Below, one piece after another: positions 1 through 51,523 of a stretch of DNA of 51,523 bases (the first letter of the stretch is position 1; every line of letters begins with the position of its first letter). The position numbers were made by a program, and so were the translations under genes. The notes under the pieces were generated by a model. It made no database searches, was not told the DNA's origin, and worked only from the letters and a program-made list of their open reading frames with translations. Location of the stretch: NCBI RefSeq assembly GCF_014695725.1, contig NZ_JACJOU010000018.1, forward strand, positions 1-51,523. The letters are read 5' to 3'. This stretch comes from Microcoleus sp. FACHB-672. GTDB taxonomy: Bacteria > Cyanobacteriota > Cyanobacteriia > Cyanobacteriales > Oscillatoriaceae.

Positions 1-324
1 GTCGTAAGCATTGACTATTTTTTCTCGCAAATCTACTGAGTACGGTTTCATTATGATTCTCAATACCTTTAATGTTCCCTTGAGTGTACCTCATATCTCT
101 CAAAAGCGCTGTAAGATGCGTTTATCCCGAGGAAAAAGGGAAGTAAAAAAGATAATTTTGAATGCAGAGAATTTGAATTTTTCATTCAAAATGCGAACTA
201 ACTATTCAAAAATAATTCTTTAAAACTTCCCCATGCTGCTAGAGTCTTTGAGTAAAAGTATTCACGCCTAAAACGTTTCCGTAATCGACGAGAAAATCCC
301 CTAATTCCCTAATACCGGCAATCG
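1..324. other. Left-edge intergenic stretch
   Basis: This is AT-rich sequence downstream of the leftward sat gene. A 70-codon open frame (11-223, +) has no recognisable domain and a basic, unstructured composition, so I do not call it a gene. No clear hairpin with a T-run was found for sat termination. Confidence 0.5.
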
Positions 325-1506
325 CTAAAAAGATTCCATCGGCACTCGCATCGCACGGGCTAGTTCAGCAGCAACCTCTGGACGCGAAAACTCTGGCGGT
401 GGTAACTGGCCGGCACGTAACATCTCCCGCACCTTCGTTCCTGACAGGTGAACACGCTGATCCGGGTTACTCGGACTGGTTTTTGAAGTCGCCATTCCCT
501 GTGAGAGTTTGCAATAGAAAGCGTGTTCAAACTTCATCGGCGAAATGCCCAATTCACCCGGCTCAAATTCATCAAAGATATATTGAGCGTCGTAGGTGCC
601 ATAGTAATTACCCACACCGGCATGATCTCGACCAACAATGAAGTGCGTGCAGCCGTAATTCTTCCGCACCAGCGCATGGAAAATCGCTTCACGCGGGCCG
701 GCATAACGCATCGCCGCCGGGTTAATCGCCATAATCACCCGGTCTTTGGGGTAGTAATGTTCCAGCAAAATTTCGTAACAGCGCATCCGCACATCAGCAG
801 GGATGTCATCATCCTTCGTCACACCCACCAAGGGATGCAGGAACAAACCATCCACTGTTTCAAGCGCACACTTTTGGATATATTCATGAGCGCGGTGGAT
901 AGGATTGCGGGTTTGGAAACCTACAATCGTTTTCCACCCCTTATCCTTAAACAAAGCTCTCGACTTAGCGGGGTCAATCTGGTATTTGGGAAAAAGAGGA
1001 TGGGGGTCACGTTCGAGCAACCAAACTGGCCCACCCAAATTAATCGGCCCTTGATTGTAGACAACTTTAACACCGGGATGCTTTTCATCATCGGTGCGAT
1101 AGACGTTTACCACCTCATGCGCTTTGTTATAGCGATACTTTTGCGTCAGTTCTAGAACACCCACAAACCTGCCGGTGGGGTCATCTAAACGTACCCAACT
1201 GCCTTCTTTCAGGGGTTCTGCAACTTCCTCGCTCACAGACAGCGTAATTGGAATTGACCAAGGCAGTCCATTCGCTAAGCGCATATCAGATACAACCGGC
1301 TCATAGTCTTTTTGCTCCATAAAGCCGGTGAGTGGACTAAACCCACCAATCGCGATTAGTTCCAGATCGGAAAAAGACTTTTCATCGAGTCGCACGCGAG
1401 GTAAAACGTCCGCTTGTTCTTGAAATTCCTGCCCTTCGGCAGATGTAGCAATACGATTGATTAGGTGGCCGCCGTGGGGGGCAATACCGTCTAGATGCTG
1501 ACTCAA
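325..1506 (-). CDS. sat: Sulfate adenylyltransferase (ATP sulfurylase)
   Basis: Catalyses ATP + sulfate to adenylyl sulfate + PPi, the first step of assimilatory sulfate reduction in the cytoplasm. The 393-residue product has the usual length of the single-domain bacterial/cyanobacterial enzyme. An N-terminal PUA-like region (about 1-165) precedes the catalytic domain, with the nucleotide-binding signature [10 protein letters not shown] (198-207) and GRDHAG (292-297). There is no C-terminal APS-kinase domain. The start is a TTG. It is chosen because GAGAGG lies about 6-7 nt upstream and the residues after it match the family N-terminus. The gene stands alone; its right-hand neighbour is a toxin-antitoxin module on the other strand. 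Family identification is secure. Confidence 0.97.
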
Positions 1507-1864
1507 AACAATCCCTCTCTGCGTTGACTGAAATTGGTTGGAACGATCCTGTTTTCCTCATTTATCCTACTTCGCGAGGGAGCATAGGGGAAGCAGGGTT
1601 CCTGGAAGTGTGAAGGAGGTGAGCCGGTTTACTTGCTTTGGTTATCCCAGATTTTATTACCAAATGAGTTAGCTAGAAACTCCTCCAATATCAAGATAGG
1701 GAAGTCTAACGACCTCAATCAGCAGTGATAAGTAACCTCAACTTCAGCCCAGGTGTCTCCAATCGGTCCACTGCTTTAGGATTGTTAGACGGCTTCAAGC
1801 TACTGACTGGAGCGGGTGCGTGTACCATGATAGTAATAGACAACTTATTATAAATTTGACAAAT
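1507..1864. other. Intergenic region between sat and a TA module
   Basis: About 350 bp separate the divergent sat gene and the UPF0175 antitoxin, and presumably hold both promoters. I could not identify a convincing -35/-10 pair or operator. A GTG at 1820 could extend the antitoxin by 15 residues into this region. Confidence 0.4.
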
Positions 1865-2119
1865 ATGGGGCTACAAATCTCAATTTCTGACTCGATTTTG
1901 CAAGCTCTTCGTTTACCAGAACAGCGTATTGAGCAGGAACTGCGTCGGGAATTAGCCATTGCTCTCTATACACAAGATATCCTCTCCTTTGGCAAAGCAC
2001 GAGAACTAGCTGAGGTGGATAAATACGAGTTTGGGCAACTGCTTGCTCTTCGTGGAGTAGTGCGGCATTACAGTTTTGCAGAATTAGATGATGATTTAAG
2101 CTATGCCCGTAGTGAGTAA
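1865..2119 (+). CDS. UPF0175 family antitoxin
   Basis: A small protein of 84 residues from ATG 1865. The N-terminal strand and the ISISDSILQALRLPE segment, followed by an amphipathic helix rich in E/R and the pattern LSFGKARELAEVDKYEFGQLL (given in pieces: SFGKARELA, then YEFGQLL), match the UPF0175 family. These are predicted DNA-binding antitoxins of PIN-type toxins. The middle (about 42-62) looks like a helix-turn-helix. A GTG at 1820 would give 99 residues, but family members normally begin at the ISI strand, so the shorter form is preferred. Its stop overlaps the downstream DUF3368 gene by 17 bp, which indicates translational coupling and the usual antitoxin-first order. Autoregulation is inferred from the family. 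Confidence 0.85.
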   Translation: MGLQISISDSILQALRLPEQRIEQELRRELAIALYTQDILSFGKARELAEVDKYEFGQLLALRGVVRHYSFAELDDDLSYARSE

Positions 2120-2585
2120 CACTTCACCGATTCTCAATTTAGCAATAGTGAATCAGCTTATCCTGTTACATCAGCAGTTTGGCGATATTCTGATTCCAAC
2201 TGCTGTATTGGATGAGTTGAAAGTTAATGAAGATCGACCGGGTTCTCAAGCAATTCGTGAGGCGATTTCATCGGATTGGATTCAGAGTCAAGAGGTAAGT
2301 AACGAACCCCTTGCTCAACTTTTGAAACAAACATTGGATCGAGGAAAAGCTGAAGCAATCGCCCTTGCTATTGACCTTAAGGCAGATTGGACGCTTCTAG
2401 ATGAGCGCGAAGGCAGAAAAGTTGCCAAATCTTTAGGATTGAAGGTAACAGGAATTTTGGGGATTTTGCTGCGGGCTAAACAGCTAGGAGAACTCGAATC
2501 ATTGCCGAATGTGATTAATGAATTGATTCACAAAGCCGGATTTCGGATTGCACCGGAGTTAGTAGCACAAATTCTGAGGCAATAG
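2103..2585 (+). CDS. DUF3368 PIN-like toxin
   Basis: A 160-residue protein of the DUF3368 family, a PIN-domain-like nuclease group found next to UPF0175 antitoxins. Visible hallmarks are SNTSPI at residues 5-10 (the first PIN acidic position replaced by N, as is common in this family), a conserved LDE near residue 37, GKAEAIALA near 81-89 and LLDEREGR near 98-105, which carry the acidic cluster. The C-terminal half has TGILGILLRAK, a typical DUF3368 tail. RNase activity is inferred from the fold. The ATG lies inside the last codons of the antitoxin gene, so the two form one transcript. Confidence 0.87.
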   Translation: MPVVSNTSPILNLAIVNQLILLHQQFGDILIPTAVLDELKVNEDRPGSQAIREAISSDWIQSQEVSNEPLAQLLKQTLDRGKAEAIALAIDLKADWTLLDEREGRKVAKSLGLKVTGILGILLRAKQLGELESLPNVINELIHKAGFRIAPELVAQILRQ

Positions 2586-2813
2586 AAAACTAAAATTTTA
2601 TACTAAGCGTAAGTATCAACGCCGGCATGACACAGCTGTACAAGTGAAGTTGCTGCGGTGACTCAGCTCTAAATTCAAAAGGGTATTTTCAAGGCACTTT
2701 CCTGGCCAGAAAATCTGTGGTCTGTTATCTTCACCTGGCTGCAACGCGCTCTTTGAGAAATTTAATCCATAACAGCATTAAAGAAAGTTGAATATTTGCT
2801 TAACTTTTTCAAA

Positions 2814-3227
2814 CTACCAAGGATTAATAATTGTAATGCCGCAGTCTTCAAAATCAGAAACATTACGAGTGGCAAGAGTAGCTTGACGAGTGTCACAAAT
2901 ACTGGCTATTTGAGCATCAGCTTGAGAGATTGGTTTACCTATTCGTCTTCTTTCTGCGGCAATTCTAGCAAAAGCGATTGCTGCTGTTTCATCAAACGGT
3001 AAAATCCGTCTTCTAAAATCTTCAGAAAACATCAACTGAGCTGCTTGGCTAAATTCAGTTTGGCGTTTTCCCGAAGGTAACAAAGCAATCCCATAAAGAA
3101 TTTCAGCTTGAGTGATGGTTGTGGTAAAAAGATTCGTTATTGGTTGTGCTGCCGCCCATTGACGAACCACTGACGAGCCTTTAGGGTGCATCAGTTCAGA
3201 CAATACATTAGTATCAAGTACAATCAT
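2814..3227 (-). CDS. vapC: Type II toxin VapC, PIN-domain ribonuclease
   Basis: A 137-residue PIN-domain protein. The four conserved acidic residues that bind Mg2+ in VapC/FitB enzymes are visible: D5 in MIVLDTN, E42 in QAEILYG, D104 in ADAQIA and D125 in VSDFE. It is expected to cleave RNA, often tRNA, when released from its antitoxin. The start at MIVLDTN is chosen because this is the invariant N-terminus of PIN toxins; a longer frame to 3305 would add 26 unrelated residues encoded over the antitoxin. The start codon overlaps the end of the upstream RHH antitoxin by 14 bp. The TRNVSDF segment is typical of the FitB-like branch. Confidence 0.92.
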   Translation of the reverse strand: MIVLDTNVLSELMHPKGSSVVRQWAAAQPITNLFTTTITQAEILYGIALLPSGKRQTEFSQAAQLMFSEDFRRRILPFDETAAIAFARIAAERRRIGKPISQADAQIASICDTRQATLATRNVSDFEDCGITIINPW

Positions 3228-3477
3228 ATAAATCTTCAAAATTAGGGGGTTCGCGTAAGGGTTCTCTGGGGATAATTGGGACTTCAAAATCTCCAAAATG
3301 AGCAAAACGTCGCTCGATAGCCAAGGCCAGATTTAAGGGTTTGAGAGTATTTTCTGTCAAGACAGCCCGGAGGATTTCTTCGGCTTCTTCTTCAATAGAA
3401 CGCCCATAATATTCTGCTCGCTTTTGCAGGCGGTTTTTGAGGTCATCATCAAAATTTTGAATAGTGATATTGGTCAT
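3214..3477 (-). CDS. FitA/Arc-like ribbon-helix-helix antitoxin
   Basis: An 87-residue protein starting MTNITIQNFDDDL. An N-terminal beta strand followed by LKNRLQKRAEYYGRSIEEEA is the classic ribbon-helix-helix of FitA/VapB antitoxins: dimeric DNA binding, with the extended C-terminus wrapping the toxin. The C-terminal half (about 45-87) is proline- and acid-rich (EVPIIPREPLREPP), as expected for the toxin-neutralising arm. The start is chosen by family N-terminus and by GGAG 8-9 nt upstream; a longer frame to 3621 is not needed. It overlaps vapC by 14 bp, antitoxin first. Operator repeats were not identified. Confidence 0.88.
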   Translation of the reverse strand: MTNITIQNFDDDLKNRLQKRAEYYGRSIEEEAEEILRAVLTENTLKPLNLALAIERRFAHFGDFEVPIIPREPLREPPNFEDLYDCT

Positions 3478-3611
3478 ATTTTTTGTCTCCATCGTAATGC
3501 GGGGGATTTCAGACCGGCTGTAGTATTGCTTTAACCCTAGAGCATGGTTGATTGCGACTCCACCGGCTGCTGTTTTCACGCAACTTAACCAGGATTTTAA
3601 ACCCAAAAACT

Positions 3612-3658
3612 GGATGGGCAAAGTGAAACAGAGAATTCACGCTTCACTTTACCCATCC
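3612..3658 (-). terminator. Rho-independent terminator downstream of mnmA
   Basis: A long imperfect hairpin. GGATGGG pairs with CCCATCC and AAAGTGAA with TTCACTTT, with one mismatch between the two blocks and a 15-nt loop. Read on the minus strand it is followed by AGTTTTTGGG, so it is oriented to stop mnmA transcripts before the RHH/VapC operon. Confidence 0.8.
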
Positions 3659-3689
3659 TACAAATAATTAGGTTTTGCGTCCTGATGCT

Positions 3690-4745
3690 TTACTTGTCGG
3701 GAGTAATGACGCCCCCGCCTAATAAAACATCACCGGCATACCAAACGGCAGCTTGTCCGGGAGTAATCCCAAACTGCGGTTCATCAAAAACAAGACGAAC
3801 ACTGGCATCTTCCAAAGGAATCACGGTTGCCGGCATTGGAGGGGTGCGGTAACGAACTTGGGCGAGTGCCTTGATGGGGGTAGCCGGCTGCCCCATAGAC
3901 ACCCAATTGACGCCGTGTACCGTGCATTCTGATTGATGAACGCTGGCACGATTTCCCACAATCACCTGATTACGACCGGCATCTAGGGCAACCACATACA
4001 GCGGTTCACTGGCAGCGATCCCGATTCCCTTGCGCTGACCGATCGTATAGTGATGGATGCCATCATGATGTCCCAGCACTTTGCCGGTTGTGTCAACAAT
4101 TTCGCCTTTTTGCGGCGCGAGATATTTGTCGAGAAATGCCCGCATGGAACCATTGGCTTCTACTAAGCACAAATCCTGGCTTTCCGGCTTATCGGCAGTC
4201 TTTAAGCCAAATTCAGCCGCGAGACGACGGGTTTCGGCTTTGGTATGTTCGCCCAAAGGAAACACGCACCCAGCTAGCACTTCCTGGGATAAGTCATACA
4301 AGAAGTAAGATTGATCCTTGTTGAGGTCTAAAGCCCGCAGCAGTTGATAGCGCCCGGTAGCAGAGTCATAATTAACCCGCGCATAGTGGCCGGTTGCAAT
4401 TTTATCAATGCCCAACTCTTCACGGGCGTAGCGCTGCATGGGGCCAAACTTGACCGTTTTGTTGCACTGAGAGCAAGGCAGCGGCGTCACACCGGCACTG
4501 TAGCCGGCCACCAAATAATCCACAATATTGCTCTGGAAAACTTCACGAATATCGACAACGTGATGGGGAACGCCTAATTGTTCGCAAATATAGGCAGCAT
4601 CAACCATCCCCTCCGTGCAACACTGACCTTTACCCTTCATCAGCCAAAGGGTCAGTCCCACAACTTCATATCCTTGATGGTGGAGGGTTGCTGCTGCAAC
4701 TGAACTATCGACTCCACCGGAGAGGCCCACCACTACTTTGTTCAT
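3690..4745 (-). CDS. mnmA: tRNA-specific 2-thiouridylase MnmA
   Basis: Thiolates U34 of Lys, Glu and Gln tRNAs in the cytoplasm, activating the base with ATP and taking sulfur from a persulfide relay. The 351-residue product has the PP-loop SGGVDS (9-14). The two catalytic cysteines are C94, in PCSQCN, and C193, in SQDLCL. The tRNA-binding GHYAR block is at about 119-123, and the C-terminal beta-barrel contains GQRKGIGI. The start is set at [11 protein letters not shown], the normal N-terminus; an upstream in-frame ATG would add six residues (MQLFKI). The gene is monocistronic and ends in the hairpin at 3612-3658. Confidence 0.96.
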
Positions 4746-4913
4746 GATCTTGAACAACTGCAAAAAATTACCTATTACTCTACGCTAACACCGGCAGAGG
4801 AAGAGTGGGAGATGGGGAGATGCAAAGAGATTGAAAGAGCTGGGGTTGCGTGTGGTAGACTGAGCGCAAATTTTGTCCGAGACTACAGACTAGAGCATTG
4901 TGGGGAAACCGGC

Positions 4914-5831
4914 ATGAATATAAATCAGCAAAATCAACCCAGCAGCGATAACAACAGCAGGGATGCCGGTGATAACCGTCCGAGTTGTATTGCCCCCTTG
5001 CAAAGGGCAAGGCTATTTCATTCCTCCCTTTCTCACGCCATTTTCCTCTCTGCCTTGCAAAAAGCTTTACTGCTAGCCGGCTGTTTGCTGATGGCGTGCC
5101 AAAGCCCTGCTGGGGCAGAATCTTGGAATTTCTCAGATGTACCAACCCCCCAGTTACTTGCACAAGTACCCAGGCAATATTTGGTTTATGTGAAAGGGGA
5201 GAGTGACCAAATGCTCGAACAAGTCCGCAGAGTCGCACCGGAAGCGTATATTGATCAGTTCAAAGGGCGCAAGGTAATCAACGCCGGCACTTTTTATGAT
5301 CGAGAATTGGCAAAGCGGCGAGAGCAAGAGATTGAATCGCTATATATTCGGGCTGAAGTCGCCCGGATTGAGGGTCGATATAACCCTAGTAGGGCTGCCG
5401 GCTATTCCACCGGCTCATCCAGGATAGGAGGTCGATACAGCCCTAGCACTGCCACCTATTCCACCAACTCATCCAGAATAGGAGGTCGATACAACCCTAG
5501 CACTGCCACCTATTCCACCAACTTATCCAGGATAGGAGGTCGATATAACCCTAGCACTGCCACCTATTCCACTAGACCATCAGTAGTGTCGAGGGGAATT
5601 ACCGACAATGATTATTTTGTCGTCATTCCAGCATCAGCACAAGATTTGACGGCGATTGCAGAACAAGTGCGCTTGCTAGGTGCGCCGGCAGAAGGCGTTG
5701 AAGATCGAGACCAACCTCGCGGCTACCACATCGCAGTTGGGCCATTCTCAGATAGAAGCACTGCAGAGCGCTGGAACCGATATTTAACAGATTTAGGGCT
5801 GGGCAATGCGCGGGTTTACTATGGTCGTTAG
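4914..5831 (+). CDS. Exported SPOR-like protein with 18-residue tandem repeats
   Basis: About 305 residues from ATG 4914, which has GGGG 7-10 nt upstream. A basic, Gln/Asn-rich N-terminal leader is followed by a hydrophobic stretch (about residues 48-62: ALLLAGCLLMACQSPAGA) that looks like a signal peptide, possibly with a lipobox cysteine. After it comes an SPOR-like strand-helix unit (YLVYVKGESDQMLEQVR). Then about four copies of an 18-19-residue repeat, (S)RIGGRYNPSTATYSTN, are encoded by near-identical 54-bp units. The C-terminus contains a second SPOR-like unit (DYFVVIPAS, then YHIAVGPFSDRSTAERWNRYL). SPOR domains bind denuded peptidoglycan; that role here is inferred. Such SPOR-like proteins are common but poorly characterised in cyanobacteria. 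Confidence 0.75.
   Translation: MNINQQNQPSSDNNSRDAGDNRPSCIAPLQRARLFHSSLSHAIFLSALQKALLLAGCLLMACQSPAGAESWNFSDVPTPQLLAQVPRQYLVYVKGESDQMLEQVRRVAPEAYIDQFKGRKVINAGTFYDRELAKRREQEIESLYIRAEVARIEGRYNPSRAAGYSTGSSRIGGRYSPSTATYSTNSSRIGGRYNPSTATYSTNLSRIGGRYNPSTATYSTRPSVVSRGITDNDYFVVIPASAQDLTAIAEQVRLLGAPAEGVEDRDQPRGYHIAVGPFSDRSTAERWNRYLTDLGLGNARVYYGR
5367..5576 (+). repeat. 54-bp tandem repeat within the SPOR-like gene
   Basis: The core AGGATAGGAGGTCGATA recurs at 5421, 5475 (one change) and 5529, exactly 54 bp apart. A degenerate first copy lies near 5367 (GGATTGAGGGTCGATA), followed by a unit one codon longer. The unit is in frame and encodes 18 residues (RIGGRY..., STATYSTN). High nucleotide identity suggests recent expansion. 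Confidence 0.9.
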
Positions 5832-5862
5832 GGGATTGGGCAAGGCTACGCCAACCTAAAGG

Positions 5863-5906
5863 TATGGGAATTGGGCATGGGGCATGGGGGATTGGGCATG
5901 GGATAT
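5863..5906 (+). repeat. Heptanucleotide-type short tandem repeats
   Basis: Degenerate copies of GGGAATT / GGGCATG / GGGGATT in tandem. This is the short tandemly repeated repetitive (STRR) sequence type known from filamentous cyanobacterial intergenic DNA. A second tract of the same family lies at about 43606-43668. Confidence 0.7.
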
Positions 5907-5951
5907 AGGATTTAGAAATTGACTCAGGACTAGAAGCTAGGAGTTAGCACT

Positions 5952-7520
5952 TTGGTAGGGATTGAACACCGGCAAGAACAGATTCAGCAAATTGCAGTGA
6001 CGGCTGAACAAATGCGTGCGGTTGAGGCGCGAGTGTTTGATGCTGGGATGCCGGTGGCAGCTTTGATGGAAAAGGTGGCTGGATTGATTATCCGCCGAAT
6101 TCAAACGCTTTATCCGATGCCGGTGCGAGTCGGGGTGTTGGTTGGCCCTGGCCATAATGGCGGTGATGCCTTGGTAGTGGCAAGAGAATTGCATTTCAAA
6201 GGTTATGAAGTTTCGATTTACCGCGCTTGTTCTCAGCTGAAGGAACTGACGGATCAGCACGCACATTATGCAACGCGATTGGGGATTCCTTCTTACGAGG
6301 TTATTGACGCCCTCAAGGACTCTGAGCTGTTGATTGATGGGTTATTTGGTTTTGGGCTGGAGCGACCCTTAGAAGGCTCTATTGCCGATGCAATTAACCA
6401 GATTAATACTTGGGGCAAGCCGGTGTTGAGTATTGATTTGCCTTCCGGGTTGCATACCGATACCGGCGAGGTATTGGGGACGGCAATTCGGGCGACGCGG
6501 ACGCTTTGTTTGGGTTTGTGGAAGTTGGGTTTACTGCAAGACGATGCGTTGCAGTACGCCGGCGAGGTGGAACTGATTGATTTTGATTTGCCTTTGGTGG
6601 ATATTTTGGCGGTTGTCGGGCAAGCACCGGCAATTCGTCGCGTCACGCCCTCCGTTGCCCTTGCTCAGGTTCCCCTGCCGCGTCCCCAGTCAACCTATAA
6701 GTACAAAATGGGGCATCTGCTGCTGATTGCCGGCTCTCGCAAGTATACCGGCGCAGCAATTTTAACCGGCTTAGGGGCGCGGTGCAGTGGTGTGGGAATG
6801 CTGTCGATTGCGGTGCCAGAGTCGATTAAGCCGCTGTTGAGTGCCCAGTTGCCAGAAGCTTTAATTATTGGCTGTCCGGAAACAGATTCGGGGGCGATTG
6901 AACAGCTGCCGGTGGGGATTGATCTGACTTCCTACAGTGCCATCGCCTGCGGCCCCGGTTTGACTTTAGAGGCCGCTGCAGTGGTTGAAATGGTGTTAGA
7001 AAGCGATCGCCCGGTTGTTGTGGATGCGGATGGGTTGAATGTCTTGGCGCAACTGGGGACAATCCCGACTTTGGCGGAACGTCAAGCTTTAACGGTTTTG
7101 ACGCCCCATGCTGGGGAGTTTAAGCGGCTGTTTCCCGACATTGAAGACTTGACAAATAATAGAATTCATGCAGTAAAATCTGCTGCTCAGCAAAGTCAAG
7201 CAATCGTTTTGTTGAAAGGCGCGAGAACTGCGATCGCCCATGCCGATGGTTCAGTCTGGATTAATCCAGAAAGTACGCCGGCGCTGGCAAGGGGTGGCAG
7301 TGGGGATGTTTTAACCGGCTTGATGGGGGGTTTAATTGCCCAGGCGGTTGCCGGAGAGATGCCGGTGGAACCGTTAGTCACAACCGCAGTTTGGTGGCAC
7401 GCGAGAGCCGGCATTTTAGCTGCACAGGAACGCACAGAGTTAGGGGTTGATGCCTTTACGCTAACGCAATATTTGCTGCCGGTGGTGCAATCTTACTTTT
7501 CTAAAAATTTGCTGGTTTAG
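5952..7520 (+). CDS. nnr: Bifunctional NAD(P)HX epimerase / ADP-dependent dehydratase
   Basis: Repairs hydrated NADH/NADPH. The N-terminal YjeF_N domain (about 1-225) interconverts R- and S-NAD(P)HX, and the C-terminal ribokinase-like YjeF_C domain (about 235-515) dehydrates S-NAD(P)HX using ADP. Visible motifs are GPGHNGGD (about 65-72) in the epimerase, and NADG-type sequence VVDADGLN and ARGGSGDVLTG (about 447-457) in the dehydratase. The 522-residue length is normal for the fused form. The start is a TTG with AGGAG 8 nt upstream; the next plausible start would cut into the conserved first helix. It lies after the STRR tract and is probably transcribed alone. Confidence 0.95.
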   Translation: MVGIEHRQEQIQQIAVTAEQMRAVEARVFDAGMPVAALMEKVAGLIIRRIQTLYPMPVRVGVLVGPGHNGGDALVVARELHFKGYEVSIYRACSQLKELTDQHAHYATRLGIPSYEVIDALKDSELLIDGLFGFGLERPLEGSIADAINQINTWGKPVLSIDLPSGLHTDTGEVLGTAIRATRTLCLGLWKLGLLQDDALQYAGEVELIDFDLPLVDILAVVGQAPAIRRVTPSVALAQVPLPRPQSTYKYKMGHLLLIAGSRKYTGAAILTGLGARCSGVGMLSIAVPESIKPLLSAQLPEALIIGCPETDSGAIEQLPVGIDLTSYSAIACGPGLTLEAAAVVEMVLESDRPVVVDADGLNVLAQLGTIPTLAERQALTVLTPHAGEFKRLFPDIEDLTNNRIHAVKSAAQQSQAIVLLKGARTAIAHADGSVWINPESTPALARGGSGDVLTGLMGGLIAQAVAGEMPVEPLVTTAVWWHARAGILAAQERTELGVDAFTLTQYLLPVVQSYFSKNLLV

Positions 7521-7855
7521 TTTTAGATATTCCTACCGAGCTATTGCAAAAATCGGCACTCCTGAAGATTTTGCTAATTGCGTTCAATATTTGCCTTTGT
7601 AGTGGATGCGATTTCTTATTACAAACTGTTTTCGGTATTGAAGATAACCAATTAGGATATGAGCCGGCTTTAATCGGCTTTCGCTATTAACCGGCAATTT
7701 TAACCTCTGGTGGGTTTGGGAAGAATCAATCAACGCTGCTGGCATCGCGTTCTTTTTATCGCTCCAGTCTATTTTCCTGATGTCAATGTTGCGATTAAAG
7801 AAATCTTATCTCTAAAATTGTTAGGATAATCATTAGACTTTTTCTAGCCCGTCAA
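7521..7855. other. Intergenic region, no gene recognised
   Basis: A stretch of 335 bp between nnr and the TPR gene. A short frame just after nnr reads like a protein tail (about 20 residues ending at 7600) but matches nothing I recognise. No terminator hairpin with a T-run was seen. Confidence 0.4.
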
Positions 7856-9115
7856 ATGTTAAACGATATTTGGAATTATCTTTTTAGAGAGTTTCCGGGC
7901 TTATTTAGTAACAACGAGCCGGCATCCCCTCCGCCGCCACCTCCGCCACCGCGTCAAACCCTGAGTGATGCAGAACTTGAGGCGATTTTCATGCAGTTAC
8001 TTGATGGGGTAAGTGAGGGGTGGAGTCGCGGATCGGTGAAGGGGTTTTTGATAGCTAAACAAGTTACAGATGCGGAGTGGATCGTCTGGTTGCACCGGTT
8101 TGAGGAACGATTGCAAAGGGTGCCGGCGCCGCATGAAGAATTGGCGCGGCGGTTGGTACAGTTTGGGGAAATTCGCGGGGAGAGATTGGGGGAAGTCGCA
8201 GCAGAAATAGGCCGGCACTTACTATCACAAATACCGCAGCGTCCAGGAAAAGAAAAATTACAGGAAAATAAGGAAGAGATGGAAGAGGCTGAGGTATGGT
8301 TTAATCGAGGCAATGAACAATACAGGAGAGAAGATTTTCTTGCTGCGCTTACTTCCTACAGCCGCGCCGTTGAAATTAAACCCGACTTTCACCTAGCGTG
8401 GAATAGCCAGGGAAATTCGCTCGCTGAATTAGAGCAGTATGAAGATGCGCTTACTTCCTACAACCGTGCCGTTGAAATTAAACCTGACTTTTACCAAGCT
8501 TTGTATAACTGCGGGCTATTGCTTGCTGAATTGGAGCAATATGAAGAGGCGCTCATTTGCTATAACCGCGCCGTTGAAATTAAATCCGAATTTTATGAGG
8601 CTTGGAATAGCCAAGGGAATATGCTAGCTAGATTAGGCCGGCATGAAGAAGCACTCACTTCTTTTGCTCGCGCGATTGAAATTAAGCCTGAATATCACCA
8701 GGCTTGGTATAACCGAGGTAATTTACTAAATGATTTAGGTCGGTATGAAGAGGCACTTGCTTCTTTAAAACGCACGCTTGAAATTAAACCCGATTACCAC
8801 AAAACTTGGGTAAAACTGGGCATATCGCTGAATAAATTGGGCCGCTATGAAGAAGCACTCACTTCCTTAAAACGCGCCGTTGGAATTAACCGCAACGATC
8901 ATGAAGCTTGGAAAAATCAAGGAAATGTACTAGCTAGATTAGGTCGGCATGAAGAAGCACTCACTTCCTTCAACCGTGTCGTTGAAATTCAACCTAACGA
9001 TCACGAAGCTTGGTATAGCCGGGGGATGTGTCTAGACTATTTAGGTCACTATGAGGAGGCGCTTACTTCCTACAACCGCGCCCTTGAAATTAAACCGGAC
9101 TCGTATGGCGCTTAG
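7856..9115 (+). CDS. Tetratricopeptide repeat protein
   Basis: A 419-residue protein. A short N-terminal helix and an octaproline linker (about 25-32) lead into an uncharacterised helical region (about 35-125). Eight consecutive 34-residue TPRs follow from residue 145 to 416, each with the W-G/Y-A-P pattern and the end signature A(V/I)EIKPD. Seven of the eight retain EALTS or a close variant, and the repeats are also similar as DNA (102-bp units), so they are probably homogenised by recombination. The protein ends immediately after the eighth repeat, with no capping helix. There is no signal peptide, so a cytoplasmic scaffold or protein-interaction role is inferred. No partner is evident; lysC lies 337 bp downstream. 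Confidence 0.88.
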   Translation: MLNDIWNYLFREFPGLFSNNEPASPPPPPPPPRQTLSDAELEAIFMQLLDGVSEGWSRGSVKGFLIAKQVTDAEWIVWLHRFEERLQRVPAPHEELARRLVQFGEIRGERLGEVAAEIGRHLLSQIPQRPGKEKLQENKEEMEEAEVWFNRGNEQYRREDFLAALTSYSRAVEIKPDFHLAWNSQGNSLAELEQYEDALTSYNRAVEIKPDFYQALYNCGLLLAELEQYEEALICYNRAVEIKSEFYEAWNSQGNMLARLGRHEEALTSFARAIEIKPEYHQAWYNRGNLLNDLGRYEEALASLKRTLEIKPDYHKTWVKLGISLNKLGRYEEALTSLKRAVGINRNDHEAWKNQGNVLARLGRHEEALTSFNRVVEIQPNDHEAWYSRGMCLDYLGHYEEALTSYNRALEIKPDSYGA

Positions 9116-9452
9116 ATGAATTGCAGTATTACAGCCGGCAACAGTATAGACCCAAGGCAACCCTACATTTCTATATCTTGCTGGAAATATGCCGGCACTG
9201 TCTCAAGGATCATCTTCCACAAGGCTGTCGGCATCAGGCGCATCAATCACCCCCGTCCTCCCCACAACTTATAACCTCAGACAGATATCCGACACACCGG
9301 CAGACGAGAGAATCTAAAATTTAGCGGTTTCGGTGCAGTCGAGTCTGATAAGTTAATAGATTGATCGCAAATACAAATTTTCTGGCATCCCTGACAGCTT
9401 AAACGCCGCAGCCGGCCAGGTATTCACAAGCAGCGTTGGTGGGAGAAGTGTT
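9116..9452. other. Intergenic region upstream of lysC
   Basis: A stretch of 337 bp rich in GCCGGC-type motifs. A 67-codon frame at 9121-9324 has no recognisable features and is not called. It probably carries the lysC promoter; GGGAG sits just before the lysC ATG. Confidence 0.4.
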
Positions 9453-11282
9453 ATGGCGCTAATCGTTCAAAAATATGGTGGCAGTTCCGTTGGGTCAGTC
9501 GAACGCATTCAGGCAGTGGCTCAACGTGTAATAAACTCGGTGAAAGCCGGCAACTCGGTAGTCGTGGTGGTTTCTGCAATGGGGAAAACCACCGATGGGT
9601 TAGTGAAATTAGCCAATGAAATCTCCTCAAACCCCAGCCGGCGGGAAATGGATATGCTGCTATCCACAGGCGAACAAGTAACGATTGCCCTCCTCAGCAT
9701 GGCATTGCAGGAACTCGGACAGCCGGCAATTTCTCTCACCGGCGCACAAGTCGGCATTGTCACGGAAGCGGAACACACCCGCGCCCGCATTTTACGCATA
9801 GAAACTGATCGGATGCAACGCCAGCTTGATGCCGGTAAAGTCGTTGTGGTTGCCGGCTTCCAAGGCATCACCAGCATCGCCGACTTAGAAATCACCACCT
9901 TGGGGCGCGGCGGTTCCGACACCTCAGCCGTTGCCCTCGCTGCTGCACTCAGGGCGGACTTCTGCGAAATTTATACCGATGTCCCCGGTATTTTAACCAC
10001 CGACCCCCGCCTCGTGCCAGACGCCCAGCTAATGGCAGAAATTACCTGTGATGAAATGCTCGAACTCGCCAGTTTGGGCGCAAAGGTACTGCATCCCCGC
10101 GCCGTGGAAATCGCGCGAAATTACGGCGTTCCCTTAGTGGTACGCTCGAGTTGGACAGATGACCCCGGTACAAAAGTTATCTCACCGGCACGGGTTCCCC
10201 GCCCTCTGAAAGGCTTAGAAATTGTGCATCCGGTGGATGCGGTGGAATTTGACACCGATCAAGCAAAGGTTTCCCTGCTGCGAGTCCCCGATCGTCCCGG
10301 TGTGGCGGCGCGTTTATTTGGCGAGATCGGCAAACAAAACCTGGATGTAGACTTAATTATCCAGTCGATTCACGAAGGCAATAGCAACGATATCGCCTTT
10401 ACCGTAACCAAACATTCCCTCAATCAAGCCGAAGCCGTCGCCTCTGCGATCGCCCCCACGCTTCGCAGTCACCTGGATGCTGCACCCAATGAAGCCGAAG
10501 TGATGGTGGAACGGAAAATCGCCAAAGTCAGTATTGCCGGTGCCGGCATGATTGGGCGTCCCGGCGTCGCAGCGCAGATGTTCCAAACTTTAGCGGATGC
10601 CGGTGTGAATATTCAAATGATTTCCACCTCTGAAGTGAAAGTTAGTTGCGTTATCGACGCCGAAGATGGCGATCGTGCGCTTGCTGCCCTTTGCGAAACC
10701 TTTGAAGTCAATAGTTCGCCGGTGCGCGAACAATCTGCTCACGCCCTCACCGCCGCATCCTCTCTCCCCCTTCCTCCCCCGGTACGCGGCGTGGCGCTGG
10801 ATCTGAAACAAGCCCGTCTTGCCATTCGCCACATCCCCGATCGTCCCGGCATGGCAGCGCAGTTATTCGGACTGTTGGCAAAGCGCAATATCAGTGTTGA
10901 CACAATCATCCAATCCCAGCGCTGTCGCATTATTAATGGGGTAGCAACGCGGGATATTGCCTTCACCGTAGCCAGGGCTGATGCAGAGGATGCCCGGATG
11001 GCTTTAGCAGCTTTGGCGGCTGAGTGGGGAAGTGTTGAGGTGGTGCTAGATACGGCAATTGCCAAAGTTAGCGTAGTGGGTTCTGGCATGGTTAACCATC
11101 CCGGTATTGCCGCGCAGATGTTTGGTGCACTGGCGCAACAGCAAATCAATATTCAAATGATTGCCACTTCTGAAATTAAAATTAGCTGTGTGGTGGATGA
11201 GGAAAGCGGTGTACAGGCGTTGCAAGCAATCCACGCAGCCTTTGAATTAGCCGGCACTCAAAAAATAGAGGTGCCGGCGTGA
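9453..11282 (+). CDS. lysC: Aspartate kinase with four ACT domains
   Basis: Phosphorylates L-aspartate, the entry step to lysine, threonine, methionine and isoleucine. The amino-acid-kinase domain spans about 1-245 and begins with the substrate/ATP motif KYGGSSVGS. It also contains [15 protein letters not shown], which closes the active site. Two ACT pairs follow (about 260-420 and 445-600), giving 609 residues. This duplicated regulatory arrangement is typical of cyanobacterial aspartokinases and implies concerted feedback by lysine and threonine; the effectors are inferred from the family. Both pairs contain the matching tags DRPG(V/M)AA and INIQMI, with VNIQMI in the first. ATG has GGGAG upstream. 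A terminator follows at 11313. Confidence 0.96.
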
Positions 11283-11312
11283 AGTCGCAGTTGCTTTGAA
11301 AAAGGTTGGGAA

Positions 11313-11345
11313 GCGGGGGTGTTTTAGATGCCCCGCGCCCTTTTT
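11313..11345 (+). terminator. Rho-independent terminator of lysC
   Basis: GCGGGG pairs with CCCCGC across a loop of about 12 nt. The stem is followed by GCCCTTTTT. It lies 31 bp after the lysC stop. Confidence 0.8.
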
Positions 11346-11459
11346 GATCGAGTGAATGAATGATTAAGCAGCCAAGGACTTCTAAACTAGAAATAGGATT
11401 GTTCTGTTAAACGAACAAGACAACTTCTCGACGATCTAGAAACAGAATTTATCCAGTTA

Positions 11460-11849
11460 ATGACTATGAATCAAATTTTTGAAGACGATGCTGCGATTGA
11501 TGAAGAACTGTCTAAGCGTCACCTCGTTCTCGATCCGGGCGGTTACTTTATTATTTACCTAGATCGCGAATCGGGGTTAATTTGCGCGAAACACTTCACC
11601 AATGCTATTGATGAACGCGGCTTAGCTGTCGATCCGGAAACCGGCGAAGTTATCCCCGCCCGAGGTAAGGTGGAACGCACACACGCCACTGAATTTGCCG
11701 GCAGAACCGCTAAACAACTCTGCGTTAAAATTTTTGAAGAAACTCAGCCCAGTCCCGTGACACTGCTGGATCATGCAGCTTATCTCGGTCGGGAATTTGT
11801 CCGGGCTGAGATAGCTTTAGCCAATGGCCAAGACTACGTTCAAGATTAA
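11460..11849 (+). CDS. DUF4346 domain-containing protein
   Basis: A 129-residue soluble protein that I assign to DUF4346 from the segments LDPGGYFIIYLD (about 24-35), ICAKHF, VDPETGEVIP and LDHAAYLGREFVRAE near the C-terminus. The family occurs in cyanobacteria and archaea, in some cases fused to dihydropteroate-synthase-like enzymes, which hints at pterin/one-carbon chemistry. No function is established here. There is no signal peptide or membrane segment. The start could be either of two ATGs two codons apart (11460 or 11466). It is convergent with psb32, and the two share a bidirectional hairpin at 11859-11924. Confidence 0.75.
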   Translation: MTMNQIFEDDAAIDEELSKRHLVLDPGGYFIIYLDRESGLICAKHFTNAIDERGLAVDPETGEVIPARGKVERTHATEFAGRTAKQLCVKIFEETQPSPVTLLDHAAYLGREFVRAEIALANGQDYVQD

Positions 11850-11858
11850 GCTAAAAAC

Positions 11859-11924
11859 CATTTAATTTGCATGATTTACAGCTTTCTTATCAAAAGAAAA
11901 TTGTAAATTTATGCAGATTAAATG
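11859..11924. terminator. Large inverted repeat, probable bidirectional terminator
   Basis: The arms CATTTAATTTGCATGATTTACA and CATTTAATCTGCATAAATTTACA (the right arm read as its complement) pair over about 22 nt with few mismatches. An inner TTTCTT/AAGAAA hairpin lies in the loop. It occupies the gap between the convergent DUF4346 and psb32 genes. Confidence 0.7.
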
Positions 11925-11932
11925 TGTAAATT

Positions 11933-12658
11933 TTAGGAAAAACCTTGATAGAAAAAGTAAGTGACCATTGGGATAACCGTAGCGGCAATTAAAAGCACAA
12001 CCACAACAATGGTTGCATTGCCGGTGTTGGTTTCTTCTGCTTTTTTAAACGTGCTTTCAACGTTCGTGGTGTCTACCACAACCGGCGCACCCGGATCAGG
12101 CTGACCCGATAATACCGCTACAAGGCGATCACCGGCATCTAAAAAGGCTTGATTGTATTTATTGCCTTGCTGCAAAGGCACAAGCAGGGTTTCCGAAGCC
12201 ACACTTTCGGCAATCTCATCGGAGAGAACCGTCTTCACTTTATCCCCAGTGCGAATCGCTGCGGTGTTGGTGACGGTATCGAGTACCAATAAGGCTTGAT
12301 TGGCTTGCGCTTCTGAGGTGGGAAACCATTTTTCAAACAGCTTATCGGTAAAGCTTTCGATGGTTTCGCCGTAGTCAAGCCGGTGGATGGTGACAAACCG
12401 GACTTCTTTGCCGGTTTGCTCGGCTAGCTTTTCCAAAGAGGCGCTGATCCGCCCTTCATTAAGCCGGCTGATGGCATCATCTTCATCGAGTACCCAAGTG
12501 CGCTCACCGGCTGATAAACTCGGCAGTTGATAGACGCCGGTGGCGTGTGCCGGTGCCATCACGAACTGCGCCGCTATAACGAGCACTGCTATTGACAAAA
12601 GAAGACGGGTATGATATTGAAAAGTGCTGAGTATTTGTTTGAGGAGCTGTTTAATCAT
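11933..12658 (-). CDS. psb32: TPM-domain thylakoid protein, Psb32-like
   Basis: A 241-residue protein with an N-terminal signal/anchor (about 18-38, ending APAHAT), a TPM (DUF477/TLP18.3) domain at about 55-190, and a C-terminal transmembrane helix (about 215-237). The TPM core shows WVLDEDDAISRL, VRFVTIHRLDYG, FEKWFPT and NQALLVLDT, the pattern of Synechocystis Psb32 and plant TLP18.3. These proteins sit on the lumenal side of thylakoids and help photosystem II repair under high light. The orientation, with the domain on the far side of the membrane and a C-terminal anchor, agrees with that. The gene is divergent from the DUF2817 gene, with a 121-bp shared upstream region. Confidence 0.87.
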   Translation of the reverse strand: MIKQLLKQILSTFQYHTRLLLSIAVLVIAAQFVMAPAHATGVYQLPSLSAGERTWVLDEDDAISRLNEGRISASLEKLAEQTGKEVRFVTIHRLDYGETIESFTDKLFEKWFPTSEAQANQALLVLDTVTNTAAIRTGDKVKTVLSDEIAESVASETLLVPLQQGNKYNQAFLDAGDRLVAVLSGQPDPGAPVVVDTTNVESTFKKAEETNTGNATIVVVVLLIAATVIPMVTYFFYQGFS

Positions 12659-12779
12659 AAGAATCCTAAAACAGATCGTTTACAAAAAATACTATATAAA
12701 TTGCCGGTAAAACTGACGGCTTGAGGATTGAATGTTGAGTTTGTTGCCGGCATTCAGGAATTCGGGGATTTTTTGATTG

Positions 12780-13865
12780 ATGTCTAACACGGCTGCTTTT
12801 TCTCCAGATTACTTTACTGCGCGGCACCGCTTTCGTTGTGCGGCGAGTGCTTTCGGATGTTCTGTAGAGACTTTTGGGATTGACGAATTCGGGCAAAATG
12901 GGGAAAAAATGACGATTGATGTGGCAATTTTAGGATCACTTAACCCTAAGCGTGTGCTAATTGTTTCCAGCGGATTGCATGGAGTCGAAGGTTTTTTCGG
13001 TTCGGCTGTGCAAATTGCACTGCTTGAGGGGTATCTTCAGGATTATAGTTTTCCTCCGGATACTGCTTTAGTTTTACTCCACGCTTTGAATCCCTATGGC
13101 TTTGCATGGCGACGCCGGTGCAATGAAGACAATGCAGATTTGAATCGTAATTTTCTGTTAGCCGGCGAAGAGTATCACGGCAGTCCAGAAAATTACCCTA
13201 AACTCGATAGTTTTTTTAATCCCACTTCACCCCCATCCCAGTTTGAACCGTTTTTAATCAAAGCGATGGCGCTGATTCTGCGTTATGGGATGCCGGCATT
13301 AAAAAATACTTTACCTGTCGGGCAATATGACTTTCCCAAAGGGCTATTTTTTGGAGGCAATTCTCCCTCAGAAACCCAACAAATTTTAGCAGAAAATCTT
13401 CCTCGGTGGGTGGGAGAGGCGACAAATGTTATCCATCTTGATTTCCATACCGGCCTTGGTCGCAAATTTAGTTATAAACTTTTAATTGATGTGCCGGCAG
13501 ACTCAGAACAAGCTCAACAATTAATTCAAGATTTCGGTTCAGATGTCGTTTCACCCTTGACAACCGAAGGCATAGTTTACCCCACACGCGGCGGTTTAGG
13601 AACCTGGTGTCAAGCAAAATTTCCCCACACGCGCTATGACTTTCTCACCGCAGAATTTGGCACCTATCCGATTATCCAAGTTGTTCAAGCCTTGCGGGCA
13701 GAAAACCGTGCCCACTGGTGGGGAACACCAGATCATCCTGCTTGGGAACGAGCAAAGCAACAATTGGTAGAAATTTTCGCGCCGGCAGATCCACGCTGGC
13801 GCGAAACCGCAGTATCTCAAGGCATTAATTTAGTTAAACAAGCCTGCAAAATAATATCTCAGTGA
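12780..13865 (+). CDS. DUF2817 family (M14-like zinc peptidase fold) protein
   Basis: A 361-residue protein of the DUF2817 family, distantly related to M14 carboxypeptidases and succinylglutamate desuccinylases. Probable metal ligands are H67 and E70 in SGLHGVEG, with a further His in LDFHTGLG (about residue 224). DLNRNF (120-125) supplies the substrate-carboxylate Asn-Arg pair. A late TAEFGTYP probably supplies the catalytic Glu. There is no signal peptide, so it is cytoplasmic. The substrate is unknown. ATG 12780 is preferred; an adjacent TTG would add only one residue. Confidence 0.88.
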   Translation: MSNTAAFSPDYFTARHRFRCAASAFGCSVETFGIDEFGQNGEKMTIDVAILGSLNPKRVLIVSSGLHGVEGFFGSAVQIALLEGYLQDYSFPPDTALVLLHALNPYGFAWRRRCNEDNADLNRNFLLAGEEYHGSPENYPKLDSFFNPTSPPSQFEPFLIKAMALILRYGMPALKNTLPVGQYDFPKGLFFGGNSPSETQQILAENLPRWVGEATNVIHLDFHTGLGRKFSYKLLIDVPADSEQAQQLIQDFGSDVVSPLTTEGIVYPTRGGLGTWCQAKFPHTRYDFLTAEFGTYPIIQVVQALRAENRAHWWGTPDHPAWERAKQQLVEIFAPADPRWRETAVSQGINLVKQACKIISQ

Positions 13866-13945
13866 CTAAACATTAACTTGTACACTGGATTCTATAGCTC
13901 GGAAAAACTACACCCAAATACAGCAGTATTGAAGAGGATAAAATC

Positions 13946-14767
13946 ATGAAGATTGCCATTATCGGCTGTGGCTACGTCGGCAGTGCACTTGCCCGTCAAT
14001 GGCATGAATTTGGTCATCTGGTGACAGCCACAACAACAACTCAAAGTCGCGTGGCGGAACTTGAGGAGATCGCCCAACAGGTGGTGGTGGTGAAAGGAAA
14101 TGATGCTGGCGCAATGCTTTCTGTGATTCAAGATCAAGATGTAGTGCTTTTGAGTGTGGGTGCTCCGAGTGGAGATGCCTACCGGGAAAGCTACCTGGAG
14201 ACGGCAAAAACGCTAGTAGAACAGTTAAAGCAGACTTCGAGTGTGAAGCAGCTCATCTACACCGGCAGCTATAGTGTTTATGGGGATAAAAATGGGGAAT
14301 GGGTGGATGAAGAAACCCCCGTTGCACCGGCTAATGAAAATGGTGAAATTTTATCGGAGACAGAACAAGTGTTGTTAGGCGCTGCCGGTGAAAATTTGAA
14401 AGTTTGTATCCTCCGTTTAGGTGGAATTTACGGCCCTGATCGAGAACTTGTCAAGATTTTCAGTCGGGCTGCCGGCACAACTCGTCCGGGTGCCGGTGAA
14501 GATAGGACGAATTGGGTTCGCTTAGAAGACATTGTGGGGGCAATCGATTTTGCTCTGACGAAGCAATTGCAAGGTATTTACAATCTTGTGCATGATGTTC
14601 CCCTCACATCCCGCGAAGTCATTGATCGGGTGTGTGAACGTCATAATTTAGAAAAGGTTTCTTGGGATGCTTCAGCTCGCTCGACTCGCCCTTATAACGC
14701 ACGAGTATCTAATCAGAAAATTAAGGCGGCGGGTTATACCCTAATTTATCCTGAGATGCTGCTTTAA
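13946..14767 (+). CDS. NAD(P)-dependent epimerase/dehydratase-like (SDR) protein
   Basis: A 273-residue Rossmann-fold protein beginning with the nucleotide-binding IIGCGYVGSALA (4-15). A mid-region TGSYSVYGD holds the Tyr expected in an extended/atypical SDR active site, and LRLGGIYGPDR is the typical substrate-loop segment. The YxxxK lysine is not obvious (YGDKNGEW is the closest), which places it with the YeeZ-like atypical group whose activity is uncertain. GAGG lies upstream of the ATG. It follows the DUF2817 gene on the same strand by 80 bp, so co-transcription is possible. The substrate cannot be predicted. Confidence 0.82.
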   Translation: MKIAIIGCGYVGSALARQWHEFGHLVTATTTTQSRVAELEEIAQQVVVVKGNDAGAMLSVIQDQDVVLLSVGAPSGDAYRESYLETAKTLVEQLKQTSSVKQLIYTGSYSVYGDKNGEWVDEETPVAPANENGEILSETEQVLLGAAGENLKVCILRLGGIYGPDRELVKIFSRAAGTTRPGAGEDRTNWVRLEDIVGAIDFALTKQLQGIYNLVHDVPLTSREVIDRVCERHNLEKVSWDASARSTRPYNARVSNQKIKAAGYTLIYPEMLL

Positions 14768-14910
14768 AGTATCGGATTTGGCTTTTGGCACGCGCTGAAA
14801 GGGAATGGCACCGGAACTCATGCGATGTAACTCTCTCTTACCTTAATCATTAGCCTCTATTCCTAACCATTAGCGAGTCAAAATTAGCGCGTTCACGTTA
14901 ATAAGCCAGT

Positions 14911-15141
14911 ATGAAACCAGCAGAAACTTACAAACGTTGGATTATCCAAACCCAACAAGTCTTCTATGTCGAAGTTTGGGACTCGAATGGGAACCATTAC
15001 ATAGCAGTTCGCAACGCTAAGTCAGAGGATGAAGCAGTGGAGATGGCTAAACACTGGATTGATAAGCATGAAATCCAAGCCGACGAATTAAATTGTATTG
15101 ATGGTTTTGGTGATTTGCTAGATAATGAGTATGAGTTTTGA
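14911..15141 (+). CDS. Small conserved-looking hypothetical protein
   Basis: A 76-residue acidic, soluble protein. Its pattern (KRWIIQTQQVFYVEVWDSNG, then HYIAVRNAKSEDEAVEMAKHWI) alternates strands and a helix in the manner of a small alpha/beta domain, with an acidic tail (DLLDNEYEF). I do not recognise the family. Composition and codon use are like the neighbouring genes, and it has no frame conflict, which argues for a real gene. It is convergent with gntK, 12 bp away. Confidence 0.6.
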   Translation: MKPAETYKRWIIQTQQVFYVEVWDSNGNHYIAVRNAKSEDEAVEMAKHWIDKHEIQADELNCIDGFGDLLDNEYEF

Positions 15142-15153
15142 ACCGAGATGTAT

Positions 15154-15639
15154 TTAGATTCCTAACTGGGTTCTGATATTTTCAACAAGTGTTGCCGGCG
15201 GTTCAGTTACGTCTGCATAAATTCCTTCTTGTGGCTCCTCAAGGCTATCAAATTGACTTCGCAACAAATCACTTTTCATAAAGTGATCCGCACGCAAACG
15301 CAGCCGTTGCTCAATCGCCTCAAATGAACCCTTGAGGTAAACAACTTTCATGCGCTCCCGATCCCGCACCAGTAACTGACGGTAGCGATCTTTAAGAGCT
15401 GAACACGCTAGCACCACATTTTTGTCTTCCTGCAACCACCCATCGATAGCCCGTTGCAATTCTTCGATCCACGGCTGCCGATCTGCATCATCTAGCGGGA
15501 TGCTACGGCTCATTTTCTCAATGTTTGCCGGCGGATGAAAGGCGTCGGCATCGCTGAAATGCCAGTTTAAAGATTGCGCTAGCAGCAGACCAATTGTGGA
15601 TTTGCCGGAGCCTGAAACTCCCATTACCAGAACTATCAT
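15154..15639 (-). CDS. gntK: Gluconokinase
   Basis: ATP-dependent phosphorylation of gluconate to 6-phosphogluconate, feeding the oxidative pentose phosphate / Entner-Doudoroff routes. The 161-residue product carries Walker A GVSGSGKST (7-15), the DADAFHPP substrate segment (about 30-37), ACSALKDRYR (about 78-87) and LRADHFM, all typical of GntK. ATG 15639 is preferred, because MIVLVMGVSG is the family N-terminus; an in-frame TTG 21 bp upstream lacks a clear ribosome site. It lies downstream of the low-complexity gene, separated from it by a terminator. Confidence 0.93.
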   Translation of the reverse strand: MIVLVMGVSGSGKSTIGLLLAQSLNWHFSDADAFHPPANIEKMSRSIPLDDADRQPWIEELQRAIDGWLQEDKNVVLACSALKDRYRQLLVRDRERMKVVYLKGSFEAIEQRLRLRADHFMKSDLLRSQFDSLEEPQEGIYADVTEPPATLVENIRTQLGI

Positions 15640-15660
15640 CTCAATATTATCTGTTAACAA

Positions 15661-15687
15661 TAAAGGCGACCCAATGGATCGCCTTTA
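15661..15687 (-). terminator. Rho-independent terminator of the low-complexity gene
   Basis: A 9-bp perfect stem (TAAAGGCGA with TCGCCTTTA) and a 9-nt loop. It lies just after the stop of the 15715-16437 gene and just before the gntK start. Read on the minus strand it is followed by TTGTTAACAG, a weak T-tract. Confidence 0.65.
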
Positions 15688-15714
15688 TATCATAATTGGA
15701 GAATCTTGCTAAAT

Positions 15715-16437
15715 TTAGCGCGTTCCACTATTGGGCGTTGTGGTGGTGCCATTAGCGGGGGTAACTGTGTTGCCACTAGGCGTGACTGTGGTGCCGCCAT
15801 TAGGGTTCGTGTTTTGAATGGACGGTGTTCCGTTAGGCACCACAATGCTACCTGGGCCACTGGTTGTGCCGCTAGGAAAGTTTACACTGCCAGGGGTGAT
15901 AGGTGTAGTGCCGGTGTTGGAACCGGGGGAAGTTGGCGAACCGCTGGGGGTGCTGATCGTTCCTGGCGCACCGTTGATATCTCTAGATTCGGTGCCACCG
16001 GAGGTACTGGGAACCGCACTCGGTGTCGTACTTGTACCGGGCGTTACACTGGTGCCGGCAGGTAGGTTGTTGGTGTTGCCAGTGTTGTTGGTTGTGCCGG
16101 TGTTGCCGGTGTTGCCGGTATTGTTGGTTGTGCCGGTATTGTTGGTTGTGCCAGTATTGCTGGTGTTGCCGGTGGGGTTAGCTGTACCACCCGGGACTGT
16201 GATTGTGCTGCCACCAGGGGTTGTAATCGTCGTGGTAGAATTGTTGCCGCTATTACCGGGGAGGATAATTGTACTGCCTGGGGTTCCTGTGCCGGTGGGG
16301 GTTGTCGAAGTTCCATCTAGATTGGTTGGAGTCTGGGAAATCGCCGGCAGCCCCATTAAAGAACTCAAACCGGCAACGCCTACTATGCCGGTAAGCAGTT
16401 TCAGCAACTTGCTGGGATTAACTTGCTTGATAAACAT
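15715..16437 (-). CDS. Exported low-complexity Gly/Thr/Asn/Pro-rich protein
   Basis: 240 residues. A signal peptide (about 1-34: a basic start, then LLTGIVGVAGLSSLMGLPAIS, cut as ...PAISQT) precedes a region made almost wholly of G, T, N, P and S. It includes tandem TTNNTG / NTGNTG units (about 92-121) and repeated TPSG, TTTP and GTST motifs. The signal peptide resembles those of cyanobacterial exported fasciclin-type proteins, but no folded domain follows. It is probably an extracellular or cell-wall flexible protein; the role is unknown. AGAGGGCGAG lies before the ATG. The opposite strand has a long open frame (15818-16570), rejected as a mirror of the repeats. Confidence 0.75.
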   Translation of the reverse strand: MFIKQVNPSKLLKLLTGIVGVAGLSSLMGLPAISQTPTNLDGTSTTPTGTGTPGSTIILPGNSGNNSTTTITTPGGSTITVPGGTANPTGNTSNTGTTNNTGTTNNTGNTGNTGTTNNTGNTNNLPAGTSVTPGTSTTPSAVPSTSGGTESRDINGAPGTISTPSGSPTSPGSNTGTTPITPGSVNFPSGTTSGPGSIVVPNGTPSIQNTNPNGGTTVTPSGNTVTPANGTTTTPNSGTR

Positions 16438-16734
16438 GATCTCGCCCTCTGATAAACTTTTAAATCGTTTAGATTTCTTACCTCACCATAGTAGAACTAC
16501 TCAGCATTCTCTCCACCTATCTCTAGTAAGAACTGTAGAAATCAATCGGTTAATAATTGCCTACCAATAGGTGTAGAAGCAAGCCGATCTTTTTTCCCAG
16601 AAGCCGCTCACTCTTGGTGAATAAAATCACACAATGACGAGGAAAAGATGCCGTCCCAAGAACAATTCCTGATCTTCTTGCCGGCAGTCGGTGGATAAAA
16701 GAGGATTCGCAGGAAAACTAGGAGAATTCGCTGA

Positions 16735-17148
16735 TTACGAAGGAAGATTGGGCATATAAACCAATTCCAGTTTAATTCCATCGGGATCGGCAAAGAAGAG
16801 TGCGTAGTAGCCGGGTGCGTAATGGTTGTATTCGGCTGGCGGATCAAGAACTGTAGCGCCTATCTCGACAATCAGCTTGTATAAATTATCGACTTGTTCA
16901 CGGCTGCCGGCGTTAAAAGCAAGATGGTGCAGTCCAGGTGAGTAGCGATCATGAGTTTTGTTCGAGGAATCTGGATTGCCGGTGTAAATTAGGATTGCTC
17001 CAGCATCCTTTAACCACCACATGATGAACTGATCGTTTTTTTCCACCTGCTGATAGCCCATGAATCCCAAAATCGCGTTATAAAACGGTTCCGATTTGGA
17101 TCGATCACTCACCGTCAAGCTTAGGTGATTCAGGCTACCAAGAGTCAT
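16735..17148 (-). CDS. VOC (glyoxalase/bleomycin-resistance fold) protein
   Basis: A 137-residue single-unit vicinal oxygen chelate protein. Candidate metal ligands are H8 (LNHLSLTV), H74 or H75 (GLHHLAF) and E128 (IKLELVY). The terminal FFADPDGIKLELV is diagnostic of the superfamily. It could be a lyase, dioxygenase-like or resistance-type enzyme; the sequence does not decide. It functions as a dimer by family analogy. It is a single-gene unit upstream of the convergently placed exported-protein region. Confidence 0.88.
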   Translation of the reverse strand: MTLGSLNHLSLTVSDRSKSEPFYNAILGFMGYQQVEKNDQFIMWWLKDAGAILIYTGNPDSSNKTHDRYSPGLHHLAFNAGSREQVDNLYKLIVEIGATVLDPPAEYNHYAPGYYALFFADPDGIKLELVYMPNLPS

Positions 17149-17379
17149 AAAAAGCCCTTCTCTTCCAGAATAACAAATCTATTATAAACTCCGGAGCCGG
17201 TTCAAGTCGCTCTATTTTTGCTTTTGCTTTTTTATAAAAGATTCAATTCAGTGAAAAATAAAAGTATGCAAAATAATTTTAATATCTAAAAATAGAGGCT
17301 GAAGAAATAATAGATGATGGACAATGCTCTCTCACAGAAGCTTTGTTTCTCAATCTTTAATCCTCAGCCCTTAATCATC

Positions 17380-18072
17380 TCAATTATTTTCAGAGCTAAT
17401 GATGTTATACACCAAAACCCCTAAGATTCCCCCAACAAGTGGCGCTAAAATAAACAACCAAAGTTGTTGTAAAGCCCAGCCGCCTTGAAAAATAGCCACG
17501 CCAATACTTCTGGCTGGATTCACTGAAGTATTGGTGACTGGAATTCCGACTAAATGAATGAGAACCAAGACTAAACCGATAGGAATACTGGCAAAACCGG
17601 ATGGGATGTATTTAGGATGGGTTGTTGCCATGACGGTGATGATCAGAAAGAAGGTTAAGACAATTTCAGTTAAAGCTGCTGCAAACAGTCCGTAACCTTC
17701 AGGAGAATGCGCTCCATATCCATTCGTTGCAAAACCGGCACTGACATCAAAGCCGGGTTTTCCTGATGCAATGGCATATAAAATGCCGGCACCAAGTATT
17801 GCCCCAACTACTTGAGCGCCAATATAAATTGGCACCAAAGATTTCTTTAATTTGTTGGCGAAAGCTAAACTTACAGTAACTGCGGGATTGATGTGACATC
17901 CAGAAATGCCGCCAATGGCATAAGACATCACTAATAAGGATAAACCAAAGGCGAGGGAAACCCCTAAATAGCCAATTTGTTTGCCGGCTAAAACGGCACT
18001 GCCACATCCCCCTAAGACTAAAACCATTGTGCCGATCATTTCGGCAATGAAAATTCTTGCTCTGCTATTCAT
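17380..18072 (-). CDS. aqpZ: Aquaporin Z, water channel
   Basis: A 230-residue major intrinsic protein with six predicted membrane helices and the two pore half-helices NPA at 62-64 and 185-187. The selectivity-filter residues match AqpZ (F42 or so in LAFGLS, H173 in LIHLVG, T182/T183 in PVTNTS, R188 after the second NPA), so water rather than glycerol transport is expected. It acts in the cytoplasmic membrane and influences osmotic response. ATG 18072 (MNSRARIF) is chosen; a TTG at 18099 would add nine charged residues. It is monocistronic. Confidence 0.94.
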   Translation of the reverse strand: MNSRARIFIAEMIGTMVLVLGGCGSAVLAGKQIGYLGVSLAFGLSLLVMSYAIGGISGCHINPAVTVSLAFANKLKKSLVPIYIGAQVVGAILGAGILYAIASGKPGFDVSAGFATNGYGAHSPEGYGLFAAALTEIVLTFFLIITVMATTHPKYIPSGFASIPIGLVLVLIHLVGIPVTNTSVNPARSIGVAIFQGGWALQQLWLFILAPLVGGILGVLVYNIISSENN

Positions 18073-18422
18073 ACTTTTCTTTATTTCGCCTTTCAACAAG
18101 TGTTCTTGCGACGTGTGTTGCTTGTTGCCGGCAAAGCGGATTAACGCTTATATCAAACGTAATACCTTTCTGAATCTTGGCACTACAAATTTAAGGGTGG
18201 TTGGTCATGTTAAATTCACGCATAACCCACAACAAATTTGGAGGACTGAACAGAAATGGTATAGAAATTTAATAAGCCAGCAACCAGAAAAAGAGGGACA
18301 CTGAAAAACACGAAAGAAGAAATTATAATTTCTTCCTTTTCTCGTCCCGTCTGACTTCTGAATATTGACTTTTAAATTATTCCCAATATATTTGTTCTAA
18401 TAACGCATGGTTGGAATAACTG
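18073..18422. other. Intergenic region upstream of aqpZ
   Basis: About 350 bp with no convincing gene; an open frame across 17981-18304 on + overlaps aqpZ and is not credible. The region presumably carries the aqpZ promoter. The neighbouring inverted repeat at 18423-18473 is listed separately. Confidence 0.4.
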
Positions 18423-18473
18423 ATGTAACAGATAAGTTATTCGTCACAAGTAGAATAAACTCATCTGTTACAT
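18423..18473. repeat. Imperfect inverted repeat downstream of leuC
   Basis: The left arm ATGTAACAGATAAGTTATTC pairs with a right arm whose complement reads ATGTAACAGATGAGTTTATTC, around a 10-nt spacer. It could terminate leuC (it lies 37 bp past the stop) although no T-run follows on the minus strand. Alternatively it may be a small mobile-element relic. Confidence 0.6.
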
Positions 18474-18510
18474 TTATGCGTCTCGCGAGGAGCCGGTGCC
18501 ACCTTTGGGT

Positions 18511-19833
18511 TTAGCTGAGGAATTCGCGGGGATCTGTCACGTAGCCGGTGACTGCGGAAGCTGCGGCGGTGTAAGGTGAGGCGAGATAAATACCGGCCTC
18601 TTTATTCCCCATGCGTCCAGGGAAATTGCGGTTAGTGGTAGAGACGCAGATTTCAGGTTCATTCACCCGGCCAAACGTATCTTTTGGGCCACCCAGACAA
18701 GCGGCGCAGGAAGGGGCTGCAGGCTCAATGCAACCAGCAGCGAGGAAAATCTCAGACAGCGTTTGTCCCTCGTATTTCTGGCTAAACAGGTCTTCATAAA
18801 CCTTTTGAGTCGCCGGCACCAAATAAGTCGGCACCTTTACCTGCTTGCCTTTGAGAATACGGGCGGCATTCATAAAGTCAGAAGTTTTGCCGCCGGTGCA
18901 GGAACCAATATACACGCGATTAATCTTGACATCGCTGCACTCTCGCGCCAAAGCACGATTATCAGGGGAGTGAGGTTGGGCAACCACCGGCTCTAATTTA
19001 GAGACATCACCTCGCCAAGTGCTGTAGAACTTCGCATCAGCGTCGGTGTAAACCGCCTCAAAGGGCTTGTCGGTGCGGGCGCGGACATAGTCAAACGTCG
19101 TCTGATCCGGCGCAATCGTCCCATTTTTGCCGCCGGCTTCAATCACCATATTGCACAGCGTCATCCGCTCTTCCATCGTCATCCGCTCAACCGCCTCACC
19201 GGCAAATTCCATTGTCCGGTAAGTGGCACCAGAGACGCTGATATCCCCAATAACTTGCAAAATCAAATCTTTTGCCAGCAAATAATCCGGCATTTCCCCA
19301 TCAAGGATAAAACGCATCGTCGCCGGCACCTTAATCAGCAACTTGCCGGTGCCCATAATAAAACCGGCATCCGTATTGCCAATGCCGGTGGCAAACTGAC
19401 CAAATGCGCCGGCGTTGCAAGTGTGAGAGTCCGTACCAAACAGCACTTCTCCCGGACGGGTATGACCTTCCTGAGCCAGGGCAATGTGGCAAACACCCTT
19501 ATAATCCGGATTTGCCTTAAAATCCGAGCGATCAGTGATGTCGTAGAAATATTTAATCCCCTGCTCTCGCGCAAAATCCCGCAAGATATCCACATTGCGG
19601 TTAGCCCGCTCATCCGCCGTGAAAATGTAATGGTCTGGAATCAGAACAATCTTCTCAGAATTCCACACCTTAGCATCTGCACCGAATTCGCGCTTAAACA
19701 CGCCAATCGTTCCAGGGCCACAAACATCATGGGTCATTAACAAATCAACATCAACCCAGATATTTTCCCCCGGCTCCACAGCCTCACGACCGGCAGCTCG
19801 TGCCAATATTTTTTCAGTGAGGGTCATCCCCAT
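18511..19833 (-). CDS. leuC: 3-isopropylmalate dehydratase large subunit
   Basis: Isomerises 2- to 3-isopropylmalate in leucine biosynthesis together with LeuD, whose gene is not in this window. The 440-residue aconitase-fold protein has the three [4Fe-4S] cysteines C312 (GSCTGG), C376 and C379 (SCAACLGG), plus FGTDSHTC (132-139) and the substrate loop NRNFPGRMG (401-409). The length and sequence suit the HacA/LeuC-like subgroup common in cyanobacteria. ATG 19833 (MGMTLTEK) has GGAG 7-9 nt upstream; a longer frame to 19872 is discounted. A homoaconitase-type specificity cannot be excluded from sequence alone. Confidence 0.93.
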   Translation of the reverse strand: MGMTLTEKILARAAGREAVEPGENIWVDVDLLMTHDVCGPGTIGVFKREFGADAKVWNSEKIVLIPDHYIFTADERANRNVDILRDFAREQGIKYFYDITDRSDFKANPDYKGVCHIALAQEGHTRPGEVLFGTDSHTCNAGAFGQFATGIGNTDAGFIMGTGKLLIKVPATMRFILDGEMPDYLLAKDLILQVIGDISVSGATYRTMEFAGEAVERMTMEERMTLCNMVIEAGGKNGTIAPDQTTFDYVRARTDKPFEAVYTDADAKFYSTWRGDVSKLEPVVAQPHSPDNRALARECSDVKINRVYIGSCTGGKTSDFMNAARILKGKQVKVPTYLVPATQKVYEDLFSQKYEGQTLSEIFLAAGCIEPAAPSCAACLGGPKDTFGRVNEPEICVSTTNRNFPGRMGNKEAGIYLASPYTAAASAVTGYVTDPREFLS

Positions 19834-19980
19834 AACAATTCTCCTGCGGAGACGCTCCGCGCATTCTTTCAAATCAACAGGCTACACCATCTATACTAAT
19901 GAGCGCTTCTGCTGTTTGCTTCACAAATATTGTCAACCTAGCCGGTTGTTGAGGTGGTTATTGCCTCAAGTGCAGACAAC

Positions 19981-21642
19981 TTAAGGAGAAATTGTCACAT
20001 CGCCGGCAGTCGGGGTATTGCTCACGGCCCGTAACATCGTGGCCAGCGCTCGATTATAGCCGAGAATTGCCCGCACTCGGTTGCCCTCAGAACGAGTTAA
20101 CTCACTTTCAGCATCAATCACTTCACTTTGGGTGCCGACGCCGGCTTGGAAGCGCAACCGTGCCAGACGCAAAGCTTCCCGTGATCGCTCTACCTCCACA
20201 GAAGACGTTTGAATATTTTCAAAATTAGCCCTCAAGTCGTAGTAGGCTTGCTCCACCTGCAAGCGAACTTGGTTGCGCTGATCAGCAAACTGAGTTTCTG
20301 CGATCTGCGTATCGACTTCCTCCTGATTGGCCCTAGCTCTAGTCGCGCCCCCATTATATAAATTCCATCTCAACCGCGCTCCGACTGCGTAACCGTCGGT
20401 AATGTCAAAATCATCGGCAAACACGTCTAAAACGTTGTAGTTGCCAAATACGCTGACTTGAGGACGCCCTCCAGCCAGTGCCACCCGCCGCTGCTGTTGG
20501 TTAATTTCCCGCTGTACTAACTGTTGTTCCAATTCAGCGCGGTTTCTAAACGCCTGCACGATGCTCTCTTCTAGCGTGAGATTCCAGAAGCCGGCCACTT
20601 CTACGGGATCTGCGGCTGAAATATTGGTCGGCAGAGACAGACTCAACAATTGAGCCAACTGACGCTGGGAAACTTGCTGATCGCGCAGCGATTGGGTCAA
20701 ATTTTGCGTCTCATTCGCTAACTGCACCTGCGCCCGCAATACATCAAACCGCGTTCCCACGCCGGCGCGTTCCAATGCCTCGGCATCCCGCAAACTTTGT
20801 TGAGCATTTCTGACGGCAGATTGAGCAATCCGCACTTGCTCATCAGCTTGCTGCACATCGTAATAAGCATTCGCCACATCAAGCTGCAATTGCTCATCAA
20901 TGCGCTCGACCTCTAACTGATTCAGCTTGACTTGTCTATCTGCGGCTTTGATGTTAGCAGAGCGACGCCCCGATGTAATCACGTCGTAACTTAACTCTAA
21001 CTGGCCACTCAAGCTGCGTGAGATCGTACTCCCGCCCTCCTGACCCGGTTGTTGTTGCTCCAGCCGCTCATTTTGTAGCTGTCCCTGTGCCGAATCTGAG
21101 CGCGTGACATCGGCATTTAAATCTAGTGAAGGCAGTTCTGCCGCCAGCGCTTCTTGCAGGGAATAGCGAGAACGTTGTAATTGTTGCTCGGCTACCTGTA
21201 AATCTTGATTATTGCGCCGTGCCAGTTCAATCGCCTGCTGCAAGGTGATGGGCTGAGTTCCCTGCACTCTAACCTCTTCCGGTTTGGTGGGAAATTGCAG
21301 GGGGTTAGGGTCAGGGTTGAGGTAGGCAGGAGCCGGTCTTGATGCCCCTCTTAAGGGATTGTCTCGCGGTTGTAAGGGCACTTGTTCAGCTTCTGCTGTA
21401 TCTCTTTTGTCGCTGATAGGCTGCTCGTTACTCCCGTCGGCTGTCCCTTCTGCATTGGGCGAGGATTGGCTGGAGGCGGGGGGCGTAGCCCACGTTACAT
21501 CTTTCCGCAATAAGTATGAATCTCCTGCAAATGGATCGGCAGGAGTGGGGGAGGGTGCTGTTTCGGAGGAACTGGGTTTGATGTTGCTGAGGGCGACTGT
21601 AACACCCAGTCCAGCAGCTATCAGATGACGCAAGGTTGACAT
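19981..21642 (-). CDS. TolC family outer-membrane protein
   Basis: 553 residues. An N-terminal signal sequence (MSTLRHLIAAGLGVTVALS) leads into a Pro/Ser/Thr-rich linker (about 25-125). Then come two OEP repeats with long heptad-like helices: the first begins ITLQQAIELARRNNQDLQVAE, and the second contains LEESIVQAFRNRAELEQQ and ARLRFQAGVGTQSEVIDAE. This is the trimeric beta-barrel/alpha-tunnel protein used by tripartite efflux and type I secretion. Partner pump genes are not adjacent, so the substrate is unknown. A TTG at 21690 could extend the protein by 16 residues; ATG 21642 is preferred because the signal peptide then starts the protein. Confidence 0.9.
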   Translation of the reverse strand: MSTLRHLIAAGLGVTVALSNIKPSSSETAPSPTPADPFAGDSYLLRKDVTWATPPASSQSSPNAEGTADGSNEQPISDKRDTAEAEQVPLQPRDNPLRGASRPAPAYLNPDPNPLQFPTKPEEVRVQGTQPITLQQAIELARRNNQDLQVAEQQLQRSRYSLQEALAAELPSLDLNADVTRSDSAQGQLQNERLEQQQPGQEGGSTISRSLSGQLELSYDVITSGRRSANIKAADRQVKLNQLEVERIDEQLQLDVANAYYDVQQADEQVRIAQSAVRNAQQSLRDAEALERAGVGTRFDVLRAQVQLANETQNLTQSLRDQQVSQRQLAQLLSLSLPTNISAADPVEVAGFWNLTLEESIVQAFRNRAELEQQLVQREINQQQRRVALAGGRPQVSVFGNYNVLDVFADDFDITDGYAVGARLRWNLYNGGATRARANQEEVDTQIAETQFADQRNQVRLQVEQAYYDLRANFENIQTSSVEVERSREALRLARLRFQAGVGTQSEVIDAESELTRSEGNRVRAILGYNRALATMLRAVSNTPTAGDVTISP

Positions 21643-21817
21643 ACGTTTTTTTTTGCTCTGCTGTGTTGGAAACAACTTCAGATTTGTCAAGCAACCTTAA
21701 GCAGAATAGCAGTTCGCTTTAACAGTTCGCTCTTGACCAAGGATTTAAGGCGCTTGGGAATGGGGAATTTTCTGTATTTTCATCCCCTCACCCCCTCTTT
21801 CCCTTAGCCCATAGCCC

Positions 21818-23164
21818 CTACCGGAAGGGCAATAAAATTGTAAAGCTGCTGCCTTTGTTTAAGACACTCGAAACCTGGATGCTACCCTGGTGAGCTTGGG
21901 CAATGGCTTGAGCGATCGGCAAGCCGAGTCCAGAACCGCCTGTGTGCCGGGAGCGATCGCTGTTGACTCGATAGAAACGGTCAAAAATTCGCGTTTGCTC
22001 TGCCGGCGCGATGCCAATGCCGGTGTCCTGGACGTGAATCATAGCATGGTGGTTGCCGCGCTCTAAAATAACCGTGACTTGACCACCGGCAGGGGTGTAT
22101 TGAATGGCGTTGACGACTAAGTTTAAAGCTAAACGATAAAGCTGTTCTTCGTCACCTACCACTGTCACGGGTTTGTCAGTTCGGATGTCTGTGGTGAGCT
22201 TAACACCGGCTGCAATCGCCAGATCCGCTAATTCTTCCGCGACGTCACTGATGAGATCGTTGAGACAACAAAAAATCTGGGATTTGGGATTTGGGGGTTG
22301 GGTTTCTCTGTCCATCCGCGAGAGGAGTAATAGATCCTGAACCAGCTGGGACAGCCGATGGTTCTGGCGCTCAATAACTCGCAGGGTGTCTCGCGCTTCA
22401 CAGTCGCTGAGGTGAGCCATTCTGAGAACGGATTCAACGGTTGCTCTGATCGCGGCTAAAGGTGTCCGCAACTCGTGGGCGGCATCGGAGGTGAATTGTT
22501 GGATCTGTTGGTAGGATCGGTAAATCGGTTGCATTGCCAGTCCCGCCAGCCACCAGCCGGCACCGGCGACTGCAATCATGGCGATGGGCAATCCTAAAAA
22601 TAAAATCCATCCGATTGCGGCGAGATAGTCATCAAAGTCTTTGAGTGAGCGTCCGACTTGAATATATCCCCAGTCGCGGTTGTTTTGGGTGTGTAGTGGC
22701 AGAGAAATTTGACGGTAGCGGTTGCCGCCGGCATCTTTGAGGGTGCGCCACAATTTTTCTGTGGAGGTGGCTGGCAATCCTGTGGGTTGGCTGCCGGCGA
22801 GGGCAATTAAGCGTTCTGAAAGATCCACTAAGCGCACGTAATACGCGCCTTGATGCAGCGCACCGGCTGTATGACGCCCGGAGTCCGACAGGGAGTTATG
22901 GCAGGGTTCGCCGACTAAACAGAGGTCGGGTAAGAGTTTTTGGGCTGCCGGTTCTAAGCGTCCGGGCTGTTTCAGTAGCGGTTCAATGCTATCGTGCAGG
23001 GTGCCGGCAACAGATTCTAATTCGCGATCTATTGTTACCCAGTGGGCGTGAGTGATGGCTTCGTAGACACCTAACCCACACAGGCTTAAAATTAGACCCA
23101 TGACGCCGGCATACCAACTAGCCAATCGCCACCGAGTTAGCTGAAAAAGTTTATTTTGGTTCAC
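21818..23164 (-). CDS. rppB: Sensor histidine kinase, RppB-like
   Basis: A 448-residue membrane sensor. The first TM helix is at about 15-37, with a periplasmic domain (about 40-180) containing LESVAGTLHDSIEPLL and SLPLHTQNNRDWGYIQVGRSL, and a second TM at about 183-212. The HisKA phospho-acceptor is H230 in DAAHELRTPLAA. The HATPase_c region has NLVVNAIQYTP (N box), DTGIGI (G1) and GGSGLGL (G2). The sequence agrees closely with cyanobacterial RppB, which with RppA controls photosynthesis and metal/redox-responsive genes. No response regulator is adjacent here, unlike the usual rppAB pair. TolC lies downstream on the same strand. Confidence 0.87.
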   Translation of the reverse strand: MNQNKLFQLTRWRLASWYAGVMGLILSLCGLGVYEAITHAHWVTIDRELESVAGTLHDSIEPLLKQPGRLEPAAQKLLPDLCLVGEPCHNSLSDSGRHTAGALHQGAYYVRLVDLSERLIALAGSQPTGLPATSTEKLWRTLKDAGGNRYRQISLPLHTQNNRDWGYIQVGRSLKDFDDYLAAIGWILFLGLPIAMIAVAGAGWWLAGLAMQPIYRSYQQIQQFTSDAAHELRTPLAAIRATVESVLRMAHLSDCEARDTLRVIERQNHRLSQLVQDLLLLSRMDRETQPPNPKSQIFCCLNDLISDVAEELADLAIAAGVKLTTDIRTDKPVTVVGDEEQLYRLALNLVVNAIQYTPAGGQVTVILERGNHHAMIHVQDTGIGIAPAEQTRIFDRFYRVNSDRSRHTGGSGLGLPIAQAIAQAHQGSIQVSSVLNKGSSFTILLPFR

Positions 23165-23373
23165 AGCTCGCTTCTCATTTCTGATTGCCGGTTATGTTTG
23201 GCGTTGTTGAATTATCTGGTGTTTGGTTATTCTGTTTTAGGATAAGAATAATTAGAGCTTTTGGTATTTAAAAGTCGGTTATGTTAAATAATTAATATGG
23301 ATTTTTTTAACCGCAGATTCCGCAGATAAGCGCGGATGTCGTTTGTAATTGTTAACTTAACAGGAGTCTGAAA

Positions 23374-23973
23374 ATGGCCGGCAAGAAAATTTTAATGCTC
23401 GTTGGTGATTTTGTAGAAGATTATGAGGTGATGGTGCCTTTCCAAGCTTTACTGATGGTAGGTCACACGGTTCATGCTGTTTGCCCGGATAAGAAAGCCG
23501 GTGAGATTATCCGCACTGCTGTTCACGATTTTGAGGGCGACCAAACTTATAGCGAGAAGCCCGGTCATAATTTTACTTTAAACGCTACGTTCGATGAAGT
23601 GAATGCTGCAGACTACGATGCCCTTGTTGTCCCTGGTGGCAGAGCACCGGAATATATCCGCTTGAACGATAAGGTATTGGAAATTACGCGCCATTTTGCC
23701 CAAACGAAAAAGCCGATCGCGGCAATTTGCCACGGCTTGTTGGTTTTATCGGCTGCCGGTGTTTTAGAAGGCAGACGCTGTACAGCTTACCCAGCCTGTA
23801 GCTTTGATGTACTCAGAGCCGGCGGAAAATACAGTGAGATTCCAGCCTCGGAAGCGCTGGTAGATGGCAATTTGGTAACAGCACCGGCATGGCCGGCTCA
23901 TCCCCGCTGGCTGGCTGAATTCCTCAAACTGTTGGGCACTCGGATCGAACATTCAGAGCGGGTTGCTGTGTAA
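23374..23973 (+). CDS. DJ-1/PfpI family protein
   Basis: A 199-residue flavodoxin-like protein with the nucleophile-elbow cysteine C119 followed by H120 (AAICHG) and the supporting E15 (DFVEDYE). The [11 protein letters not shown] block is diagnostic of PfpI-type members. Possible activities include protease, chaperone/deglycase-like or amidase; the PfpI branch is often stress-related. It is cytoplasmic. GGAG lies about 8 nt before the ATG. It is divergent from rppB. Confidence 0.9.
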
Positions 23974-24103
23974 ATGGAGTCGGGAGCAGAGCAAGCACTG
24001 CTTCCGAATATCATATTTTGTTACCCACTGGTTATATAAGTCAGAAAAATTCAAAAAACATCTACTAGATTAGAACTAACCGCTCTAATCTGGGCAGGCT
24101 GCT

Positions 24104-24544
24104 ATGAGTCTAATTAAGCAGCTAGAAATCCAGACTTTAACATCAGCTAAGTCTGGAATGGTTGAGCTTTACACACCTCAGTCTAGCCACGAAACCATGT
24201 TATCGCAGGTTGCGGCTGGGGTTGTTGACGATATATTTGTGCATCATTTCCAAACTGATCAATTGCTCGTGGTGCGCGGGAGTTTTGTATTAGTAATCTT
24301 ACAAAACCGGCAATATCGGTATATTGCTTTAAGTGAACATCTGCCGGCTGTTGTGACGATTCCTCCTGGCGTACCTCACGGTGCGATAAACTTTAGCGAG
24401 GAACTGCGTCTTATAATGAATGCTGTGTTAAGACATGGCATTCCTAACGAACGAGATTACCGTCCAATGAAGCCACGGATTCCTTATAATATGGCTGTAG
24501 CTAAAGCAGCTTTAGAACAGCTTCTCAGTCCTGCTACTGCATAA
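24104..24544 (+). CDS. Cupin-like protein
   Basis: A 146-residue single-domain beta-barrel-like protein. The core segments IFVHHFQTDQLLVVRGSFVLVIL and VTIPPGVPHGAINFS (quoted in pieces: HHFQTDQLLVVRG; IPPGVPHG) match the two cupin motifs. The His pair and the late PHG His are possible metal ligands, although the usual Glu is not clear. It resembles sugar-nucleotide 3,5-epimerase-like cupins, but no catalytic dyad can be assigned, so the function is unknown. It is followed 48 bp later by the DUF167 gene. Confidence 0.7.
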   Translation: MSLIKQLEIQTLTSAKSGMVELYTPQSSHETMLSQVAAGVVDDIFVHHFQTDQLLVVRGSFVLVILQNRQYRYIALSEHLPAVVTIPPGVPHGAINFSEELRLIMNAVLRHGIPNERDYRPMKPRIPYNMAVAKAALEQLLSPATA

Positions 24545-24592
24545 TCCTTAAATCCGCTGCTTTCAGTTCCTCTCTTTCAAAAACTTACCTGT

Positions 24593-24814
24593 ATGGAAGT
24601 TATCAAAGTTAAAGTTAAACCCAATTCCAAACAACAAACCATACAGGAAGAGCCAGATGGGAGTTTTATGGTACATTTGAAGTCGCCGCCGGTGGATGGC
24701 AAAGCGAATGAGGAATTAATCAAACTTCTGGCTAAAAAATTTGAGATTCCTAAATTCCAAATCACGATTAAATCAGGTTTATCTTCGAGGAATAAGCTTG
24801 TTGAATTGGGATAG
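24593..24814 (+). CDS. DUF167 (YggU-like) family protein
   Basis: A 73-residue protein with the complete family pattern: [11 protein letters not shown] at the N-terminus, [20 protein letters not shown] in the middle, and [14 protein letters not shown] at the end. DUF167/YggU proteins are small, widespread alpha/beta proteins of unknown function. The length is typical of the short form. It is probably co-transcribed with the cupin gene. Confidence 0.9.
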
Positions 24815-25106
24815 AAGAGGGATTTTTTGATGGCTACTTTGAATTTAGCCTCAACTAGAACTTGTTTGAATGAGCGTGATATTCAGCAATAGATTTTATT
24901 GGCTTTGAGCCAAGATCTTTGCAAAATCGGAAATAGAGGCTGAAAAAGCCTACGCCATATAGGTTTTAGCGTTAAAGGGTTCTAGGTGTTAAGGAATTCT
25001 TCGCCAAGAGTATCAGGATCTCGGCTCAATGCCAACAAGTTCGCAAACTCCATGAGCAATAAAATGAGTAAACAAAGCAAAATAAGAAACTTTTTGTAAA
25101 TGTTGG
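24815..25106. other. Intergenic region between the DUF167 gene and an IS5 remnant
   Basis: About 290 bp without a supportable gene. It may contain further decayed IS sequence, since the transposase tail lies directly to the right, but I could not align a reading frame. Confidence 0.35.
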
Positions 25107-25283
25107 TTAAGTGTTTTTCACTGCCCACATTCGACGATTCTTTGTCAATCGCGTCAGCATCAACCGGATCATGATAACATAAACTATTCCTTCGTGATTT
25201 TCAGACAAGCATTTATAGTCACCAGTCAAAATGCGAGCATTGTCAAACCACGTCCAAGTGCATTCTATAATCCATAATTTTGG
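25107..25283 (-). pseudogene. IS5-family transposase remnant, C-terminal tail
   Basis: Translating the minus strand from about 25283 gives PKLWIIECTWTWFDNARIL, then TGDYKCLSENHEGIVYVIMIRLMLTRLTKN, ending at a stop at 25107-25109. This matches the C-terminal end of IS5-group transposases: the VERT(F/W) block, the DYE...E.(A/G)M(I/V)Y block and the final RLMLRRL. The Glu of the DDE triad survives in IIECT but the following Arg is lost, and an in-frame stop lies just upstream. It is the counterpart of the N-terminal remnant at 29341-29783. Confidence 0.8.
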
Positions 25284-25437
25284 TTATACTTGAAAGCTTT
25301 TGGCAGCTTCCTACAGATGTGGAGAGGGAAAAGGAATCGATAGCGAAGTATAGCTCTAAACTTTGTTAGTTTCTAATCTCCTGTCTTTTTGATATTTATT
25401 AAGTTAGCTTGAAAATACCATACAAGACATTTGCATT

Positions 25438-26811
25438 ATGTCACTGCTTCTACTATTAGCTGTACTCGTTTTAAGTGGTTTGTTAGTAAAAATCTACCGT
25501 GAACGGGAGCAATTAAGACACGACTTAAGTAGATATGGCAGTTTGCCTTCCAAAGAGGAGCGAGAAAGGCAACTGGATTCAAATATTTATCTTAAGGAAA
25601 GCGAACTCGAAAAGCTTCAGAGGGAGCAAAACAATTTTCTTACCCAAATTAGAAATCTTAGACAGAAATTGGAGGAGGTAGAAGAGGAGGAATATGTTCA
25701 AAACTTCGGATTTTACAAATCCAGGTATGATTTTAGAAGCTCCACAGAGTATGAGATTCGGCTAGAGGAAATAAGAGCCAAACAGAGCGGAAGGATAAAA
25801 AATCGTACAGCTGCCATCTGCCATGTACCCTGGACAGTTGAGGGTAGTAAAACGAAAGGGGAAGAAATGACAAATGACTATCTCAAACTTTTATTGAGAG
25901 CATTTAATGGAGAATGCGACGCGGCGATCGCCAAAGTTAAATATAACAATGCAGTTTCCTTAGAAAAGAGGATAAATAAGTCTTTCCAGGAACTCAACAA
26001 GTTGTCGGAGATAAATAAATGTGAAATTACATCTAGGTATCTCATCTTAAAACTTGAGGAACTATATCTTACCCATGAATTCCAGGAGAAAAAGAAGGAG
26101 GAAGATGAAGAACAAAAAAGAATCCGAGAACAGATGCGTGAAGAGAAACGGGCAAGCCGTGAACTAGAAAAAGCTAAAAAAGAGGCTGAGCAAGAAGTAA
26201 AACGTCGGGAGCAGGCTTTGGAGCAAGCAAGGCGAGAGGTTGTCCAAGCTGTAGGAAAACAAAAGGAACGTTTGGAAATCAAAATTCAACAATTGACTCA
26301 ACAGCTTGAAGAATCTCGAGCTGTTGAGCGCAAAGCAACGGCTCGTGTACAGATGACGAAATCAGCACACGTCTATATTATTTCAAATATTGGTTCTTTT
26401 GGAGAGAATGTTTATAAGATTGGGGTGACACGCCGCCTTGAACCGTTGGATCGTGTTAAAGAACTCAGCGGCCCAGCAGTTCCTTTTCCATTTGATGTTC
26501 ATGCAATGATATTTTCTGAAAATGCATTAGAAATGGAAAGGCTTTTACACGAGCATTTTTGGGAGAGAAGTGTAAATAAGTTTAATGACCGTAAGGAGTT
26601 TTTTAGAGTTTCTTTGGATGAAATTGCCTTGGCAGTGGAAGAAATCGCCTCAAGAACCAAGGCTGTCAAAAAAACAGAGCTAAAAATCACAAAAGTTGCA
26701 GAAGCTGAACAATACAGAAAGACACTTGCACTGGAAAGAAGCGGAACTTTACACTCACCCTCAAGCTATACACCCACATGGGATGAGGATGAAGAATTGG
26801 ATGATGAATAA
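25438..26811 (+). CDS. DUF4041 / T5orf172 (GIY-YIG-type) nuclease-like protein
   Basis: 457 residues. An N-terminal membrane helix (about 2-18) is followed by coiled coil (about 35-80), a DUF4041-like middle (about 90-205), and a long charged coiled coil (about 210-310, many E/K/R heptads). The C-terminal domain (about 318-405) reads HVYIISNIGSFGENVYKIG, VTRRLEPLDRVKEL and LLHEHFWERSVNKFNDRKEFF. That is the T5orf172/MUG113 branch of GIY-YIG nucleases found in phages and defence loci. The tail is acidic. The start is the ATG that begins the hydrophobic helix. The gene is convergent with the caspase operon and lies in the IS-bracketed island. A membrane-tethered nucleic-acid function is inferred. 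Confidence 0.82.
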   Translation: MSLLLLLAVLVLSGLLVKIYREREQLRHDLSRYGSLPSKEERERQLDSNIYLKESELEKLQREQNNFLTQIRNLRQKLEEVEEEEYVQNFGFYKSRYDFRSSTEYEIRLEEIRAKQSGRIKNRTAAICHVPWTVEGSKTKGEEMTNDYLKLLLRAFNGECDAAIAKVKYNNAVSLEKRINKSFQELNKLSEINKCEITSRYLILKLEELYLTHEFQEKKKEEDEEQKRIREQMREEKRASRELEKAKKEAEQEVKRREQALEQARREVVQAVGKQKERLEIKIQQLTQQLEESRAVERKATARVQMTKSAHVYIISNIGSFGENVYKIGVTRRLEPLDRVKELSGPAVPFPFDVHAMIFSENALEMERLLHEHFWERSVNKFNDRKEFFRVSLDEIALAVEEIASRTKAVKKTELKITKVAEAEQYRKTLALERSGTLHSPSSYTPTWDEDEELDDE

Positions 26812-26877
26812 ATGAAGAGCATCTTATTCATGACCGTTGTGATCCTGTAATGCAGAAGCAAAGCGAGCTTTGTAAGA

Positions 26878-28857
26878 TTACTTAGCCTGACAAACAACCC
26901 TGAAACCAATTCGGTTAAGCCTCTCTTCTGGTTCCCAACCAAAGCGAAATGCAGAACGGCAAAGTGGTGGGTCGTTATCCCATGAACCGCCACGCATTAC
27001 TCGAGACTGATTCAAATTATCCGTCAGCCCTACGCTGCCATCATTAGGTAAACAATCATAGCTGTCATGGAAGTAATCTAAGCACCATTCCCAGACATTA
27101 CCATGCATATCAAATAGTCCAAAAGCATTTGCAAATTGAAAAGTTTTTATTGAGGTTGTTTCCTCCCGATAGGCACCTTTAGGACCAGATGCATATTTGT
27201 AACGACCATCGTAATTGGCTATATCCGGTGTAATCGTTTTGCCAAAATGAAACGGGGTTGTTGTTTGAGCACGGCACGCGTATTCCCACTCTGCCTCAGT
27301 TGGAAGGCAATATTCATGATCGGTTCTCTGAGATAGTCGCTCACAAAATTCAACAGCTTCATACCAAGAAATAGTTTCTACAGGTCGAGCAGATCCCTTA
27401 AAGCAAGAAGGATTAGGGTGAAGGTCCAAATTAACCTTGGGTAGGGAAGATACCACCCTCCACTGTGCCTGTGTGATTGGTGTTTTAGCAATCAAGAATG
27501 ATTTGACTGTTACTGATTGCTGAGGAGTCTCATTAGGTCGTCGGCCTAACTCAGTCTCTGGTGAACCTATTAAGAAGCTCCCTCCAGGGATATAAACCAT
27601 TTCCAATTTTACCTTATCGTCAAAATTCTCAGTGAAATAGTAAGCATTCCCTCGACGACGAGTAATTTCTTTACCTAACTTATCGAGAGTTATGTAATCA
27701 AAATAAAAGGGTTTTAGAGGCAAAGATAAAGGAGGCGGGGGAGGTGGGGGGATGGAAATTGAAGATTTGTCAGGATGGATTGCGGAAGAAGCCAGACTAC
27801 TGAAGATACGCTTAGTCACACTTTCTACGTCTTCATCCGTAAGATTCAGCTCATGCTGTAGAATTTTGAGTTCCCGTTGAGCGTGATCGCCTAAGGAAAA
27901 GTCGTTCTTCAGTTCTGCCTGGAAACATTCCTCATATTGCTTTAAATTACTCTTATATTCGCGGTAGGGCTGCCAAACTTCAGCTTCGATTAAGGTAGCT
28001 TCCTCATCAGAAAGCTTGAGCTTCTTGCGTTGGAGATCAAGGATGCGGCGTCCAGTTGGGGAGATTTCATCTTGAGAGCTACATTGTTCAACTAGCTTGC
28101 GATATTGTTGCTTGCGATCATTGTTTGCTGCTTTTGCCAATAAAATCGCTTCCCCTTCTTGGAAAACATACCGTTCTGGTCGCATAGAAGGAGCGGCTTT
28201 AGGGACTTGCTCCTTAACATACTCATGCAACTCGTTTATTGAGATAAAACCATCCTCATCCAGGTCAGCAGCTCCCGTTTTAATGCCTTCAACAAGATAG
28301 CGTGTGTAAACTGCTAGTTGTTCTCCTTCTCGCGGTTCAAAAGAGTATTGGGTTGCTGCTGAGGAGGTAAGGATAACGCGCCCTTTGCCACCAAGCTGCC
28401 GTGGAAAGTCAATCATGCCACCATCCCTAGCGGCCATACCTGTTGGAAACGCTCCACTATGGCAACAATCAAGGATGATTACTTGCCGTTCAGAGCCGCA
28501 ATTATCCATCTGGTCATGTATAAAACTGGCTTCCAAAGCGGTTGCTTTCTCGAAACGGCTTTGTTTCTCCGTCTCTCGATTTGTGAGGAAAAACTTTCCA
28601 AACTCATCGGTAACTCCATGTCCTGAAAAATACAGTAGCAACAGATCGTCTACATCCCGATCCGTAAACAGCTTGCTAATCGCACGTCGCATTTCTAGCA
28701 ATCTAGGATTTTTGAGGGGAATAACTTCATCAAATTCACCTATCTCTGGATCAAGTAGTACCTCCTGCATTGCATCAACGTCTCTAGTTGCTGCCGGTAG
28801 CGGCTTTAAGCCCGGCTCATATTCACTAACCCCTATCAACAATGCATATTTTGCCAT
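26878..28857 (-). CDS. Orthocaspase-EF-hand-FGE fusion protein
   Basis: 659 residues, cytoplasmic. The caspase-like domain (about 1-245) has catalytic H80 in YFSGHG and C132 in DCCHSG. A canonical EF-hand loop, DLDEDGFISINE (198-209), follows, so calcium control is likely, as in known metacaspases. A helical region (about 250-370) contains two copies of a unit like RRILDLQRKKLKLSDEEATLIE. After a polyproline linker (about 376-385) comes an FGE/SUMF1-type domain (about 415-659: MVYIPGGSFLIGS, LPTEAEWEYACRA, DMHGNVWEWC, RGGSW, IGFRV). This domain normally serves here as a ligand-binding C-lectin-like fold rather than as an enzyme. It starts 5 bp after the EACC1-like gene, so the two are translationally coupled. 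Confidence 0.92.
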   Translation of the reverse strand: MAKYALLIGVSEYEPGLKPLPAATRDVDAMQEVLLDPEIGEFDEVIPLKNPRLLEMRRAISKLFTDRDVDDLLLLYFSGHGVTDEFGKFFLTNRETEKQSRFEKATALEASFIHDQMDNCGSERQVIILDCCHSGAFPTGMAARDGGMIDFPRQLGGKGRVILTSSAATQYSFEPREGEQLAVYTRYLVEGIKTGAADLDEDGFISINELHEYVKEQVPKAAPSMRPERYVFQEGEAILLAKAANNDRKQQYRKLVEQCSSQDEISPTGRRILDLQRKKLKLSDEEATLIEAEVWQPYREYKSNLKQYEECFQAELKNDFSLGDHAQRELKILQHELNLTDEDVESVTKRIFSSLASSAIHPDKSSISIPPPPPPPLSLPLKPFYFDYITLDKLGKEITRRRGNAYYFTENFDDKVKLEMVYIPGGSFLIGSPETELGRRPNETPQQSVTVKSFLIAKTPITQAQWRVVSSLPKVNLDLHPNPSCFKGSARPVETISWYEAVEFCERLSQRTDHEYCLPTEAEWEYACRAQTTTPFHFGKTITPDIANYDGRYKYASGPKGAYREETTSIKTFQFANAFGLFDMHGNVWEWCLDYFHDSYDCLPNDGSVGLTDNLNQSRVMRGGSWDNDPPLCRSAFRFGWEPEERLNRIGFRVVCQAK

Positions 28858-28862
28858 TAGCG

Positions 28863-29240
28863 CTATTCCAACTGTGAGAATCGTTGAATAGCTTCTTCTG
28901 CTGCCTGAAGTTCTAGTTGACTACGGGCTTCTACTTCAAACTCTCTCCCATCTGCAAACTTCGCCTTGATTTTGATTGGCTTGTCTCCCAAACGATCGCC
29001 CAGGAAACCAAAGACATTCTTGAGGCTGCTTAAGCTAACCTTGGCTTGGAGCAATCCCCACAAAAATGCGGCTCCTTTGCTCTCTTCAGGAGGATTGGGG
29101 TCAGAAACACGATCAACTTTCACACCTGGAATATCGCGCATTTGCTTCCAGATGGTTTGGGTCAGCTTTTCCTGTTGGGTAGAACTGGTGCCAGAGTTTT
29201 GAAAATCAATGGTCAATTCTATAGAGGCAGTATCCGTCAT
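28863..29240 (-). CDS. Small EACC1-like protein encoded with the caspase
   Basis: A 125-residue soluble protein. A beta-rich N-terminus (ASIELTIDFQNS) leads to IPGVKVDRVSDP, a short hydrophobic helix around GAAFLWGLLQAKVSL, and a C-terminal beta-beta-helix unit with IKIKAKFADGREFEVEARS and LQAAEEAIQRF. This layout resembles effector-associated constant component 1 (EACC1), a small family encoded beside proteases and other effectors in bacterial conflict systems. The assignment rests on pattern and context, not on a search. It is the first gene of the two-gene operon, and its stop is 5 bp from the caspase ATG. Confidence 0.72.
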   Translation of the reverse strand: MTDTASIELTIDFQNSGTSSTQQEKLTQTIWKQMRDIPGVKVDRVSDPNPPEESKGAAFLWGLLQAKVSLSSLKNVFGFLGDRLGDKPIKIKAKFADGREFEVEARSQLELQAAEEAIQRFSQLE

Positions 29241-29340
29241 ATGGTAAACCCTTTGCTATAAACGCATCGAACAAGATTTTAGCCTGTGGCGGAACGGCTA
29301 CAACGGTGAAAGTCCGCTCGTACATTTTAAAGTGACTAGC

Positions 29341-29783
29341 TTAAGAAAAACAAATGTTTCCTGTTATCTGCTGAATAAAGGCATATAGATTCGGCGGCGC
29401 TGCTTTTACATCTGCTGTATTGGCAGAACTGACGTAACAACCCAAAACTAATCCCAACACATTTACCACAATGTGGCGCTTGCGCCATTGCACCTTTTTG
29501 TTGCTATCAAACCCGTGTTGTTCGCGCCTTTTTGCCCCAGTTTGACCGACTGACTATCAATATTTGCCAGACTCGGTTGAGCCAAGCGCCCCTCACTGGC
29601 TCGCACTTGCTGCGCCAGCTCGGCATTGATTTGCTCCCAGATGCCTAATCTCATCCATAGCCAATAGTAGCCTTACACAGTTTGCCACGTTGGAAAATCA
29701 CTGGGCAAATTATGCCATTTGATGCCATTGTCGGCTCGGTAGAAAATCCCATTCAAAACGTCTCTTAAGCTGACTTCTCGAGG
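29341..29783 (-). pseudogene. IS5-family transposase pseudogene, N-terminal two thirds
   Basis: Minus-strand translation gives PREVSLRDVLNGIFYRADNG, IKWHNLPSDFPTWQTV, a stop, then GYYWLWMRLGIWEQINAEL and SLANIDSQSVKLGQKGANNT. A frameshift follows, and then GFDSNKKVQWRKRHIVVNVL, GLVLGCYVSSANTADVKAAP and NLYAFIQQITGN before a stop at 29341. This is the canonical IS5-group order, including the first DDE Asp in IDSQSVK. The C-terminal third (the VERT region) is absent here but a matching piece lies at 25107-25283. The element is inactive. It separates the caspase operon from the GGDEF-EAL gene. Confidence 0.88.
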
Positions 29784-29877
29784 ATTTACCTACCCAGCAA
29801 AAATATCAGCAGCCGCTACATTTGCAATTTCCTCATCCCTACGCTGCCGGCATTCTTCCAAAAATTTACAGGACTGA

Positions 29878-32721
29878 TTAAAAATGAGAGGGATGTGGCC
29901 TAGCAATTCCATAGCCTTGGGCGTAATCGACTCCCAGCGTCCGCAGCTTCATGAGGATTGCATCATTTTCCACAAACTCAGCAATCGTTTGTAACCCCAT
30001 GACATGAGCAATGCGGTTAATCGCTTCTATCATTGCAAAGTCGAGTGGGTTATCCACAACATTTTTGACAAAACTGCCATCAATTTTAAGATAATCCACC
30101 GGCAGGTTTTTTAAATAAGCAAAAGAAGACGTGCCACTGCCAAAATCATCTAAAGCAAAATAACAGCCCAATTTCTTGAAAGTGTGGATGAACTGAGCAA
30201 CTTTCGTTAAATTAGCCAGGGCGACTGTTTCTGGAATCTCAAAACAAAGAACGTGAGGCGGAACTTCATGCAAAGCGAATTGCTCTTGCAGAAAATCATG
30301 GAACTGGTCATCATTAAGGGTGGCACCAGAAAGATTAATACCATAAAGCCTTTGCAGGCAACCGGCAGGCTGTTGAGGGGTGCCGGCATCCAACTGATTG
30401 TGGTGCGCTGACAGGTGAGTAAATAACGTGCGAATCACCCAGCGATCAATCGTGTGCATAATGTTGTAGCGTTCCGCTGCGGGAATAAACGCCATTGGCG
30501 AAACCAGATCGCCGGCTTCATCTTCAAGGCGCAGCAGCACTTCATAATGCTCTCTGTTTAATGAGCCATCTGTAATTGGCACAATTGGTTGGAAAAAAAG
30601 ACGAAAGCGATTCTCTTCAAACCCTTGCGTAATTCGGGAAACCCATTGCATTTGGCTGTGGTGCTGTGCCAATTCGGTTTCATCACTTTGATGAACGTGC
30701 ACTCGATTTCGTCCCTGTTCTTTCGCAGTATAACAAGCCCCATCTGCTGCATTTAATACATGGGTCAAACTATAACTTTCTGTGTTAATTGCAACCAAAC
30801 CAATACTGGCACCAATGCTAAAGGTTTTATCCTCCCAAACAAAACGAAATGCTTGGATACTTTCACGGAGCGAATTTGCAATTCGCCGCGCTTGTTCTAA
30901 GGGACATTGGTGAAGCAGCACGGCAAATTCATCGCCGCCAAGACGAGCAAGACTATCCGTTTTACGCACACCGGCTTGTAGAAGGGTGCTAATTTGACGC
31001 AGCAATTCATCCCCAGCCACGTGACCGCAAGTATCATTAACAATCTTGAACCGATCAAGATCCAGATAACAAAGTGCGTGCTGTTGATTTTGCGTCTGAG
31101 CAATCAGCAAAGCCCGTTTCAAATGTTGTTCAAATTCGCGCCGGTTGATTAAGCCGGTTAAGGCATCATGACTGGCTTGCCAGGATAACTGACGGGCAAG
31201 GGCGCGTTCTTCGGTAACATCGTGAAATACCAGCACCGCACCGATAATTTGACCGGCACTGGCGAGAATAGGTGCAACCGATTCATCAATGGCAAACTCT
31301 GTACCGTCTTTGGCAATGAGTAGGGTTGGGTTAGCCAGTTCTCCAATGCGGTTGCCACGCAGGGCGGCTTCTACCGGGTTGTCCACCGGCTCACGGGTGA
31401 TTTCATGAACAAGCCGAAACACTTCGCTCACTGGCTTGCCAATGGCGTCTTGAGCCGGCCAGCCAGTCAATCTTTGGGCTGCGGGATTGAGAGAGGTAAT
31501 ATAGCCCAAAGCATTCGTGGTAATGACTGCATCGCAAATTGAGTGCAGCGTGATCTGAGCGAGTTCTTTTTCTTGCAACAGCGCTTGTTCAACGCATTCG
31601 CGTTCGATGATTTCCTGGCGCAGTTTTGCATTCGCTTTTTCGAGTTCGGCAGTGCGTTCTTTCACCAGTTCTTGCAGGTGTTCCTTATGCTCACGCAGCT
31701 GTTTTTCCGCCCGTTTGCGCTCTACAATTTCCACAACTAGCTGGTCGTTCGATTCTTTTAACGCGGCAGTGCGTTCCTCAACTCGAATTTCCAGCTGTTC
31801 CTTTGCCTCTTTGAGTGCGGCTTGTGCCCGTTGGCGCTCGGTGATATCGATGCCGGTGGCGATAATATATTTGATTGAGCCGTCTGGGTCGCAAAGCACG
31901 GTATTTGTCCAAGCAATCAGCCGGCGATTTCCACTTTTTGTCACCCAGTAATTTTCATATTGGTGCGGACACTGGCTTGTTTGCAGCTCTTTAAAAACCG
32001 CAACCGCCGGCTCAACCTCTTCAGGAAGTAGCAACAAATCCCAGAACAACCGGCCTTCCGCTTCCTGCGCTGAGTATTCCGTGGTTTGCTCACAGCACCG
32101 ATTAAAGCGGATAATTCGCCCCTGTGGGTCAAGAACGACGACTAAAGCACCAGCAGTATCCAACACGGTTGTAACAAAGTTACGCTCCTCTCGTAAGGCT
32201 TCTTCAGCGGCTTTACGTTGTGTAATGTCTCTTGCCACCCAAATCACCTTGTCTACCTGCATTGGCGAAATGCTAGCGGCAAACCATCGAGTGGGCACCT
32301 GTCCGTGCGCCCCTCCCGACTCTCCCATAAGCAGACCGTACTCAACATTAATCATCTGCCCAGTTTCTAAAGCCTGATGGATATAGCTGAGAAACAGTTC
32401 AGCTTGGGATGGCTCAAAAACCTCATGCAGTTCTCGGCCAATTAGCTCAGTTGCCGGTTTGTACAAAAGCGCGGGATTTGTGGGCGCAATTTTAAGATAG
32501 CGTCCTCGCGCGTTGAAAACGACGATGACATCGGGTATTGCCGCTAATATGACGCGAAGTTCAGCCTCTGAAGTCCGCAGTGCTTTTGCCGTCCATTCCC
32601 GTTCAGCAATCTCAAGTTGCAGTTGCTCATTCGCTTGCTTGAGTTTCCTGTCTTCTGGGGGTAATAGGGGGGTGGCAAGCTTCTCTACGGTCGGTTTTAG
32701 CTCCTTATTGGCCTTCTTCAT
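29878..32721 (-). CDS. PAS-GGDEF-EAL cyclic-di-GMP signalling protein
   Basis: A 947-residue cytoplasmic sensor-effector. An N-terminal coiled coil (about 20-50) is followed by PAS domains at about 50-170 and 180-296, a long coiled coil (296-385), a third PAS (about 385-505), GGDEF (about 510-680) and EAL (about 695-945). The diguanylate cyclase site GGDEF (595-599) is intact, with a product-inhibition RxxD (586-589) five residues before it. In the EAL domain the signature is EVL (727-729) instead of EAL, while DDFGSG (858-863), LKIDGSF and the final Glu (AEFVE) are kept. Phosphodiesterase activity is possible but not certain. The ATG overlaps the stop of the upstream gene as ATGA. Confidence 0.94.
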   Translation of the reverse strand: MKKANKELKPTVEKLATPLLPPEDRKLKQANEQLQLEIAEREWTAKALRTSEAELRVILAAIPDVIVVFNARGRYLKIAPTNPALLYKPATELIGRELHEVFEPSQAELFLSYIHQALETGQMINVEYGLLMGESGGAHGQVPTRWFAASISPMQVDKVIWVARDITQRKAAEEALREERNFVTTVLDTAGALVVVLDPQGRIIRFNRCCEQTTEYSAQEAEGRLFWDLLLLPEEVEPAVAVFKELQTSQCPHQYENYWVTKSGNRRLIAWTNTVLCDPDGSIKYIIATGIDITERQRAQAALKEAKEQLEIRVEERTAALKESNDQLVVEIVERKRAEKQLREHKEHLQELVKERTAELEKANAKLRQEIIERECVEQALLQEKELAQITLHSICDAVITTNALGYITSLNPAAQRLTGWPAQDAIGKPVSEVFRLVHEITREPVDNPVEAALRGNRIGELANPTLLIAKDGTEFAIDESVAPILASAGQIIGAVLVFHDVTEERALARQLSWQASHDALTGLINRREFEQHLKRALLIAQTQNQQHALCYLDLDRFKIVNDTCGHVAGDELLRQISTLLQAGVRKTDSLARLGGDEFAVLLHQCPLEQARRIANSLRESIQAFRFVWEDKTFSIGASIGLVAINTESYSLTHVLNAADGACYTAKEQGRNRVHVHQSDETELAQHHSQMQWVSRITQGFEENRFRLFFQPIVPITDGSLNREHYEVLLRLEDEAGDLVSPMAFIPAAERYNIMHTIDRWVIRTLFTHLSAHHNQLDAGTPQQPAGCLQRLYGINLSGATLNDDQFHDFLQEQFALHEVPPHVLCFEIPETVALANLTKVAQFIHTFKKLGCYFALDDFGSGTSSFAYLKNLPVDYLKIDGSFVKNVVDNPLDFAMIEAINRIAHVMGLQTIAEFVENDAILMKLRTLGVDYAQGYGIARPHPSHF

Positions 32722-33746
32722 AGCTGCTTCTGTCTGATCGCACTCAGTAATGTAGGTGACGGTGTCCGAGAAATTCGAGTTTGGCCTGCCGGTGTCAGCA
32801 GGGGCTGTTCTATTGTGTGAAATTTATTCAGGTTAGGTAGAAACTGCTTGACTTCTGCTGGGGTTTGATCGAAGTCGGCATCGCTACCACCGTACTCGAT
32901 TTGGGCACCTGTTTGGTTGGGCCAGATACACGTTGCTGGCCAGACATTGATGCCGGCACCGGCATCGGCATGATCCACTAACTGACCTTTCGCACTCAGC
33001 CAGATGAGATCGGCATCTAAAAACAAACAATTATCCTCATGCCGGCTATCTTTCCTTCTAAAAATTTTATGAGTTTGAAAGGCTGGCCAATAATTTTCTA
33101 AGCAGTTCTCTAAATCCCCAACATCCCTGTCTAGCCGGCAGCTCTTGCCCAGTTGTTTTTGAAGGATTCTGTCTGTAAATTGTAACCAAAGTTGATCAAA
33201 AAAGATATCAAGCTTATTTGGCCCAGAAACCCCTCCTTTCATCGGCACTTGATCGGCATTATATTGACAGCCTTTTTCAGGCACTTCCCAACAGTTTAAC
33301 CAAGCCGGCACAGAAAACTCAAAGATCCCCAGATAGTTTTTATTTTTTCCCTTCCCCCTTCTTTGTCCTTGAATTTCCCAACTTGTGGGCGCACAGATGA
33401 AAAATCTTGCTGGTTCCCCACTTTTTTCTACTTTCTCAATCGCAAAGCGAATACAAGGAATCCTGTTATTGCTCAAGCAGATTGGCAATCGGTTAAGAGC
33501 GACTTTTAACAAAACTTGATGAAGATTGCTATCTGCAACTGCAATAGGTTCCAGAGCGATACTCCTTCCGTAGCAAAGGGGCTGGTTTGGGTGGTGAGCG
33601 ACAGCAGCAGCTAGTACCCCAACAAAGTTGCTTTGAATTTGTTGTACACTCCAGCCGTCGATTAATAGCGCTGTGGTGTTCCACAATAGAATGCGCCCAT
33701 CACGATTGCCGGTCGTGACAAAATTATTCAAATTCTGCCTACTCAC
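32718..33746 (-). CDS. Hypothetical protein overlapping the GGDEF-EAL gene
   Basis: A 342-residue protein starting with GTG. I do not recognise a family. It begins with a strand-rich segment (RDGRILLWNTTALLIDGWS) and contains several Trp-rich blocks, such as FEFSVPAWLNCWEVPEKG and YWPAFQTHKIF. A middle part reads FLDADLIWLSAKGQLVDHAD and the tail is Ser/Pro/Thr-rich. There is no signal peptide or clear membrane helix. Its stop codon shares 4 bp (ATGA) with the start of the GGDEF-EAL gene, a strong hint that both are expressed together and that the frame is real. The last 25 residues look less constrained, so a C-terminal frameshift cannot be excluded. Confidence 0.6.
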   Translation of the reverse strand: MSRQNLNNFVTTGNRDGRILLWNTTALLIDGWSVQQIQSNFVGVLAAAVAHHPNQPLCYGRSIALEPIAVADSNLHQVLLKVALNRLPICLSNNRIPCIRFAIEKVEKSGEPARFFICAPTSWEIQGQRRGKGKNKNYLGIFEFSVPAWLNCWEVPEKGCQYNADQVPMKGGVSGPNKLDIFFDQLWLQFTDRILQKQLGKSCRLDRDVGDLENCLENYWPAFQTHKIFRRKDSRHEDNCLFLDADLIWLSAKGQLVDHADAGAGINVWPATCIWPNQTGAQIEYGGSDADFDQTPAEVKQFLPNLNKFHTIEQPLLTPAGQTRISRTPSPTLLSAIRQKQL

Positions 33747-34303
33747 GGCGGCGTGAGGTTACCGTTGAGAGTGCCCGGACAGATGCTTATCTTCATGGGC
33801 CGGCAGGAGAGACAGCAACATTTTTTCTCTCAAATTTACCAGCGGCTGCGGCTGTTGGGAGAAAAAATGTTTCGACATTTGCTCGATGTTGAGAAGCTAA
33901 AGATATCAGTAATTTATTTAGCAACTTTTTGTGTCTTATCATTTTTTATTACGGGATAAATACTGATTAATTGTTTCGCTATCTACTTTTCAGACGCAAT
34001 CGCTTGCCGGTCTACCCAAATTTAGAGTTGTTCTGGTAATTCTTTCTCCTAAATAGCCAAATTTGACAAATTTATAATTTTCTGTGGCAGAAAAGATTGA
34101 TATCGGTTTCAATCAGCTAGGATTTGAGCAAGCTGTAACGCTCATAACTTTAATAATTTCGCACAGTCAGGCCCAATCGGAATATTTTCAAAATTTAACT
34201 TGGCTAGGGTAATCTTACTAAAATACAGTCTCTCACTTTCAGAGGAATTAAGTTACAGAAAAACTTAAAATTTTGAATAAGATTTCACTCTGGCAAATTA
34301 ATT
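33747..34303. other. AT-rich intergenic region, 557 bp
   Basis: It lies between the divergent hypothetical gene and mobA. A 68-codon frame (33753-33959, +) has no recognisable domain and a poor start context, so it is not called. No hairpin or promoter could be assigned with confidence. Confidence 0.4.
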
Positions 34304-34921
34304 ATGCAAGTAGAAAAAAGCGATCAGGGGCTGAGTGCGATTGTGCTGGCGGGGGGCCAAAGTTCCCGCATGGGACGGGATAAGGCTTTGATTGCACCTC
34401 AAGGCGTTCCACTACTCAAACAGGTTTATGAGATTGCTGTGAAGTGCGCGTCGCCGGTGTATGTCGTGACACCTTGGCCGGAACGATATCAAGATATCTT
34501 GCCCAATAGCTGCCGGTTTATCCGAGAGGTGCCTTTGGCTGACGAGACGGAACCCCACGGGCCACTGGTGGGGTTGGCCCAAGGATTGACACAGGTGGAA
34601 ACACAATGGGTACTGGTACTCGCTTGCGATCTGCCTCGGTTGCAAGTTGAGGTTTTGCAGAGTTGGATAGGGCTGCTGGATGATGTCAAGGATGATGCGA
34701 TTGCCTTGCTGCCGCGAGATGCCAAGGGCTGGCAACCGTTGTGCGGCTTCTACCGGCACAGTTGTCTGCCGGCACTCACAGGCTTTATCAACCAGGGGGG
34801 CCGATCATTTCAGCGCTGGTTATCCCAATATCCTGTGCAAGAGGTGCCGGTGAGCGATAGGCAAATGCTGTTTAATTGCAACACCCCCACCGATCTTGAA
34901 CAAGTAAAAGGCGAAACGTAG
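34304..34921 (+). CDS. mobA: Molybdenum cofactor guanylyltransferase
   Basis: Transfers GMP from GTP to molybdopterin to make the MGD cofactor, needed for example by nitrate reductase. The 205-residue protein has the nucleotidyltransferase signature LAGGQSSRMGRDKA (15-28), a GPLVGLAQGL segment (about 86-95), the metal-binding Asp in LACDLPRL (about 107-114), and the closing FNCNTPTDLE typical of MobA. It is cytoplasmic. The gene is not next to other moa/moe genes, but a MOSC-domain gene, linked to Mo-cofactor sulfur chemistry, lies 2.5 kb downstream. Confidence 0.94.
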   Translation: MQVEKSDQGLSAIVLAGGQSSRMGRDKALIAPQGVPLLKQVYEIAVKCASPVYVVTPWPERYQDILPNSCRFIREVPLADETEPHGPLVGLAQGLTQVETQWVLVLACDLPRLQVEVLQSWIGLLDDVKDDAIALLPRDAKGWQPLCGFYRHSCLPALTGFINQGGRSFQRWLSQYPVQEVPVSDRQMLFNCNTPTDLEQVKGET

Positions 34922-35103
34922 ACAGTTGTCTCGATTATCACATTTTCTCCTAAGCTTCATTGTTCACCGATTGCGTCTTCTACCTTTCGGTAGATAGTCT
35001 AAAAAAAGTCTAACTGTAGAGAGAGGCTGCTTATTCTTTCAATTGCTTAAGATGAATGCATGACAAAGCCTCTTAGTCAAAACTCAATAAAACGGAGAAC
35101 AAT

Positions 35104-35292
35104 ATGAGCATTGAAGATAGAGCGGCAGCGACTGCCAAAAACATAGAAGGTAAAATTCAAGAAGCGGTGAGTGAAGTCACAGGTGACCCGAAAGACAAAG
35201 TTGAAGGTCAAGTAAAACAAGAACAAGCGGCAAATATGCACGCTAAAGAAGACGTTAAAGATGGCGTAAAAAACTTCATCGATAAAGCTTGA
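35104..35292 (+). CDS. CsbD family stress protein
   Basis: A 62-residue, highly charged and probably helical protein with the CsbD pattern: A.NIEGKIQEAVSEVTGDPKDKVEGQ. CsbD-like proteins are small and often stress-induced (general stress or desiccation regulons); their molecular function is unknown. GGAG lies about 7 nt before the ATG. It is a single-gene unit ended by the strong hairpin at 35319. Confidence 0.92.
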   Translation: MSIEDRAAATAKNIEGKIQEAVSEVTGDPKDKVEGQVKQEQAANMHAKEDVKDGVKNFIDKA

Positions 35293-35318
35293 GGTTTTTG
35301 CTTGAATCTTTGAATAAT

Positions 35319-35354
35319 AAAAAATCCAGCATAATCAACTATGCTGGATTTTTT
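35319..35354 (+). terminator. Strong Rho-independent terminator after csbD-like gene
   Basis: A 15-bp perfect stem (AAAAAATCCAGCATA with TATGCTGGATTTTTT) and a 6-nt loop. An A-tract on one side and a T-tract on the other let it work on either strand. Confidence 0.92.
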
Positions 35355-36202
35355 ATTTGATAAAAATCCACTTAAATTCATAGCTGAACGCAATTTTAGG
35401 AATAATTGCCGCTAAAAATCACCCAGGTTTCGATTAAGCTTGATTCCGAATTTGAGTTAGCTTCACTGCTTTTTTGAGAAATCCTCGTTGTGAGCTTGAA
35501 ACCCAAATATCGCTGGATAACAGTATTTTTGTCAGCTTATAGCGGAGCCTGCCACCTAAAATAGCGCCGCTACAGTCACTGAATAGTCTAGTGTTTGGAC
35601 GAGGTGGGCTGAGGGGAAGTTCCAAAAACCAGCGACTTCATCTGTTTTGTTTTTCTCTAGCAGTGGCCAAATTGTCTTCTCGGCGCTAGGCGTTCATTAG
35701 TGAGCGGTAAAGCTTATAATTACACACTATTCGATTGTCTTAATATTTTCTTAAGAATCTTGATGAAACAAGGCTGTTTGCAACTTCTTCTAAAAGATAA
35801 GTTCAGCAATTACCAATAAGGGTGATAATAGCCTAGAGATTGAAGTAAGCACATCTCAAACGAGAACCGTCCAGCGAGTAGACGTTGTTTGTTCGCTCTC
35901 ACAGCGCAGTTATTCGCTATCCTAAACCGGAATAACTTTCTAAATTTGGACAGTTTGTTAACTGCAACAAGGAAAGTTCCCGGAGGCGGTGCCGGCAAAC
36001 CATCTAAAAACAACCTGAAAAGGATGCCGGTGAAGCATTCCCCCCTTCAAAAGGACGTAAGTTGCGGCTTAGAACCTACTAGACAGTTGAGAAACCATAA
36101 CGTATGTTCTTAACAGTTGAAAGCCGCTCAGAAATAATCGATACATAGACAAAGTTACCTTGCACCCCACTCCACCCAACCGCTTAATTTAACCCAGACA
36201 CC
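35355..36202. other. Gene-poor 850-bp region
   Basis: Between the CsbD terminator and the DUF3747-SLH gene. Three open frames of 63-74 codons (minus 35434-35625, minus 35810-36013, plus 35889-36113) overlap or lack any recognisable pattern. The right part must include the promoter and leader of the SLH protein gene. No IS signature was found by eye. Confidence 0.4.
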
Positions 36203-37399
36203 ATGAAAACATCTTTTCCCGTTAAATTCGCTGCCTTTACCGTAGCAGCCCTCTCAACAATCACCGCTTTAAGCCCACTTCTCGCTGCAACTTTTGGCAA
36301 AACAGAAGTTGACCAAAATAAATTCGTCGCGGTGGCTCAACCTCTTGCTAATAATACTTATAAACTGCTGGTGATCGAACAGCTATCGAGCGCACGTCCC
36401 TGCTGGAATGAAAGCGGGTCGAGTCCTGTGCAGGTGCAACCGCTGCTGCTGAACTTTGACTTCACCGGCATCTGTTCGCGCAGCTTGGACAGTAACGGCT
36501 ACTCTATCCGAATGGCGGATCAAGATTTAGGATTGCAGTACAGCCTGCGGGTTGTTAAGCGAGATGGAGATGTGCGACTGGTGGGATCGAGCACGAGTCG
36601 AAATGCACCTGTGATTGAAATCGGAAGAACGAATGGCGTTTCCAATGATTTTTCTAAAATCGTTCTGAATCCCGGCTGGCGGATGACGAAAAGAAGTTAT
36701 GATGGCAAGACTTTAGGGCACATTTACTTTACCAGCGATCAAGCATTAGGTGCCACCCCAACAGATGGGGGTAACACCGGCGGAACCAAATTCGCAGACA
36801 TCCGCACGGATGTTTACGGCAAGGAAATCGATCAAGCTGTGGAACTAGGATTTGTTGCCGGCTTTTCTGACAATACCTTCCGCCCGCAAGAAACCTTAAC
36901 CCGTGAGCAATTGGTGTCTTTGGTGGTGGAATCTTTGAAGAACGTCCCCAATGCCAATATCACCCTCCCCACTCAAGCGACATCCAGCCCCTATCCGGAT
37001 GTGGAGACCTCGCGCTGGAGTGCAGCGAAGATTCAATGGGCACGGGATAACAACTTGATCAGTGGTTATCAAGATGGCACCTTCCGACCGGCACAGTCGG
37101 TGACACGGGCCGAAATGATGGCCGTGTTGCGACGGGCGGCAGAAAAGGGCAAATCGCTGCGCGGACTGCCCACGACACTGGGTGCCAAACAAACGCCTAA
37201 AGTTTTCTCAGACACCTCAACTCACTGGGCAGCTCCCCTAATCACTCAGATGTCTGGCTATTGTAATGTCGCTTCCCCACTGAATGAAACCGGCAACGCC
37301 TTCTACCCAGATCAAGCGGCACGCCGTAACTACGCAGCTGCGGCGACTCTGCGGACGTTGAACTGCGTCAAGTCAGAATCAGCAACCCCAACACCGTAA
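36203..37399 (+). CDS. DUF3747 and SLH-domain exported protein
   Basis: 398 residues. A signal peptide (about 1-29: basic start, FTVAALSTITALSPLLAA) precedes a DUF3747 domain (about 30-185), seen as FVAVAQPLANNTYKLLVIEQ, RPCWNESGSS and LDSNGYSIRMADQDLGLQYS. The second half (about 200-390) has S-layer-homology repeats: FADI..DVYGKEIDQAVELG with FSDNTFRPQETLTREQL; YPDVETSRWSAAKIQWARD with YQDGTFRPAQSVTRAEM; and a third degenerate unit, FSDTSTHWAAPLI. SLH domains anchor proteins to the cell wall. This domain pair is typical of cyanobacteria; the function is unknown. Confidence 0.9.
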   Translation: MKTSFPVKFAAFTVAALSTITALSPLLAATFGKTEVDQNKFVAVAQPLANNTYKLLVIEQLSSARPCWNESGSSPVQVQPLLLNFDFTGICSRSLDSNGYSIRMADQDLGLQYSLRVVKRDGDVRLVGSSTSRNAPVIEIGRTNGVSNDFSKIVLNPGWRMTKRSYDGKTLGHIYFTSDQALGATPTDGGNTGGTKFADIRTDVYGKEIDQAVELGFVAGFSDNTFRPQETLTREQLVSLVVESLKNVPNANITLPTQATSSPYPDVETSRWSAAKIQWARDNNLISGYQDGTFRPAQSVTRAEMMAVLRRAAEKGKSLRGLPTTLGAKQTPKVFSDTSTHWAAPLITQMSGYCNVASPLNETGNAFYPDQAARRNYAAAATLRTLNCVKSESATPTP

Positions 37400-37419
37400 T
37401 TGCAAGGGCGCTAACGCTT

Positions 37420-38223
37420 CTAGGGATGATTTAAAAGCTCACCAACCGCGATAGGGCCACCGGCAATTACGGTGGCTAAAACGCCGGTTTGGGCGTGGCC
37501 AAATTTTTGGGGAAGTAAGGAGAATAGGGGAATATCGCGTTCGCCGGTTTCGGGATTAACGTCTATGTTCGCACACCGGCCAATCCTGGCAGAGATGGCA
37601 ATTCGGCATTCTCCGATCTGCAATTCTTTCCCGATCCAGTTGAATTCTTCCCAAGCGGATACGCCGTCTATGACGATGTTCGGACGAAATCGGCGGGCGT
37701 CAACCGGCTGACCGGCTTCTGTTGTGATTGCATCAAGGCTTGCCTGACTGACGAGGGAAATATGCACTGGCTGCCGGTCGGGATAGCGTGTCGTGCCGGT
37801 GCCACTGCCGACGAGGCGCAGGGGGGCTTTCTCTGGGTGCCGTGCGGTTGCGGTGGGGTCGAGGGAAGCCAGGTATCCGGTGAAAAATGCCCCGATGAGT
37901 TCGCGTCCTGCCGGTGTGCCGGTGTCTGCCACGAATAGGGGAACCCCCTGCCGGTGAACACTTAAATTGCCTGTTTGCGGCTCGTAGTGGCACTCTAGGC
38001 CGGCTAAACCAGGCCAATCGTTCTGCATGGCAAAATTGCCTTTAGGCAGCCAGGGAATGCTTTCTTGAGGGTCAGAAATCTTATCTGCTTCGACGTACAT
38101 TAAAGCAAAGGCGCGATCGCCGGGAATGCCATGCCCTGCTTCCAGGGTGACGCGCTCACACTCATGGGGCGTCAGACCTTTAATGGGATAAGTAAATAAC
38201 TGCTTGATTGCTGCCGGTGTCAT
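37420..38223 (-). CDS. MOSC domain-containing protein
   Basis: A 267-residue protein with an N-terminal beta-barrel MOSC_N domain (about 5-110: IKQLFTYPIKGLTPHE, PGDRAFALMYV) and a C-terminal MOSC domain (about 125-265). The likely sulfur/persulfide-carrying cysteine is in GRCANIDVNPETGERD (about residue 217). MOSC proteins handle the molybdenum cofactor or reduce N-hydroxylated compounds. It is convergent with the SLH gene, 20 bp apart. Confidence 0.88.
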   Translation of the reverse strand: MTPAAIKQLFTYPIKGLTPHECERVTLEAGHGIPGDRAFALMYVEADKISDPQESIPWLPKGNFAMQNDWPGLAGLECHYEPQTGNLSVHRQGVPLFVADTGTPAGRELIGAFFTGYLASLDPTATARHPEKAPLRLVGSGTGTTRYPDRQPVHISLVSQASLDAITTEAGQPVDARRFRPNIVIDGVSAWEEFNWIGKELQIGECRIAISARIGRCANIDVNPETGERDIPLFSLLPQKFGHAQTGVLATVIAGGPIAVGELLNHP

Positions 38224-38317
38224 GGGATTTGATTGACGAAAATAATTGCAATTATGCCTTAATAATTTAAGCTAATTGCGTGATTAAATGTCAACCAAAT
38301 CCATTGCTAAAAACACT

Positions 38318-38929
38318 TTATCCAAGTCTGGTTTTATCTTTATAGATGCGGTGCAGCCAAATTGTTTCTGCTTCTTTTTCTGCTTGAGAATCGCTTAGCG
38401 AAAAATAGCGAATTTCTGCCTCACCGATACTCCAACTATCGCAGCAGGCTGTAATAGCTTTGTTAGAATACTCAACACTTTCTCCCTTTTTATTGTTACC
38501 TCCTGCCTCATTCTTGTCATAAGTCCAGGGAGACCATTCTCCATTTGGATCGTTAACGATAAATCCATTGTCGGTGTATCCCTTGATCACGAGAATATGA
38601 CCGACTGCTGTAAAAAAACCGTGTACGATACAAATTTTTTCCTGATCAATGGCTTCTCGGATATCTTTGAGAGTGCCTTTTTCAGTGAGATCGTCTTTGA
38701 TGCCGGCATAACTTTCAGCAATCCCCTTCAAACCTGACGTCGTAAAACGATTCCAGCCGTTATCAACAGCACGTGTATAGAGTTCGTCCTCTAATTGACG
38801 CTGGCTGCCGTTACCTCGAACTCCCAAGTGCCAAAGGCACATAGCGAGCGATGTCACGTTACAAGCTGTGTAGGGTTCAAACTTATTGTCTAGTTGCGAG
38901 AAGTAGGGAACACCCTGAATAACTTTCAT
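38318..38929 (-). CDS. C39-like cysteine peptidase family protein
   Basis: A 203-residue protein with a papain-like fold of the C39-like peptidase type. The apparent catalytic residues are C23 (YTACNVTS), H111 (AVGHILVIKGY) and D127 (FIVNDPNGEW). An N-terminal VPYFSQLDN, which starts many such proteins, is present, but there is no signal peptide, so it is cytoplasmic or exported by another route. It lies 106 bp downstream of the amidase gene on the same strand, suggesting a joint role in cutting a peptide-containing polymer. The substrate is unknown. Confidence 0.82.
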   Translation of the reverse strand: MKVIQGVPYFSQLDNKFEPYTACNVTSLAMCLWHLGVRGNGSQRQLEDELYTRAVDNGWNRFTTSGLKGIAESYAGIKDDLTEKGTLKDIREAIDQEKICIVHGFFTAVGHILVIKGYTDNGFIVNDPNGEWSPWTYDKNEAGGNNKKGESVEYSNKAITACCDSWSIGEAEIRYFSLSDSQAEKEAETIWLHRIYKDKTRLG

Positions 38930-39035
38930 GATTTGACCTCACAAATTTTGGACGATTCTGAAATAATTGCTACCGAAAGAAATCCATGCCGACAGAAAGC
39001 GTGGACTCCAGAATATAAGCTCAGATATTCTAAGC

Positions 39036-39716
39036 CTAAAAGCAGCAATTTGAATCGCCGGCACTTGGAGAAATATCATCGGCATTTCTAGCCGTAGTGG
39101 TGAAAGCAGCAAAAGGTGCTTGCTCATTTGAAGATAAAACTAAATTCTTGAATTTATCCCAAGGAAAGTTAACACCTGGATCGCTACGACGTGTTGGATC
39201 GAGCTTTGCATGAGAGACAATATGGCGAAGATTGGGATACTTTGCCCAACAGTAACGAACAATTTTTGCTGTCACAGCAATCTGCCAATCTGAAAACGTG
39301 TCCGCTTTTGTTTGTGCGTTGACAACTTCGATTCCCAAAGACCAGTGATTGACTTTCGTTTTGCCGGCATTCACATCTGGGTGTGACACTTGGCTGCGAA
39401 CGTGCCATGCTGCAAGGGTTTCAGGTACACAGGCCCAAATTAATTGACCATGCTGAGGCTCATTCTCATCTGGAACCAACCAATGAAAACTGGCTTTGCC
39501 GTCTCGCATAACTGAAATTGCGCCTTCGGAACTCGCGCCGGCTGTTGCGTGAATGACAACTGCTTTAATGCCGTCAATGGGATGGACATCTCGTTGCGTT
39601 GTACATCCTGACCAATGATTACGAATGCCGGGATACCAAGTTTCGGGAATTGAAGCGTCTGTTGGCCGGTTTGTGGTGGGAAGATCAAATTGATAGGTTT
39701 TTGGATCGCTTGCCAT
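39036..39716 (-). CDS. N-acetylmuramoyl-L-alanine amidase (Amidase_2)
   Basis: A 226-residue zinc amidase of the T7-lysozyme/PGRP fold, which cleaves the bond between MurNAc and the stem peptide. Expected zinc ligands are H56 (VVIHATAG), H169 (IVSHAKLDP) and D179 (RRSDPG). LGIEVVNAQ (127-135) and FHWLVPDE (77-84) are typical. No signal peptide is visible, as in many phage-type or cytoplasmically stored amidases. The C-terminal tail (about 196-226) is low-complexity and ends NCCF. It is paired with the downstream C39-like peptidase gene. Confidence 0.9.
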   Translation of the reverse strand: MASDPKTYQFDLPTTNRPTDASIPETWYPGIRNHWSGCTTQRDVHPIDGIKAVVIHATAGASSEGAISVMRDGKASFHWLVPDENEPQHGQLIWACVPETLAAWHVRSQVSHPDVNAGKTKVNHWSLGIEVVNAQTKADTFSDWQIAVTAKIVRYCWAKYPNLRHIVSHAKLDPTRRSDPGVNFPWDKFKNLVLSSNEQAPFAAFTTTARNADDISPSAGDSNCCF

Positions 39717-40085
39717 AACTTAATTTTTCGTTTCAGGGTTAGTGATAACGAAGTTATTTCTGACAGAAAAGAGAGTATCAGGAAGAAAAAGTGACTAATT
39801 TATGTAAAATTGTGTAAATTATCGGATACATTCGTTAACTGGCGCAAAGCCGGCATCGTCAGCCCCGAATTAATGATGCTTCGCTTCATGTCGCATCACT
39901 TTTTGAACCCAGCGAATCAGGGTTAACGCGACAACCCGTCATTCTGGAATATGTGACTCAGTGCTTTATCAAAACAATTGATAGGAGATGATCACCCTAA
40001 ACTTCAATAGTTTTAGAATTGGTGTTTTAATTGCCGGTGAAATCAAACGCTAAAAAAAAGGGTAAAAGAGTAACAGAGAAAAGGG
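39717..40085. other. Intergenic region, 369 bp
   Basis: Between the kinase-FGE stop and the amidase start on the same strand. No gene or strong hairpin was seen. It must contain the amidase promoter if that gene is not read through from upstream. Confidence 0.4.
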
Positions 40086-41876
40086 TTAAATAGTCCTCGC
40101 GGGAACGAGTGCCACCCGAAAACCGATGCCGACGTACCTGAAGTCCGGCACGATACCGCTACGATAGGCAGCGCGGCAGTTCCTGGGGTAGTTGTACCAA
40201 GAACCTCCACGCAGCAACCGGCGATTGCTATCTCCACCACTTTCCCAAGCACTGCCATCAGAAGGCGCACCGTTATAATTTTCATGCCAGACATCTTGAC
40301 ACCACTCCCAAACATTGCCGTGCATATCATACAGCCCGAATGCGTTGGGGCGGAAACTCCCAACATCGGTTGTTTGTTGCCGGTAAACGCCTTCTAGTTC
40401 CCAGCAGTAAAGGCCGCCGAAAGAGTAGTAGTTGCCATTATAGTTGGCTAAATCTGGAGTCAGAGTTTTGCCAAAGTGAAACGGTGTAGTGGTGCCAGCG
40501 CGGCAGGCGTATTCCCATTCAGCCTCGCTGGGTAAGCAATAGTTGCGCCCTGTTATTTGCGACAGTTTCTGGCAAAATTCAATAGCATTATTCCAAGATA
40601 CCTGTTCCACCGGCCTGTTATTGCCTTTAAATTTAGCGGGTTTATTGCCCATCACTAATTCCCACTGCGCTTGAGTGACAGGATATTTTCCTAGGAAAAA
40701 CGGCTGTATCGTTACCCGATGCTGCGGACTTTCATCGCTACATCGCTCTTTTTCCGTTATTGGAGAACCCATGAGAAATGTGCCGCCCGGAATTGACACC
40801 ATTTCCAAACTGACATTGTTGCCGAGTTTTTCTGCAAAAATGTCAGCTTGTCCTTGCTGCCGGTTAACAAATTCTCCTGTGAATTGAAAAGAGGAAGTTG
40901 GAAGGATGGGTGCTGCGCTCGCTTTACTCGGTGGAGATGGGACGGAAGGAGTTGGAAGGACTGGTGCCGAGATAATAGTCTTCATTTGAGATGGGGCTGT
41001 TGGCAACGCTGATCCTGACACGAAAGAATTCAGTGCTTCCAAAGCTTCTGTCGCATTCGCATAGCGCCCAGTAAAGTGATCTCGCACCATTTTGCTTAAA
41101 ATGTCTGCTAAAGCGTCACTCACAGAAGCATGATTTTTCCAAATCACTTCACCCTCATTATCTTCTTCGAGTAAGTAAGGCTCGATGCCAGTCAAAGCAA
41201 AAATAACTGTCCTCCCCAGTGCGTAAATATCGCTGCTTGGTTTTGGTTTACCCATTGCCTGTTCACTGGGCATATAGCCGTGAGTTCCAATAGAAACCGT
41301 GCGGCTAGTTTTCCCTGATAAAATTGTCTTCTGGATGCCAATCTCCTTAACTGCACCAAAGTCAATTAGCATCAACTTGCCATCTGTTCGCCGCATGATA
41401 TTCTGGGGCTTAATATCTCGATGGATGATATTGTTCTGATGAACATAGGCCAGGATTTCTAAAATATCCTGTAATAATTTAATCGCATAGGTTTCGCTTA
41501 ACTTTTTGCCTGGACTCAATTCTTTGCTTAAGTCATGCCCTTCGATAAATTCTTGAATGAGATAAAATTCTTGATTTTCTTCAAAATAGGCAAACAGCTT
41601 GGGAATGCGCTCATGGTTTTGCGCGAGTTTATATAAAATTTCTGCTTCTTTTTGAAATAACCGCTGGATATCCGGTTCGATAGTTTGGGGGTGAAGCCGC
41701 TTGACGACACATTTAGGCTTCGGGGTGACGGGAATATCTAAATCGTTTGCCAAATAGGTTTCGCCAAACCCACCGCTTCCCAGCAGTTTGACGATTTCGT
41801 AACGATTCCGCAGTATGGTGCCGACAACGAGCATAGTGGGTACTCCGGGCAGTGGCAATTTAATTGATTTTCGCAT
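40086..41876 (-). CDS. Ser/Thr protein kinase-FGE domain fusion
   Basis: 596 residues. The Hanks-type kinase domain (about 26-290) has the Gly-rich loop GSGGFG (33-38), K59 (VVKRL), HRDIKPQN (152-159) and DFG (172-174), so it should be active. A Pro/Ser/Thr linker (about 292-345) leads to an FGE-sulfatase-type domain (about 350-596), with MVSIPGGTFLMGSP, LPSEAEWEYACRAG, DMHGNVWEWC and the C-terminal RGGSW and IGFRVAL. This domain probably binds a ligand. Two starts are plausible: ATG 41876 (AAGGG upstream) and ATG 41834 (GGAG upstream, MLVVGTILRNRY). The FGE part is clearly paralogous to that of the caspase protein at 26878-28857. There are no membrane segments. Confidence 0.93.
   Translation of the reverse strand: MRKSIKLPLPGVPTMLVVGTILRNRYEIVKLLGSGGFGETYLANDLDIPVTPKPKCVVKRLHPQTIEPDIQRLFQKEAEILYKLAQNHERIPKLFAYFEENQEFYLIQEFIEGHDLSKELSPGKKLSETYAIKLLQDILEILAYVHQNNIIHRDIKPQNIMRRTDGKLMLIDFGAVKEIGIQKTILSGKTSRTVSIGTHGYMPSEQAMGKPKPSSDIYALGRTVIFALTGIEPYLLEEDNEGEVIWKNHASVSDALADILSKMVRDHFTGRYANATEALEALNSFVSGSALPTAPSQMKTIISAPVLPTPSVPSPPSKASAAPILPTSSFQFTGEFVNRQQGQADIFAEKLGNNVSLEMVSIPGGTFLMGSPITEKERCSDESPQHRVTIQPFFLGKYPVTQAQWELVMGNKPAKFKGNNRPVEQVSWNNAIEFCQKLSQITGRNYCLPSEAEWEYACRAGTTTPFHFGKTLTPDLANYNGNYYSFGGLYCWELEGVYRQQTTDVGSFRPNAFGLYDMHGNVWEWCQDVWHENYNGAPSDGSAWESGGDSNRRLLRGGSWYNYPRNCRAAYRSGIVPDFRYVGIGFRVALVPARTI
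40108..40200 (-). other. Candidate DGR-type variable region at the 3' end of the kinase-FGE gene
   Basis: From the Trp codon of GGSW to IGFRV, the positions that are Asn (AAY) in diversity-generating-retroelement templates read TAC, AAC, TAC, AAC, TAT, AGC, GGT, ATC, TTC, TAC, GTC, GGC. All end in C or T and differ from AAY at positions 1 and 2 only. Invariant codons lie between. No reverse transcriptase or template repeat is in the window, so this is a hypothesis. Confidence 0.45.
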
Positions 41877-41963
41877 AATTGCCCTTACTGCCGCACCACT
41901 CTCGCGCCGGCAATCTTGCTGTTCTCAAGAAATCTTATTAAAAAAATAAGACCCAGTTTAAAA

Positions 41964-43601
41964 TTACCTCAACCGGCCTGATCTCAAAATGCTGACAATT
42001 AACCACAATCCCAGAAAACTCGCTGCGTAAAATAGGGCACTGCTAACGACACTTTGGCCGTTAGAAAAGACAATGGCTGCCCCGATGATCAGTGATCCAA
42101 CGACAATGCTAAAAGAGAGCCGGTTGGCTGAATCATCCATCGTGCGGCGAACCCCGTCGAGTTCTTTTACCGTTAAATTCCACCGCAACGTTTCAGAAGT
42201 AACTCGCTCTAGCAATAACTCAACTTGACGGGGAGATTGCAAAGAAAGACTTTTTATATCGAGTGCAGTTCTCAATACGGCTTGCAGTGGATCGTCGCCA
42301 AAAAGCTGCCGGCGAAACAAGTCTGTAATTAAGGGTTTAACTTCATCGAGTAAATTAACGTCTGGGTCAAATTGACGGGCGACTCCTTCCAAGTTTGCCA
42401 GTGCTTTCGCATACAATCCCAAGCTACCAGGCAAGCGAACTTTATTTTCACGAGAGACTTGCAGCACTTCGTAAAATACTTGAGAAAAGTTAATTTGCGA
42501 GAGGCTGATGTTGTAATATTTCCGCAGCATCCGCGCAAAGTCGTTTTCCAAGTTTGACAGCTTATCCGGAACAGCAGAATCCGACAATTGCATGGTCAAC
42601 TGAGCGCATCGTGCCGCATCTAAGTCAACAATTGCTAACAGCATTTCTGTCAAAACTTGCTGGGTGCGCGGGTCAAGCCGGCCCATCATCCCAAAATCTA
42701 ACAAAGCGAGCCGGCCATCTCTGAGATAAAACAAATTACCAGGATGGGGGTCAGCGTGAAAGAATCCATCAATGTATATTTGCTGAAAAAAAGCACGGAA
42801 TAGCAGGGTGGTTACAGCTTTACGCTTAGCCCTGACATCCCCATTATTAGAACCGACATTTAAATCAGCTAATAGTAATGGCGCTCCGTCTAGCCACTCT
42901 AAAACCAATAACTTTTCAGTGGTTAATTCCCAAATAATTTCTGGAACCATCAATTGCGTAGGGTCAAACCAACGACTGGTTGACAAATTGCGCCGCAACT
43001 GATTTGTGTAACTGGCTTCTTGGGTGAAATCAAGTTCTGCCTGAAGCGCGGTGGCAAATTCGTCGGCTAAAGCAACAACATCGTAATCTTTGCCAAACTC
43101 TGTGAGGGCAACTAATTCAGCCAAAGCCCGGATCAGAGAGATATCTTGGGCGACAACGACATCAATGCCGGGACGCTGGACTTTTAAGGCGATTTGCCGG
43201 CCATCTCTTAAGGTGGCTTTATGGGTTTGGGCAATTGAGCCGGCAGCGACTGCACGCGGTTCCAGGGTGGCAAAAACTTCTTCTAAAGGCTTCTGCAATT
43301 GTTGCCGGATCACCACTTCCACTTCTGACCAAGGAACCGGCGGCACATTGGCTTGCAGATCGGTGAGGGCCTCAATGTATTGTGCCGGCAGCAGATCCGG
43401 GCGCGTGCTCAGAAGTTGCCCCAACTTGACATAAACCGGACCCAACTCCACTAAGATTTTACGCAGGACAGCCGGTGTGGGCAGTTTGGGTTCATCGGAT
43501 TTGCCGCCGGTCAGCAGCACTCGCATATAGTCCCAGCCGTTGCGTAAGACTACTTCGATGATTTCTCCCTGGCGGCCACTGGTTCTGGTTAAAGAAAACA
43601 T
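41964..43601 (-). CDS. AarF/ABC1/UbiB family atypical kinase
   Basis: A 545-residue protein of the ABC1/UbiB family. It has the extended nucleotide-loop KLGQLLSTRPDLLP, the QANVPPVPW segment, an Ala-rich loop region (AVAAGSIAQTHKA) and ALKVQRPG. The catalytic blocks are HADPHPGNLFYL and LLDFGMMGRLD. Two C-terminal membrane helices (about 495-515 and 520-540) anchor it. Cyanobacteria and plastids carry several such proteins, linked to prenylquinone metabolism and stress; which substrate applies here is unknown. The start is MFSLTRTSG at 43601. There is no clear ribosome site because STRR repeats abut the start codon. Confidence 0.93.
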   Translation of the reverse strand: MFSLTRTSGRQGEIIEVVLRNGWDYMRVLLTGGKSDEPKLPTPAVLRKILVELGPVYVKLGQLLSTRPDLLPAQYIEALTDLQANVPPVPWSEVEVVIRQQLQKPLEEVFATLEPRAVAAGSIAQTHKATLRDGRQIALKVQRPGIDVVVAQDISLIRALAELVALTEFGKDYDVVALADEFATALQAELDFTQEASYTNQLRRNLSTSRWFDPTQLMVPEIIWELTTEKLLVLEWLDGAPLLLADLNVGSNNGDVRAKRKAVTTLLFRAFFQQIYIDGFFHADPHPGNLFYLRDGRLALLDFGMMGRLDPRTQQVLTEMLLAIVDLDAARCAQLTMQLSDSAVPDKLSNLENDFARMLRKYYNISLSQINFSQVFYEVLQVSRENKVRLPGSLGLYAKALANLEGVARQFDPDVNLLDEVKPLITDLFRRQLFGDDPLQAVLRTALDIKSLSLQSPRQVELLLERVTSETLRWNLTVKELDGVRRTMDDSANRLSFSIVVGSLIIGAAIVFSNGQSVVSSALFYAASFLGLWLIVSILRSGRLR

Positions 43602-43605
43602 GGTG

Positions 43606-43668
43606 ATTGGGAATTGGGAATTGGGAATTGGGCATGGGGCATCGGGCATCGGGCATTAGGGCATGGGG
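43606..43668. repeat. Heptanucleotide short tandem repeat tract
   Basis: Runs of GGGAATT followed by GGGCATG/GGGCATC units in tandem on the + strand, directly upstream of the ubiB-like start codon. Same family as the tract at 5863-5906. Confidence 0.8.
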
Positions 43669-43753
43669 TAAGCAGTGTTTTATTTCTGTGGAGGAATACC
43701 ACAAGCTCTCCCCAAACCGTAAGCCCGATGACCAAATGACTCCAGACTTATTC

Positions 43754-44815
43754 TTACAGCAGATTCTCGAATTTGGCGTCTGCCTGTAGGCTTTTGATCA
43801 CCTGCTTGATGTCTTGGGTGCGATCTTTTTTGACGATTAAAGTGACGTTGCCATCGCGGACAACGACGACATCCTCTAAACCGATCGTGACAATCACCTC
43901 TTCTGAATCTGCGGCGTAGAGAATCGCGCCGGTGGTGTCTAGCCCAACATGGGTGGCTAATTCAACATTGACGGCGTCTCCTTTGAGCAGGCGTTCGATG
44001 GCATTCCAGTCGCCGAGGTCGTCCCAGCCAAAGGAGGCCGGCAGCACGTAGGCCAACTGGGTTTTTTCCATCAAGGCGTAGTCAATACTTATCTTTTCTA
44101 ATTGCGGGTAAGCATCGCGTCCTTGTGCTTCTAGCTGCTGCATCAGGATTGGCGCGTGGGTGCGGAGTTCAGCCAGGACAACACCGGCCCGGAAAATAAA
44201 CATCCCGCTATTCCAGCTAAAATGCCCCGTTGATAAAAACCTTTCGGCGGTCTGCCGGTCAGGTTTTTCGGTAAACCGGCTAACGCGATAAACCGGCAAT
44301 TCTTCAAAGGTGCCGGCACTTTCGCCTTGCTCAATGTAGCCATAGCCGGTGGAGGGAAGGTTCGGCTTGATGCCGAGGGTGACGATTGATGCCTCAGAGG
44401 CCGCTAGTTGGGTTGCGGCGCTAATCGTTTGCCCAAATGCCACTTCATCCCCAATCCAGTGATCGGCAGGGAAAAAGCCGATGACAGTATCATCCCCGTA
44501 GCGGCGCTGAATTTCTAAGGTTGCCCAAGCGACTGCCGGCGCGGTGTCCCGTCCTTCTGGCTCGATCAGTAAGTTTTCTTCCGGCAACTGGGGAAGCTGT
44601 TCCCCCAAGCCTTCCGCAAGCTGGGCAGAGGTGACAACCCACAACCCGTCCCAACCGCCGGCAAGTGCCAGGAGGCGGTCTGCGGTTGCTTGTAGGAGAC
44701 TTTTGCCACTGCCGTCGAGACTTAAAAATTGTTTAGGCCGGTGCCGCCGGCTGAGCGGCCAGAAGCGTTCACCTTTGCCGCCGGCAAGAATAACAGGGAT
44801 TAAGGAGCGATTCAT
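43754..44815 (-). CDS. manC: Mannose-1-phosphate guanylyltransferase
   Basis: Makes GDP-mannose from GTP and mannose-1-phosphate, for polysaccharide and fucose-type sugar synthesis. The 353-residue single-domain protein has LAGGKGERFWPLSR (10-23) with PKQF, EPEGRDTAPA (about 84-93), FPADHWI, the FTEKPD sugar-binding block (about 160-165), WNSGMFIF, and ASFGWDDLGDW. It lacks a fused phosphomannose isomerase domain. The start is set at MNRSLIPVI; 30 extra codons upstream have no family support. It sits between the LCP transferase (divergent) and the UbiB-like gene, which fits a cell-envelope neighbourhood. Confidence 0.93.
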   Translation of the reverse strand: MNRSLIPVILAGGKGERFWPLSRRHRPKQFLSLDGSGKSLLQATADRLLALAGGWDGLWVVTSAQLAEGLGEQLPQLPEENLLIEPEGRDTAPAVAWATLEIQRRYGDDTVIGFFPADHWIGDEVAFGQTISAATQLAASEASIVTLGIKPNLPSTGYGYIEQGESAGTFEELPVYRVSRFTEKPDRQTAERFLSTGHFSWNSGMFIFRAGVVLAELRTHAPILMQQLEAQGRDAYPQLEKISIDYALMEKTQLAYVLPASFGWDDLGDWNAIERLLKGDAVNVELATHVGLDTTGAILYAADSEEVIVTIGLEDVVVVRDGNVTLIVKKDRTQDIKQVIKSLQADAKFENLL

Positions 44816-45233
44816 GGTTGGCTCTAGGTCGTTGCGAAGCTCAATCTTTCTTCGCCTTATACTACAAGGTTTTTCCGCTTTCTGCGTCTGTGGAGTGAAG
44901 ATCAACCGATGATTGTCGAGCTGCCGGTGATAAATCTTCCATTGGGAGGATACGACCCAGCGGTTCTGCCCCGTAAATGTAAATTGGGTAAGGGTTCAGC
45001 AACGCTCTTTTATCCAGTTGATTCGGGTTAAATTTTCACGGTCTGCCTAAAGCTCGAAAACAGTCAGGGTGCGGATTTTATCGGGTTTAAGTCTGGCCGA
45101 TCACCGAGACAATCTTTTAGATATCTCTGTGGGATTTCAACAGTCAGGACTGTTTTAACCTTGGCCGGCGAAACGACACTCTAAAATTTAAAATCTACAA
45201 TCGGTACGGCGCTGTGTATTAAAAAACCCAGGC
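44816..45233. other. Divergent intergenic region manC / LCP gene
   Basis: About 480 bp in total lie between the two divergent start codons. It contains no credible gene. A TATAAT at 45234-45239, listed separately, is the best promoter candidate for the LCP gene. Confidence 0.45.
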
Positions 45234-45239
45234 TATAAT
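45234..45239 (+). promoter_or_regulatory. Possible -10 box of the LCP-family gene
   Basis: A perfect TATAAT lies 61 bp before the GTG start. There is no convincing -35 about 17 bp upstream, which is not unusual for cyanobacterial promoters. Evidence is by pattern only. Confidence 0.35.
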
Positions 45240-45300
45240 CAGTCGCGTTGATTTTAATTTAACCGTACGCGCAGGCTGTGGTTTTGCGAGTGAGGTCAAG

Positions 45301-46749
45301 GTGGTAGAAGGAGTAGATCCGTTTAAAGAGGGTGCAGACTCTCAACAATCGGAAGTTGTGGAAAAACCACAGAAGTCTGCAAGCGCCGGCAAACGAATGC
45401 CGGTGTTGAAATTCACTGGGATCGCAAGCCGGTCTATGTTGTGGGGTTTAGGATTAATTCTGACGGCAACGATGTCGGCCACGCTGGGGGCAACACTAGC
45501 ACTGATGACACCTTTTTCCCTACCGCTTGGCCCTAAAGAGCCACCAGGGCGATCGCTTCAGGATGTGTGGCAAGAAACCTTTAATTACCGGCTGACACGA
45601 CCCGTCAATATTTTAATTATGGGGATTGACCGCGTTCCCAAAGCGCGGGAAAACTCTCCAGAAATTTTTGCTGGTCGCAGTGATACGATGCTGCTGCTGC
45701 GGGTCAATCCGAAGGAAAACACGGTGAATATGCTGTCAATTCCTAGGGATACTCAGGTGGAAATTCCGGGATTTGGCACGCAGAAAATTAATGAGGCAAA
45801 TGTTAAGGGAGGCGCAGCTTTAGCCGCGCGGATGGTGAATCGCAACCTCAACGGCGTGCCGGTTGATCGCTATGTGCGCGTCAGCACCGGCGCTTTTCGG
45901 GAATTAGTGGATCTTCTCGGTGGAGTTGAGGTGTTTGTGCCTCACCCCATGTCTTATGTGGATGAAACCCAAAAACTCAATATTGACTTAGCCGAAGGTT
46001 GGCAAACCCTCGATGGGGAACAGGCCGAAAAGTTTGCCCGGTTCCGCAATGAAAATAAAGGTGATATCGGTCGGGTACAGCGGCAGCAGAGTTTACTAAA
46101 AGCATTGCGAAACCGGCTTTCCAGTTCAACGGTGCTGCCTCGGTTGCCTCAAATTATCCGGGTGATGCAAAAGTATATTGATACGAATCTCAGCCTAGAA
46201 GAAATGCTAGCGCTGATGAATTTTAGTCTTCAACTGCAACCCGATGATTTAAAAATGGTGATGTTACCCGGTCGTTTTAGCGATCCAGAAGAATATGAGG
46301 CTAGCTACTGGATTTTGGATAATGAAGGGCGAGATCGGGTCATGCGCGATTATTTTGCCCTCGCACCTAAACCAAAGGTTCCGGAAGAAGGTGAGGCAGA
46401 CTTGTCTAAAACCGATAACTTTGCTGCACGCCAATCACGCAGTCCCCTGAGAATTGCAATTCAAAATGCCTCTGATTCGCCTGAAATTGCAATGTTTGCA
46501 GTTAACTATCTCCAAAACCAGGGCTTTGATAATGTTTATCTTGTGCAAGATTGGCCCGACCGGCTGCTCAAGACGCAGATTATTGTTCAAAAAGGTGATT
46601 TACAAGGGGCAGTACAGCTTAAAAAAGTATTAGGGTTTGGCAATATTGAATCGGATTCTACGGGCGAGCTAGAATCTGATTTGACCATTCGTGTGGGTCA
46701 AGATTGGGTTAGGTTTTATCTGAAATCCGCTGCTTCTCCTCCTCGTTAA
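45301..46749 (+). CDS. LytR/CpsA/Psr (LCP) family transferase
   Basis: 482 residues. A cytoplasmic N-terminus (about 1-44) is followed by one TM helix (about 46-70) and an extracytoplasmic LCP catalytic domain (about 95-300) with NILIMGIDR, SDTMLLLRVNP, LSIPRDTQV and FARFRNENKGDIGRVQRQQ. A C-terminal LytR_C domain (about 375-470: LRIAIQNASDSPEIA) completes it. LCP enzymes transfer lipid-linked glycopolymers to peptidoglycan, and in cyanobacteria they may help attach surface polysaccharides. The start is GTG with GAGG 8 nt upstream. It is convergent with the methyltransferase gene, with only 2 bp between the stop codons. Proximity to manC suggests an envelope-polysaccharide link. Confidence 0.93.
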   Translation: MVEGVDPFKEGADSQQSEVVEKPQKSASAGKRMPVLKFTGIASRSMLWGLGLILTATMSATLGATLALMTPFSLPLGPKEPPGRSLQDVWQETFNYRLTRPVNILIMGIDRVPKARENSPEIFAGRSDTMLLLRVNPKENTVNMLSIPRDTQVEIPGFGTQKINEANVKGGAALAARMVNRNLNGVPVDRYVRVSTGAFRELVDLLGGVEVFVPHPMSYVDETQKLNIDLAEGWQTLDGEQAEKFARFRNENKGDIGRVQRQQSLLKALRNRLSSSTVLPRLPQIIRVMQKYIDTNLSLEEMLALMNFSLQLQPDDLKMVMLPGRFSDPEEYEASYWILDNEGRDRVMRDYFALAPKPKVPEEGEADLSKTDNFAARQSRSPLRIAIQNASDSPEIAMFAVNYLQNQGFDNVYLVQDWPDRLLKTQIIVQKGDLQGAVQLKKVLGFGNIESDSTGELESDLTIRVGQDWVRFYLKSAASPPR

Positions 46750-46751
46750 TT

Positions 46752-48044
46752 TTACCTTTTGCTCTTGGTTCTCGGTTCTATGACTTGTGAATTTACACCG
46801 TAAAGCTTAGCTGCTTGAGACATATTGAGTTGGAGTAACTTTTCTTCTCCCATTTGCCAAATTTCTGCCGGCTTCTGCAGGGGTACATTTAAAACATGGA
46901 TAATCTCTGATGCCACAGCTTTCGCTAATAAAGGTGGCACCGAGTTGCCTATTTGCCGGCAGCCGTGCCACTTTGTCACATGGAATCTAAACCAGTCGGG
47001 GTATGAGTGCAACCGCGCTGCCTCCCGTACCGTAATACATCGCGGCGTGAATGGATGAATAGGTCGAGGAGAGGTGAAAGCGCCGCGATTGCTTGCCGTG
47101 CCGGCTCTTAGTGTATTGCAAATGCCTTGCGGAGCAAGCTTATGGAAGCGACTGATTGGCTCTATTTTACCGGCAACGGTGCCGGCGAATCTTTTGATGG
47201 ATTCCAGGGTATGTTGTGTGCCCAAACTAGAAGTCAGCAGTTGCGAATTAAATGGTCGCCGGTAGGAGTAATCATCCTCTATAGGGTAAGGATTACGAAG
47301 TTGACCGCTATATTGACTCGGCTTTCCATACTCTGCAATCACCCAATCTTTGCTGAGCAATTCTGGGTAATCTTCGACTTCCGGTAAGTCTCCTATCGCA
47401 TCCCAGACGGTAGGGCAAGCGGGAAACATAGATAATTTGCTGGAATTTTTACCGCTTAATGTTGCAGGGTAGGTAATCACTTGAGGGTATCGCGGTAAAG
47501 TTAAGCCTTTTTTACATCCCAAAAGAAACAATCTTTCCCGATTTTGGGGGACGCCATAGTAAGCGGCATTAAGAACTTTATAATTTTCTTCTATTTCATA
47601 ATCATTTAATCTAAATTTCTCTATAATCTCCTCCAAGAATTTCTGATGCTTTCCGAGGGTGAGACCTCGCACGTTTTCCATCACAAAATATTTCGGTTTG
47701 AGATCTAAAACCAGCCGCAGAAAGTGAAAAACGAGGGAGTTGCGAGGATCATCGAGTGCCCTTTTGCCAATTAGAGAAAATCCTTGACAGGGAGGGCCAC
47801 CGAACACAACATCAATCTCGCGATTTCCTATTGCAGATAAATTTCTGATTTCGTCTGCATTTGTATCGGCAACACTCTGGCACAAAACTGAGCAAAACGG
47901 GAAATTGAACTCGTGAGTCGCGCAATGAATGGGATCAAGTTCCACCGCAGCTAGTACATCAAATCCTGCTTGTTCAAATCCCAAAGTCATGCCGCCCGCG
48001 CCGGCAAACAAATCAACACCGATTGGACGGGTCGTTCCGTTCAT
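46752..48044 (-). CDS. DNA (cytosine-5)-methyltransferase
   Basis: A 430-residue C5-cytosine methyltransferase. The conserved motifs are in order: I DLFAGAGG (11-18), IV GGPPCQGFS (82-90, catalytic C86), VI MENVRG (about 122-127), VIII QNRERLF (about 167-173), then a target-recognition region (about 190-330), IX ITVREAARLHSYPDWF, and X QIGNSVPP. A C-terminal tail (about 393-430) goes beyond the usual end and contains an LQLNMSQAAKLYG segment that resembles a small helix-turn-helix. No restriction endonuclease gene is adjacent, so it is solitary. The recognition sequence cannot be read from the protein; a CCGG-containing site is a hypothesis (see findings). Confidence 0.94.
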   Translation of the reverse strand: MNGTTRPIGVDLFAGAGGMTLGFEQAGFDVLAAVELDPIHCATHEFNFPFCSVLCQSVADTNADEIRNLSAIGNREIDVVFGGPPCQGFSLIGKRALDDPRNSLVFHFLRLVLDLKPKYFVMENVRGLTLGKHQKFLEEIIEKFRLNDYEIEENYKVLNAAYYGVPQNRERLFLLGCKKGLTLPRYPQVITYPATLSGKNSSKLSMFPACPTVWDAIGDLPEVEDYPELLSKDWVIAEYGKPSQYSGQLRNPYPIEDDYSYRRPFNSQLLTSSLGTQHTLESIKRFAGTVAGKIEPISRFHKLAPQGICNTLRAGTASNRGAFTSPRPIHPFTPRCITVREAARLHSYPDWFRFHVTKWHGCRQIGNSVPPLLAKAVASEIIHVLNVPLQKPAEIWQMGEEKLLQLNMSQAAKLYGVNSQVIEPRTKSKR

Positions 48045-48192
48045 AACAAGCTTTTTACATTATTTCAATTAGAGAAGACAAAAATGCCTCAGTAACTAAG
48101 ATTTTCCCTGATGGATTTTAGCAAAGTTCAAAAAATTCATAAATTTTTAATCAATTTTTCTTCTACTTTGTTATAAAATAGGTTTCTTATAA

Positions 48193-49173
48193 TCATTTTT
48201 GAGGTTGAGCTGCCGGCTCAAAGGGCGTAGATTTTCCTCCCAAGGCTTCTACAATTGTGCGGGTATTAGCAACTATCATTTTGATATAAGAATCTCCCGC
48301 GCCACCGCCGGCCCCAATTGAATCAGAATAAAGTTGATTGGGTGCTAATTTTACGCCCGATTCCTCCGCGACTGTTGTAATTAGCGCCGGGTTAATCGTT
48401 GTTTCTGCAAAAATTGCCGGCACACCCGCTGCTTTGACTGCATCCACTAATTTTCGCACAGTCTGGGCGCTCGGTTGCTCCTCGGTACTAATGCCAATCA
48501 ATGTTCCGATAATTTTTAGTTGATACGCCCGTCCATAATATTGAAAAGCATCGTGGGTGGTAACGAGCCGGCGCTTATCGGCAGGAATGGTCGCGATTTG
48601 TTTGCCAATCCAATTATCCAACTGTTTTAATTCCCCTGTCAGTCGCGTTGCATTTTGGGTGAATTTCTCTCGATCTTCTGGTGAAAGCGAAATCAACTCA
48701 TCACGAATGACATTCACCATCTGAATCACATTTTTAACATCCCCCCAAACGTGCGGATCGGGGACTTTTTCTCCTGCTTTATCTAATTGCAAAGACTTGA
48801 TAACTTCTCCCACCGGCACCTTACGTGCTTTGTTACCGGCAGCATTCATCAACTTAATTAACCCAGGCTCCAAATTGTAGCCGTTGTAAAGAATCAAATC
48901 TGCTTTTTCTAAGGCAACACTATCCGCTGGCACCGGCTCGTAAACGTGAGGATCTGCACCCGGTTGCAAGATGCCGGTGAGTTGTATTTCATCCCCCGCC
49001 ACTTCTTCCGTTAAATCCTCAATAATCGTGCTCGTGGCTACCACATTTGGCTTGCCACTGGTTGATGCTTCACGATTTCCCCCCTGGGGACCACACCCAC
49101 TAAACCAAAGTCCCAAAACAACCGCAACTGCCGGCAGCCAAAGGTTTCTGATGCTTCGTGTGTGAGTAATCAC
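48193..49173 (-). CDS. mntC: Manganese ABC transporter substrate-binding lipoprotein
   Basis: A 326-residue cluster A-I solute-binding protein for Mn2+ or Zn2+. The signal peptide with lipobox FSGC (lipidated C27) is followed by two Rossmann-like lobes. Likely metal ligands are H76 (DPHVYEP), H141 (DPHVWGD), E231 or E232 (STEEQPS) and D284 (YSDSIG), the His-His-Glu-Asp set of MntC/PsaA. There is no His-rich loop, which favours manganese over zinc. It acts in the periplasm and delivers metal for the photosystem II Mn cluster. It is transcribed away from mntA-mntB across a 98-bp gap. Confidence 0.9.
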   Translation of the reverse strand: MITHTRSIRNLWLPAVAVVLGLWFSGCGPQGGNREASTSGKPNVVATSTIIEDLTEEVAGDEIQLTGILQPGADPHVYEPVPADSVALEKADLILYNGYNLEPGLIKLMNAAGNKARKVPVGEVIKSLQLDKAGEKVPDPHVWGDVKNVIQMVNVIRDELISLSPEDREKFTQNATRLTGELKQLDNWIGKQIATIPADKRRLVTTHDAFQYYGRAYQLKIIGTLIGISTEEQPSAQTVRKLVDAVKAAGVPAIFAETTINPALITTVAEESGVKLAPNQLYSDSIGAGGGAGDSYIKMIVANTRTIVEALGGKSTPFEPAAQPQK

Positions 49174-49271
49174 TTTTGTATATCTCTCGGATTATTTCTC
49201 TTTATAGATTTTTTCATATTCCTTTCATTTTTGCAGTAGGCTGTAAAGAAAGCATTCCAACAGAGCAGGTT
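49174..49271. promoter_or_regulatory. Divergent promoter region mntC / mntAB
   Basis: A 98-bp AT-rich gap between divergent start codons that must drive all three transporter genes. In Synechocystis the mnt genes are repressed via the ManS/ManR system; I could not recognise the operator here by eye. Confidence 0.5.
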
Positions 49272-50081
49272 ATGAAGACCGTCAAGTTATCCCGCGATCT
49301 TGATATATCCCAACTCGGACATCAATTTAACGACACCCTATTAAGTTCCGATCTCATGATTACCGTTAGTCATTTAGGTGTCCAGTACCGCACGGTAGAG
49401 GCGTTGCGCGATGCAAGCTGTGTTGTGCGCGGCGGACGACTCACCGGCATTATTGGGCCAAACGGTGCGGGTAAAAGTACGCTCTTAAAGGCCATGCTAG
49501 GATTAGTTCCTGCCACCAGTGGCCAAGTTCTCTACGGGGAGAAAACCCTGTCAGAACAGTTGCAGCAAGTGGCTTATGTGCCGCAACGTTCGCAAATTGA
49601 CTGGACTTACCCCGCCACTGTCTGGGATGTGGTGATGATGGGACGCGTCAGAAAAACCGGCTGGTTTCGCCGCTTCTCTACAGTCAGCCGGCAAGTTGCT
49701 GCAAATGCCTTAGATCGCGTTGGCATGAGTGACTACCACAACCGGCGAATTGGCGATCTTTCCGGTGGACAGCAGCAGCGCGTGTTTCTGGCGAGAGCAC
49801 TCGCTCAAGAAGCAGAGGTTTTTTGTTTCGATGAGCCGTTTGTTGGCATTGATCAAAAGACTCAAGCTGTAATATTTGATATTTTCCATGAATTAGCATC
49901 AAAGGGTAAAATTGTCCTCGTTGTTAACCATGATCTAGGGGCATCAATTACTCACTTTGATGATTTGATTTTGCTGAATACTGAAGTTGTGGCAACCGGC
50001 AGCCGGCAGCAAGTTCTCAGTCAAGAAAACTTGTACCGCGCTTACGGGGGTCAAGTCATGTTCTTTTCTGAAGCAGCCTAA
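49272..50081 (+). CDS. mntA: Manganese ABC transporter ATP-binding protein
   Basis: 269 residues. Walker A is GPNGAGKST (62-70). The Q-loop is in YVPQRSQIDW, the signature is LSGGQQQR, Walker B is FCFDEPF and the switch His is in VVNHDL. It energises the MntABC importer on the cytoplasmic side. ATG 49272 (MKTVKLSRDL) is chosen, with AGG just upstream. ATG 49356 (MITVSHLGV) would begin exactly at the ABC domain, so the 28-residue leader is optional. A frame extending to 49176 runs into the mntC promoter and is discounted. mntB follows after 98 bp. Confidence 0.92.
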   Translation: MKTVKLSRDLDISQLGHQFNDTLLSSDLMITVSHLGVQYRTVEALRDASCVVRGGRLTGIIGPNGAGKSTLLKAMLGLVPATSGQVLYGEKTLSEQLQQVAYVPQRSQIDWTYPATVWDVVMMGRVRKTGWFRRFSTVSRQVAANALDRVGMSDYHNRRIGDLSGGQQQRVFLARALAQEAEVFCFDEPFVGIDQKTQAVIFDIFHELASKGKIVLVVNHDLGASITHFDDLILLNTEVVATGSRQQVLSQENLYRAYGGQVMFFSEAA

Positions 50082-50179
50082 TCAGTCAGAGCGTTCGAGA
50101 TTCCCACAGCCGAATTTCGGAGAACAAGAAATTTTTTACCACCTCCCCTAAAACTATGGCATTTTTATCATAAATTCTT

Positions 50180-51076
50180 ATGCTTGAAGCTTTAATAGAG
50201 CCGCTACAATATGGGTTCATGCAGCGCTCACTCATTATTGCCATTTTAGTTGGCTCAATTTGCGCTGTGGTTGGCAGTTATTTAATGGTGCAGCGCCTCG
50301 CTTTACTGGGGGATGCCATCAGTCATTCTGTGTTGCCGGGACTGGCAATTGCGTTTTTTTTGGGCGTCAATATTTTTGTGGGGGCGTTCATTGCCGGCAT
50401 TCTCAGTGCAATGGCAATTGCCTGGATTCGCACCCGCTCACCGATTAAAGAAGATGCGGCGATGGGCATTGTTTTTTCGGCATTTTTCGCCCTGGGAATT
50501 ACATTAATTACGGTTATCCAGAAAGACAACAAAATTGATCTTAATCACTTTTTGTTTGGCAACATTCTGGGTGTTACAACTTCAGAAGTTCGAGACACGG
50601 CCATCATAGCCGCAATTGTTATGGTGGTTGTGGTGCTGCTGTACAAAGAATTACTGTTCTATACGTTTGATCCGGCGGGCGCTCAGGCGGCGGGTTTGCC
50701 CGTTAATTTACTTAATTTTGGCTTAATGGTGTTGATCGCCCTAACAGTAGTGGCGAGTATGAAATCTGTAGGCGTTATTTTAGTTTTGTCGCTGCTAATC
50801 ACACCGGGCGCGACGGCTTATCTATTAGTTTCGCGTCTCCATTTAGTCATGATTTTAGGTGCCGGCATTGGGGTTATTTCTAGCATTGCCGGTATGTATC
50901 TCAGCTATTTTTATAACGTGCCTTCTGGCCCTGCTATTGTTCTCGTTACATCCGGGTTGTTTGTGTTAGCGTTGCTGTTTAGTCCGAGTCAAGGTATCTT
51001 CACTCAGCGCCGAGCCGGTTCGAGACAGATGCCGGTGTGGCAGGAGTTGAAAGCTTTAATGCGTTCTCGTTCATGA
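50180..51076 (+). CDS. mntB: Manganese ABC transporter permease
   Basis: A 298-residue integral membrane protein of the ABC-3 family with about eight hydrophobic helices. LALLGDAISHSVLPGLA (about 40-56) is the cytoplasmic coupling region, and FDPAGAQAAGLPV (about 164-176) and SVGVILVLSLLITPGATAYLL are family hallmarks. It pairs with MntA and receives Mn2+ from MntC at the cytoplasmic membrane. The C-terminal tail (about 275-298) is basic and cytoplasmic. A broken IS630-type element begins 22 bp after the stop. Confidence 0.93.
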   Translation: MLEALIEPLQYGFMQRSLIIAILVGSICAVVGSYLMVQRLALLGDAISHSVLPGLAIAFFLGVNIFVGAFIAGILSAMAIAWIRTRSPIKEDAAMGIVFSAFFALGITLITVIQKDNKIDLNHFLFGNILGVTTSEVRDTAIIAAIVMVVVVLLYKELLFYTFDPAGAQAAGLPVNLLNFGLMVLIALTVVASMKSVGVILVLSLLITPGATAYLLVSRLHLVMILGAGIGVISSIAGMYLSYFYNVPSGPAIVLVTSGLFVLALLFSPSQGIFTQRRAGSRQMPVWQELKALMRSRS

Positions 51077-51098
51077 AGCATTTCCTTGCGCTATAGCA

Positions 51099-51378
51099 TT
51101 ACGCAAAAACATTAGGACAATACTTGAAGGCTGCATCTACACATTCCCTGACGGTTTCAAATTCCTTCACTCTCTGTTTCATCCACGTTTTTAACACAGC
51201 CTACCAATTTTCTATTTTATTTAAATCTGGTGAGTAGGGCGGGTAAATACCACACTTCGCATCCAGCTTCTTCGATAATTTCTCTGATATTTCCTCCTTT
51301 ATGAAAAGAGGTATTATCAAGAATAATATAGCGTTTCTCGAATAACAGAGGTACAGTAATGGGGAGCTGTTGAGGGTG
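51099..51378 (-). pseudogene. IS630-family transposase fragment, C-terminal part
   Basis: Minus-strand translation reads ITVPLLFEKRYIILDNTSFH, KGGNIREIIEEAGCEVWYLP. Then, after a +1 shift (an extra C near 51237), it reads PYSPDLNKIENW, a stop where Trp is expected, AVLKTWMKQRVKEFETVREC, and VDAAFKYCPNVFA, ending at 51099. These are the DN(A/T)SFHKG and YLPPYSPDLNKIE DDE blocks of IS630/Tc1-mariner transposases. Frameshift and stop make it inactive. The N-terminal part lies in the opposite orientation immediately to the right. Confidence 0.87.
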
Positions 51379-51383
51379 TAAAG

Positions 51384-51515
51384 ATGAAAGCCTACTCACT
51401 GGACTTGCGGGAAAAAATAATCCAAGTGTATGAGAATGAAGAAATATCGCAACGGGAATTGGCGAAACGATTTTGTGTAGCCAAAAGCTTCATTCAAAAG
51501 TTAATAAAACAGTAG
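51384..51515 (+). pseudogene. IS630-family transposase fragment, N-terminal HTH part
   Basis: ATG 51384, with GAGGG 8 nt upstream, begins MKAYSLDLREKIIQVYENEE, followed by ISQRELAKRFCVAKSFIQKL and IKQ, then TAG. This is the N-terminal helix-turn-helix of IS630 transposases, where the next residues are normally YRE. Here TAG replaces the Tyr codon and the frame continues with RE up to the window edge. It points away from the C-terminal fragment, so the two do not form one gene. Confidence 0.83.
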
Positions 51516-51523
51516 AGAGAAAG

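Follow-up and report, generated by a model that had tools for sequence, protein, structure and literature searches.

SNIPE (PD-lambda-1) of E. coli is, according to the available part of its description (PMC13190303), a membrane-bound nuclease that cleaves phage DNA as it is being injected, and an experimentally proven single-gene system. Its DUF4041 domain helps the protein bind DNA and is probably in contact with the tape-measure protein; when the membrane helix is removed, SNIPE attacks host DNA and becomes toxic, as far as the same available text goes (PMC13190303). The window, i.e. the whole stretch of 51,523 nucleotides of Microcoleus sp. FACHB-672 analysed here, contains a gene related to SNIPE that converges on a gene for a caspase with an FGE-fold domain (Table 1). 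The gene content between the two flanking IS pieces was found as the earlier note had described it: an EACC1-like gene, the caspase/FGE-domain gene and the convergent DUF4041/GIY-YIG gene.

Table 1. Features of the cassette and its flanks, in window coordinates
Feature	Coordinates	Strand	Evidence
DUF167 gene (conserved flank to the left of the variable site)	24593..24814	+	Pfam DUF167 82.4 bits
257 bp between conserved left flank and IS end	24828..25084	.	no match in 19 other genomes (E<=0.001)
3' part of IS5-type element, ends at terminal repeat	25085..25301	-	77.5% identity to L297 2037-2253
SNIPE / PD-lambda-1 homologue, 457 aa	25438..26811	+	PADLOC PD-Lambda-1 E 2.6e-148; Pfam
Spacer of 66 bp separating the convergent stop codons	26812..26877	.	
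Caspase / EF-hand-like loop / FGE-domain protein, 659 aa	26878..28857	-	Pfam, NCBIfam, motifs, alignment to solved FGE
EACC1-like protein, 125 aa, 5 bp upstream of caspase gene	28863..29240	-	weak Pfam EACC1
Internal piece from the 5' side of that IS5-type element, frame disrupted	29396..29790	-	76% identity to L297 1492-1885
Right junction, short overlap matched by both IS copy and congeners' chromosome	29778..29790	.	
PAS/GGDEF/EAL gene, conserved right flank	29878..32721	-	identity 96% G002, 94% G001

The product of the DUF4041 gene is, judged by its sequence, a homologue of PD-lambda-1/SNIPE. Both domains previously assigned to it, DUF4041 (80.1 bits, cut-off 27) and T5orf172, exceed their profile cut-offs, as does Pfam MUG113. 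The protein has the following layout: (i) a hydrophobic N-terminal helix, with a hydropathy of 2.58 over residues 1-19 and a helix at 2-34 in the model; (ii) a coiled coil; (iii) DUF4041; (iv) a GIY-YIG nuclease domain. The catalytic Glu is kept, E365 aligning with E414 of E. coli SNIPE. A search with the predicted structure (pLDDT 85) returned the GIY-YIG nuclease Slx1 at a probability of 0.94-0.95 but an E-value of about 0.35, and a sequence search of solved structures with alignment A3 gave three weak matches (E 0.11-0.41), none of them a nuclease.

The convergent gene encodes Peptidase_C14 (caspase) and FGE-sulfatase domains, both over the Pfam cut-off, and an EF-hand match below it (15.1 against 25.4) whose loop DLDEDGFISINE is visible. 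The caspase residues His (in FSGHG) and Cys132 are present. The proposed EACC1 association held on the caspase side, which passes NCBIfam NF047832 ("caspase, EACC1-associated type"; 166.8 against 140); the small upstream gene matches the Pfam EACC1 profile only weakly (16.3 bits, cut-off 23.6) and is therefore called EACC1-like. Its product, with a best 19-residue hydropathy of 0.88 starting at residue 63, shows no clear membrane helix, and has BLASTP homologues in 20 of the 30 loci fetched with the caspase_w_EACC1 model. Formylglycine-generating enzyme has two active-site cysteines. In the alignment of the window domain with 6muj and 2q17 the first is replaced by Asn and the second is kept. 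Solved relatives of this FGE-fold domain include the T. denticola variable protein; diversification of the 3' end as a DGR target was considered and rejected, with genomic copies of that end limited to matches of 15-22 bp and the only RVT_1 (reverse transcriptase) match of the genome lying on another contig, contig 13.

The cassette is bracketed by parts of a single IS5-type element, the high-coordinate one bearing a DUF4096 IS4/5 transposase domain. Both are on the minus strand; the piece for the N-terminal part has the higher coordinates and that for the C-terminal part the lower, and all eight other IS copies compared (of 11 IS loci outside the window, L305-L307 being left out) match both pieces in the same order and orientation, the second piece over 85 bp only in L300. 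The two pieces are thus related to each other, parts of the same element. On L297 the element is bounded by inverted repeats and ends at position 2253; window 29790 down to 29396 corresponds to IS 1492-1885, and window 25301 down to 25085 to IS 2037-2253, so that the end of the low-coordinate piece coincides with that of the IS. The earlier description as two halves of a transposase stands insofar as there are two pieces of one decayed element, but 175 bp of the 5' end and 151 bp of the middle, together about 326 bp, are missing, and the frame is disrupted by stops and frame changes. The cassette occupies the place of the missing 151-bp middle. The high-coordinate piece does not reach an IS end; it is truncated at about 29780-29790, where homology with the congeners resumes. 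A composite transposon with two complete IS copies was rejected, the structure being one interrupted and truncated IS.

The site itself is variable. Homology of the left flank ends at 24827 against G001 and at 24831 against G002, both of the same genus; where the window has IS pieces and three genes, G001 has about 300 bp, and G002 carries 7.3 kb of other cargo (CHAT, DUF1822). In three genomes from another genus of the family, matches to the DUF167 and GGDEF/EAL genes lie 163-185 bp apart. A search of 19 other genomes with the 257 bp left of the IS end yielded nothing at E<=0.001, and a tRNA gene, considered as a site marker, was not found within the window. The accessory and block-like character that had been proposed is supported: the block is absent from the site in both congeners, and conserved synteny of its three genes with lysC, nnr or psb32 was not seen in the relatives compared. 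The notion of a self-contained cassette was borne out in part: a fixed unit of three genes is not supported, but the idea gains further support because the DUF4041 gene and the FGE-domain gene recur as a convergent pair.

This recurrence was followed in a class-wide sample of 388 genomes, 36 of which contain SNIPE, with FGE neighbours called at E<=1e-10. A convergent FGE-domain gene, one per locus, lies directly downstream at 12 of the 39 other class-wide SNIPE loci; two further pairs, from Nostoc HK-01 plasmid6 and Trichocoleus FACHB-40, came from other searches, and order-level searches (36 and 42 genomes) yielded no genomes beyond those already sampled. The stop-codon gap is 12-145 bp over the 15 pairs. 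Within the stretch examined no FGE gene accompanies 22 nuclease-domain SNIPEs (for L095 this covers only 310 bp downstream), nor any of 80 viral SNIPE loci out of 109 found, and as a control no two of the ORFs downstream of 21 unpaired SNIPEs were homologous. The settings of the pairs are mostly different, a flank ORF being shared in 6 of 105 locus pairs. In the SNIPE tree all 15 paired proteins lie on one side of one branch (99/97; 100% of 200 bootstraps), against a mean of 11.8 changes when pairing is shuffled, and in the FGE tree one branch (SH-aLRT 97) splits the 15 paired domains from 79 unpaired ones. The pairing has a single origin on the tree; its recurrence is a matter of inheritance and transfer, without repeated invention. 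Nor does the convergent layout amount to an operon from which co-expression would follow. The repeated occurrence in cyanobacteria of this kind of SNIPE/protease-gene pair, mostly with active-site residues missing from the nuclease part, suggests a two-part phage sensor and killer, of which there seems to be no earlier description.

The paired SNIPEs differ from the unpaired ones in their nuclease residues. Both the catalytic Glu and a Gly are lost in 13 of 15 pairs, compared with 0/22 unpaired proteins and 0/80 viral homologues; the Glu is missing in 13 of the 14 paired proteins other than that of the window. Conversely, every one of the 13 residue-lost SNIPEs is paired (11/11 in the class-wide sample and two found via the partner). 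The SNIPE fragments of L119, L121, L122 and L123 were left out of the active-site alignment, and L120, which has no nuclease domain, was kept there and dropped from the tree. The SNIPE of L117 no longer reaches the Pfam nuclease models, and that of L118 has no N-terminal hydrophobic stretch. Nuclease activity thus seems, from the altered residues, to have been lost in these relatives of the window protein; purifying selection on the altered domain persists, with a dN/dS of about 0.07-0.17 for three pairs. A structure search with one residue-lost model gave no GIY-YIG protein among the 50 matches listed and was uninformative.

SNIPE and FGE-domain distances are correlated (r=0.78 over 14 pairs, L110 being left out as a near-copy of L108; 0/5000 permutations as high). 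SNIPE and caspase distances also correlate in the nine caspase-type pairs without the window (r=0.59, 9/5000) and, more loosely, with it (r=0.35, 136/5000), so the protease is mostly inherited too and co-divergence is not exclusive to the FGE domain. The modules found in the pairs are Pepco-caspase, EAD8-trypsin, TIR-like and EACC1-caspase, the last seen with SNIPE in the window only, other pairs having other modules. Between the window and L104, identity is 65% for SNIPE and 60% for FGE, against 22% for the caspase. EACC1-caspase as the constant partner of SNIPE was rejected: with the caspase and the EACC1-like protein of the window as queries (E<=1e-5), BLASTP found a caspase match at 2/39 other SNIPE loci (both about 25% identical) and EACC1 at 0/39. 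The constant partner part proved to be the FGE domain.

We give roughly even odds (about 0.5) to the reading that the two convergent genes of the cassette form a SNIPE-FGE module and that their products act jointly against phages, a membrane protein that senses injection being coupled to a protease. The SNIPE-type protein would use its N-terminal helix as an anchor in the inner membrane and would detect phage genome injection through DUF4041. The partner would bring a protease at its N-terminus and, at its C-terminus, the lectin-like FGE-fold domain, which stays with SNIPE as the rest is exchanged and may dock either on the SNIPE-type protein itself or on the phage target that this protein recognises. 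The protease would then be activated, and the cell killed or arrested. In most lineages the nuclease would have decayed and the sensing part alone would remain; the window locus, with its nuclease residues in place, is probably able both to cleave entering DNA itself and to switch on the protease as a second line. A defence role of the cassette is suggested by the SNIPE homology.

Two independent defence genes might instead travel together, SNIPE cutting alone, the EACC1-caspase-FGE gene pair forming its own suicide system and the convergence reflecting shared transport. The proven single-gene action of E. coli SNIPE in the available text (PMC13190303) agrees with this, as do the commonness of EACC1-type caspases (230/388 genomes at E<=1e-20, 120 over the cut-off), the 22 SNIPEs seen apart from FGE genes and the presence of both residue sets in the window. 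We nevertheless consider it somewhat unlikely, since 13/13 residue-lost SNIPEs are paired, a Glu-less nuclease under purifying selection is an improbable stand-alone cutter, and SNIPE co-diverges with an FGE domain that stays while the protease changes. The intact nuclease and caspase residues of the window would also fit a release of the nuclease, in which the caspase, on infection, cuts SNIPE behind the membrane helix and the freed enzyme shreds host DNA as abortive infection. Toxicity of helix-less SNIPE (PMC13190303) and caspase-activated pro-nucleases such as canu (PMC12799240), both in the available texts, offer precedents, but such release could not be what the pairs do in general if 13/15 of them have a dead nuclease, and we regard it as unlikely.

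The tight, conserved pairing with a SNIPE that usually has no nuclease residues, together with the short stop-codon gaps, would suit a SNIPE-type protein acting as a restraint, an immunity part that holds a protease-FGE toxin at the membrane until phage interference with SNIPE frees the protease. However, 78/80 loci similar to the window protein, within the stretch examined, have FGE proteins, some of full caspase-FGE length, and no SNIPE, which makes such a restraint quite improbable. We give little credence to a pair that has no part in defence and serves cell death or the stress response in filamentous cyanobacteria: reviews and surveys, as far as their available text goes, deal with a place of bacterial caspase homologues, cyanobacterial ones included, in cell death, but the SNIPE homology, the absence of the block from the site in close relatives, the conflict-type cargo (CHAT, DUF1822) there and the one plasmid-borne pair all speak for defence.

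More tentatively than for the SNIPE-FGE module itself, the pairs may represent a new class of cyanobacterial phage defence, in which a SNIPE-derived membrane alarm, usually with a dead nuclease, would trigger an interchangeable protease or TIR effector via an FGE-fold adaptor that stays with it; the window would hold an intermediate, with the nuclease intact and an EACC1-caspase swapped in. If true, the sensing of injection would have been put to new use in setting off programmed death, the blade of SNIPE being seemingly lost yet the protein kept beside an exchangeable protease, and a candidate trigger is supplied for cyanobacterial caspase/FGE proteins. Two genes and the point mutations E365A and C132A make the question testable, and the window locus is useful for this because, with both residue sets in place, direct cutting and suicide are separable in one pair.

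Comparison with known systems, within the available text of each source, shows both common and differing features. The locus shares an FGE-fold C-terminal domain on a conflict protein with the DGR-diversified FGE/C-type-lectin sensors (PMC10907252), but the window gene has no template copy beyond 15-22 bp. As in canu (Tuck et al. 2025, PMC12799240), a caspase gene adjoins a nuclease gene in a defence setting; in canu, however, the nuclease is of a gated metallo-beta-lactamase type and the caspase bears an Ig-like fold, whereas the window has a membrane GIY-YIG/DUF4041 protein and a caspase with an FGE domain, and, unlike the canu nuclease, the SNIPE-type partner in the pairs is often without nuclease residues. 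EACC1-caspase System 4 (Kaur et al. 2020, PMC7159879) has the same small EACC1-like 5' gene, caspase 3' gene and variable C-terminal domain; in the window this domain is an FGE domain of the SNIPE-paired lineage, a SNIPE gene converges on it and the EACC1-like protein has no clear counterpart of the single conserved transmembrane helix of EACC1. GIY-YIG, T5orf172 and MUG113 are absent from the text of PMC7159879, as are "cyanobacter" and the whole words "caspase" and "formylglycine" from that of PMC13190303. With SNIPE (Saxton et al. 2026, PMC13190303) the window protein has in common the membrane N-terminus, DUF4041, the GIY-YIG domain and the catalytic Glu. In contrast to that single-gene system, the SNIPE of the window is one half of a convergent pair, of a kind in which the nuclease residues are lost in 13 of 15 cases.

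The DUF4041 gene of the cassette is, by homology, a counterpart of SNIPE, as the E. coli protein PD-lambda-1 has been renamed. According to the parts of the SNIPE study consulted (PMC13190303), that protein resides in the inner membrane and cuts phage lambda DNA during injection; defence is abolished by the E414A substitution or by loss of DUF4041, and without its membrane helix the protein cuts host DNA. The window protein matches the PADLOC PD-Lambda-1 models with a best E of 2.6e-148, and its E365 aligns with Glu 414 of an annotated 500-aa PD-lambda-1 (L285). The N-terminus is strongly hydrophobic (hydropathy 2.58, residues 1-19), and the predicted structure (mean pLDDT 85, pTM 0.47) comprises an N-terminal helix, long helices, DUF4041 and an alpha/beta C-terminal domain. 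The Foldseek matches of this model include the GIY-YIG domain of Slx1, with a probability of 0.95 but an E of 0.35.

Features of the cassette, its site and related loci
Feature	Location	Strand	Remarks
SNIPE homologue, 457 aa	25438-26811	+	DUF4041, MUG113 and T5orf172 above Pfam cut-offs
Caspase/FGE gene, 659 aa	26878-28857	-	caspase domain, EF-hand loop, C-terminal FGE-sulfatase domain (Pfam)
EACC1-like gene	28863-29240	-	Pfam EACC1 score under cut-off
IS piece, low-coordinate	25301 to 25085
IS piece, high-coordinate	29790 to 29396
Left flank to IS end, 257 bp	24828-25084		no match among 19 other genomes searched
Protein kinase-like gene (by eye)	40086-41876		FGE domain from the unpaired group of the FGE tree
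DNA cytosine-methyltransferase-like gene (translation, by eye)	46752-48044		no obvious restriction partner adjoining
Second SNIPE homologue of the window's genome (L088)	G000:C14:66829-68121		other contig; unpaired; catalytic Glu kept
Cargo at the site in congener G002, 7.3 kb	L019, 7650-14962		CHAT + periplasmic-binding-protein gene; DUF1822 gene; 233-aa gene without Pfam match; SBBP/RTX-repeat gene
Inverted repeats bounding the IS of L297	1317-1333 and 2237-2253

The other gene calls of the earlier note fared unequally. The caspase and FGE-sulfatase domains of its caspase-EF-hand-FGE gene are borne out, while the EF-hand loop is canonical-looking yet scores below the Pfam cut-off; DUF4041 and T5orf172 pass Pfam but EACC1 does not. 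The caspase passes the NCBIfam model "EACC1-associated type" (166.8 bits, cut-off 140), and of 30 loci retrieved with that model, 20 encode a protein homologous to the EACC1-like one by BLASTP. Of the gene calls, EACC1-like is the least secure. GC content is 39.8% in the DUF4041 gene versus 48.1% and 47.3% in the flanks.

The cassette had been proposed to be an accessory block, and it is indeed missing at this site in two congeners. In G001, homology to the window ends and restarts 301 bp apart, in a stretch matching neither the IS nor the cassette, and the flanking genes lie about 0.4 kb apart; G002 carries other cargo. In three genomes of another genus of the family (G003, G006 and G007) the flanking-gene matches are separated by 185, 163 and 168 bp. 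What the site holds thus varies: nothing, the window's cassette, or other cargo. The cargo of G002 may be of a broadly similar kind, resembling another caspase-fold conflict locus, because DUF1822 and ECF sigma-factor genes are described beside EACC2-caspase systems in the part of the source consulted (Kaur et al. 2021, PMC8195603).

With the N-terminal IS piece as query (E<=1e-22), matches were found in 47 of the 388 genomes of the class, the window's included. In all eight loci compared, out of 11 fetched besides the window's own, both pieces match within one IS in the correct order and orientation, contrary to any view of them as unrelated; the main matches show 70-79% DNA identity, and the second-piece match of L300 spans just 85 bp. 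The low-coordinate piece reaches the IS terminus as bounded in L297, the high-coordinate piece lacks the first 175 bp, and 151 bp of the middle are absent at the cassette's position. The right junction overlaps the resumption of congener homology (29778). The pieces, previously noted as two transposase halves, are therefore one IS, interrupted and truncated. Eight matches of equal score and identity to a relative of this IS5 element occur in one genome (G332, the source of L297), which suggests recent activity there.

SNIPEs were identified in 36 of 388 genomes (one genome per species, one class; PADLOC PD-Lambda-1 model, E<=1e-20), and all 39 non-window loci were fetched with up to 20 kb around them, less on short contigs. 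Exactly one FGE gene (E<=1e-10) is present in each of 12 loci, always convergent with SNIPE and the next gene downstream. A partner search added pairs from Nostoc sp. HK-01 plasmid6 and Trichocoleus sp. FACHB-40; the 80 fetched FGE loci contain an adjacent, convergent SNIPE in two cases, the FACHB-40 locus and one whose SNIPE is identical to that of L104. The total is thus 15 pairs with the window's, separated by 12-145 bp. No FGE gene occurs in the fetched stretch of any of 80 viral SNIPE loci (80 kept of 109 found). Of the 22 unpaired SNIPEs whose nuclease domain is present, 21 are followed within 3 kb by an ORF of 120 aa or more, and no two of these ORFs are homologous at E<=1e-10; for the remaining one (L095) the downstream sequence covers 310 bp, and a partner may lie beyond. 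Any flanking ORF is common to 6 of the 105 combinations of paired loci. In this sample, then, SNIPE is mostly found by itself; one group of SNIPEs has an FGE gene as companion.

A maximum-likelihood tree, midpoint-rooted for drawing only, was built from 38 proteins: the 15 paired SNIPEs, 22 unpaired ones and the E. coli-type PD-lambda-1. All paired SNIPEs fall on one side of a single branch (99/97; 200/200 bootstrap trees), against 11.8 changes on average with shuffled pair labels. The window and L104 group together (100/98) and are separated from the remaining 13 paired proteins (100/100). For the FGE domains, a quick tree of 94 again needs a single branch (SH-aLRT 97) to set all 15 paired domains apart from the unpaired; 13 cluster (99), with the window and L104 outside in an order that is not resolved. 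Support is weak on about half of its inner branches, and L117 and L118 have long branches. Its 79 unpaired domains are not a neutral sample, since all but one, a window paralogue, come from loci retrieved for their similarity to the window's protein. The pairing represents a single gain.

SNIPE and FGE distances correlate across 14 pairs (r=0.78; 0/5000 permutations as high) and across the ten caspase-type pairs (r=0.77; 0/5000). For SNIPE and caspase, r is 0.35 (136/5000) with the window and 0.59 (9/5000) without it: the protease is mostly passed down together with the pair, and the window's is an exchanged one. Window and L104 share 65% identity in SNIPE, 60% in FGE and 22% in caspase. Partner operons, typed by Pfam on representatives and otherwise from translations by eye, comprise Pepco with caspase-FGE (8 loci), caspase-FGE with no Pepco detected (2), EAD8-trypsin with an EAD8-like FGE protein (3; the Nostoc HK-01 trypsin gene looks broken up), a TIR-like gene (under the Pfam cut-off) with an FGE protein (1), and EACC1-like with caspase-FGE (window only). 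The EACC1-type model was applied to nine of the 10 remaining paired caspases, which reach 55-76 bits, far under 140; the His and Cys motifs are kept in all 11 caspase partners. The TIR-like locus, L118 (G194), is the most divergent pair, and its SNIPE-type protein lacks the N-terminal hydrophobic stretch, possibly being a soluble version.

Glutamate occupies the E414 position in 80/80 viral SNIPEs, a set collected through its resemblance to the window's protein and hence not neutral, in all 22 unpaired cyanobacterial SNIPEs that have the domain, and in 2/15 of the paired proteins, those of the window and L104. Leu, Ile or Val stands there in the remaining 13, which have lost the KIG-motif Gly as well. 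Of these 13, nine were run against Pfam: all pass for DUF4041, and eight for MUG113 or T5orf172, the nuclease-domain models. The altered domain is under purifying selection, with dN/dS of about 0.07-0.17 in the three informative pairs of six computed. The N-terminal hydrophobic stretch is retained in 14/15 paired proteins.

An FGE partner goes with retention of the membrane anchor and of DUF4041 but not of the cutting residues. This argues for a SNIPE-type protein that would sense phage genome injection at the membrane and a protease-FGE protein that would respond. In the window, the active-site residues of nuclease and caspase are both in place, so two workings are possible there: direct DNA cutting could be combined with protease-triggered death, or the caspase could release the nuclease. 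The FGE domain itself is unlikely to be an enzyme. Bona fide FGEs require two cysteines, the first of which aligns with Asn in the window, and among relatives of solved structure PvdO and the T. denticola variable protein score best.

The portions consulted of the literature naming DUF4041, the SNIPE paper included, make no mention of caspase, formylglycine or cyanobacter-, and those retrieved by combining Pepco, T5orf172, MUG113, EAD8 and caspase contain no apparent link of SNIPE to these proteins. Within the literature searched, with subscription papers and preprints outside its scope, the SNIPE-FGE pairing appears undescribed. The nearest published analogue is canu, in which, according to the part of the report consulted, a caspase activates a nuclease, although one of a different kind (PMC12799240).
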